Assembly (NCBI RefSeq): GCF_006539865.1
Contig: NZ_BJNV01000044.1
Location: 1-43,873 of the forward strand
Direction: 5' to 3'
DNA length: 43,873 bases
Origin: Zoogloea ramigera
Lineage (GTDB): Bacteria > Pseudomonadota > Gammaproteobacteria > Burkholderiales > Rhodocyclaceae
The position numbers and the translations under genes are program-made. Under the pieces are notes generated by a model. That model ran no database searches. It saw nothing but the letters and a program-made list of their open reading frames with translations, and was not told the origin of the DNA. Shown piece by piece: positions 1-43,873 of this stretch; within the stretch, counting starts at the first letter, position 1; every line of letters starts with the position of its first letter.

Positions 1-41
1 GCGTCAACACATTAGAGAAAATAAATCTCAAACAGCTTCGG

Positions 42-1445
42 CTAGTATTCCGGCGGAGCTGAGCCGGTATAAGTGCCCGCAAAATTTTCAAAACGGGTGA
101 ACTCCCCGAGAAACGTCATTCGAATCGTACCGGTCGAGCCGTTCCGGTGCTTTGAGATGATGAGCTCCGCCATGCCCTTGTCCGGCGAATCAGGGTTGTA
201 GATTTCATCTCGATAGATGAACATGATGATATCCGCATCCTGCTCGATGGCGCCCGACTCACGAAGATCCGAGGCGACCGGCCGCTTGTTGGGGCGCTGC
301 TCGAGACTGCGATTGAGCTGCGACAAGGCAACAATCGGCACATGCAGCTCTTTGGCAAGCGACTTCACCGACCGGGAGATCTCCGACAACTCAGCAGAGC
401 GGTTATCACTCTCCTTAAGAGAGGTCATCAACTGCAAGTAATCGATGACGATCAAACCCAGACGACCGCACTGACGATGCAGGCGTCTGCAGCGGGCCCG
501 GAGGTCTGTCGGATTGAGGCCCGGCGTCTCGTCAATATAAATCGGCGCTTCGTGCAACTTACCCAATGCATAAGTGAGGCGCTGCCACTCTTCGTCGTTG
601 AGCTTGCCCGTACGAATCTTGTGCTGATCGATCCGACCAACCGATGACAAGAATCGGGTGGCAAGCTGGGTGCCAGGCATCTCCATGGAGAACACAGCCA
701 CCGGAAGCCCCGCCTCGACGGCGACTGTCTCGGCAATATTGAGAGCCAGCGAAGTCTTGCCCATACCGGGACGAGCGGCCAGGACGATCATGTCCGAAGG
801 CTGGAGACCGGATGTCTTCTCATCAAGATCAGCAAGCCCTGTGGGCACACCGGTAATGCCAGCAGGCGAGTCGCGGTCATACAGCTCCTGGATCCGGTCC
901 ACCACCTGCCCCAGAATGGGCTGAATGGGAACGAAGCCACTAACCGTCCTCGCGCCCGCCTCCGCGATTTCGAAGACTTTAGCCTCAGCTTCGTCCAGGA
1001 GCGTCTTGGCATCCTTCCCCGAGGGCGTCAGCGCACTGGCGGCAATCTGATCTCCCACCGAGACCAGCTTACGGAGGATGGCACGCTCGCGAATGATCTC
1101 GCCATAACGGCGCACGTTCGCCGCCGAAGGCGTGCTGTTGGCGATCTCACCCAGATAAGCGAGCCCCCCCACATGCTCCGCCTCCCCGTTCTTCTCCAGC
1201 GCCTCATAAACGGTAACCACGTCGGCCGGCTTGCCGAGTTCGATGAGGCGTGCAATCTGACGGAAGATGCGGCGGTGATCGTCTCGATAAAAATCAGCCT
1301 CATTGACGATGTCGCCGACACGCTCCCATACGGTGTTGTCGATCAGCAAACCGCCCAACAACGACTGCTCCGCCTCGATGGAATGAGGGGGCAAACGCAA
1401 GGCGGACATCACGGGATCTTCTGCTTGACTCTGAGATTTACGCAT
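42..1445 (-). CDS. dnaB: Replicative DNA helicase DnaB
   Basis: Hexameric 5'-3' helicase that unwinds DNA at the replication fork and interacts with primase. The 467-residue product has the usual DnaB length and order: an N-terminal primase-interaction domain beginning PPHSIEAEQSLLGG, a linker, and a RecA-like ATPase domain with Walker A ARPGMGKTS (about residues 224-232) and Walker B LIVIDYLQLM (about 334-343), followed by the DLRESGAIEQDAD motif. The start at 1445 lacks a strong ribosome binding site; an in-frame ATG at 1409 (MSALRLPP) is a possible alternative. Betaproteobacteria usually have rpsF-priB-rpsR-rplI directly before dnaB. Here a terminator and a decayed intron ORF separate them, so dnaB probably uses its own promoter. 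Identification is secure; the start is less so. Confidence 0.97.
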   Translation of the reverse strand: MRKSQSQAEDPVMSALRLPPHSIEAEQSLLGGLLIDNTVWERVGDIVNEADFYRDDHRRIFRQIARLIELGKPADVVTVYEALEKNGEAEHVGGLAYLGEIANSTPSAANVRRYGEIIRERAILRKLVSVGDQIAASALTPSGKDAKTLLDEAEAKVFEIAEAGARTVSGFVPIQPILGQVVDRIQELYDRDSPAGITGVPTGLADLDEKTSGLQPSDMIVLAARPGMGKTSLALNIAETVAVEAGLPVAVFSMEMPGTQLATRFLSSVGRIDQHKIRTGKLNDEEWQRLTYALGKLHEAPIYIDETPGLNPTDLRARCRRLHRQCGRLGLIVIDYLQLMTSLKESDNRSAELSEISRSVKSLAKELHVPIVALSQLNRSLEQRPNKRPVASDLRESGAIEQDADIIMFIYRDEIYNPDSPDKGMAELIISKHRNGSTGTIRMTFLGEFTRFENFAGTYTGSAPPEY

Positions 1446-1499
1446 GGGACATCAACCGGAGAATGAGACCAAATCGGAACAAGGGCGGCCAGTCTGGCT

Positions 1500-2450
1500 G
1501 AGCCCCCCCCCTTACACCACCCGACATGCGGGTCCGCACCGAAGGATTCGAATTATTGAGGTTATGAGGGCCGAGGCACGCAGAGCCAGTCGCAGCAGAA
1601 AACGGGCATCATCAGACTCAGCGCCACGCGGCTGCCGTGCCATCAGCCTCGACTTTTCGCGGAACACAGCGGGCGTCTGCGCAGGCTGGAGATACGGCAG
1701 GCAGGCAAGCGGACCGGAGCTGTTCGGCGACTTCCGGCAGGCTACGCCCACCTGAGCGTCTCGTCATCTGTCGGATGCACCGCCTGAAGGCCTCTTCGAC
1801 TTTGTCGGCCAACTTGCCTTTGACCACCTGAGCCGCACCAGAAGGCATGACCCAGAACTTACTGCCGCCAGATGCTGGCGCGACCGCTGTCTTGGTTTCA
1901 CCAATCTTCGGTTGAAGTTGGGTACAGAGTCGCCCCTCTTCGAGCCCTCGTTCACGCGCACGGTGACCGCGCATATTGCAGCCGTCCCCGTCCGCGCGGA
2001 GCACGAACCGACAGCCACACGGCTCCAGTCAGCGATCCGCCTCGCCAGGGCGGGCCATCAGGACGTCTAGACAGAACCGGCCGACACTCCTCCAGATCCA
2101 CCAGCGAGCGACACCCGGCAACCTTCGGGCACGTTGCGCTTTACAGCGAGCACCGCATCGCACACCCGACGTCCCGGGCGAAAGCTCTGGGCCAAGTTCG
2201 GGAAACGCGGGTTCGATACTGGGCCGCAAGGCTTGCAGCGGGGCCCGCCGGATCCGCCGGCCTGCCACCATCGGCACCCAGCCATCACACATTCCCGCCG
2301 GGCTTTGGACTATGAGCGCAGCCCACCGGCACTTGCCAGCAGCCACGGCCACCAAAACCTCCCTACGCTGCACAGCCGCCCGATCTACCCCTCGGTCACG
2401 AGAGCTTCGTAGTTACCCGCCCGCTCACGCCACTCGGCAGCACCTTCGAT
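1500..2450 (-). pseudogene. Decayed group II intron reverse transcriptase/maturase
   Basis: No intact gene lies between dnaB and rplI, but minus-strand translations across several frames spell out parts of a group II intron-encoded protein in the correct order. Around 2240-2150 there is QSFRPGRRV followed by AVLAVKRNVPEG, matching the YGFRPGRSAHQAV region. VDLEEC and DVLMARP follow near 2095-2045, matching VDLEKFFDRVNHDVLMAR. Near 1985 a damaged YADD box is visible as RADGDGCN. Positions 1930-1755 read KTAVAP...KFWV and then RQMTRRSGGRSL, the maturase (X) domain signature. Near 1700-1660 is YLQPAQTPAVFRE, matching YF.LA.TP.VFR. The stretch normally between DVLMAR and YADD is missing, and frameshifts and stops are frequent. 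The extreme 3' part (about 1510-1545) resembles the terminal sequence of such introns. Exact intron ends cannot be placed. Confidence 0.8.
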
Positions 2451-2590
2451 CCGATTCTTGCACTCCGGCTCGATGCCATGCTCCACGCCAGGTCGCCATC
2501 ATGCAGCTGCGCCTCACTTCGTTCGCTGCGATCAACGCACAAAGAGACCTGCAACCGCAGGAGCGCGCCGATACTAGCCGCACAAATACG

Positions 2591-2620
2591 AAAAAGGGCT
2601 GCACCAGGCAGCCCTTTCTT
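2591..2620 (-). terminator. Rho-independent terminator of the rpsF-rplI operon
   Basis: A 10-bp stem (AAAGGGCTGC / GCAGCCCTTT, arms 2593-2602 and 2608-2617) with a 5-nt loop. Read on the minus strand it is followed by a T tract. It lies about 30 nt after the rplI stop codon, so it should end the ribosomal operon before the intron remnant and dnaB. Confidence 0.85.
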
Positions 2621-2649
2621 GCTGGCGAGCCGAAGGCTCGACCCGGCGA

Positions 2650-3099
2650 TCAGTTTTCGCCGACCACCACGACGGAGATGGTCGCCGTCACGTCAGTGTG
2701 CAGAGCCACGACGATCTGGGACTCACCAACAGCCTTCAGCGGGCCGTCCGGCATACGGACAGCGGACTTCTCGACCACAAAGCCCTTGGCCTTCAGCGCC
2801 TCGGCGATGTCGGCATTGCTCACGGAGCCGAACAGACGACCATCGACGCCAGCCTTGCGGCTGATGGAGACGCTCTGACCTTCGAGCTTCGCACCTTCAG
2901 CCTGGGCGGCAGCCAGCTGCTCGGCAGCCAGACGCTCAAGTTCGGCACGACGGGCTTCGAACTCGGCGAGGTTGGCGGCGTTGGCGCGCTTGGCCTTGCC
3001 CTGCGGGATCAGGTAGTTACGAGCGTAACCGTCCTTGACCTTGACCACATCGCCCAGACCACCCAGGTTTACAACCTTGTCCAAAAGAATGATTTGCAT
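2650..3099 (-). CDS. rplI: 50S ribosomal protein L9
   Basis: L9 binds 23S rRNA at the base of the L1 stalk and helps keep the reading frame. The 149-residue product has the full family length. Its N-terminal domain starts [19 protein letters not shown] and contains the signature [13 protein letters not shown]; a long charged connecting helix rich in Ala/Glu follows (about residues 43-75), then a C-terminal domain with [16 protein letters not shown]. It is the last gene of the rpsF-priB-rpsR-rplI group, 15 nt after rpsR, with a strong terminator directly downstream. Nothing unusual is seen in the coding sequence. Confidence 0.98.
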
Positions 3100-3114
3100 G
3101 CTAAGGCTCCGGGA

Positions 3115-3384
3115 TTACTGGTGCAGATCGGTGTAAGGCATCAGCGCAAGGAAGCGGGCGCGCTTGATCGCGGTGGACAGCTGGCGCTGATAGCCCGACT
3201 TCGTGCCGGTGATGCGCGCCGGCATGATCTTGGCGTTTTCGGTGATGAAATCCTTCAGGATGTCCACATCCTTGTAGTCGATCTCTTCGATTTTTTCTGC
3301 GCTGAAGCGGCAGAACTTGCGACGCTTGAAGAGGCTGCGACCGCCACGGTCGTCCTTACGCTTGGTTGCTGGCTTGAATGCCAT
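3115..3384 (-). CDS. rpsR: 30S ribosomal protein S18
   Basis: Small-subunit protein of the platform that pairs with S6 (RpsF, encoded two genes upstream). The product is 89 residues, with [20 protein letters not shown] at residues 20-39 and the basic tail [18 protein letters not shown]. The ATG at 3384 is chosen because [10 protein letters not shown] matches the family N terminus and a GGAA-type ribosome binding site lies upstream; the frame stays open further upstream but that part is not S18-like. Its start lies inside the 3' end of priB (29-nt overlap), so its translation is probably coupled to priB. Confidence 0.97.
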
Positions 3385-3700
3385 GATTCGTTCCTTCCAA
3401 AAATTCGATCGTATCGATGTGCAACACAGGTGCCCTGCTGCGCAGACTTCGTGCTGCGATGAAGCCGGTGATGCGAGCCACTGCTCCGAGCTTGGCAACG
3501 GCAAGCAGATTAGCCTTGTCACCCAGCGCCACCACCTGCAACTCGACGCTCACCTCTCGGGAGAGCCCAGCTTCCATCTGCTTCGAGCGGTGCTCGATGC
3601 GCCCTGCCAACACCGGCACACCGCCGGGGGAGTAACGCAGAGCCCCGACCTCGGTCAGGACACCATCAATCTCAAAACTGTTGCGAACCTGCTCCTGCAA
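3356..3700 (-). CDS. priB: Primosomal replication protein N (PriB)
   Basis: Small OB-fold single-stranded DNA-binding protein that works with PriA in restarting stalled forks. The 114 residues show the PriB pattern: [18 protein letters not shown], then [10 protein letters not shown] (compare the EHRS..EEAG of E. coli PriB), then a [12 protein letters not shown] strand and an HIDTIEFLE end. The position between rpsF and rpsR is the classical one. No ATG is available before the conserved region, so translation most likely starts at the TTG at 3700, immediately after the rpsF stop codon, which points to translational re-initiation. The C terminus runs about 10 residues past the conserved core and overlaps the start of rpsR by 29 nt. 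Confidence 0.9.
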
Positions 3701-3701
3701 C

Positions 3702-4082
3702 TCAGGCGGCAGGCTGCTGCTCGGCCGGCTTGGCCTCGTCCGCGGAAGTCAGGGAGCGAGCCTTCTCTTCCTTCATCATCGGGGACGGGGTGGTCACAGC
3801 CTTCTTCATGCGGATGGACAGGTGACGCAGGACGGCATCGTTGAACTTGAAGCCATGCTCCAGCTCGGCAATGGTCGGCTGATCGCACTCGATGTTCATC
3901 AGCACGTAGTGGGCCTTGTGGATCTTCTGGATCGGGTAGGCCAGCTGACGACGACCCCAGTCTTCCAGACGATGAATCTGGCCGCCCTGGGAGGTCACGA
4001 GGGAACGATAGCGCTCGATCATGGCGGGCACCTGCTCGCTTTGATCGGGATGGACGATGAATACAACTTCGTAATGCCGCAT
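3702..4082 (-). CDS. rpsF: 30S ribosomal protein S6
   Basis: Platform protein of the small subunit, partner of S18. The 126-residue product starts [17 protein letters not shown] and contains the signature [21 protein letters not shown] (about residues 46-67), with an acidic/Ala-rich C-terminal tail ([17 protein letters not shown]). The ATG at 4082 is preceded by a good AGGAGAT ribosome binding site and matches the family start; an open frame upstream to 4166 is ignored. It is the first gene of the operon. Confidence 0.97.
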
Positions 4083-4181
4083 GAGATCTCCTTCTGGATG
4101 AAAACCCCCCGTCATGCGAAACGGTAGGGCAAGGTAACAAATACGGACGGCCGACTGAGCACTCAATCAAGCCAGCCCGCG

Positions 4182-4210
4182 ATAATCACACAAGCTCGGA
4201 ATTAAATCAA
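4182..4210 (-). promoter_or_regulatory. Possible sigma-70 promoter of the rpsF operon
   Basis: On the minus strand TTGATT (4210-4205) and GATTAT (4187-4182) are separated by 17 bp, each matching four of six consensus bases. The site is about 100 nt before the rpsF start and downstream of the tRNA-Ser terminator, where a promoter is expected. This is pattern matching only. Confidence 0.35.
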
Positions 4211-4298
4211 GGATTTACGGGCGCAAGCAAGGCGCACCGCACGTCACAACTCGAACACCGGGGCGGTGCACAAGCACTCCGAAAGACGAACAGCAAAT

Positions 4299-4326
4299 GA
4301 AAAGCGCCCCTTGCGGAGCGCTTTTC
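4299..4326 (-). terminator. Terminator downstream of tRNA-Ser
   Basis: Inverted repeat GAAAAGCGC / GCGCTTTTC (4299-4307 and 4318-4326) with a short T-rich run after it on the minus strand. It lies 8 nt beyond the 3' end of the tRNA gene and probably releases its transcript. Confidence 0.7.
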
Positions 4327-4333
4327 AAGAATT

Positions 4334-4424
4334 TGGCGGAGAGGGCGGGATTCGAACCCGCGTCAGGGTATTACCCTGAACACGCTTTCCAGGCGTGCGA
4401 CTTAAACCGCTCATCCACCTCTCC
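4334..4424 (-). tRNA. serX: tRNA-Ser (anticodon GGA)
   Basis: The minus strand folds as a 91-nt class II tRNA with encoded CCA. The acceptor stem pairs GGAGAGG with CCTCTCC, with G as discriminator base. The anticodon arm CACGC-CTGGAAA-GCGTG gives anticodon GGA, which reads UCC/UCU serine codons. A long variable arm (CAGGGTAATACCCTG) and a GGTTCGAATCC T-loop follow. The long variable arm and the G discriminator both fit serine identity. Confidence 0.97.
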
Positions 4425-4488
4425 AAGTGGAGGCAGCACTATACACCGGGATTTCTAAAAGTCAAAGCCTATTTTCAGGTTCGAGCCC

Positions 4489-6519
4489 TCACCTACCAGC
4501 ATCCGGGAGGCGAACCTTGTCCACCAACGCCAGCACCGCAGCGCTCGGAGGTGGCGTAAGCAGGCTGACGACAACGATAACCAGAAAACCAGTCGGCACG
4601 CCGAATACACCACAGGAGATCGGGTGAATGCCAAACCAGGCATTTCCCAGCCCACCACCGAAGAACGGATGAGTACGTACGATGTACAAGAGGGTTATGC
4701 CAAGGCCGGCGATCATGCCGCTGATCGCCCCCCACTTGTTCGCCCGCTTCCAGAAGATCCCCAGCACCAACGCCGGAAAGAACGCCGAGGCGGCAATCGA
4801 GAAGGCCAGGCCAACCATGAACAGGATGCTGTCGGGGCGAAGTGACGCAACCCAGGCCGCAATCACAGCCACCACCAGCAGCTGGGACTTGGTGATCACC
4901 AGGCGTCGCTGGGAGGACGCCTCCGGATTGATCACGCGATAGTAAACATCGTGGGACAAGGCGTGGGAGATGGTCAGCAGAAGACCGTCAGCCGTCGACA
5001 GCGCCGCCGCCAACCCCCCCGCCGCAACAAGCCCCGACACCACATAGGGCAGGCCAGCGATTTCAGGGGTCAGCAGCAGGATCGCATCACTGTTGAGGCT
5101 CAACTCGGCAAGCTGAAGAATTCCATCAGCGTTGATGTCCTCAATCTTGACGAGCCCGACCTTGCCCCACGACGCCACCCACGGGGGGAGCGAGGCAATA
5201 TGCGAGCCGATCAGGGTGCTGTACACCTCCCACTTCGCAAAAACGGCGTAGGCCGGTGCCGTGACATACAGCAGAAAGATGAAGAACAGCGTCCAGAACA
5301 CTGAACGTCGCGCGTCACGCACACTGGGCGTGGTGTAGTAGCGCATCAGGATGTGCGGCAAGCCTGCGGTGCCCACCATAAGCACGAAGCTCAGCGCGAT
5401 GAAGTTGAGACGCGCACTGTCGCGGGATGCCTGATCGGGGCCGGGATGTGCCTCGGCATGGGGTGGCGGCGGAACCGAGCGCTGCAGGCTTTCCTGACGT
5501 GCCCGCTCCCACTTGACCCGGGCCTCGTCCGGCGTGCGTGGAAGATCCCGCAGCGTGCGCTCCGCCGTGGCAACCTCCCGCGCCGGCGCCCCCTGGGTTC
5601 GCAGTTCGTTAACGCGCTGCATCTGCGCCTGACGCTCCACCGCGAGCGACTCGGGCAACTCGGAAATCTTGCGCGCCAGGTCATCGGCACGCTGTCGATA
5701 AAGGGCCCGCACGTCATTTTCCCGGGGCTCGGTGAACAACTCGACCTCCTTCACCCCAAGATCATGCAGCACCGTGCCATACACCGCCTGCGGGATGGGC
5801 ACGCCGGTTACCTTGTATGAAAGAATCACCACCGGCACCAGGTAGGCGATGATGAGAATCAGGTATTGGGCGACCTGGGTCCACGTCACCGCGCGCATCC
5901 CGCCCAGGAAGGAGCAAACCAGAATACCCGCCAGCCCGACGAACACCCCGATCTCGAACTCGATCCCGATGAAGCGGCTGGTGATGAGCCCGACCCCGTA
6001 GATCTGCGCCACCACGTACACGAAGCTCGCCAGCACGCCGGCAAAGACGCCGACCATCCGCGCAAAATGCCCCTCGTAACGGGCACCGAGAAAATCCGGA
6101 ATGGTGAATTCGCCGAACTTGCGCAAGAAGGGCGCCAGCAACAGGGCCACCAGCACATAACCACCGGTCCACCCGGTCACGAAAGCCAGGCCCTCAAAAC
6201 CCGCGTAGTAGAGCGTCCCCGCGAGCCCGATGAAGGATGCCGCACTCATCCAGTCGGCGGCGGTGGCCATGCCGTTGTAGAGCGCCGGCACCCGCCGCCC
6301 CGCGACGTAGTATTCCGACACGTCGGAGGTTCGGCTCATCACACCGATGAGGGCGTAGATCGCGATGGTCGAGAACAGGAAGATCTGCCCTATCCAGCGC
6401 GGCGCCAGCCCAAACCGCTCGGCCACCGCCAGAAACACCACCAGGCCGACAAAACCCGCCGCGTAAAGAAGGTAGTAGCGCCCGAGGCGCCGAAAAAGAA
6501 CGGATGCGGAACGCGTCAT
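4489..6519 (-). CDS. Na+:solute symporter, large subunit (VC_2705/ActP-like family)
   Basis: Inner-membrane secondary transporter of the SLC5/SSS superfamily, probably taking up acetate or another short monocarboxylate with Na+. The 676-residue protein has about 13-14 hydrophobic segments and the SSS pattern: a YYVAGRRVPALYNGMATAADWMSAASFIG stretch (about residues 70-98, broken here by ordinary family variation), FLGGMRAVTWTQ (204-215), and GLAAALSTADGLLLTISHALSHD later on. Between membrane segments, residues about 255-370 form a long charged insert with coiled-coil character ending in a Pro-rich stretch, a feature of this subfamily. It directly follows its small DUF4212 partner gene (9-nt gap). 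The substrate is inferred from the acs and CrbS-like neighbours, not from the sequence itself. Confidence 0.88.
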   Translation of the reverse strand: MTRSASVLFRRLGRYYLLYAAGFVGLVVFLAVAERFGLAPRWIGQIFLFSTIAIYALIGVMSRTSDVSEYYVAGRRVPALYNGMATAADWMSAASFIGLAGTLYYAGFEGLAFVTGWTGGYVLVALLLAPFLRKFGEFTIPDFLGARYEGHFARMVGVFAGVLASFVYVVAQIYGVGLITSRFIGIEFEIGVFVGLAGILVCSFLGGMRAVTWTQVAQYLILIIAYLVPVVILSYKVTGVPIPQAVYGTVLHDLGVKEVELFTEPRENDVRALYRQRADDLARKISELPESLAVERQAQMQRVNELRTQGAPAREVATAERTLRDLPRTPDEARVKWERARQESLQRSVPPPPHAEAHPGPDQASRDSARLNFIALSFVLMVGTAGLPHILMRYYTTPSVRDARRSVFWTLFFIFLLYVTAPAYAVFAKWEVYSTLIGSHIASLPPWVASWGKVGLVKIEDINADGILQLAELSLNSDAILLLTPEIAGLPYVVSGLVAAGGLAAALSTADGLLLTISHALSHDVYYRVINPEASSQRRLVITKSQLLVVAVIAAWVASLRPDSILFMVGLAFSIAASAFFPALVLGIFWKRANKWGAISGMIAGLGITLLYIVRTHPFFGGGLGNAWFGIHPISCGVFGVPTGFLVIVVVSLLTPPPSAAVLALVDKVRLPDAGR

Positions 6520-6528
6520 CGGCCGCTC

Positions 6529-6792
6529 TCAGCCCTCGCCACCGAGGCCATGACGCCGCTCAAGCCGGACCATCCAGCGGTCGTAGATCCAGACGATCAA
6601 CAGAAAAACGATCAAGGCGCCCTGCCCGGCCATGTAAAAGCCAAACGGCCAGCCGAAGAACACAATCTGGTTCATCTCGTCGGCGAACCAACCAGGCAAG
6701 AAGCTCACCGCGGCCCAGACGCTCAGGAGCACACCGGTCAGGCGTAAGGTCGACCGCCAGTAAGCCCGCTGTCTCGCCTCGGTGTCGTCCAC
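6529..6792 (-). CDS. DUF4212 small subunit of the Na+:solute symporter
   Basis: Short inner-membrane protein (87 residues) with two hydrophobic helices, about residues 15-35 and 45-68, separated by FADEMNQIVFFGWPFGFYMAGQG, which is typical of the DUF4212 (symporter small subunit) family. Such proteins are encoded directly before the VC_2705-type symporter, as here. The GTG at 6792 is chosen as start because the family begins near (M/V)DDTEARQ.YW and a GAGGAG ribosome binding site lies 5 nt upstream; there is no better ATG. The exact role (assembly or stability of the large subunit) is not established. Confidence 0.85.
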   Translation of the reverse strand: MDDTEARQRAYWRSTLRLTGVLLSVWAAVSFLPGWFADEMNQIVFFGWPFGFYMAGQGALIVFLLIVWIYDRWMVRLERRHGLGGEG

Positions 6793-6857
6793 GCACACTC
6801 CTCGATCCGGCGCTGCCGGCAGTTGATATCCGGCGCAGTATAGCTCCGGGCGCCGCC

Positions 6858-8267
6858 TCACAACTGATAACGGCCGCGCAGCCTGTCCTGCAGACGGCGA
6901 GCCTGGCGTAGGGACTCCTTCAGAAAAGCCCTCTCCAGCTCGTTCAGCTCATCCGGTGCAACCTGATTGGGAGGGGTGCCAGGCACCCGCTGGCGCCGCA
7001 GACGCAGCTGCAGGATGAACTCGAAAGCCTCTGACAGGGCCCCGACTTCCCGCGCCCCCCAGCGCAAGACAGCCCCCGCCGCCCGCAGACGCTCCACCGT
7101 GGCGGTCTCGGGCAGGCCCAGTTCCAAGGCGTAGATGCGCGCCGCGTCGACAAAAGGGCGCGTCCCGTCGCGCTTGAGATCCAGCCGCCCGCTCTCCCGG
7201 TCGACCACGAAGTCGCGGATGCGCCCCAGCGGCGGGCCGCTGCGCAGTGCGTTCTCCGCCATGAAGCGGAGGAACAAGGCATTGTCGGCCGCAGCAGCGA
7301 GCAGCCACCCACGGAGCGAATCGGCCAGCGCAACATCGCCGACCAGGGCCCGGAAGTCGAAAAAGATCGTCGCGTTGAGCAGGTCTTCGGCGCTCGCCGA
7401 GCGCATCCAGTCGGAAAAGCGACCACGCCACTCAGCCAGCGACAGGCACCAGCATGGGTTTCCCGCCATGATCCCGCCCTTGCACAAGGAAAATCCGCAG
7501 GCATCAAGCAGGATATTGACCCGCTGCGCGAAGGGAAGAAAGCGCGCCCGCAGGCTTTCCGCCTCGGCCTCGTCGGCGGCCAGAAATATCAGGCCGTTGT
7601 CCTGATCGGTGTGCAGGGTCTGCTCCAGCCGCCCCTCGGAGCCAAAAGCCAGCCAGCACCACGGAACCATGGGCAGCTCGAACTCGGCCTCGGCGATGTC
7701 GATGGCAGCCTGCGCGAGCAGATCGTTGAGCAGGGCGATCCACTCCCCCACGCGCCCGGCCTGTTCGCCCCCATCCACCAGCGCCCCCGCCCCGGCGCTC
7801 ACCTGCCGCGCGACGCTGGTGAGCGCAGCTTCATCGCGGACGGCCTGGATGCGCTCGATCAGATCGTCCGCCCGCGGGCGGCGCACCGCGTAAAGATCCT
7901 CCCGCGACACAACCCCCACCAGACGCCCGGCCTCATCCACCACCACCAGGCGACGCAGTCGATGACGGGCAAGCTGCAGACGCGCCTCGTGCACCCCGGC
8001 CGTTCGCGGCAGCGCAACAACCCCTCCGGTCATCACGCCGGCCACCGGCCCATCGAGACTTTCGGCGGGCAACGCGACCCGTTCGACGACGTCGCGCTGC
8101 GTGAGGATGCCCAGCGGCCGCCCGGTGACGGGCGCAACCACCACAGCCTCGGCCGCATCCTCGACGCACATGCGGCGAAGCACCTCACGAACAGCGGCCT
8201 CCGGCGACACCGACAGCGGCGCGCATCGGAGCAGCATCTCAAGCGAGCCCACCACGTGAGCCTCCAT
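6858..8267 (-). CDS. CBS-domain DUF294 putative nucleotidyltransferase
   Basis: Cytoplasmic 469-residue protein. Residues about 12-60 and 75-130 are two CBS domains (GILTQRDVVERV and GVVSREDLYAV are the typical ends), which usually bind adenine nucleotides. Residues about 160-310 are the DUF294 nucleotidyltransferase-like domain, with the GS motif FGSEGR (208-213) and the acidic pair D221/D223 in HTDQDNG; the DUF294 C-terminal domain follows to the end. The cyclic-nucleotide-binding domain found in some relatives is absent. The gene lies 7 nt after the exonuclease fusion and 65 nt before the DUF4212 gene. Proteins like this are recurrent neighbours of ActP-type symporters. A regulatory role in acetate uptake is an inference; the nucleotidyl substrate is unknown. 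Confidence 0.82.
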   Translation of the reverse strand: MEAHVVGSLEMLLRCAPLSVSPEAAVREVLRRMCVEDAAEAVVVAPVTGRPLGILTQRDVVERVALPAESLDGPVAGVMTGGVVALPRTAGVHEARLQLARHRLRRLVVVDEAGRLVGVVSREDLYAVRRPRADDLIERIQAVRDEAALTSVARQVSAGAGALVDGGEQAGRVGEWIALLNDLLAQAAIDIAEAEFELPMVPWCWLAFGSEGRLEQTLHTDQDNGLIFLAADEAEAESLRARFLPFAQRVNILLDACGFSLCKGGIMAGNPCWCLSLAEWRGRFSDWMRSASAEDLLNATIFFDFRALVGDVALADSLRGWLLAAAADNALFLRFMAENALRSGPPLGRIRDFVVDRESGRLDLKRDGTRPFVDAARIYALELGLPETATVERLRAAGAVLRWGAREVGALSEAFEFILQLRLRRQRVPGTPPNQVAPDELNELERAFLKESLRQARRLQDRLRGRYQL

Positions 8268-8274
8268 GGGACGC

Positions 8275-10440
8275 TCAGTACTTCACGCGGGCGTAGTAGG
8301 TCTTCTCGGATGCCCGGCGGGCTTCGCCGAGCGTCCGGATGCCCATCTCGGCGAGCAGCGGGATCATGCGCAGGAAGACCTCGCCGGTCACGATCGCGTC
8401 GCCGATGGCCGTGTGCCGGCCCATGATGTTCACCCCCATGCGTTCGCTGATCGCCTCGAGCCGGTGGGACTCCTGGGACGGGTGAATAACCGCCGACAGC
8501 AGCAACGTGTCGAGCACCGGCTGCTCGAAGCGGATCCCGGTGCTCTGCTCCTTCATCTGCAGGAAGCGCATGTCGAAGGCCGCATTGTGGGCCACCAGCA
8601 CGGTGTCCGCCGCAAAGGCGTGGAAGGCCGGCAGCACCCTGGCCATCGGCGGCTGGCCGACGAGCATCTCGGGCGTGATGCCGTGGATCTTGGTGGACGC
8701 CTCGGGGAGCTCCCGCAGCGGGTCGACCAGCTGATCGAAGGATTCCGAGCGGAGCAGCTTGCCATTGACGATGCGGGTCGCCCCGATCTGGATGATCTCG
8801 TCGCCCTCGGACGGATTGAGGCCGGTGGTTTCGGTATCGAAGACGGTGAAGGCGAGCTCCGAGAGTAGGCGGTCGTCCAGCTCGTGGCTCACCTCGGTCT
8901 GCTTGAAGAGGTCGAAATCGTAGTACTCGGGACGGCTGTCGCCCTTGAGATAGGCGGCGGCCACCACCTCTTCCTGGGGCAGCGCCGAGGGCAGCAGCAG
9001 GCGGAAGAAGGCGCGGTGCTGGGTTTTCTCGCGCTGCAGCCAGATCTCGCCGTCGTGACGGGCAATCACGTCCCGCACGGTGAGGGGCGAACTCTCGCCG
9101 GCGAAGCTCATCGGCTCGAGCTCCCACGACATCACGGTTTCGGTGCTCATCGCCTGCCCCGACCAGATGAGGTCGAGGTGCGCCAGGCGCCCGGCGCTGC
9201 TGAGGCGGAAACGCACCTCGCGGACTTCGAACTCGTCCGACAGCCGGCTCGCCAGATAGCTGATGGCCTGCAGCAGCGAGAAACTATCGACCTTCACCCA
9301 GACCGCCGGGTCCACGTCCTCCAGCTTGGTGGGCAGGCCGAGCTTCTTCTCGATGCGGCGCTGAGCCGCGGCGATCAGGTCGGCGCCGTGCATGTCGTCG
9401 AGGGGCCAGCGCGTCTTGAGGGAATCGGCAAAGGCGTTGGCGGTCTCCTCGAGCCGGCCGCTCATGGCCTGCACCTCGTCGCGGATCACCTTCAGGAAAC
9501 GGTCCTTCAGGTCCACATCGAGGTCGGGATACTCGAGCATCTCGGCCGCGGCGCGCAGGTTGGCCAGCGACGAGCGGCTGCCCTCGGTGACCGAATTGAG
9601 CAGCTGGTCGCGGCGGGTTTCACTCTCGAAGTTGCGGGTGATGTTGTCCAGCATCAGCACGAAGCCCGACACCGTGCCATCGGCGTCGCCCTCTGTGGTG
9701 CTCATCACCGGCGCCATCTGCACCCGCAGCAACTGGCCGGCGCGGGTCGTGGTGACAAAATTGGCCATCGGCTGGGAGCTCTGACGGCGGATGCGCTCCT
9801 GGATGCTCTCGAGGGCATGGACGATCAGGTTGCGCTCGAAAACCAGATAGATCGACCGACCCAGCCCGATGATCTCACCGCCACCGGCCGCGGTCGGCGC
9901 ATCCGAGAGCGCCTTGAACTGCAGCCGCGCCCGGTTGTTGTAGAGCAGGATGCGGCCATCGAGGTTGCACACGACGACGCTCTGATTGAGCTCGGACATC
10001 AGCGCCGCCAGCCGGTTGCGCTCCTCCTCGACCGACAGGCGCGCCTCGCGGATACGCGACTCCACGTCATCCTGCAGGCTCTGCCGCTGATCAGCCAGGC
10101 TATTCACGGCCTCGGCGATGCGCTGCAGCTCCGGCGAACCGGACGGCTTGAGCCGGCGCGACGGATCGGTACCCACCAACAGGCCAATCTCGTCGGCCAG
10201 CAGCGCTGGCGCCGCAATGCTGTCGTGGGCGAAGGATTTCATCAGGACCGCCGCCGCCCCCGCACCGACCATCCCGATCATGATCAGCAAACCCAGGCGC
10301 GGGTTGAGGATGGGCTCGAGCACCGCCCGCTCGTCGGCCCCGAAATCCCGCCAGAGGGCTACCCCGGCACCGCCAAGCACCCCCAGGACGAGCGCCGAAG
10401 CCCCGAGAATGACCAGCCCCTGCCTGGCCTTCGGGCTCAT
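8275..10440 (-). CDS. Membrane PAS/pseudo-histidine kinase fused to a DEDDh 3'-5' exonuclease
   Basis: A 721-residue fusion. Two membrane helices (about residues 8-30 and 50-70) are followed by a HAMP-like/coiled segment (76-140), a PAS domain (about 145-265; SVVVCNLDGRILLYNN), a DHp-like helix pair (270-330) and a divergent HATPase-like domain (335-485). Where a kinase would have its HELRTP phospho-acceptor motif, this protein has SVTEGSRSSLANLR and no histidine, and the ATP-binding N-box asparagine pattern is not seen, so autophosphorylation is doubtful. Residues about 525-700 are a DnaQ/epsilon-like exonuclease with all catalytic positions: D535 and E537 (FDTETTG), D623 (HNAAFDMRFL), H676 and D681 (RHTAIGD). 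Its start overlaps the REC-only regulator by ATGA, suggesting coupled synthesis. The function is unknown. Confidence 0.85.
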   Translation of the reverse strand: MSPKARQGLVILGASALVLGVLGGAGVALWRDFGADERAVLEPILNPRLGLLIMIGMVGAGAAAVLMKSFAHDSIAAPALLADEIGLLVGTDPSRRLKPSGSPELQRIAEAVNSLADQRQSLQDDVESRIREARLSVEEERNRLAALMSELNQSVVVCNLDGRILLYNNRARLQFKALSDAPTAAGGGEIIGLGRSIYLVFERNLIVHALESIQERIRRQSSQPMANFVTTTRAGQLLRVQMAPVMSTTEGDADGTVSGFVLMLDNITRNFESETRRDQLLNSVTEGSRSSLANLRAAAEMLEYPDLDVDLKDRFLKVIRDEVQAMSGRLEETANAFADSLKTRWPLDDMHGADLIAAAQRRIEKKLGLPTKLEDVDPAVWVKVDSFSLLQAISYLASRLSDEFEVREVRFRLSSAGRLAHLDLIWSGQAMSTETVMSWELEPMSFAGESSPLTVRDVIARHDGEIWLQREKTQHRAFFRLLLPSALPQEEVVAAAYLKGDSRPEYYDFDLFKQTEVSHELDDRLLSELAFTVFDTETTGLNPSEGDEIIQIGATRIVNGKLLRSESFDQLVDPLRELPEASTKIHGITPEMLVGQPPMARVLPAFHAFAADTVLVAHNAAFDMRFLQMKEQSTGIRFEQPVLDTLLLSAVIHPSQESHRLEAISERMGVNIMGRHTAIGDAIVTGEVFLRMIPLLAEMGIRTLGEARRASEKTYYARVKY

Positions 10441-10811
10441 GCCGGCAAGTCCAGCAGGGATTTAACCTTCGTCACCAGCTCCCGGGTCGAGAACGGCTTG
10501 GTCATGTAAGCATCGGCGCCCATCGCCAGGCCCTTGGTAATCTCCATCTCACGCCCCTTGGCGGTCAGCATCAGGATGCGCGTGCCCTGCAGCCCGGGAT
10601 CGGTGCGGATCTCCTGGCACACCTCGTAGCCATTCTTGCGCGGCATCATGATGTCGAGCAGGACCAGATCGGGCGCCTCGCTGCGGACCTTATCGATGGC
10701 TTCCTGGCCGTCCGTGGCGACACAAACGGTGAAGCCCTCGCGCTTCATCAGGAACTCCAGGGATATGACGATATTTTGTTCATCATCGGCGATAAGTATT
10801 TTTTTGGCCAT
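10437..10811 (-). CDS. REC-only (CheY-like) response regulator
   Basis: A single receiver domain of 124 residues. The acidic pocket D9/D10, phospho-acceptor D53 (LVLLDIMMP), T83 (MLTAKG) and K105 (YMTKPF) are all present, so it should be phosphorylatable. There is no DNA-binding or enzymatic output domain. The SLC5-type histidine kinase gene just upstream is the obvious phosphodonor. The 4-nt overlap with the downstream kinase-like/exonuclease fusion suggests that protein as a partner or output. The CrbR regulators described in Vibrio and Pseudomonas carry a LuxR-type HTH, so this protein is not a simple CrbR equivalent. The partner assignments are inferences from gene order. Confidence 0.9.
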   Translation of the reverse strand: MAKKILIADDEQNIVISLEFLMKREGFTVCVATDGQEAIDKVRSEAPDLVLLDIMMPRKNGYEVCQEIRTDPGLQGTRILMLTAKGREMEITKGLAMGADAYMTKPFSTRELVTKVKSLLDLPA

Positions 10812-10886
10812 TTTGTCTCCTCCCCCTGCGTGCCCGGACCAAGACTACGACGAAGCAGCCCATTCCCGGCACAAGAAAGCATAAGT

Positions 10887-13637
10887 TTATCCTGCGTCTT
10901 CCTTCCTTACAGCTGATTTCCCGCAAGGCATAAGAAATGAGAATGTCGCCCCTTCGCCCGGCACGCTCTCAACCCACAAGCGGCCACCGTAGTGCTCGAC
11001 GATCTGGCGGCTGATGGGCAAGCCGAGGCCGGTACCCTGGGGCTTGTCGGTCATCGTGTTACCCCCCTGGCGGAATTTCTCGAAAACAACCCGCTGCTCC
11101 TCCGGCGTCAGGCCCGGGCCATTGTCGCGGACATCCACCTGCAGCCCCTCATCGGTCTCACAAAGGCTCAGCCGCACCTGGCCACTCCCCCGCACGACGA
11201 ACTTCACTGCGTTCGACAGGAGGTTCAACACCACCTGCACCAGCCTGTCCCGATCGGCAAAAAGAACCGGCACTGCGGGCGGCAAGGACATCTCCAGCGT
11301 CACCCCCTTGTCCCGGAACAACTGGCTGGTAGCCGCGGCCCCCTGCTCGACAACCTCGAGCAGACTCACCTCGTCATCCACCCAGTCGGCGTGCCCCGAC
11401 TCGATCTTGGCCATGTCGAGCACCTGGTTGACCAGCCGCGTCAGGCGCTCGGTTTCGCTGACGATGATGGCCAGAAAGCGCTGCCGGTCTTCCACATCGA
11501 TGCCTGGATCTTCGAGCAACATCTCGGAAAACGCTCTGATCGAGGTCAGCGGTGTGCGCAATTCATGGGTCACGGACGACATGAAGTCGTCCTTCAGCCG
11601 ATCGAGCTCCTTGAGGCGCTCGTTGGCACTGCGCAACTCGCGGGTCGCCTCCTCCAGTTCGCGGGATTTCTGCTCCAGACGCCTGGAATACGCCCGCACC
11701 TGGGAAGCCTCATCGAGGATGTTCATCACCTCGTCGAGCCCAAGCGGCTCCTCCTGCACCACCGAGGCCACAATCACCCGCGCCGACGCGCTGCCGATCG
11801 CCCCGGCGAGGGTGGTCTCGGCAAAATGAACCAGCCCGGCGTCGGCCTGCAAGGCCTCCCGGCTCACGCCCCGCGAACGGGCGTAGTCGTCGAAGGCATT
11901 GGCCGCGCGCTCCCGGCCCAGGAAGCGGCCGAGCAGCGGCAGCAGATCGCCCACCCGGGCGCTGCCCCGCCAGAAAGCCCCGTCCGACGGCCGCCCCTGT
12001 TTGAACACGTCGACGAACAGGGTCGCCTGCCCCGCCTCGATGGCAGTCGGCTGACGCATCAGCGACACCCACACGTAGGCCCCCAGGTTCGCCAGCATGC
12101 TCCAGAACAGACTATGGGCCAGCGGATCGAGGCCCTGCATGCCGAACAGCTCCTGCGGCCGAAGCAGATCCAGCCCGAACAAGCCGTTCTGCAGGAAGTC
12201 ACCCGGCAACCAGCCAGACTTGGCGAAGGACGGCAGCAGCAAGGTGTACAGCCACACCGCAAAGCCAGACGACAAACCCGCCACCGCCCCGGCCCGTGTC
12301 CCGCCGCGCCAGTACATGCCGCCGAGCATCGCCGGTGCAAACTGAGCCACCGCGGCAAAGCTGATCAGGCCAATGCTCACCAGCGCATGGGCCTCCCCCG
12401 CCAGCCTGAAGTACAGGTAGGCCAGCAGCAGGATCAGCACGATCGCCCCGCGCCGGATGCCCAGCAGCACGCCGGACACATCCTCCTGGCCCTGCAGCGC
12501 CAGCCAGCGGTAACGCAGCAGGAGCGGCATCACCAGATCGTTGCAGACCATCGTGGACAGCGCGATCGTCTCGACCACGATCATCCCGGTTGCTGCCGAC
12601 AGACCACCGATGAACACCACCAGCGCCAGCCAGTCGTGCCCGAACACCATCGGCAGACGAAGCACGAAGGTGTCGGCATCCACCTGCTGCCCCGCAAACG
12701 ACATCAAGCCGCCCAGCGCGATCGGCAGCACGAACACGTTGATCAGCAACAGATACAGAGGAAACAGCCAGATCGCCCGCCGCAGATGGTTCTCGTTGAC
12801 GTTCTCGACTACCGTCACCTGAAACTGGCGGGGCAGGAACATCACCGCCAGCATCGACAGCAGGGTCAGCGCAAACCAGTTGGCGTAACCGTTACCGCCC
12901 GCCCCCATGCGCATCAGGGCCTGCAACTGGGGCTCGCGGGCGGCCCGGGAGAAGAGATCGCCAAACCCGTCGAAGAGACCGAAGGTGACAAAAACCCCCA
13001 CCGCCACGAAAGCCACCAGCTTGACCAGCGACTCGAAGGCGATCGCCGCCACCAGCCCCTCGTGGCGCTCGGTGGCGTCGAGGTGGCGGGTGCCGAAGAG
13101 GATCGTGAAGGCCGCCATCGACAGCGCCACGTAGAAGGTGGTGTCGGCCAGCCAGGGCAGCGCACCGCGCCCGGCCGACACAACATCGTCAGGCGGCACA
13201 AGGATCGCAAAACTTACCGAGAGCGCCTTCAGCTGCAGTGCGATGTAGGGAATCACCCCAAGCACCGCGATCACGGTGACGAGCCCGCCGAGCAGGTGAC
13301 TTTTGCCGTAGCGGGAGGCGATGAAGTCGGCGATGGAGGTGATGCGGTTGGTCTTGCCGATGCGGACCATTTTCAGCATCACGAACCACCACAGGGCGAC
13401 CGCCAGGGTCGGCCCAAGGAAGATCGGCACGAACCCGAGGCCCGACGAGGCCGCCCGCCCGACACTGCCGTAATAAGTCCAGGTGGTGCAATACACCGCC
13501 AGCGACAGCGCATAGATGGTCGGATTGGCGATCACCGAGCGGCCGGCATCGGCGCGTTTGTCGCCAAAATACGCCACTGCGAACAGCAGCAGCAGATAAA
13601 GGAAGGATGCCGCGACGATCACCGGACCGGTCAACAC
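10887..13637 (-). CDS. CrbS-like sensor histidine kinase with SLC5 transporter domain
   Basis: A 916-residue membrane sensor. Residues about 1-545 form an SSS/SLC5 transporter-like domain with about 13 membrane segments (for example ALSLAVYCTTWTYYGSVG near residue 47). Residues about 555-635 contain a STAC linker (VGDLLPLLGRFLGRERAANAF), a coiled coil follows, and the kinase core occupies about 680-905: H-box SVTHELRTPLTSIR with phospho-acceptor H691, N-box VVLNLLSNAVKF, G1 DVRDNGPGL and G2 GTGLGLPIS. No C-terminal receiver is fused. SLC5-STAC kinases of the CrbS type control acetate use and acs in several proteobacteria, and acs lies just upstream here. Whether this domain still transports solute cannot be told from the sequence. 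Confidence 0.9.
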   Translation of the reverse strand: MLTGPVIVAASFLYLLLLFAVAYFGDKRADAGRSVIANPTIYALSLAVYCTTWTYYGSVGRAASSGLGFVPIFLGPTLAVALWWFVMLKMVRIGKTNRITSIADFIASRYGKSHLLGGLVTVIAVLGVIPYIALQLKALSVSFAILVPPDDVVSAGRGALPWLADTTFYVALSMAAFTILFGTRHLDATERHEGLVAAIAFESLVKLVAFVAVGVFVTFGLFDGFGDLFSRAAREPQLQALMRMGAGGNGYANWFALTLLSMLAVMFLPRQFQVTVVENVNENHLRRAIWLFPLYLLLINVFVLPIALGGLMSFAGQQVDADTFVLRLPMVFGHDWLALVVFIGGLSAATGMIVVETIALSTMVCNDLVMPLLLRYRWLALQGQEDVSGVLLGIRRGAIVLILLLAYLYFRLAGEAHALVSIGLISFAAVAQFAPAMLGGMYWRGGTRAGAVAGLSSGFAVWLYTLLLPSFAKSGWLPGDFLQNGLFGLDLLRPQELFGMQGLDPLAHSLFWSMLANLGAYVWVSLMRQPTAIEAGQATLFVDVFKQGRPSDGAFWRGSARVGDLLPLLGRFLGRERAANAFDDYARSRGVSREALQADAGLVHFAETTLAGAIGSASARVIVASVVQEEPLGLDEVMNILDEASQVRAYSRRLEQKSRELEEATRELRSANERLKELDRLKDDFMSSVTHELRTPLTSIRAFSEMLLEDPGIDVEDRQRFLAIIVSETERLTRLVNQVLDMAKIESGHADWVDDEVSLLEVVEQGAAATSQLFRDKGVTLEMSLPPAVPVLFADRDRLVQVVLNLLSNAVKFVVRGSGQVRLSLCETDEGLQVDVRDNGPGLTPEEQRVVFEKFRQGGNTMTDKPQGTGLGLPISRQIVEHYGGRLWVESVPGEGATFSFLMPCGKSAVRKEDAG

Positions 13638-13650
13638 GACGCGCCTCCCC

Positions 13651-13842
13651 TTACCGTTCGATGATCCACGCCATCAAGCCGATGAACGCAGCCCACACTC
13701 CGAACACATAGAGATACAGCACCGGGATGCCGCCCCAGCTCCGTTCCACATCGAACAGGGACAACACCGGGCTACTGACCAGCACCCAACCAAACAGGAA
13801 CAGGGCCACGAGGCGCTGCCCGGTAAGCGTCGCTTTGATCAT
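13651..13842 (-). CDS. Small two-helix membrane protein of the acetate locus
   Basis: A 63-residue hydrophobic protein with two predicted helices (about residues 9-29 and 38-60) joined by a short loop FDVERSWGGIPV. It starts with ATG at 13842, preceded on the minus strand by a GGGAGAAGCC stretch serving as ribosome binding site, and ends 13 nt before the SLC5 histidine kinase gene, so the two are probably co-transcribed. I recognise no characterised family. From its position it may assist or modulate the sensor kinase, but that is inference. Confidence 0.7.
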   Translation of the reverse strand: MIKATLTGQRLVALFLFGWVLVSSPVLSLFDVERSWGGIPVLYLYVFGVWAAFIGLMAWIIER

Positions 13843-14004
13843 GGCTTCTCCCGTGGAAATGGGAACGACTCACGGCAGCGCCGCAAAAGGGCCCGTGGCC
13901 CGCGCTCATCCACTCGAAAGATAAACCGAAAGGCCGTGCCTGGCGAGCATGCACACGCTCGCTCGCCACCGCTCAGCCCGCGAGGCCAAAGCCCCGCACA
14001 AGAG

Positions 14005-14030
14005 AAAAAGGCGCGATGAACGCGCCTTTT
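14005..14030 (-). terminator. Rho-independent terminator downstream of acs
   Basis: A 10-bp perfect stem (AAAAGGCGCG / CGCGCCTTTT, arms 14006-14015 and 14021-14030) with a 5-nt loop, followed on the minus strand by TTTTTCTCTT-like sequence. It lies in the 331-nt gap between acs and the 63-aa membrane protein gene, so the sensor operon needs its own promoter. A second, T-less hairpin (14139-14155, CCCGGCC-TTG-GGCCGGG) lies closer to the acs stop. I see no other feature in this gap. Confidence 0.8.
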
Positions 14031-14173
14031 CCTCCCCCTCACAACGCCCCGGCCAGACTGCACCGGGGTCCTCCCCTTTTAGTTTTTCTTGCAGCTCCGC
14101 TGTCTCCTCCGCCGGGCTGGGATGCCGGTTGCGGGCTGCCCGGCCTTGGGCCGGGGAAGTCTCGATACGTCTG

Positions 14174-16132
14174 TTACTTGAGCTGTTCCAGGATCGCCGG
14201 GTTTTCCAGCGTCGAGGTGTCCTGGGTGATCTCCTCGCCCTTCGCCAGCTGGCGGAGCAGGCGGCGCATGATCTTGCCCGAACGAGTCTTCGGCAGGTTT
14301 TCACCGAAGCGGATGTCCTTGGGCTTGGCGATCGGGCCGATTTCCTGGCCGACCCAGTTCTGCAGCTCCTTGATCACCGCGGCAGCTTCGTCGCCGGTCG
14401 GGCGGGCGCCCTTCAGGACCACGAAGGCCACGATCGCCTCGCCGGTCAGGTCGTCCGGACGGCCGACCACGGCAGCCTCGGCAACCTTCTCGTGGGCCAC
14501 CAGGGCGGATTCGATTTCCATCGTGCCCATGCGGTGACCGGAGACGTTCAGCACGTCGTCGATGCGGCCGGTAATGGTGAAGTAGCCGGTGTCCTTGTCG
14601 CGGATCGCGCCGTCGCCTGCCAGGTACAGCTTGCCCTGGAAGTCAGCCGGGTAGTAGGACTTGACGAAACGGTCGGGGTCGCCCCAGATGGTACGGATCA
14701 TCGACGGCCACGGACGCTTGACCACCAGGATGCCGCCCTGGCCCCAGGGCACGTCGGTGCCGGTCTCGTCGACCACGGCGGCCTGGATGCCCGGGAAGGG
14801 CAGCGTGCAGGAGCCGGGGATCAGCGGGGTGGCGCCGGGCAGCGGAGTGATCATGTGGCCACCGGTTTCGGTCTGCCAGAAGGTATCGACGATCGGGCAG
14901 CGGCCGCCGCCGATGTTCTCGTGGTACCACTCCCAGGCAGCCGGGTTGATCGGCTCGCCGACCGAACCCAGCAGGCGCAGGCTGGAGAGATCGTAGTTCT
15001 TGGGATGCACGGCCGGGGTGTTGTCGGCGGCCTTGATCAGCGAACGGATGGCGGTCGGCGCGGTGTAGAAGATGTTGACCTTGTGGTCCTGGATCATCTT
15101 CCAGAAACGGCCGGCATCCGGGTAGGTCGGAACGCCTTCGAAGACGATCTCGGTCGCACCGCAGGCCAGGGGGCCGTAGGTGATGTAGGTGTGGCCGGTG
15201 ACCCAGCCAATGTCGGCGGTACACCAGAAGACATCGTTCGGCTTGATGTCGAAGGTGTACTGCATGGTGAGGATGGCGTGCAGCAGGTAGCCGCCGGTGG
15301 AGTGCTGGACGCCCTTCGGCTTGCCGGTGGAGCCGGAGGTATAGAGCAGGAACAGCGGGTGCTCGGCTTCGACCCATTCCGGTTCGCAGGTGTCGGCCTG
15401 GGTGGCGGTGAGTTCGTCCACCCAGATGTCACGGCCGGCGACCATGGCGGTTTCCTGGCCGGTACGCTTCACGACGAGGACGCTCTTGATGGTCGGGCAG
15501 CCGCTGGCCAGAGCCTCGTCGGCGATGGACTTGAGGGGCAGCGCCTTGCCGCCACGGTTCTGGCCATCGGAGGTGATCAGCAGGACCGCACCGGCATCGT
15601 TGATGCGGTCAGCCAGCGACTGGGCGGAAAAACCGCCAAACACGATGGAGTGGGTGGCACCGATACGGGCACAGGCCTGCATCGCGACGACGCCCTCGAC
15701 GGACATCGGCAGGTAGATGACGACGCGGTCACCCTTCTTGACGCCCTGGCTCTTCAGCGCGTTGGCAAACTTGCAGACGCGATCAAGGAGCTCTTTGTAG
15801 GTGACCTTGGAAACGTCGCCCTTGTCACCTTCGAAAATCAGCGCGACCTTGTCGCCGAGGCCCTTGTTGACCTGACGATCGAGACAGTTGTACGAAACGT
15901 TCAGCTTGCCGTCGGCGAACCACTTGAAGAACGGTGCATTGCTCTCGTCGAGAACCTGGGTGAAGGGCGTCTGCCAGTCGATCAGCTCCTTCGCCCGCTT
16001 GCCCCAGAAACCTTCGTAATCCTGATCTGCTTCGGCGCAGAGGGCCTTGTACGCTTCCATGCCCGACACGGCAGCGTTCTTCACCACCTCTTCAGACGGA
16101 TAGTAGAACTTCTGGGTGGTTTCGTTCGTCAT
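14174..16132 (-). CDS. acs: Acetyl-CoA synthetase
   Basis: AMP-forming acetate:CoA ligase that converts acetate, ATP and CoA to acetyl-CoA. The product has 652 residues, the normal length. The adenylate-forming signature [12 protein letters not shown] is present, as is the acetyl-CoA synthetase-specific region around WWQTETGG-like [10 protein letters not shown], and the C-terminal domain ends with [12 protein letters not shown], in which the lysine near residue 620 is the site acetylated in known Acs enzymes. The ATG at 16132 has a GGAGAGG ribosome binding site. It is transcribed divergently from the msh-like operon and ends at a clear terminator. The CrbS-like sensor encoded downstream makes two-component control of this gene likely. 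Confidence 0.97.
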
Positions 16133-16421
16133 TTTTCACCTCTCCTCGTGTTTTATGAGTGTGCAACGTTTGAATCTTGAAACCTGACTCGCGGGGGGAC
16201 TAGGGCCGCTCGGCCATGCAGCAGCACCGGATTGTTTTTATCGTGGTGCGCTAGCCCTGTATCCGGGCGAGATTAGAGTCGATCAATCTTACACATGACT
16301 TACACCTCCGTGGGGCCTTCATCCGCATTTTTCGGGGAAGCGACTCACTTCAACGAAGCGCACCCACACGCCGACCCTTTTGGCATAGAATCGCAAATCC
16401 TTCAAAAAATCACTTCGGAAT
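16133..16421. promoter_or_regulatory. Divergent promoter region of acs and the msh-like operon
   Basis: A 289-nt spacer that must hold the promoters of acs (minus) and of the secretin-led operon (plus). I looked for sigma-54 elements and strong sigma-70 boxes and found none convincing. No open frame or RNA structure stands out. Confidence 0.4.
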
Positions 16422-18278
16422 ATGCCGACGGTCAGAAACCTACTTCTGCCGCTCCTGCTGGCGATGCTCGTCGCGGCCTGTGCTTCCCAGCCCCGGACGC
16501 CCCCGGCAGCCAGCCACATCCGGGCCACCGAAGCGCCGGGAGATTCGGGCAGCATCCCGCCCCTGGTGCCCGACCTGCTGCCCCTGCCCCGTCCCAACCC
16601 GGCACCGCGGGCCGAAACCTACTCGGTCGTCGTCACCAACGTGCGCATCCAGGATCTCCTGTTCGCCCTCGCCCGGGACGCCAGGATCAACCTCGACATC
16701 CACCCGGGCCTCACCGGCACGATCACCATCAACGCCATCAACCAGACGCTGCCGCAGATCCTCGGGCGCCTCGCCCGCCAGGTCGACATGCGCTTCGAGC
16801 TCGACGGCCCCAATCTCGCGGTGATGCCCGACGCCCCCTTCCTGCGCACCTATCGGATCGACTACGTAAACCTCAGCCGTCAGGTTACCGGCACGGTGTC
16901 CACCAACACCCAGATCGCCACGACCGGGGCCGGCCAGCCCAGCACCGGCAATCTCAACACCCTTGCCAACGGCGGCAACGTCTCGGCAACGCGCATCGAG
17001 AACGCCTCCCGCAACCAGTTTTGGGAGTCCGTCGAAAAAAACATCCGCGACCTGCTCCGCGAAACCGACAAGCTCCTGCCCGAAGGCTCCAGCGACACCG
17101 TCATCGAGAGCGTCGAGAACGCCAGCAGCACCGGCGTCATGCCCACCGCGACACCCCGCAACCGGAACCGCGGTGGTCAGGCTCAACCGGGCAGCCTCAC
17201 CGGCAACACCACGGTCAACCCCAACCCTACGTCCAGCCAGAACAGCACGACCACCACTGTTCACAAGGCCACCTTCCGCGAAGCCGCCTCGGTGATCGCC
17301 AACCGCGAGACGGGCGTCGTCACCGTCCGCGCCACCGGCCGCCAGCACGAAAAAGTGCGTGAATTCATCGACCAGGTAATGGCCTCAGCCCGCCGCCAGG
17401 TGCTCATCGAAGCCACCATCCTCGAAGTCGGCCTGTCCGACACCTACCGGCAGGGCATCGAATGGAGCCGGCTCCTGCCCAGCGGCACCCGCTTCGGCAT
17501 CACCGGCCCCAGCCTGGGCACCGGCGCCGGCAACACCGTCACGCCGTTCAGCCTCGCCTACAGCAGCGCCGGCGGCATCGACTCAACGATCCGCCTGCTC
17601 GAAGGCTTCGGCACCGTCAAGGTGCTGTCCAGCCCCAAGCTGTCGGTCCTCAACAACCAGACCGCGGTCATAAAGGTGGTCGAGGAATACGTCTACTTCA
17701 GCGTCAAGGCCGACACCACCCAGACCACCAACGCCGGCGCCCTGACCACCGTCACCACCACCCCTCAGGCCGTCTCGGTCGGGCTCGTCATGACCGTCAC
17801 ACCCCAGGTCAGCCCCCACGACGAGATCATCCTCAACGTCCGCCCCACCATCTCCAGCATCGCCGACTTCCGCCGCGACCCGAACCCCAACATCCCCGCC
17901 GGCATCCCCAACCTGGTACCGCAGATACGCACCCGCGAGATCGAGTCCATCCTCCGCGTAGGCAACGGCGAAACCGCCATCCTCGGCGGCCTGATGGAAG
18001 ACCGGATCGACTACAAGACTGGCCGCGTACCCCTCATCGGCGCCCTGCCCATCCTCGGCGAAGCCTTCACCAACCGCGACAACGCGGTGCAAAAAACCGA
18101 GCTCGTGATCTTCCTGCGCCCGGTCGTCGTGCACGAACCCAATCTCGTCGCCAACACGCCACACCTGCGCGAGCACCTGCCGAAGGCCGACTTCTTCACC
18201 GACAAACCCGTTCCGGGCAGCCGCAACTTCCCGCCTCCCGGCCTGCCCGCCGCAGTTCCCGGAAGCTTTCTTCCATGA
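16422..18278 (+). CDS. mshL: MSHA-type pilus / type II secretion secretin, MshL-like lipoprotein
   Basis: Outer-membrane secretin, the channel through which a pilus or secreted substrate passes. The 618-residue protein has a lipoprotein signal peptide (MPTVRNLLLPLLLAMLVAAC, lipobox Cys20), an N-terminal secretin/TonB short domain (about residues 70-130; NVRIQDLLFALARDARINLDI), an Asn/Thr-rich low-complexity stretch (about 235-280), an N1-type domain and the C-terminal secretin barrel (about 325-570; VLIEATILEVGLSD, VLSSPKLSVLNNQTA, AILGGLMEDR). The stretch matches the MshL group better than PulD/PilQ because of length and the single N domain. It opens a six-gene operon and overlaps the next gene by ATGA. 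Confidence 0.88.
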   Translation: MPTVRNLLLPLLLAMLVAACASQPRTPPAASHIRATEAPGDSGSIPPLVPDLLPLPRPNPAPRAETYSVVVTNVRIQDLLFALARDARINLDIHPGLTGTITINAINQTLPQILGRLARQVDMRFELDGPNLAVMPDAPFLRTYRIDYVNLSRQVTGTVSTNTQIATTGAGQPSTGNLNTLANGGNVSATRIENASRNQFWESVEKNIRDLLRETDKLLPEGSSDTVIESVENASSTGVMPTATPRNRNRGGQAQPGSLTGNTTVNPNPTSSQNSTTTTVHKATFREAASVIANRETGVVTVRATGRQHEKVREFIDQVMASARRQVLIEATILEVGLSDTYRQGIEWSRLLPSGTRFGITGPSLGTGAGNTVTPFSLAYSSAGGIDSTIRLLEGFGTVKVLSSPKLSVLNNQTAVIKVVEEYVYFSVKADTTQTTNAGALTTVTTTPQAVSVGLVMTVTPQVSPHDEIILNVRPTISSIADFRRDPNPNIPAGIPNLVPQIRTREIESILRVGNGETAILGGLMEDRIDYKTGRVPLIGALPILGEAFTNRDNAVQKTELVIFLRPVVVHEPNLVANTPHLREHLPKADFFTDKPVPGSRNFPPPGLPAAVPGSFLP

Positions 18279-19402
18279 GCCTGCTGATCGATGTCCTGCG
18301 CAGGGCTGAGGCGGGCCAAGCCAGGCCTGCCTCGATCTGCCCGCCGCCACCCACACAGCCCCTGAGCTTCGAGCTCGAGCCCCTCGCCGAGCCGCAGCCC
18401 GCTCTGGCCCAGCCCATCCCGCCACGGTCGGCAGCGGCCCACGGGGCCACAGCGCAGACACTCCCGCCTGCCGCCCCTCCCGGGGCAAGCCCGGCGACGC
18501 CTGTGGATGCCCGCTGGCGCTATGTCGGCCTGTCAGGTTGCGTATCCGCCCTGGCCACGGTCGCCTGGTTGTGGCTGGCCTCGGCCCCTGCCGCCTCGGC
18601 CCCCGCCCACCCTGCACCGACGCCAGCACCGGCACCGACACCGACACCGGCCCCAGTTGAGCCGCCCCAGGCCCCATCCCCCATCATCCAGCCGCCTGAA
18701 GCCCCACCGGCAAGGCCACGCCCGGCCGTCGCCAGCCGCCCACTAGGCGCCACAGCACCTCGGGGCAAGGCGACACCGCTGAAGCCACCGATCCATGTCG
18801 ACCGGGCCCCGGCCGAGGCGGCTCCGTTTTCCGCCGCCCTCACCGCCGCCCACGAGGCCTACGGCGCAGGCGATCTTGCCCTTGCCCGGGCGCTCTACCG
18901 GGAAGTCCTGGCGAGCGCCCCGGACAACCCGGACGCCCTCGATGGCCTCGGCGCCATCGCGTTGCAAGATGGGCAGCACGAACTCGCCCGGCAGCTCTTC
19001 CGCCGCGCCCTCGTCGCCCACCCCCTCGACCCGGCGGCCCTGGCCGGCCTCGCCCGCACCGAGCGCCACGACCCGATGCAGGCCGAAAGCCGCCTGAAGG
19101 ACAGCCTCACCAGCCAGCCCGACGCAATCGGCACGCACCTCGCCCTCGGTGACGCCCTGGCCGCCCAGCAACGCTGGGCCGAAGCGCAACAGGCCTACTT
19201 CCAGGCCCACGCCCTCGCCCCCGGGCACCCCGACATCGCCTACAACCTGGCCGTCGCCCTCGACCACCTGGGCCAGCGCCGGCCCGCGGCGGGCTTTTAT
19301 CGCAAGGCTCTCCAGCTGGCCGACCAGCACCCCGCACGCTTCTCCCGCCATCACTGTGAAACCCGCCTGCACGCGCTGCAGGCCCAGGAGCCCAGCCCAT
19401 GA
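18275..19402 (+). CDS. MshN/GspB-like inner-membrane TPR protein
   Basis: A 375-residue bitopic protein. The first residues MSLLIDVLRRAE resemble the conserved N terminus of MshN and GspB/ExeB-type proteins. A membrane helix lies at about residues 82-104, a Pro/Ala-rich periplasmic stretch at 105-180 ([15 protein letters not shown]), and tetratricopeptide repeats from about 185 to 365 (AAHEAYGAGDLALARALYREVL, LAPGHPDIAYNLAVALDHLG). It overlaps both neighbours by 4 nt. In MSHA systems the equivalent protein links the inner-membrane complex to the secretin side; that role is inferred from order and topology. Long Pro-rich repeats make detailed alignment unreliable. Confidence 0.72.
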   Translation: MSLLIDVLRRAEAGQARPASICPPPPTQPLSFELEPLAEPQPALAQPIPPRSAAAHGATAQTLPPAAPPGASPATPVDARWRYVGLSGCVSALATVAWLWLASAPAASAPAHPAPTPAPAPTPTPAPVEPPQAPSPIIQPPEAPPARPRPAVASRPLGATAPRGKATPLKPPIHVDRAPAEAAPFSAALTAAHEAYGAGDLALARALYREVLASAPDNPDALDGLGAIALQDGQHELARQLFRRALVAHPLDPAALAGLARTERHDPMQAESRLKDSLTSQPDAIGTHLALGDALAAQQRWAEAQQAYFQAHALAPGHPDIAYNLAVALDHLGQRRPAAGFYRKALQLADQHPARFSRHHCETRLHALQAQEPSP

Positions 19403-21102
19403 CCCCCAACGCCACGCCCATCGGCCAGACCCTCATCCACCTGGGTCTGATCAGCAAGGACCAGCTCCACATCGCCCTGCGCGAGCAGGGCCGCAGCGGC
19501 GAGATCCTCGGCCGCCAGCTCGTGCGCCTCGGCTTCCTGTCCGAAACCACCCTGCGCGACGCCCTCGCCCGCAGCCTCGGCCGCCCCTGCGCCGACCTCT
19601 CCAAGCTCCTGCCCGACGCCGAAGCCCTCGCTCTCGTCCCCAGGCAGCTCGCCAAGCGCCTGCACCTCATCCCCCTCAGCTACGACGCCAGCCAGCGCCA
19701 TCTCGTCATCGCCTCCAGCGACGTCGACAACATCGTCGCCCTCGACCAGCTCCGCAACAGCCTGCCGCCCGGCACCGAGGTGGACATCCTGCTGGCCGGC
19801 GAGGCCGAGATCGCCCAGGCCAGCGACCAGCTGTATGGCCACGAGCTGTCCATCGACGGCATCCTCAACGAGATCGAGAGCGGCGAATCCGACCCCTTCG
19901 GCCAGCCGGCTCGCGGCAGCGAATACGCCCAGCCGGTGGTCCGCCTCATCGACGCCCTCCTGACCGACGCCGTCAAGCGCGGCGCCTCCGACCTGCACTT
20001 CGAGCCCGAGGCCGCCTTCCTGCGCATCCGCTACCGCATCGACGGCCTGCTGCGCCAGATCCGCGCGCTGCACAAATCCTGCTGGCCCGCGATGGCGGTG
20101 CGACTCAAGGTGATGGCCGGCCTCAACATCGCCGAAACCCGCAACCCCCAGGACGGCCGGATCTCCCTGCAGGTCAGCGGCCGGCCGGTGGATTTCCGCG
20201 TCTCCACCCAGCCCACGATCCACGGCGAAAACATCGTCCTGCGCATCCTCGACCGCCAGAAGGGCATCGTCGACCTCGACGCCCTCGGCCTCACCGACCC
20301 GCAGCTCGACCTTCTCAAGCTGATGATCGCCCGCCCCGAGGGCCTGATCCTCGTCACCGGCCCCACCGGCAGCGGCAAGACCACCACCCTCTACTCCATC
20401 CTCGGCCACATCAACGCCGAGGGCATCAACATCATGACCCTCGAGGATCCGGTCGAATACCCGATGCCGATGATCCGCCAGACCGCCGTCGCCGACGCCG
20501 CCCGCCTCGACTTCGCCAACGGCGTGCGGGCCATGCTGCGCCAGGACCCGGACGTCATCCTGGTCGGCGAGATCCGCGACGAGGACACCGCCCGCATGGC
20601 CTTCCAGGCCGCCATGACCGGCCATCAGGTCTACTCCACCCTGCACACCAGCTCGGCCATCGGCGCCATCCCGCGCCTGCTCGACATCGGCATCCTGCCC
20701 GACATCCTCGCCGGCAACGTAATCGGCATCGTCGCCCAGCGCCTCGTGCGCTGCCTGTGCCCGGCCTGCCGCGAAGCCCGCCCGGCCCACGATTACGAAA
20801 TGCGCCTGCTCGGCCTCACTGCGGCATCCGAACGCCCGCTCCTCCACGAAGCCCGCGGCTGTCCCCAGTGCGACTTCCAGGGCTACCGTGGCCGCATGGC
20901 GATCATGGAGCTCCTGCGCATGGACCCGGAGCTCGACGAGCTCGTCGCCCGCCGGGCCACCGCCCGCGAGATCCGCGAAGCCGCCAGCCGCAAGGGCTTC
21001 CGCCCCCTCGCCGACGACGGCGCCCGGCGCGTGCTCGAGGGCGCCACCACCCTCGACGAGCTGTGCCGGGTGGTCAACCTCACCGACCGCATGTCCCCAT
21101 GA
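19399..21102 (+). CDS. mshE: GspE/PilB-family assembly ATPase, MshE-like
   Basis: Cytoplasmic hexameric ATPase that powers pilin or pseudopilin assembly. The 567 residues contain an N1E/MshEN domain (about 10-150), which in MshE binds cyclic di-GMP; the segment GEILGRQLVRLGFLSETTL (35-53) fits the repeated L-rich MshEN pattern, but I cannot confirm ligand binding. Walker A GPTGSGKTTT is at 321-330, the Asp and His boxes follow, and Walker B DVILVGEIRDEDTA at 385-398. A four-cysteine zinc site is formed by C454-x2-C457 and C488-x2-C491. It overlaps both flanking genes by ATGA. Confidence 0.9.
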   Translation: MTPNATPIGQTLIHLGLISKDQLHIALREQGRSGEILGRQLVRLGFLSETTLRDALARSLGRPCADLSKLLPDAEALALVPRQLAKRLHLIPLSYDASQRHLVIASSDVDNIVALDQLRNSLPPGTEVDILLAGEAEIAQASDQLYGHELSIDGILNEIESGESDPFGQPARGSEYAQPVVRLIDALLTDAVKRGASDLHFEPEAAFLRIRYRIDGLLRQIRALHKSCWPAMAVRLKVMAGLNIAETRNPQDGRISLQVSGRPVDFRVSTQPTIHGENIVLRILDRQKGIVDLDALGLTDPQLDLLKLMIARPEGLILVTGPTGSGKTTTLYSILGHINAEGINIMTLEDPVEYPMPMIRQTAVADAARLDFANGVRAMLRQDPDVILVGEIRDEDTARMAFQAAMTGHQVYSTLHTSSAIGAIPRLLDIGILPDILAGNVIGIVAQRLVRCLCPACREARPAHDYEMRLLGLTAASERPLLHEARGCPQCDFQGYRGRMAIMELLRMDPELDELVARRATAREIREAASRKGFRPLADDGARRVLEGATTLDELCRVVNLTDRMSP

Positions 21103-22301
21103 CACCCTATGCCTACCGGGCCGTCGGCCCCGGCGGGCAGATCGTCCGCGGCCGGCTCGACGCCCGCGACCTGCCCGACCTCGAACGCCGCCTCGCCCGG
21201 CTCGGCCTCGAGCTCCTCCGCGGCAAGCCGGCCATCGCGCTGCAGCTGCCCGGCCGCCCGGCCATCCCCCGGCGCGAGCTGATCAACTTCTGCTTCCACC
21301 TCGAGCAGTTCCTGCAAGCCGGCGTGCCCATCCTCGACAGCCTCGCCGACCTGCGCGACTCGCTCGACCACCCGCGCTTCCGCCCCGTCGTCGCCAACCT
21401 CATCACCGCCATCGAAGGCGGCCAGAGCCTCTCCGAAGCCCTCTTGCAGCACCCCCAGGTGTTCGACGGCGTCTTCTGCAGCCTCGTCCGGGCTGGCGAA
21501 CAAGCGGGCGAGCTGCCCCGCGTGCTGCGCGCCCTCGCCGCCGCCCTCAAGCGCGACGACGAACTCGCCGCCTTCACCCGGCGCATCGCCATCTATCCGC
21601 TCATCGTCTGCGCGGTGATCCTCGCCGCCATCGGCGTCGCCCTGATCTACGTGGTGCCGGAGCTCGCCCGCCTGTTCCAGACCGTTGGCCAGGCGCTGCC
21701 GCTGCAAACGCGCATCCTCATCGCGCTCTCCGGCTTTGTGCGCGGCTACGGCTGGCTGCTCGTCCTGGCGGTGGTCGCCGGCACGCTCGCCTTCCGCCAC
21801 GCCCTCGCCACCCGGCCCAGCCTCCGGCATGACGTCGACGCCCTCAAGCTGCGCCTGCCGCTCCTCGGCGAAGTCCGCCGCAAGCTCATCCTCGCCCGCT
21901 TCACCGGCCTCTTCGCCATGATGTACGCCTCCGGCATCACCATCATCGACGCCCTCCGGGCCGCCGAAGACGTGGTCGGCAACACCGCCCTCAAGGCTGG
22001 CCTGCAGCAGGCCGGCCGGCGCATCGAGCAAGGCGCCGGGCTCTCCGAGGCCTTCGCCGGCGTCGAGCTCTTCCCGCCGCTGGTCACCCGCATGCTGCGC
22101 GTCGGCGAAAGCACCGGCGCCCTCGACCAGGCCCTCTCCAACGTCAGCTACTTTTACGAACGGGACGTCCGCGAAGCCATCGAGCGCCTCCAGGCCAGCA
22201 TCGAACCGGCCCTCACCGTCATCCTCGGCCTGCTCCTGCTGGCCGTGATGAGCGCGGTGATGCTGCCCATCTACGACATCGTCAGCCGCATGAAGCTTTG
22301 A
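21099..22301 (+). CDS. mshG: GspF/PilC-family platform protein, MshG-like
   Basis: Polytopic inner-membrane protein on which the pilus assembles. It has 400 residues with the two repeated GspF domains (about 65-185 and 270-390) and membrane helices near 165-190, 205-230 and 370-395. Family landmarks are FCFHLEQFLQAGVPILDSL, GGQSLSEAL, RMLRVGESTGALDQAL and the C-terminal VMLPIYDIVS. The ATG at 21099 overlaps the mshE stop; the frame stays open far upstream only because of high GC, and that part is antisense-like noise. It is followed by a 4-nt TTGA overlap with the next gene. Confidence 0.9.
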   Translation: MTPYAYRAVGPGGQIVRGRLDARDLPDLERRLARLGLELLRGKPAIALQLPGRPAIPRRELINFCFHLEQFLQAGVPILDSLADLRDSLDHPRFRPVVANLITAIEGGQSLSEALLQHPQVFDGVFCSLVRAGEQAGELPRVLRALAAALKRDDELAAFTRRIAIYPLIVCAVILAAIGVALIYVVPELARLFQTVGQALPLQTRILIALSGFVRGYGWLLVLAVVAGTLAFRHALATRPSLRHDVDALKLRLPLLGEVRRKLILARFTGLFAMMYASGITIIDALRAAEDVVGNTALKAGLQQAGRRIEQGAGLSEAFAGVELFPPLVTRMLRVGESTGALDQALSNVSYFYERDVREAIERLQASIEPALTVILGLLLLAVMSAVMLPIYDIVSRMKL

Positions 22302-23788
22302 CCATGGCCGAGCGCCACATACTTTACCTCGACAGCACCGGTCTCCAGATCGCCCGCGTCAGTCGGGGCCAGGTCAGCCTCGAAAAGCACCTCGACCCCG
22401 CCGACGGCCCGCCGGCGCTGGCCACCTGGCTGCGCGGAAACCCCAAGGTCCGCTGCATCCTGCTCACCGACCTGCCCGACGAGAGCTATCACCTCGAAGC
22501 CCTGCCCCCCGTGGGCCGACGCGACCGGCGCCAGCTCATCGCCCGCCGCCAGGCCCAGCTCCGGCTCGATACGCCCTACATCACCCACCAATCCCTCGGC
22601 CGCAGCGCCGAAGCCCAGGCCGGCGGGGCGCCGCACGAAAAGCTCCTATTCGCCGCGATCAACCGCCCGGCCGCCCTGCAAACCTGGCTGGCGGCGTTCC
22701 AGCAGAGCCAGCGGGCCCTCGACGGCGTGCATCTGGCATCTCACGTCGCCACCCACCTGGCGCCCCAGCTCCCCGGCTTGCCGCCCCTGGCCCTGCTGGT
22801 CTGGGCAAGCCCAACCGGCCTGCGGGTGTCCTGCCTCAACGCCGGCCAGCTGCGCTTCAGCCGCCTCACCCCGGCAAGCGCCGCGGCCGGCGCCGAACCC
22901 TGGCAGACATGCCACGACGAAACCCGGCGCACCCACCAATATCTCGTCGGCCAGCGCGCCATCGATCGAAACCAGCCCACGCCGGTTTACGTGCTCGCCC
23001 ACCCGCGGGACCACGCAGCGCTGGCCAGCGCCTGCCGAGACACCGGCGAGCTCCAATTCCAGGCCATCGACCTGCCAGCCCTCGCCAGGCGCTGTGGCCT
23101 CCACAGCCCCATCGAAGACTCCGACAGCCTGCCGCTCCTTCTCCATCTGGCCAGTCGCAGCCGGCGCCTGCCGCAACTCGCCCCCTCTGCGCTGTGCCGG
23201 CCGCAGCATCTGCTCGCCCCCACGACCGCCCTCGGCGCACTTGCCGCCGCATTGCTGGCAGGCAGCCTGGTGGTCACCGCCCACAACCTGCTCGAAGCAA
23301 ACCAGCTGCGCCAGCAGGCCGACTCGGCCCTCGCCGAAAGCCTTGCCGAAGAAGCCCGGGCCCGCAGCCTGCAGGGCACCGCACCGCGGCTGCCGCTCCC
23401 CGGCGATGCGCTCAAGGCCGACCTCGCGCGGCTCACCGCGCTGCAGCCCTTCAGCACCGGCCTGATGGCCTTCCTGCACCGTCTCGCCGACGCCCTGGAC
23501 ACGCTGCCCGGCGTTGAGCTGACGGCGCTCGAATGGGCCCTCACCCCCGACACACCCCAGCCCGGCGCCACCGCAATCATCGAGCTTCGGCTCGCCGCAA
23601 CCCGGAGCGCCCGCCCCGACCTCATCCGGCACCTGCTCACCACGCTGCACCACCACACCGGGAGCTCGGCCCACGGCCAGGCGGCCAGCCCCCTGGACGA
23701 CCAAAGCCCCATCCACTCACCCGGCGGCCAGGCCGACGCCGACGGTCGGCAGGTCATCCGCCTAGAACTGCCCGTCAGCCCCCCATGA
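22298..23788 (+). CDS. GspL/MshI-like inner-membrane scaffold protein
   Basis: A 496-residue bitopic protein. The first ~300 residues are cytoplasmic and resemble a divergent actin-like (PilM/GspL) fold (HILYLDSTGLQIARV at the start, later LALLVWASPTGLRVSCL). A single membrane helix lies at about 306-328 and a coiled, Ala/Leu-rich segment leads to a periplasmic domain (about 370-496; FLHRLADALDTLPGVELTALEW) that resembles GspL/PilN. Start: TTG at 22298 overlapping the mshG stop, or the ATG two codons later (22304). Sequence similarity is weak, so the call leans on topology and on the position between the platform gene and the GspM-like gene. Confidence 0.68.
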   Translation: MTMAERHILYLDSTGLQIARVSRGQVSLEKHLDPADGPPALATWLRGNPKVRCILLTDLPDESYHLEALPPVGRRDRRQLIARRQAQLRLDTPYITHQSLGRSAEAQAGGAPHEKLLFAAINRPAALQTWLAAFQQSQRALDGVHLASHVATHLAPQLPGLPPLALLVWASPTGLRVSCLNAGQLRFSRLTPASAAAGAEPWQTCHDETRRTHQYLVGQRAIDRNQPTPVYVLAHPRDHAALASACRDTGELQFQAIDLPALARRCGLHSPIEDSDSLPLLLHLASRSRRLPQLAPSALCRPQHLLAPTTALGALAAALLAGSLVVTAHNLLEANQLRQQADSALAESLAEEARARSLQGTAPRLPLPGDALKADLARLTALQPFSTGLMAFLHRLADALDTLPGVELTALEWALTPDTPQPGATAIIELRLAATRSARPDLIRHLLTTLHHHTGSSAHGQAASPLDDQSPIHSPGGQADADGRQVIRLELPVSPP

Positions 23789-24396
23789 TCGCCCTCGCCT
23801 CACCCCTCGCCCGCCTGCGGCGCCCGCTGATCACGGGCGCGCTCGCCCTGCTTGCCGGCAGTGCGCTACTGCTGTGGAGCCAGGCCGAGCGCCACGACGC
23901 CGAAGCCACGCTCCGGCTGCACACCAACCGTCTCACCCAGGCCCGGGCGCTGCACCAGGCTGCCCGCGAAGCCGACGCGGCCGCCCGCGACGGTCTCCGC
24001 CTGCTCGAGACCCTGCGCGGCGCCGGCCTGCTGGAAGCCCCCGACCGCCAGGCCTGGCAGCGGCACATCCTAGGGCTGCAAGGCAAACTCGGGCTGGAGA
24101 AGCTGGAGTGGGAAATCGCTCCATTCAAACCCGCCGCAGCCCAAAGCAATGGCGCCCCCGCCGAGCAGCCTTCAGCCTTGCATCTCACCACCTTGCACCT
24201 GAAAGGCGAAGTCGCCCACGAAGGCCGCCTTCTCCCGCTCCTTGAGCGCCCGGGCAGCCAAGGCGGCGGGCTTTTCCTGCCCCGCCGTTGCCGGATCGCC
24301 CGCAACCAGCCGGAGCCCGATGCCGTCGACAGCCCCGTACTTACAGCAGACTGCGAGATCGACTGGATCTTTCTGCGGCTACCCGCTACCCCCTGA
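23785..24396 (+). CDS. GspM/MshJ/PilO-like inner-membrane protein
   Basis: A 203-residue bitopic protein: short cytoplasmic N terminus, membrane helix at about residues 14-31, a coiled-coil segment (about 36-75; AERHDAEATLRLHTNRL), then a small periplasmic domain. The size, topology and place directly after a GspL-like gene fit GspM, MshJ or PilO, which pair with the GspL-type protein in the inner-membrane platform. I see no diagnostic motif, so the assignment is by context. It closes the run of 4-nt-overlapping genes; the next gene starts 69 nt later. Confidence 0.6.
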   Translation: MIALASPLARLRRPLITGALALLAGSALLLWSQAERHDAEATLRLHTNRLTQARALHQAAREADAAARDGLRLLETLRGAGLLEAPDRQAWQRHILGLQGKLGLEKLEWEIAPFKPAAAQSNGAPAEQPSALHLTTLHLKGEVAHEGRLLPLLERPGSQGGGLFLPRRCRIARNQPEPDAVDSPVLTADCEIDWIFLRLPATP

Positions 24397-24465
24397 TGCC
24401 CCGGCGGCATGGACAGGCGACGCCGTGCTCTGCAAAATCAAGGCTTGCGCCTCACCGGAGTGGTC

Positions 24466-25668
24466 ATGACGCCCAAGAAAATCCTGCTGATGGCCCACGA
24501 CGTCACCTTGGCGCACCTGGGCCGCCCGCTCCGCCTCGCCGAATTCCTGATCGCCGACGGCCACGATGTCACCCTCGCTGCCTCCGCCGAGTCAGCCCGC
24601 TTCCTGAAAGACTTTCCCGGTCGGGTGCACACGCTAGCCCCCACCGGCAAGGCCCGCTTCATCGACAACCTGGCCAAGGGCCGGCCCGTATTCGATTTCG
24701 AAAGCCTCAAAGGTTTTGCGGAAGAAGACGAAGCCCTTCTGACGGCCCTGCGCCCCGATCTCGTCATCGGCGACTTCCGTATCACCCTCTCGATTTCCGC
24801 GCGGCGAGCCGGCATTCCGTACGCGACCATCACCAATGCGTACTGGCATCCTGCGCTAGAGCCGCGCTTTGTCGTCCCGGACCTACCCATCGTGCGCTGC
24901 TTCGGGGTCCGCATCGCGCAGCGGCTATTCGACCTGGCACGGCCCATGGCTTTCGCATACCACGCCAGACCGATGAATGCGCTGCGTCGCCACTACGGCC
25001 TGCCCTCCATCGGCCATGACCTTCGCCGCATTTACACGGATGCAGACCTGGCGCTATTCAGCGACATCCCCGAAACATACGGAATCCAGGAAGACAGCAT
25101 TCCCAACGGGCTTTTTCTGGGGCCACTGAGCTGGTCCCCCAACATCCCGCTGCCTGACTGGTGGAGTCGTCTGGATCCGGAGCGTCCAACCATCTACGTC
25201 ACCCTTGGCAGCTCGGGCGACCCGGCACTCCTCCCCAGGCTGACCGCCAAGCTATGCGAGCTGGAAGCCCAGGTGCTGGTTTCCACCGCCGGCGCAGAGC
25301 CGCTCGCCAACCACGACTCAGTGTTCTGCAGCGCCTATCTACCAGGGAATCAAGCCGCCGCGCGGGCCGATCTGGTCGTATGCAACGGAGGCAGCCCAAC
25401 GACCTTCCAGGCACTGTCAGAAGGTGTCCCCGTGCTCGGAATCCCCGGCAATCTGGACCAGTTCCTCAACATGCACTATCTCGAGCGCTACGGCGTTGCA
25501 AGAACGCTGCGAGCTCACCAGCTATCCGGGCACTCGGTTCAGGACACGATTGGCGCCATGCTGGCAGGGGATCCTTGGCGCGAAGCCGCAAAACGCCTGC
25601 GCCAAGTCATTGCGACTTACAACACGGCAGAGCGCACGGCCACCGGGATCGCCCGCTTTCTGAGCTGA
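24466..25668 (+). CDS. GT1-family (UGT/MGT-like) glycosyltransferase
   Basis: A 400-residue soluble GT-B fold enzyme. The N-terminal half starts KKILLMAHDVTLAHLGRPL, an acceptor-domain pattern with a His after the first strand. The C-terminal half has the nucleotide-sugar site region TIYVTLGSSGDPALL and the CNGGSPTTFQALSEGVPVLG motif (about residues 305-324) followed by PGNLDQFLN, typical of UDP-glycosyltransferases. The ATG at 24466 has a GGAG ribosome binding site 7 nt away and is preferred over a start 19 codons upstream. The donor, acceptor and pathway cannot be deduced. Its lower GC than the msh-like genes and its lone position beside a transposase scar hint at separate ancestry. Confidence 0.82.
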   Translation: MTPKKILLMAHDVTLAHLGRPLRLAEFLIADGHDVTLAASAESARFLKDFPGRVHTLAPTGKARFIDNLAKGRPVFDFESLKGFAEEDEALLTALRPDLVIGDFRITLSISARRAGIPYATITNAYWHPALEPRFVVPDLPIVRCFGVRIAQRLFDLARPMAFAYHARPMNALRRHYGLPSIGHDLRRIYTDADLALFSDIPETYGIQEDSIPNGLFLGPLSWSPNIPLPDWWSRLDPERPTIYVTLGSSGDPALLPRLTAKLCELEAQVLVSTAGAEPLANHDSVFCSAYLPGNQAAARADLVVCNGGSPTTFQALSEGVPVLGIPGNLDQFLNMHYLERYGVARTLRAHQLSGHSVQDTIGAMLAGDPWREAAKRLRQVIATYNTAERTATGIARFLS

Positions 25669-25677
25669 AACAAGAAA

Positions 25678-25704
25678 CGGCCGGACATGTTTCACACATG
25701 GCCG
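25678..25704. repeat. Inverted repeat upstream of the PEP-CTERM gene
   Basis: CGGCC..ACATGT and ACATGGCCG form a dyad with a 5-nt loop just after the glycosyltransferase gene. There is no T tract on the plus strand, so it is a poor terminator for that gene. It lies about 110-135 nt upstream of the sigma-54-type promoter, where activator sites usually sit. Either reading is tentative. Confidence 0.4.
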
Positions 25705-25812
25705 AAAACCCAAGCGGGATTCATGTCGATTTTTTTTACACTTCCTGATGAAAAACCGTCCCGACCCTCAATCACGCTTCACAAGACACTGTAATTAAAA
25801 CAATTTTTTTTC

Positions 25813-25828
25813 TGGCACACGTATTGCT
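25813..25828 (+). promoter_or_regulatory. Sigma-54 (RpoN) -24/-12 promoter of the PEP-CTERM gene
   Basis: TGGCACACGTATTGCT matches the RpoN consensus TGGCACG-N4-TTGCA/T at nearly every position with correct GG-to-GC spacing. It predicts a transcript starting near 25838-25840 with a leader of about 50 nt before the ATG at 25889. Control of PEP-CTERM genes by RpoN with the PrsK/PrsR two-component pair has been described in floc-forming Zoogloea-type bacteria, which fits. Confidence 0.85.
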
Positions 25829-25888
25829 AAGAAGATACGTGAGTTGAACTCGACTCCCCGAACATTCACTAAACCTGGAGATCAAAAT

Positions 25889-26845
25889 ATGTTCAAGAAA
25901 ACCCTTCTCGCTGCATCCCTGGCTCTCGCCGCGGCTGGCGCCCAGGCCGGTGTTGCGGTCACCATCGACTTCGACGGTGCCGGTGCAGGCGCCGCCAAGA
26001 GCGCTGCCTCCCTCGACTGGATGCCGGACTCCATCCTGGTTCTCCCGGGCAGCAAAAACAACAATGTTAACCTCCCGGCCGTCGGTGACGAAGTTCAGAC
26101 CTACGCCCAGGGCATCCTCGGCTCCGCCCGCAACAGCAGCAACCAGCAAGTCTGGGGTTCCTTCAACGCTCCCTACGAGTTCACCTTCGTTGCCAGCTTC
26201 CGTGAAGTGATCAGCTCCGTGGGCGGCAGCCTGAACGATCCCGGTGTCGGCAGCATCCAGCTCCGTTCGATCGACGGCGGCCTCAACTACTTCCGCATCT
26301 ACGCTGACAGCACCAGCGTTGCCGATCCGCTGGCGGGCACCGGCTACACCGACGGCAAGCTGATCCTCGAAGGCTACGTCAACGCCTACGACAACGCCGC
26401 CAAGACCGGCCTGACCGATATCGCCTCCACCAACGCCAACCAGCTGGAAACCACCCTGCTGGACAAGGCTGGCCCTGACAACTACGGCGGCATGGAAAGC
26501 GTCAAGCTGCAAGGCCGCGCCGACATCATGGCGACCGTCACCAGCTTTGACAGCGAGTTCTTCACCGACATGAGCGCGGGCCAGCTGATCTCCCTCAGCA
26601 TGACCGCCGGCGTCGGCACCCCGTTCGACCTCGTCGATCCGTCCAAGTACGTCGCTGGCCAACTGGCTGCCGACACCACCGTCATCGGCGAAATCAACGG
26701 CGGCACGACCGGCCCCGGCATCGGCATCCTGCTGCAGAGCGACGGCGCCAGCACCTTCAACAAGGTTCCGGAACCCGCTTCCGCTGCCCTCGTTGGTCTG
26801 GCCCTTGCTGGTCTGGGCATGTCCCGCCGCCGCGCTGCCAAGTAA
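25889..26845 (+). CDS. PEP-CTERM sorting-domain protein (exosortase substrate)
   Basis: A 318-residue secreted protein. It has a Sec signal peptide (MFKKTLLAASLALAAAGAQA) and a C-terminal tripartite sorting signal: VPEP at residues 293-296, a hydrophobic helix (ASAALVGLALAGLGM) and a basic end (SRRRAAK). An exosortase encoded elsewhere should process it. The ~270-residue middle is Gly/Asp/Ser-rich with few charged basic residues, as is common in surface proteins of this class; I recognise no enzyme domain. The ATG at 25889 has a GGAG site 8 nt upstream; an in-frame ATG at 25844 lies too close to the predicted transcript start and lacks the signal-peptide position. A sigma-54 promoter and a strong terminator bracket it as a single-gene unit. 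Confidence 0.92.
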   Translation: MFKKTLLAASLALAAAGAQAGVAVTIDFDGAGAGAAKSAASLDWMPDSILVLPGSKNNNVNLPAVGDEVQTYAQGILGSARNSSNQQVWGSFNAPYEFTFVASFREVISSVGGSLNDPGVGSIQLRSIDGGLNYFRIYADSTSVADPLAGTGYTDGKLILEGYVNAYDNAAKTGLTDIASTNANQLETTLLDKAGPDNYGGMESVKLQGRADIMATVTSFDSEFFTDMSAGQLISLSMTAGVGTPFDLVDPSKYVAGQLAADTTVIGEINGGTTGPGIGILLQSDGASTFNKVPEPASAALVGLALAGLGMSRRRAAK

Positions 26846-26906
26846 TACGGCTTCCCGTCCGGCGACAAGTACTCCACCGAGTGCTTGAAACTGCCGACAA
26901 GCCCTC

Positions 26907-26936
26907 AAAACCCCCGGCCCTCCGGGGGTTTTTTTA
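26907..26936 (+). terminator. Rho-independent terminator of the PEP-CTERM gene
   Basis: AAAACCCCCGG / CCGGGGGTTTTTTT: a GC-only stem with a 4-nt loop (CCCT) followed by seven T residues, about 60 nt after the PEP-CTERM stop codon. It is one of the clearest terminators in the window. Confidence 0.95.
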
Positions 26937-26944
26937 TAACTCGA

Positions 26945-27330
26945 TACCAGCCGCTACCTGCTGATGTTCGACCGCTGCAATGTCGTGAAAATGATGGCGG
27001 CAACCTTGGCCGCGCAGCGCGCTACCGAGGCATCGATCTACGAGATCCAGCCCGCTCCGACCACGGTGCCCCTGATTTGCGACGTCCCCCCGGCGGCCAC
27101 ATCCGCGTGCTGATGACCAATCTGCTCGACGCCCGGCGCTAAGCGGCGGAGCAGTTCGGGGCGGTCTATCAACGCCGCTGGCGAGTCGTGGAGGCCTCAA
27201 GCCGATCTTCGCCGGCGGCCTCCTGGCGCGCTCGAAGACGCCTGCGAGAACATCCATTGGGTGGAGACTGCCTCTCCCTGGCGCACATCAGACATCTCGA
27301 GGCAGCGTCGGTTTCGGAGATCATCGAACT
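26945..27330 (+). pseudogene. Decayed IS4-type transposase fragment
   Basis: No intact gene lies here. In one plus-strand frame, 27104-27200 reads RVLMTNLLDARR, a TAA stop, then AAEQFGAVYQRRWRVVEAS. This matches the end of DDE transposases of the IS4 superfamily, where (L)VTNLLD..RYP...FG.LY..RW.IEE.FK is conserved; the stop stands where Tyr is expected. A preceding segment (about 26950-27090; LLMFDRCN...AAQRATEASIYE) fits the region before it in another frame. The fragment lacks the N-terminal half and I find no terminal inverted repeats, so it is a truncated relic. It lies between the PEP-CTERM terminator and the 3' end of the FtsX-like permease. Confidence 0.65.
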
Positions 27331-27360
27331 TCATCAAGCCGCCCTGCCCCGGGAAACGCA

Positions 27361-28602
27361 TCAGCGCTGGTGCCGCAGGGCATCCACGATATTCATCCGT
27401 GACGCATTGAACGCCGGCAGGATGCTGGCGCACACAGTCGTCACCACCGCCAGTACGAAGGCATTGAACGCGAGCCCTGCATCCACCAGAAGCTCCGCAT
27501 CGAATCCGTCCTCCATGCCCGGAGGTGGCGGCATGGGAATGCCGATCCAGGAAATCAGGATCGACAAACTCCACCCCAGGCTCACACCGACGAAACCACC
27601 AATCGTTCCCAGCACCAGCCCCTCGAAGATGAAGAGCCGCAGGATATGGCGACGCCTTACTCCGAGCGCCATCGCCGTGCCGATCTCACCAGTGCGCTCC
27701 ACCACCGCCATGTGCAGGGTATTGCCGATACTGAGGACTATGATCAGGCCGATCAGCATTTCAACAATGAACACCTGCCTCAGGAAGAGGTCGCGGGTCT
27801 TGATGTACATGTCCGCAAGCTCCTCCCAGGGCACGAGCTGAAACTGCTTTGGATCGAGCTTGTCTCGGAGCGCCTGTAGCGACTTAGCCGTATTGGCGGT
27901 GTCGTCCAGCAGCACCACCCAGGTCGTCGCCCCTTTGACCCTCATGAGCTCACGCGACAATCCGACCGGCACCCGCAGCGCGCCGTCGTCATACTCCTTG
28001 CTGAACGTGGAAAACAGCCCCCGCACATGCACATCAGAGGCATTCATCCCCCCTTTGGCCGTGCTGGTCATCAGGACCAAGGTGTCACCCACCTTCACAC
28101 CCAGATTGGCCGCCAGGCCACGCCCAAGCAGAACGCCTGTCGGGTCGGAGGACGACAGCGCCTCCCCGGCAACCAGGGTGATGTCACGGCTGACCTGCTT
28201 CTCGGCTTCCGAATCAACGCCCTCTCCCATGAAAGTGATCGTCTGATCCTTGAAGCTTGCCAGACCGCTGAAGGACAGACGGGAGCTCATCGTCACCACG
28301 TGCTCCGTCGAACGGACTGCCTTCTCGGCATCGCTGTTCTCGGGCAATAGGTATCTGTAGGGGTCCGCGACCCCCACCTCGAAATAATTCGGACGCACCA
28401 CCTGGATATGGCCAACCTGAGAATGGATGAACCCCTCACGCATGTTGTCCAACAACCAGTGGATGAAGCCGCCAGACAGCAGGAAAGCCAGCACTCCGCC
28501 TGCGATGATCAACAGCGCAAAGCCAGCCCGCCGACGATGACGGACGACGTTCCGGAACGCCATCGTGAGGTCGCTGAGGATACTCAGAGCTTGAGGAGAC
28601 AT
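27361..28602 (-). CDS. ABC transporter permease, FtsX/MacB/LolE type
   Basis: A 413-residue inner-membrane protein with the type VII ABC permease plan: one N-terminal membrane helix (about residues 22-44), a large periplasmic MacB_PCD-like domain (about 50-270), then three C-terminal helices (about 278-300, 325-355, 375-400) forming the FtsX domain, with the typical VERTGEIGTAMALGVRRRHILRLFIFEGLVLG coupling region (spanning 297-328, shown here as a landmark only) and the final NIVDALRHQR. Start: ATG at 28602, though the ribosome binding site is weak and ATG at 28563 is possible. An ATPase gene is normally adjacent; none is in the window, and a transposase relic lies directly downstream. The substrate is unknown; lipoprotein or lipid export is usual for the family. 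Confidence 0.82.
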   Translation of the reverse strand: MSPQALSILSDLTMAFRNVVRHRRRAGFALLIIAGGVLAFLLSGGFIHWLLDNMREGFIHSQVGHIQVVRPNYFEVGVADPYRYLLPENSDAEKAVRSTEHVVTMSSRLSFSGLASFKDQTITFMGEGVDSEAEKQVSRDITLVAGEALSSSDPTGVLLGRGLAANLGVKVGDTLVLMTSTAKGGMNASDVHVRGLFSTFSKEYDDGALRVPVGLSRELMRVKGATTWVVLLDDTANTAKSLQALRDKLDPKQFQLVPWEELADMYIKTRDLFLRQVFIVEMLIGLIIVLSIGNTLHMAVVERTGEIGTAMALGVRRRHILRLFIFEGLVLGTIGGFVGVSLGWSLSILISWIGIPMPPPPGMEDGFDAELLVDAGLAFNAFVLAVVTTVCASILPAFNASRMNIVDALRHQR

Positions 28603-28659
28603 GGCTTCACAGGACGCTAATTGGCAGATGGAACAACCCAGCAAAGGGTTGCCGGGGAA

Positions 28660-29313
28660 TCAGAGCCATTTACGGGCTGGGTTGCCACGCCAGGTTTCTC
28701 CTGCGGGCACCCGGGTGCCGGGCATCACATGGGAGCCCCCCATAAGCACGGCGTTTTCACCGATCTCGACGCCTGGAAGGACCACCGAATTCACCCCTAC
28801 CGTGGCGCCAGCCCCGATGCTGACACGGCCTATCGTGAGACGGCCACCATAAAGCACGTTACCGGAGATCAGGGAGTTGTGGCCGACCACCGCCCCATCG
28901 CCGATGCTGACCTGATAGGGGTCGTCGATGGTTCCGCCGATGGCCACATTGGCTCCAACTCTGGCCCCAAACAGCGCCTCCACCACCGGCCGCGTGAACA
29001 CCGTGGTAAAGGGCAGCAGAGCCCCTTGTCCAAGGCGATAAACAATGGTCACGAGCTTCCAGACGGTGAAAACCGGCGAATCACCGTTGTATTCTCCAGG
29101 AAGGATCGGACGAAGCCTGAGGATCAGGCGCACAACCAGCGCCGACAACAGTCCATAAGCCAACAGCGCCAGAAAGAAGTCTGCCACGACATGATAGTCG
29201 GCGAAGACGGCCTTCGACCAAGGATAGCCCCCCCAGACCAAACCAACTGCTCCGGCGGAAATGAGAGCGATCACCAGTCCGCACAGCAGGAAATCCAGAT
29301 AGGTCGTTTTCAT
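28660..29313 (-). CDS. Membrane-anchored left-handed beta-helix (hexapeptide) protein
   Basis: A 217-residue protein. Two membrane helices (about residues 7-30 and 45-66) are followed by a juxtamembrane helix and, from about 113 to 205, hexapeptide-repeat rungs ([IV]G.[GN].[VS] pattern: ARVGANVAIGG, VSIGDGAVVGHN, VSIGAGATVGVNSVV, VEIGENAVLMGGS), ending with the GNPARKWL tail common in hexapeptide acyltransferases. This suggests an acyl- or acetyltransferase working at the membrane, acceptor unknown. The expected catalytic His may be the one in VVGHNSL (near residue 144), but this is uncertain. It lies 57 nt before the FtsX-like permease and 56 nt after argJ, all on the minus strand. Confidence 0.72.
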   Translation of the reverse strand: MKTTYLDFLLCGLVIALISAGAVGLVWGGYPWSKAVFADYHVVADFFLALLAYGLLSALVVRLILRLRPILPGEYNGDSPVFTVWKLVTIVYRLGQGALLPFTTVFTRPVVEALFGARVGANVAIGGTIDDPYQVSIGDGAVVGHNSLISGNVLYGGRLTIGRVSIGAGATVGVNSVVLPGVEIGENAVLMGGSHVMPGTRVPAGETWRGNPARKWL

Positions 29314-29369
29314 AGCGAGTTCTTTCTGCCATTAGGCGACCTTTCGGACGGCTTTCGCCGCCCGGAAGA

Positions 29370-30608
29370 TCAGGAGCGATAATCCGCGTTGATTTTTACA
29401 TAGTCATATGAAAAATCGCAGGTCCACATGGTCGCCTTGCCCTCGCCGCGCCCCAGGTCGACACGAATCGCAATCTCCGATGCCTGCATTATGCTCGAAC
29501 CATCTTCCTCTCGATAGCTTGATGCCCGGCCTCCCAACTCGGCGACCAGCACCTCCTCGCCGTTGCTGGCCAGCCACACCTTGATCCCGGCCACATCCAG
29601 ATCGTCGATGCCCGCGTAGCCAATGGCAGCCAGGATGCGCCCAAGGTTGGGGTCGGACGCAAAGAAGGCAGTCTTCACCAGCGGAGAATGACCAATGGCG
29701 TAGCCGACCTTGCGGCACTCGTCCCGATCCTTGCCCCCCTCGATCTGCAGGGTCATGAACTTGGTGGCGCCCTCGCCGTCACGCACAATGGCCTGGGCCA
29801 GCCAGATCGCCAGGTCGAGCACGGCGGCACGGAAGACGGCGTAGTCGGCGGAGGCCGCATCGGTGATGGTCGGGTTGCCGGCCTGGCCGGTGGCGATCAG
29901 CATGAAGCTGTCGTTGGTGGAGGTGTCGCCATCGACGGTGATGCTGTTGAACGAGAGGTCGGCCACCTCCTTGAGCAGCGCGTCGAGCAGCGGCTGGGCG
30001 ACATCGGCATCGGTGGCCATGAAGCCGAGCATGGTCGCCATGTTCGGCTTGATCATGCCGGCGCCCTTTGAGATGCCGGTCAGGGTGATTGTCTTACCGC
30101 CGAGCTGCACCTGACGGGACGCGGCCTTGGGCACGGTGTCGGTGGTCATGATGCCGTGGGCGGCGCAGAACCAGCCGTCGGCCTTCAGCGCGGCCTTGGC
30201 TGCCGGCAGGCCGGCCACCAGGCGCTCAACCGGCAGCGGCTCGAGGATCACGCCGGTCGAGAATGGCAGCACCTGGCTGGCGTCGATTTCAAACTGGGCC
30301 GCCACCGCCTCACAGGTGGCCCGGGCAGCGGCCAGGCCCGGCTCGCCGGTGCCCGCGTTGGCGACGCCGGTATTGATCACCAGCGCCCGGATACCGCCCG
30401 CCGGCAGATTCGCCTTGCAGACCTGCACCGGAGCTGCGCAAAAGCGATTCTGGGTGAACACGCCGGCCACGCGGGCGCCCGGCGCCAGCTCGATCAGGGT
30501 GAGGTCCTTGCGATTGAGCTTGCGGATGGCGGCCTCGGCAACACCGAGACGGACACCGGGGACGGGCAGCAGGGCAGCCGCCTGGGGAGGGGAAAGCAGA
30601 ACGGGCAT
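29370..30608 (-). CDS. argJ: Bifunctional ornithine acetyltransferase / N-acetylglutamate synthase
   Basis: Recycles the acetyl group in arginine biosynthesis: transfers acetyl from N-acetylornithine to glutamate and, in bifunctional forms, also uses acetyl-CoA. The 412-residue product has the self-cleavage motif [16 protein letters not shown], with the new N-terminal nucleophile Thr192 between the alpha and beta chains, and the conserved [14 protein letters not shown] stretch plus the C-terminal [15 protein letters not shown] end. The ATG at 30608 is placed at the family start ([22 protein letters not shown]). Whether it is fully bifunctional cannot be told; the length and a separate argA cannot be judged from this window. 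Confidence 0.96.
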
Positions 30609-30771
30609 GAATGACTCCAGAAACAGACGTCGGATGGCAGAGTGGGGAATGATAATCCCAGAACCGACAATTGGCCGTTTTCGGGCAGCCCTGCAGGCCG
30701 CCTGAAGACTGGCATTTTTCTGTGGCTCAGCGGTCGCTCGGCGGGGGGCTCGCCTCCCCGCGTGACGGAGA

Positions 30772-32232
30772 TCAGAACCCAGCCTGGGCGCCCGCCGGAT
30801 CTGCCGCGCTCAAGGTCACGGCCAGCCCGGCCTGCAGCGCGAAATGCTGGACGGCACGCCAGACCTCGTCATCCAGGGGCTTGCCCTGCCGATCGGCATA
30901 GAGCACGCCGATCTGGCGGGTGGGCGTGCCGAAAGGCACCAGCACCGCCTCGTCGCAGCCGGTCACCTGGAGCAGGCGCTCGGTGCCGGGGTGTTCCAGG
31001 CGCGCCGCGTCGATACGGCATGCCTGCGCGCTGTCGATGGCCGCGTCCAGCAGGTCGTCAGGGTCGCCTTCCATCGAAAAGATGAAACGTGTGCACAGGG
31101 CCTCGCTGCCGCAGCCCAGGGCCACCCGGCCCTGCAGCTGGGCCCGGTCACGGGTTAGCACGGCCACCAGAACGCGCTCGCAGCCGACACCACAGAAGAC
31201 GCCCTCGGCCACCATCTGAAGGATGTCCGCCAGCGGCGCACGGGCGAAGGTGAGCGCCGCCACGTCTTGCAGGATGCGCAGTTGCAGCGCGGCGTCCGGC
31301 TCGACAGGCGGGCCAGCCGGCTCAGGCTCAAACTCGGGCACACCGGCGTTCGAGCCACCGCTGGTCGCGATGATCTGCCCGGCCTCGACGGCACCGAAGG
31401 ATGCGGCAATGCGGGCGGCCTGGGCCGCATTGGCCAGGACTTCGTCGCGCACGGTCTCGATCGGCAGGCCGAGGTAATCGGCCATCTCACGGAGCGCCTG
31501 GCGGGCTGCGAGGGAGGTCCAACCGCCCTCTGCCGCCAACGCCAATCGCTGCCCGAGGAGCACGGCCCGCTCCGGCCCACGGCTGCGGGCGTCGCCCTCC
31601 AGCGCCGCCACCGCGAGGGAGCCCAGCCGCCACTCGCGGACCAGCCCCACCGACAGATGGCGCAGCGAGAATCCGAGGACAACCTGCTGCGCCTCTTCTT
31701 CGCGCAGACATGCGCTCTTCATGCAGCGCTCGAGGGCCTGGGCCTGTTCACCGCCAAAACACCAGAAAGCCATCTCGCCGACTCGCGACAGGAGGGCGGC
31801 GATGAACACCTCCTCGGCCTGCTGCTCACCGCGCCGCTGGGCCGCCCAGCGCGCCTGCACCGCGGCATGGAAGCTGCGTGCCATCTCGACATGGATACGC
31901 CCGCGCAGCCCGCCCGCAAGCAGGGAGTCGATCAGCGACACCGACAGGGCCAGCTCGGCGACCGGATTGAAACCGAGCACGACGATGGCCCGGGAGACGG
32001 TATTGACCGCCTGGCGCGAGTGGTTGAAGTAGGCGCTGTTGGCCAGGCGCAGCACCTTGGTGGTCATCGGCGTGTCCTTGAGGATCACCTGGGCCAGCGC
32101 CGAGGCCGATGCCCGTTCGTCGCCGATGATGCGGCGCAGGGCCGCGACGGTGCTCGCAAAAACGGGCATCTCGCGCCCGCGGATGCGTTCTATCCAGCCG
32201 GCCAGATCGGGGGAATTCGGGCTATGACTCAT
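30772..32232 (-). CDS. HDOD-domain signalling protein with C-terminal GAF-like region
   Basis: A 486-residue cytoplasmic protein. An HDOD domain covers about residues 18-210 ([14 protein letters not shown]-like start [11 protein letters not shown], then [36 protein letters not shown]). HDOD domains are relatives of HD phosphohydrolases that lack the metal-binding residues and act in regulation. After a linker (about 290-320, Pro/Glu-rich) the C-terminal part (about 325-475) resembles a GAF-type sensor domain ([25 protein letters not shown]). The ATG at 32232 follows an AGGAGAG ribosome binding site; the frame stays open to 32322 but that part overlaps a hairpin. It is a single gene between argJ and secA; its signal is unknown. 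Confidence 0.85.
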
Positions 32233-32293
32233 GTGCTCTCCTGTGGCCCATAACGGCACCCGGCCTTGCAGCTTGAGGCCCCCCAGACGCAAC

Positions 32294-32314
32294 GAAGCCC
32301 GCAGGGCGGGCTTC
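32294..32314. terminator. Short perfect hairpin between the HDOD gene and secA
   Basis: GAAGCCCGC-AGG-GCGGGCTTC: a 9-bp perfect stem with a 3-nt loop. It lies downstream of secA on the minus strand, beyond the long palindrome, and upstream of the HDOD gene. T residues after it are few, so termination is likely but not certain. Confidence 0.5.
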
Positions 32315-32336
32315 ATGTCCACACTTGCTACGGGGA

Positions 32337-32451
32337 AGGGTCAGAAAACCGTAGCGAGCGCGTCGAGGTCGCAAGGAGGAGCGCAGCTGTACTTGAGTAC
32401 AGCGAGCACCGCAGTTGCGAGATCGGCGCGCGCAGTAAGTTTAATGACCCT
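32337..32451. repeat. 115-bp imperfect palindrome at the 3' end of secA
   Basis: A long inverted repeat centred at about 32394. The core GCTGTACTTGAGTACAGC (32386-32403) is a perfect 8-bp stem with a 2-nt loop. Pairing continues outward: GCGCGTCGA (32358-32366) with TCGGCGCGC (32423-32431), GGTCGCAA with TTGCGAGATC, and AGGGTCA (32337-32343) with TGACCCT (32445-32451). It ends 2 nt from the secA stop codon. The size and symmetry suggest a structured 3' element, an extragenic palindromic repeat family member, or a small non-autonomous mobile element. Confidence 0.8.
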
Positions 32452-32453
32452 TC

Positions 32454-35180
<2,727 letters not shown>

Positions 35181-35326
35181 TTGATTTGGAAAGGGAAACG
35201 CGGCAAAAAGCGGATTCTATCATGTCGTCAAGACACGACCGTGACGCAGGACAAGTCGCCGCGCACTCTTGTCCGCCGGGGACGATCAACCTACGATGGG
35301 GGCGCTTTCCCGGATTCCAAGCCCCG
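35181..35326. promoter_or_regulatory. Divergent secA / dciA promoter region
   Basis: A 146-nt spacer between the start codons of secA (minus) and dciA (plus), which must hold both promoters. I see no convincing boxes or repeats in it. Confidence 0.35.
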
Positions 35327-35761
35327 ATGCCCTCCACCAGCCCGATCGACAACTTCCTCGGCAGCGGCGACGCCCTCTCCCGCCTGCAGGCCCACGCCGG
35401 CCGCCTGATACGCCTGCAGCGGCAACTCGAGGCGCTGTTGCCCGACTACATGGCCCCCGCGTGCAAGGTGGCCAACCTGAAGGGCGAGGACCTCGTCATC
35501 CACGTCGAGAGCGCCGGCCTGGCCGTCAAGCTGCGCCAGGCGGTGCCCAGCCTGCTCGCCGACTTTGCCCGCGCCGGGGTGATCCTGCGGGACATCAAGG
35601 TGAAGGTGGCGGTGCCGGATTACCGCCCGCCGGCCGCGCCGGTGGAGGAGCGCCACGTGAGCGAATCCACCCGCAGCGGGCTCGGCGCCCTGGCCGCCAC
35701 CCTGCCGGCGGATTCGCCGCTGGCCAAGGCGCTCAAGCGTTTTGTGAAGAATGCTGGCTGA
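35327..35761 (+). CDS. dciA: DciA-like helicase-loading protein (DUF721)
   Basis: A 144-residue protein of the DUF721 family; DciA is the ancestral loader/recruiter of DnaB in bacteria lacking DnaC. The N-terminal half shows the family layout: a helix (IDNFLGSGDALSRLQAHAGRLIRLQRQLEALLP, a stretch covering about residues 6-38 and cited only as a landmark) followed by strands with KVANLKGEDLVIHVESAGLAVKLRQ and ILRDIKVKV. The C terminus is low in complexity and probably flexible. The ATG at 35327 matches the family start; upstream codons to 35186 are not conserved-looking. DUF721 genes commonly lie beside secA and lpxC in betaproteobacteria. The pairing with DnaB (encoded at 42-1445) is family knowledge. 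Confidence 0.8.
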   Translation: MPSTSPIDNFLGSGDALSRLQAHAGRLIRLQRQLEALLPDYMAPACKVANLKGEDLVIHVESAGLAVKLRQAVPSLLADFARAGVILRDIKVKVAVPDYRPPAAPVEERHVSESTRSGLGALAATLPADSPLAKALKRFVKNAG

Positions 35762-35773
35762 GCGAGCCGGCGT

Positions 35774-35962
35774 TCAGGCCACCGTCACGAAGACCCGCTC
35801 GACGATCAAGAGCGCGAAGAACACCAGCGCCACGATGATCGCCCAGCGGAACAGCCGCCAGGCCAGCGCCAGGTAGCGCGCGTCGCGAGTGAAGAAGTAG
35901 GCGAAGACCGAGCCGCAGATCCCGATCCCGACCAGCACCGCCAGGAGACGCAGCAGCAGCAT
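35774..35962 (-). CDS. Small two-helix membrane protein next to lpxC
   Basis: A 62-residue hydrophobic protein: helices at about residues 3-23 and 38-58 joined by FTRDARYLALAWRLFRW. It starts 7 nt after the lpxC stop codon on the same strand, so it is probably the last gene of that unit, and converges with dciA (12 nt apart). I know of no function; small proteins of this shape often appear here in betaproteobacteria. Confidence 0.65.
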   Translation of the reverse strand: MLLLRLLAVLVGIGICGSVFAYFFTRDARYLALAWRLFRWAIIVALVFFALLIVERVFVTVA

Positions 35963-35969
35963 GACCGGC

Positions 35970-36887
35970 TCAGGCAGGGGCCAGCTCGAAGAGCCGGGCG
36001 ACCGCCGGCGGCGTGGCCGCGTCTTCCTCGAAGGTCACGATGTCCCAGGCGGTCTTGTCTTCCAGCAGCACGCGGAGAATCTGGTTGTTGAGGGCGTGCC
36101 CCGACTTGTAGGCGCTGTAGGCGGCCAGCAGCGGGTGGTTGGCGAGGTAGAGATCGCCGATCGCGTCGAGCACCTTGTGCTTCACGAACTCGTCGGCGTA
36201 GCGCAGGCCGTCGGCGTTGAGCACGCGGTATTCGTCCATCACGATGGCGTTGTCGAGGCTGCCGCCAAGCCCGAGGCCGTTGGCGCGCATGAACTCGACG
36301 TCCTGCATGAAGCCGAAGGTGCGCGCCCGCGACACCTCGCGCGAATAGGAGTTTTCGGCAAAATCGATGGTCACCGAGGTGCCGGTGCTGTCGATGGCCG
36401 GGTGGTTGAACAGGATGGAGAAGCTCAGCTTGAAGCCGTCGTAGGGCTCGAGGCGCACCCACTTGTCGCCCTCGACATACTCGACGGGTTTGAGCACGCG
36501 CAGGAAGCGCTTCGGCGCCTTCTGCTCCTCGATGCCAGCCGACTGGATCAGGAACACGAAGGGCCCGGCGCTGCCATCGAGGATGGGGATCTCGGCGGCG
36601 TCCACGTCGATGTGCACATTGTCGACGCCCAGCCCGGCGAGGGCCGACATCAGGTGCTCGACGGTGTTGACCTTGGCGTCACCCTTGAGAAGCCCCGAGC
36701 ACATGCGCGTGTCGCACACCGCGTAAGGGTCGGCGGGCAGGTCGACGACCGGATCGAGATCGACCCGATGGAACACCACGCCGGTATCCGGCGCCGCCGG
36801 GCGCAAGGTGAGGGTGACCTTGTTACCGCTGTGGAGCCCCACACCGGTGGCGCTGACGATGGTCTTCAGGGTGCGTTGCTTGAGCAT
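35970..36887 (-). CDS. lpxC: UDP-3-O-acyl-N-acetylglucosamine deacetylase
   Basis: Zinc enzyme of the first committed step of lipid A synthesis. The 305 residues match LpxC length and landmarks: start [21 protein letters not shown] (shown to residue 20 as [20 protein letters not shown]), [11 protein letters not shown] with the zinc His near residue 78, [10 protein letters not shown]-like FLIQSAGI, then [19 protein letters not shown] with zinc His and Asp (about 237-242) and the catalytic His in SGHALNNQ (about 264). It follows ftsZ across a terminator, the standard betaproteobacterial order at the end of the dcw cluster. Confidence 0.97.
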
Positions 36888-36976
36888 GATGGAAACCCAC
36901 GATCTGGTAACCTGATTTTAACACAGCGCCTTTGCTGCGCCGCAACAAGCAACTTTTGCACCCCAGCCGCAAAAGC

Positions 36977-37016
36977 AAAACGCGCAGCGGACGGAGGCGA
37001 CGTCACGCTGCGCGTT
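36977..37016 (-). terminator. Terminator between ftsZ and lpxC
   Basis: Stem AAACGCGCAGCG / CGCTGCGCGTTT with a 16-nt loop; on the minus strand it is followed by TTTTGCTTTTGC. It lies about 35 nt after the ftsZ stop codon, so lpxC should have its own promoter in the 90 nt that follow. Confidence 0.8.
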
Positions 37017-37048
37017 TCACGATGGCCGCGGGAGCGGCCCCGGACGGG

Positions 37049-38185
37049 TCAGTCCGCCTGCTTGCGCAGGAAGGCCGGGATGTCCAGCGTGGACATGCCG
37101 TTGGCGCTCATCGCCTCGACGGTGGTGCGCGAGGTGCGGCGGATCACGGCCGGCAGCTCGAGGTTGCCGTAGTCGATCTCCATGCTCACGTTGTCGGTAC
37201 CGGTACGGATCACTTCCATCTTGCGCGGCATGGCCGCAGCGCGCACGGCGCCGAGGCCGGTGGCGACCACGGTGACGCGGATGCGGTCTTCCATGTTCTC
37301 GTCGAAGACGGTGCCGTACTTCACGAAGGCTTCGGAGGCAGCGAAGGCCTGCACGGTCTTCACGGCGTCACGCACTTCGGACATCTTGAGGTTGCGGCTG
37401 GCGGTGATGTTGATCAGCACGCAACGGGCGCCGGACAACTCGGTGCCCTCAAGGAGCGGCGACACGGCGGCCTGTTCGGCGGCGATGCGGGCACGATCGA
37501 GGCCGGAGGCCTGGGCAGAGCCCATCATCGCGCGGCCCATCTCGGCCATCGCGGTGCGCACGTCCTGGAAGTCGACGTTGACGAGGCCCGGCACATTGAT
37601 GATCTCGGCGATGCCGCCCACGGCGCTGGTCAGCACGTTGTCGGCGGAGCGGAAGCAATCCTCGAAGCCGGCGTCGTCGCCATACACTTCGAGCAGCTTG
37701 TCGTTGAGCACGACGATCAGCGAGTCGACCTGCTTGGAGAGCTCCTCGACACCGCTCTCGGCAACGCGGATGCGGTTCTCGAAGTCGAAGGGCTTGGTCA
37801 CCACCGCGACGGTGAGGATGCCCATCTCCTTGGCGATCTCGGCCACCACGGGAGCGGCGCCGGTGCCGGTGCCACCGCCCATGCCGGCGGTGATGAAGCA
37901 CATGTGGGCGCCTTCGAGGGCCGCGGCGATGGCGTCGCGGGATTCCTGGGCGGCCGCACGGCCAGCTTCCGGCTTCGAGCCGGCGCCCAGGCCGGTCTTG
38001 CCGAGCTGGACCTTGGTCGGGGCCAGGCAGCGGGACAGGGCCTGGGCGTCGGTGTTGGCGGTGATGAAATCAACGCCCTGCACACCTTCGCGGATCATGT
38101 GGTCGACGGCATTGCCGCCGGCGCCGCCGACACCGATCACCTTGATGCTCGTGCCACCCGATGCCTTCTCAACAATTTCAAACAT
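37049..38185 (-). CDS. ftsZ: Cell division protein FtsZ
   Basis: Tubulin-like GTPase that forms the division ring. The 378-residue protein has the Rossmann start IKVIGVGGAGGNAVDHMI, the tubulin signature GGGTGTGAAPVV (about residues 104-115), T7-loop region NVDFQDVRTAM, and the C-terminal conserved peptide LDIPAFLRKQ that binds FtsA and ZipA. The linker between core and tail is short. The 152-nt gap to ftsA carries an inverted repeat and a hairpin, suggesting a separate promoter for ftsZ. A GGAGG ribosome binding site precedes the ATG. Confidence 0.98.
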   Translation of the reverse strand: MFEIVEKASGGTSIKVIGVGGAGGNAVDHMIREGVQGVDFITANTDAQALSRCLAPTKVQLGKTGLGAGSKPEAGRAAAQESRDAIAAALEGAHMCFITAGMGGGTGTGAAPVVAEIAKEMGILTVAVVTKPFDFENRIRVAESGVEELSKQVDSLIVVLNDKLLEVYGDDAGFEDCFRSADNVLTSAVGGIAEIINVPGLVNVDFQDVRTAMAEMGRAMMGSAQASGLDRARIAAEQAAVSPLLEGTELSGARCVLINITASRNLKMSEVRDAVKTVQAFAASEAFVKYGTVFDENMEDRIRVTVVATGLGAVRAAAMPRKMEVIRTGTDNVSMEIDYGNLELPAVIRRTSRTTVEAMSANGMSTLDIPAFLRKQAD

Positions 38186-38237
38186 TTAACGCGCCTCCAA
38201 AATTAACTGCAATTACATTGCCGATCCGCACAGGGGT

Positions 38238-38282
38238 GGGTTATTTAGTATCGGGGCCAACATTTTACAACTAAATAAACCC
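38238..38282. repeat. Inverted repeat in the ftsZ leader
   Basis: GGGTTATTTAGT (38238-38249) and ACTAAATAAACCC (38270-38282) are inverted copies (one extra A in the second) separated by 20 nt. They lie 50-100 nt upstream of the ftsZ ATG and overlap a possible promoter (TTGTAA-17-TAAATA on the minus strand). An operator or mRNA hairpin is possible. Confidence 0.65.
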
Positions 38283-38306
38283 TGCACAGAGCGTGATTCT
38301 TTTACA

Positions 38307-38332
38307 TCCAGCCCAAAATGGTGGGCTGGATC
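38307..38332 (-). terminator. Hairpin between ftsA and ftsZ
   Basis: ATCCAGCCCA / TGGGCTGGAT, a 10-bp perfect stem with a 6-nt loop, 5 nt after the ftsA stop codon. It has no T tract on the minus strand, so it is more likely an attenuator or RNA-stability element than a full terminator. Confidence 0.55.
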
Positions 38333-38337
38333 CAAGC

Positions 38338-39567
38338 TCAGAAATTACGCTCGAACCAGGAGCGCATTCTCGAAAACACCTGCCCCACATTGCGCGTCTG
38401 GCGGGCCTGCAGGCCGCGGCGTTTTTGGGCTGCGCCCTCCATCACCAGGCCCATCGCGTTGGCGTAGCGCGGCTCGCAAACCACCTCTGAGAGGGGGCCG
38501 TCGTAGCGCGGATAGCCGATGCGCACCGGCATGTGGAAGACCTCTTCGCCAAGCTCGACCATGCCCTGCATCACCGCCGCGCCACCGGACAGCACGATGC
38601 CCGACGACAGCAGCTCTTCGTAGCCGCTGCGGCGCAGCTCGGCCTGGACCAGCTCGTAGAGCTCGCACACCCGCGGCTCGATGACGTCAGCCAGGGCCTG
38701 CCGGGACAGCTTGCGCGGCGGGCGGTCGCCCACGCCGGGCACCTCGATCATCTCTGAGGCGTCGGCCAGCGTGTGCATCGCCACGCCGTGACGGATCTTG
38801 ATCTCCTCGGCGTCGGCGGTAGGCGTGCGCAGCGCGACGGCGATGTCGTTGGTGACCTGGTCGCCGGCGATGGGGATCACCGCGGTGTGGCGGATCGCGC
38901 CCTGGGTGAACACCGCGAGGTCGGTGGTGCCGCCGCCCACGTCCACCAGACACACGCCCAGCTCCTTCTCGTCCTCGGAGAGGGTCGCGTAGCTCGAGGC
39001 GAGCGGCTGGAGTACCAGATCGAGCACCTCGAGGCCGCAGCGGCGCACGCACTTGACGATGTTCTGGGCCGCCGACACGGCGCCGGTGACGATGTGCACC
39101 TTCACCTCGAGGCGCACACCGCTCATGCCGATCGGCTCACGCACGCCGTCCTGACCGTCGATGACGAACTCCTGGGTCAGGATGTGCAGGATCTGCTGGT
39201 CGGCCGGCAGCGGCATCGCCCGGGCGGTCTCGATGACCCGCTCCACGTCGAGGGGCGAGACCTCTTTATCCTTGATCGCCACCATGCCGTTCGAGTTGAA
39301 GCTGCGGATGTGGCTGCCGGCGATGCCGGTGTACACATCGCGGATCTTGCACTCGGCCATCAGCTCGACTTCCTGGATGACCCGGCTGATCGCATCCACG
39401 GTGGCCTCGATGTTGACGACGACCCCCTTCTTGAGGCCCGACGAGGGCTGCGAGCCCAGGCCGACCACCTCCATGCGCCCGTCCGGCTTGAGCTCGGCGA
39501 CCACGCAGGTGATCTTGGAAGTGCCGATATCGAGGCCGACGATCAGTTCTTTGTATTCTTTACTCAT
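38338..39567 (-). CDS. ftsA: Cell division protein FtsA
   Basis: Actin-like ATPase that tethers FtsZ to the membrane. The 409-residue product begins with the IVGLDIGTSKITCVVAEL phosphate-1 motif, contains the SHS2/1C subdomain (about 85-165), the phosphate-2 motif VCLVDVGGGTTDLAVF (about 205-220), the adenosine motif GIVLSGGAAVMQG (about 333-345), and a C-terminal amphipathic helix (FSRMRSWFERNF) for membrane binding. It overlaps ftsQ by 4 nt. Confidence 0.97.
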   Translation of the reverse strand: MSKEYKELIVGLDIGTSKITCVVAELKPDGRMEVVGLGSQPSSGLKKGVVVNIEATVDAISRVIQEVELMAECKIRDVYTGIAGSHIRSFNSNGMVAIKDKEVSPLDVERVIETARAMPLPADQQILHILTQEFVIDGQDGVREPIGMSGVRLEVKVHIVTGAVSAAQNIVKCVRRCGLEVLDLVLQPLASSYATLSEDEKELGVCLVDVGGGTTDLAVFTQGAIRHTAVIPIAGDQVTNDIAVALRTPTADAEEIKIRHGVAMHTLADASEMIEVPGVGDRPPRKLSRQALADVIEPRVCELYELVQAELRRSGYEELLSSGIVLSGGAAVMQGMVELGEEVFHMPVRIGYPRYDGPLSEVVCEPRYANAMGLVMEGAAQKRRGLQARQTRNVGQVFSRMRSWFERNF

Positions 39568-40439
39568 CGCTTACCTTTTTTTTCTTGCTTGCCCGCCAGC
39601 CCCTCGGGGACGATGGGCCTGAGGGCAAATCCACTGGGGTAGCGGAGATCCACCACCGCCACATTCATGTTCAGCTCGGTGCGGGCCTTCGGGTAATGGC
39701 GCACGAAGCGCGCCAGCCGTTCATCGATGGGCGCCTTCACCTGATCGTGGCCCAGCTCGATGGTCAGGCCGTCGTCCAGCTTGAGCTGCCAGGCTTCCCG
39801 GGCCGACAGTGAGACGCCCACCAGCTGCTTGCCCAGCGGGCCGAGCTTGCCGGTGAACTCGTCGAACTTGGCCAGCAGCACGCTGGACGAGCCTTCCGGC
39901 CCGCTGAAGACCGGCATCTTGGCGTTGCTGGCGGCGCTGAAGACTTCGCCGTAGCGGTTAACCAGGCGCATGTCGCCGGTTTCGCCGACGCGCCAGTAGG
40001 CCGAGGCCACGTGCTCCTCGAGGCGCACCTCGACGCCCCCCGGCCAACGCCGGCGCACGTCGGCGCGGCGCACCCAGGGCAGCTTCTCGAAGGAGGCGCG
40101 GACATCATCGAGGTCCACGGTGAAGAAATTGCCGCGCAGCGACGAGCGCGCCACGTATTCGAGCTGGGCGTTGGTCACCTGAGCCAGCGGCGTCATCACC
40201 ACCACCTCGCGCAGCGGGAACGCTGGCAGGCGCGACAGGGCCGCCACCGCGGCATAGCCGAGGCCCGCGGCCCCGACGACCATCAGCACGTCGGAGATGA
40301 GATTGAGCAGCTGCGGCCTGTCCCACAGGCCGTTGCCCTCCACCGCCCGCGCCGGACGCGCGGCACGCGCGCGCCTCCCCGAGCCGGGCTTGGCGCCGGG
40401 CTCGGGCGGAACGTTGGAGGTGTTGCGCTCGTCAGCCAA
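39564..40439 (-). CDS. ftsQ: Cell division protein FtsQ
   Basis: Bitopic divisome protein linking FtsBL and other partners. The 291 residues show a cytoplasmic N terminus rich in Arg/Pro (1-45), a membrane helix (about 48-70), the POTRA domain (about 78-148; [51 protein letters not shown] in part), and the beta domain to about 270, then a basic tail. It overlaps ddl (8 nt) upstream and ftsA (4 nt) downstream, so translation is coupled. Confidence 0.95.
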
Positions 40440-41382
40440 GGCGCGCTCCGGACAGAATCTCGAGGCACAGGGCTTCGAAGGACAAGCCCGCCACCCGCGC
40501 CGACATCGGCACCAGCGAGTGGTTGGTCATGCCCGGCGCGGTGTTGATCTCGAGGAGCGTGAAGCTGCCGTCGTCCCGCAGGATCAGGTCGGCCCGGCCC
40601 CAGCCGCGGCAGCCGAGCACCTTGGCGCAGCGTACGATGGCAGCCTGGATCTCACGCTCCTGCGCTTCAGGCAGGCCGCTCGGGCAGAAATACTGGGTGT
40701 CGTCGGTGAAGTACTTGTTCTGGTAGTCGTAGTTGCCCCCCGGCGCGACGATGCGCACCAGCGGCAGCGCCCGCTCACCCAGGAAGGGCGCGGTGAGTTC
40801 CTGACCGGTGACGAACTCCTCGGCCAGCACCAGCGAATCGAACCTGGCAGCCAGCTCCCAGGCGCCCTTCAGCTGGCCAGCCTCGGTGACCTTGGTGGCG
40901 CCCATGCTGGAGCCTTCATGCACCGGCTTGACGAAGATCGGCAGGCCCAGGTCGGCCACCACGGCGTCCCAGTCGGTGCTGGCGTCGAGGATCGCGAAGC
41001 GCGGCGTGGGCAGGCCGGCGGCCAGCCACACCAGCTTGGTGCGCCACTTGTCCATGGCGATGGCCGAGGCCATCACGCCGCTGCCGGTATAGGGGATCCC
41101 CATCAGCTCGAGGGCGCCCTGCACGGTGCCGTCCTCGCCGCCGCGGCCGTGCAGCGCGATGAAGGCGCGATCGAACCCCTCTTCCTTGAGGATGTGCAGA
41201 TCCCGCTCGGCGGGGTCGAAGGCGTGGGCGTCGACACCCGCCGCCTGCAGGGCCGCCAGCACGGCGCCGCCAGACATCAGGGAGATCTCGCGCTCTGCCG
41301 AGTTGCCACCCAGCAGCACCGCCACCTTGCCAAATTTGCCGGCCACCGCCGTCGTCGCTTCAGTCACTTCAAACCTCGCCAT
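40432..41382 (-). CDS. ddl: D-alanine--D-alanine ligase
   Basis: ATP-grasp enzyme making the D-Ala-D-Ala dipeptide for peptidoglycan. The 316-residue protein has [17 protein letters not shown] near the N terminus, [16 protein letters not shown] (about 95-110), [18 protein letters not shown] (the ATP-grasp lysine and loop, about 155-172), and the metal/substrate site [17 protein letters not shown] (about 279-295). It overlaps murC by 14 nt and ftsQ by 8 nt. The DdlB type is expected in this cluster. Confidence 0.97.
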
Positions 41383-42763
41383 TCACCAATTTGCCCGGCA
41401 CGCCGCCGATGCTGCCGGCACCCATGGTGATCACCACGTCGCCATCCTGCGCCGCGGACAAAATCGCCCCCGGCATCTCTTCGATGTTCTCCACGAACAC
41501 CGGCTCGATCTTGCCCGCCACCCGCAGCGCCCGCGCCAGCGAGCGGCCATCGGCGGCCACGATGGGCGGCTCACCGGCGGCATACACCTCGCCGAGGAGC
41601 AGCGCATCGACGGTGGACAGGACCTTCACGAAATCTTCGAAACAATCCCGGGTGCGCGTGTAGCGATGGGGCTGGAAGGCCAGCATCAGGCGCTTGTCCG
41701 GGAAGGCCCCGCGGGCGGCGGCGATGGTGGCCGCCATCTCGACCGGGTGATGGCCGTAGTCGTCGATCACGGTTGCTGTGCCGCCGTTCGGCAGGGCCAC
41801 CTCGCCATAGCGCTGGAAGCGCCGGCCGACACCCTTGAACTCGGCCAGGGCCTTGACGATGGCCTCGTCGGAGACGCCCACTTCGGTGGCCACCGCGATG
41901 GCCGCCAGCGCATTGAGCACGTTATGGCGGCCCGGCAGGTTGAGGGTTACGGACAGGCGGCTGGTGGTGCCATTGACGCGCACCACGTCGAAGACCATGC
42001 GGCCTTCCTCGGCGTGGATGTTCTCGGCGCGCACATTGGCGGATTCGGAGAAGCCATAGCGGACGATCTGCTTGGACACCAGCGGCATGATCGAGCGCAC
42101 GTGCTTGTCGTCGTCGCACAGCACCGCGACGCCATAGAAGGGCAGGTGCTGCAGGAAATCCACGAAGGACTGCTTGAGCCGGGCGAAGTCGTGGCCGTAG
42201 GTTTCCATGTGGTCGGCGTCGATGTTGGTGACCACCGACAGCACCGGCGTCAACAACAGGAAGGACGCGTCGGACTCGTCGGCCTCGGCCACCAGGAAAT
42301 CGCCCTTGCCCAGGCGCGCGTTGGCACCCGCGGCGTTGAGCTTGCCGCCGATCACGAAGGTCGGGTCGAGCCCGCCCTCGGCGAGGATGCTCGCCACCAG
42401 CGAGGTGGTGGTGGTCTTGCCGTGGGTGCCGGCGATGGCGATGCCCTGCTTGAGGCGCATCAGCTCGGCGAGCATCTGCGCGCGGGGCACCACCGGAATG
42501 TTGCGGGCGCGGGCGGCGATGACTTCCGGGTTGTCACCCTTGACGGCGGTGGAGGTGACCACCGCATCGGCATCGAGCACGTTGTCGGCGGCGTGGCCCT
42601 GGATCACCCGGGCCCCGAGGGCTTTCAGGCGACGGGTGGCGGCGTTGTCGCCCAGGTCGGAGCCGCTGACCTCGTAACCGAGGTTGAGCAGCACCTCGGC
42701 GATGCCGCTCATGCCAGCGCCGCCGATACCGACGAAATGAATGCTTTTGACTTTGTGTTTCAC
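41369..42763 (-). CDS. murC: UDP-N-acetylmuramate--L-alanine ligase
   Basis: Adds L-Ala to UDP-MurNAc, the first step of stem-peptide synthesis. The 464 residues show [18 protein letters not shown] at the start, the Mur ligase ATP site [10 protein letters not shown] (about residues 118-127), the DADHMETYG region (about 178-186), and [10 protein letters not shown] (about 335-344). The GTG at 42763 is chosen because [12 protein letters not shown] is the family start; the frame is open 14 codons further up without an advantage. It lies 20 nt after murG. Confidence 0.96.
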
Positions 42764-42783
42764 GTCGATTTCCGTTTCTTCAA

Positions 42784-43842
42784 TCAGCGGGCGAGGCCGG
42801 CGCACACGTCGGCAACGCGGGCCGTGGCGTCCGGCTTGGCGCAGCTGCGGGCCTTCTCAGCCATCGTCAGCAGGCGCTCGCGGGTCATGTCCTGCAGCAG
42901 CGCGGCCAGGCGCTGCGGCGTCAGTTCGGTCTGGGGCAGCAGGAGGGCTGCGCCGGCATCGGCCAGAAAGCGGGCGTTGCCGGTCTGGTGGTCATCCACC
43001 GCATGGGGGAAAGGCACCAGCACGCTGGCGACGCCCACTGCGGCAAGCTCGGCCACCGTGAGGGCGCCGGCGCGGCAGATCACCAGGTCGGCGCCGGCAT
43101 AACGCGCGGCCATGTCGTCGATGAAGGGCAGCAGCTCGCCGCCGACGCCGGCGGCCTGGTAGCCGGCCCGCAGCGCCTCGATCTGCCTGGTGCCCGCCTG
43201 GTGGGTGACCAGCGGACGATCTTCCGGCGCGAGCAGCGCCAGCGCCTTCGGCATCGCCTCGTTGAGCGCCGCGGCGCCCAGGCTGCCGCCGACCACCAGC
43301 ACCTTCAGCGGCCCGGAGCGGCCGGCGAAGCGCACGGCCGGCGGCGCCACCGCGGTGATGTCGGCACGCACCGGGTTGCCCAGCCATTCGCCCTTCTTGA
43401 GCACACCGGGAAAGCCCGTGACGACCTTGTCGGCCACGCCCGCCAGCACCCGGTTGGCGAGGCCGGCGACAGAGTTTTGTTCGTGGACGACCACCGGCCG
43501 CCCCAGCAGGGCCGCCATCATGCCGCCCGGAAAGGTGACGTAGCCGCCCATGCCGAGCACCACATCGGGCCGCACGCGACGGATCTGCGCCAGCGCCTGG
43601 GCAAAGCCCTTCAGCAGGTTGAAGGGCAGCAGCAGCTTGCGCAGCAGCCCCTTGCCCCGCAGCGCGGTGAAGCGCACCCAGGCGACCTCGTAGCCGCTGG
43701 CCGGGACGATGCGCGCCTCCATGCCATCCGGGTTGCCCATCCAGACGACCTTCCAGCCCCGCTCGCGCAGCGCATCGGCCACCGCGAGGCCAGGGTAGAT
43801 GTGGCCGCCGGTACCGCCGGCCATGACCATCAGGGTGGGCAT
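42784..43842 (-). CDS. murG: UDP-GlcNAc:lipid I N-acetylglucosaminyltransferase
   Basis: GT-B glycosyltransferase that turns lipid I into lipid II on the inner face of the membrane. The 352-residue protein has the first G-loop [17 protein letters not shown] (residues 7-23), the second G-loop [11 protein letters not shown] (about 97-107), [12 protein letters not shown] (about 120-131), and the donor-site region [15 protein letters not shown] (about 256-270). Its ATG overlaps the ftsW stop codon (TGATG). The order ftsW-murG-murC-ddl-ftsQ-ftsA-ftsZ is classical. Confidence 0.97.
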
Positions 43843-43873
43843 CAGGCGTTGCCCCCACGCAAGGACAGTTTTT
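43842..43873 (-). CDS. ftsW: FtsW, C-terminal end only (partial)
   Basis: The last nine codons, KLSLRGGNA followed by TGA, run off the edge of the window. The residues alone are too few to identify a gene; the call rests on position directly before murG, where ftsW lies in the dcw cluster, and on a stop/start overlap (TGATG) with murG. Confidence 0.6.

Follow-up and report, generated by a model that had tools for sequence, protein, structure and literature searches.

A DEDDh exonuclease fused to a membrane-bound pseudo-histidine kinase as candidate output arm of a two-component pathway at carboxylate-use loci

Results

The fused gene and its surroundings

The stretch of DNA analysed here, 43,873 nucleotides in length and referred to as the window, carries the genes listed in Table 1, among which a single open reading frame with an ATG start encodes the fused protein. 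ORF calling placed this frame on the minus strand; an earlier note on the same DNA, made from the sequence alone, had named no strand. In line with that note, two membrane helices, a HAMP-like linker, a PAS domain, a kinase fold devoid of the acceptor His and a DEDDh exonuclease follow one another in one gene of 721 aa, and the translation carries D535, E537, D623, H676 and D681 at the positions claimed. The fusion gene overlaps the gene for a receiver-only response regulator (REC) as ATGA, and its stop is followed after 7 bases by the start of the DUF294 gene. An identity of 98% to the loci L001 and L021 places the host close to Zoogloea.

Table 1. Positions of the genes and protein features in the window and of three joint ORFs in other loci.
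Feature	Position	Strand	Remarks
VC_2705-family sodium/solute symporter	4489..6519	-	TIGR03648
DUF4212, symporter small subunit	6529..6861	-	domain/family match
CBS-DUF294-DUF294_C putative nucleotidyltransferase	6858..8267	-	GSEGR...TDQDN motif present
Fusion gene, 721 aa	8275..10440	-	TM-TM-HAMP-like-PAS-pseudo-histidine-kinase-DEDDh exonuclease
Predicted DEDDh exonuclease	8341..8850	-	residues 531-700; D535, E537, D623, H676, D681
Conserved RPEYYDFDL linker ahead of the exonuclease	8908..8934	-	residues 503-511
Degenerate CA (ATPase-fold) domain	8983..9408	-	residues 345-486; N box R399, G1 box W426-S-G-Q-A
DHp helices	9415..9639	-	residues 268-342; E286 for His, R289 kept
PAS domain	9643..9984	-	residues 153-266; AlphaFold model
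HAMP-like helix-connector-helix and coil	10021..10230	-	residues 71-140; model; WalK top fold match
Two membrane helices and short loop	10231..10440	-	residues 1-70; hydropathy, AlphaFold model
REC-only response regulator, 124 aa	10437..10811	-	D53 phospho-acceptor; no DNA-binding domain
SLC5-type sensor histidine kinase	10887..13637	-	H, N and G boxes present; related to CbrA
acs, acetate-CoA ligase	14174..16132	-	536 bases upstream of the kinase gene
Exonuclease-DUF294 joint ORF	L137:8028-10190		
Exonuclease-DUF294 joint ORF	L138:6415-8592		
Exonuclease-DUF294 joint ORF	L238:1825-3924		adjoins SSF symporter

Conservation was read from two sets of relatives. The near set comprises 80 rows (80 loci kept of 523 relatives in genome contigs, with the split locus L018 taken out and the window added). 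The far set comprises 39 fusions, namely 20 places from a class survey, which are fused with an intact catalytic set and exclude the window, and 19 loci from a phylum survey, three of which belong to the window's own family or order; the fused counts of both surveys are lower bounds from the strongest matches listed.

Hydropathy indicates hydrophobic segments at residues ~4-31 and ~39-71 of the fusion, and exactly two such segments were found in 74 of the 80 near and 31 of the 39 far rows, the membrane part being the least conserved stretch among the near rows. The HAMP-like region was assigned by inspection and fold and yielded no Pfam HAMP match, and PAS_4 gave a match at E≤0.1 for 36 of the 50 family members. 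The RPEYYDFDL linker is invariant in 50 rows, with D508 and F509 present in all 39 far rows. An AlphaFold model based on 50 rows comprises two N-terminal helices, a long coil, the PAS domain, a two-helix DHp, an alpha/beta CA domain and the exonuclease (pLDDT 78.4), the relative placement of the domains being uncertain at a pTM of 0.37. RNase_T was the one Pfam family found above cut-offs in the fusion.

The kinase module has lost its catalytic motifs

Profile alignment to the active kinase encoded nearby, in which SVTEGSR aligns to SVTHELR, indicates that E286 replaces the acceptor His and that the N, G1 and G2 boxes are broken in the window fusion: the N-box Asn is changed to R399, W426 occupies the place of the ATP-site Asp, and GxGLG is lost. 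A His at the acceptor position was found in none of the 119 near and far rows. Glu takes this position in 80/80 near and 29/39 far rows, and the invariance of E286 was therefore rejected beyond the near family. R289 is kept in all near and 38 of the 39 far rows, R399 in 80/80 near rows and W426 in 79/80 near and 39/39 far rows, while the N-box Asn is retained in three of the 39 far rows. A 50-row profile matched VicK with an E-value of 2.5e-9 across DHp and CA, and the top Foldseek match of the model was WalK (477 columns). As judged from the VicK profile, the model and Foldseek, the module is a pseudo-kinase, comprising DHp and CA folds without the acceptor His, the N-box Asn and the G1/G2 ATP-binding motifs. 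The TM-HAMP-PAS-DHp-CA order and the fold are common to WalK/VicK and the fusion, whereas the fusion has lost the H, N and G boxes and carries a C-terminal exonuclease.

The exonuclease domain and the integrity of the fusion

Pfam RNase_T covers residues 533-689 with an E-value of 9.7e-34, and the modelled domain matches PolC at 1.6 Å rmsd over 188 columns with 34% identity (Foldseek). The RNase_T match together with the Foldseek matches to PolC and DnaQ assigns the domain to the RNase H-like exonuclease fold. The five catalytic residues (ExoI D-x-E, ExoII D, ExoIII H-x4-D) are kept in 80/80 near and, including the class-survey places defined by an intact set, in 39/39 far rows. They are likewise intact in all 12 proteins read from the family f223, four of which have an eroded and five no kinase module. 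Judged by its sequence, the C-terminal domain is thus a DEDDh 3'-5' exonuclease with an intact catalytic set and, presumably, activity. Fold and catalytic set are those of the proofreading-type enzymes PolC and DnaQ, but the fusion adds membrane and sensory domains and has metabolic gene neighbours.

A domain that acts chiefly as a binding module, with vestigial catalysis, would fit the three places L133, L135 and L136, all of one genus, which dropped the catalytic residues yet retained the fusion. It would also fit a 211-aa DEDDh-like protein in the window's own genome, the partner of a second DUF294 gene, in which the ExoI Asp is changed to Asn; in the window's genus the ExoII motif of this DUF294-linked protein ends in Asn, and both exchanges, which affect metal-ligand Asp residues, were seen in 12 of 12 loci read. 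The retention of all five residues throughout the near, far and f223 proteins argues against this explanation, which we regard as very improbable.

As to the concern voiced in the earlier note that a frameshift or an assembly error joined two genes, a single open frame spans the whole match to the stop in 79 of the 80 near loci (L060 and L068, truncated by the contig start, are counted here), and whole fusion ORFs are present in single-contig genomes too. The artefact is refuted by these observations and retains practically no probability. The one split locus, L018 from a MAG, is interrupted between the membrane part and the remainder, away from the exonuclease.

The fusion is widespread and accompanied by a recurrent gene set

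In a family survey 103 of 150 genomes gave a match at E≤1e-40, a few of the matches being partial. In the class survey 208 of 369 genomes matched at E≤1e-20, chiefly with ordinary DEDDh enzymes, and at least 20 fused places with an intact catalytic set were found in 17 genomes besides the window. The phylum survey returned matches at E≤1e-28 in 58 of 398 genomes, with an alignment spanning kinase and exonuclease parts in at least 45, a number that counts the window's genome as well as four in which the DHp is eroded. Thus, the architecture that had been singled out as unusual is real, but it is not a local oddity; it represents a widespread family.

Near loci, several of which are cut by contig ends, contain REC in 79, the SLC5-type kinase in 78, the symporter in 73, acs in 54, DUF294 in 30 and DUF4212 in 26 of 80 cases. 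The 20 fused places listed in the class survey include 13 with REC, 13 with the SLC5 kinase, 12 with both and 9 with DUF294, L093, L120, L121, L125 and L126 lying on short contigs or close to contig ends. Within 1.5-kb flanks, the phylum-survey loci showed REC in 18/19, DUF294 in 14/19 and the SLC5 kinase in 12/19 cases. The order of the genes varies (kinase-REC-fusion, REC-fusion-kinase, or REC-kinase with a divergent fusion in L119), and the link between REC, kinase and fusion therefore outlives rearrangement. The acetate context proposed earlier, i.e. acs, a symporter and an SLC5-type kinase around the fusion, accordingly recurs in the near loci, and the count of CrbS-like kinases beside the exonuclease, which the earlier note had proposed, finds an SLC5-type kinase at nearly all of them. 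The link is one to the kinase and, just as much, to the REC-only regulator and to DUF294.

The N-terminal part of the sensor kinase matches 10ED, the CbrXA SLC5-STAC structure (PMC13022988), with an E-value of 1e-66, the match stopping ahead of the STAC part at chain residue 451 (single) or 517 (profile). Pfam matched HisKA/HATPase_c and gave no SSF match in this protein. The SLC5-type sensor kinase, acs and the ActP-type symporter context are shared with the CrbS/CrbR (MxtR/ErdR) systems. CrbS, however, is described as a hybrid, whereas no receiver domain was seen in the SLC5-type kinase of the window, and ErdR/CrbR bind DNA, whereas the regulator next to this kinase is the 124-aa REC-only protein. 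Given 13 GerE matches in the window's genome, a CrbR elsewhere in it is possible.

REC accompanies the DHp signature

The REC genes measured (n=92) encode 122-130 aa, which is too short for an output domain, and D9, D10 and D53 are kept in every row covering them (109 of 110 rows). At a threshold of at least 45% identity, REC was found near none of the 11 exonuclease places that have no pseudo-kinase (six of them searched with wide flanks as well) and near none of 30 DUF294 loci. At one of these exonuclease places, L134, a receiver match of 27% lies next to another kinase. No REC was found near L132, a PAS-exonuclease without the kinase part.

The family f223 provides a graded series. In L198, L231, L232 and L237, R289 and W426 are kept and REC is present (4/4). 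In L233-L236 both residues are lost, the DHp is shortened and REC is missing, and in L226-L230, where DHp and CA are gone, there is no REC either. Over all 13 phylum-survey places of f223, REC was hence present in 4/4 with the DHp signature vs 0/9 with an eroded or deleted module, in a grouping by R289/W426 that was made post hoc on related loci; the module may have been either lost or gained. L237, with a REC at 44% identity, also has a shortened DHp. The 12 newly read f223 places all lie beside the symporter and DUF294, and 11 of them beside acs (L227 is cut); no SLC5 kinase was found within 15 kb of L231, L232 and L237.

In the class survey, 7 of the 20 fusions were without REC. None was found at L116, L117 and L130 in ~7-8 kb on both sides, at L125 in 8 kb on one side, at L093, L120 and L121, where the contig is short or ends, and, in the phylum survey, at L197 within 1.5 kb. 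L116, L117, L125 and L130 have a recognisable DHp despite the lack of REC in the stretch read; the genomes of L116 and L117 contain a second fusion with REC (L142 and L123, respectively).

Partnership of the exonuclease with DUF294

Three genomes of the class survey, each from a different family, encode RNase_T, CBS, DUF294 and DUF294_C as a single ORF (Table 1); no such ORF was seen in 30 DUF294 loci, 12 f223 loci and 80 near loci. A separate DEDDh gene lies within the flanks of 19 of the best 30 DUF294 loci of the class survey, and DUF294 adjoins both fused and PAS-only forms of the exonuclease. The nucleotidyltransferase motif G-S-x-x-R...D-x-D is kept in all 52 DUF294 matches that cover it. 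In a tree of 66 exonuclease domains, drawn with a midpoint root and weak at several inner forks, 20 exonucleases neighbouring DUF294 form a separate block (100/100); the pseudo-kinase fusions fall into the other block, together with ordinary DEDDh enzymes, the separate L104 and the DUF294-fused L107 and L108, which are the same places as L137 and L138.

PADLOC returned generic DEDDh and receiver matches plus two matches to the candidate family PDC-S48 confined to the exonuclease part. With these matches and a metabolic neighbourhood, a role in anti-phage defence was dropped.

Discussion

Taken together, these results show an intact, conserved DEDDh site and a conserved pseudo-kinase in one protein that recurs with a REC-only regulator, an SLC5 kinase, DUF294, a symporter and acs. 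The control loci without REC, the f223 series and the acceptor position mostly held as Glu point to REC as the partner of the pseudo-kinase. A precedent is provided by DivL, which binds DivK~P without having kinase activity and requires its PAS domain for phospho-specificity (PMC4211667, PMC5361649). The fusion resembles DivL in combining PAS with a histidine kinase fold that lacks the acceptor His and in having a REC-only partner, and a flow of information from regulator to kinase fold would match. Gene co-occurrence and the tracking of DHp and REC place the fusion with this kind of pairing, a PAS pseudo-kinase with a single-domain regulator. DivL differs in having Tyr at the acceptor position, where the fusion has Glu, and in acting on the kinase CckA, whereas the output of the fusion would be its own exonuclease; for the fusion, the likeness stands on gene pairing.

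We therefore propose, with a probability of about 0.58, that the pseudo-kinase takes in phospho-REC as DivL does DivK and gates the membrane-tethered exonuclease, the fused protein forming the output side of a two-component pathway. In this pathway, the SLC5-type kinase would register the transport of a small carboxylate, acetate being the probable one, and phosphorylate the REC-only protein. Phospho-REC would dock on the DHp of the fusion, which has lost its own kinase chemistry and, as co-occurrence and conservation suggest, would serve as a receiver as in DivL/DivK~P. Docking, together with the PAS domain, would alter the activity of the predicted 3'-5' exonuclease, which in turn might act on a nucleic acid or a nucleotide mark linked to the uptake and activation of acetate/pyruvate, presumably often in partnership with the DUF294 nucleotidyltransferase. 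With acs and the symporter as neighbours, acetate may be the signal that controls the nuclease. The main input to the fusion could also be the PAS domain rather than REC.

The standalone counterpart PP_0353 has already been linked in print to MxtR/ErdR. In P. putida, pp_0353 (a putative exonuclease) and pp_0354 (a CBS protein) form an operon, and ErdR binds the pp_0354 promoter (PMC9927547), which bears out the neighbourhood with a separate exonuclease gene that the earlier note had given for Pseudomonas. The parallel extends to an RNase_T exonuclease and a CBS protein in the context of acetate/pyruvate use, but pp_0353 is standalone and reported without a pseudo-kinase. In the same study, the Δpp_0353 mutant grew normally on 20 mM acetate and was impaired on pyruvate like ΔactP-I, and Δpp_0354 had no phenotype (PMC9927547). 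The authors cite transposon fitness data by which pp_0353 matters on 5 mM acetate, a retest not having been possible for them (PMC9927547, PMC8402216), and knew of no strain in which the function of PP_0354 had been characterised (PMC8402216). Elsewhere, PA3232-PA3235 were ~16-fold up during growth on propionate and, in a separate experiment of the same paper, PA3233-PA3235 were 2-fold down upon propionate addition (PMC9765439). Pflu5625, annotated with cAMP-binding, CBS and nucleotidyltransferase domains, is part of the CrbS/R regulon, and its mutant is described there as without phenotype (PMC5715377). PP_0353 presumably falls into the DUF294-neighbour block of our tree, which holds partners of long DUF294 proteins; since the tree separates these from the fused exonucleases, PP_0353 would be an analogue or a distant relative, and orthology is not claimed. 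In searches of an open-access library we recognised no description of a kinase-exonuclease fusion; papers beyond it could contain one.

Several observations count against a REC-gated output, among them the fusions at which no REC was seen, the f223 places without an SLC5 kinase nearby, the fusions that lost their catalytic residues (L133, L135 and L136) and the P. putida exonuclease mutant without a phenotype on 20 mM acetate (PMC9927547). Other outputs have to be weighed. DEDDh enzymes include RNases. Following a speculation of the P. putida authors on PP_0353 (PMC9927547), the exonuclease might trim carbon-metabolism mRNAs at the membrane. The closest solved relatives, however, are the DNA exonucleases PolC, DnaQ and DinG, and Pfam revealed no RNA-binding domain in the fusion; we regard mRNA decay as unlikely. 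A further possibility, which is compatible with gating by REC and would name the substrate, is that DUF294 attaches a nucleotide or an oligonucleotide to, for example, the symporter or the 3' end of an RNA, with the DEDDh enzyme taking it off again and the sensor setting the balance. Joint exonuclease-DUF294 ORFs in three families, the recurrence of DUF294 at 14 of the 19 phylum-survey fusions and all 12 f223 loci, the DEDDh genes at the best DUF294 loci and the intact nucleotidyltransferase motif are in favour of such a cycle. The phenotypes of Δpp_0353, ΔactP-I and Δpp_0354 (PMC9927547) are likewise as expected if an eraser were needed to free a modified transporter. However, the modified substrate is so far hypothetical, 50 of the 80 near loci are without DUF294 inside 8-kb flanks (tblastn), and in the window's genus a conserved DUF294 partner is the catalytically dead DEDDh-like protein, so that the pairing does not always need erasure. 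We consider this cycle unlikely.

Combined with the preferred reading, i.e. gating of the exonuclease by phospho-REC through the DivL-like pseudo-kinase, the cycle would become a covalent switch, in which a nucleotide placed by DUF294 on some part of carboxylate uptake or activation is stripped off by the gated exonuclease. The three exonuclease-DUF294 fusions slightly raised the probability of this switch, which we still consider unlikely.

Most two-component systems act through DNA binding or through second-messenger enzymes. If the proposed gating is true, a nutrient signal could directly control a nuclease in bacteria. The DivL principle would then reach as far as an enzyme output, the pseudo-kinase relaying the state of a receiver to the nuclease fused to it, in genes that occur widely as a set; whether the principle is used more broadly had been left open by its discoverers (PMC4211667). 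If the covalent switch is true, a two-component system would have as its output a DEDDh enzyme that undoes the nucleotidylation of protein or RNA. The fusion family also offers a way into the pp_0353/pp_0354 phenotypes, which lack an explanation, and into proteins of the DUF294 type.

Exonuclease proteins with other domain combinations

Proteins composed of transmembrane, HAMP, PAS and exonuclease parts that lack the kinase module (open frames of 467-512 aa) were observed at the five loci L226-L230, where their genes are adjoined by symporter and DUF294 genes. In addition, an acs homologue (64% identity) at locus L109 adjoins a DEDDh exonuclease that is encoded separately, in an open frame of 265 aa, and no DUF294 gene was detected in the short flanks of this exonuclease.

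In one genus (L133, L135, L136), relatives of the window's membrane-bound fusion retain PAS and the pseudo-kinase, and the exonuclease catalytic residues are lost. Neither REC nor the SLC5 kinase was found in any of these three stretches. Near the L135 gene are genes for an M16 peptidase and for a member of the impB/mucB family.

The window's own genome contains a second DUF294 gene (660 aa), directly followed by a 211-aa DEDDh-like gene in whose product Asn replaces metal-ligand Asp residues. This pair, including the Asn-substituted partner, is present in 12 of the 12 loci read from the genus.

The window symporter exceeds the TIGR03648 profile of VC_2705-family sodium/solute symporters by ~130 aa (676 versus 547); on inspection, the additional sequence includes a charged segment at about residues 250-370. 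At L238, an SSF symporter adjoins the exonuclease-DUF294 fusion gene.

Exonuclease joined to DUF294

In three class-survey genomes of different families, DEDDh exonuclease, CBS, DUF294 and DUF294_C reside in one protein of 699-725 aa (n = 3). These proteins are a natural fusion of two neighbours, the exonuclease and the DUF294 protein.

Coordinates of the features
Feature	Location	Strand
Symporter, 676 aa	window 4489-6519	-
DEDDh exonuclease + CBS + DUF294 + DUF294_C	L137:8028-10190	+
DEDDh exonuclease + CBS + DUF294 + DUF294_C	L138:6415-8592	-
DEDDh exonuclease + CBS + DUF294 + DUF294_C	L238:1825-3924	-
Second DUF294 protein with cNMP and CBS domains, 660 aa	L186:7574-9556 (G000:C9)	-
DEDDh-like protein, 211 aa	L186:6935-7570 (G000:C9)	-
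Fusion relative without catalytic residues	L135:8118-10193
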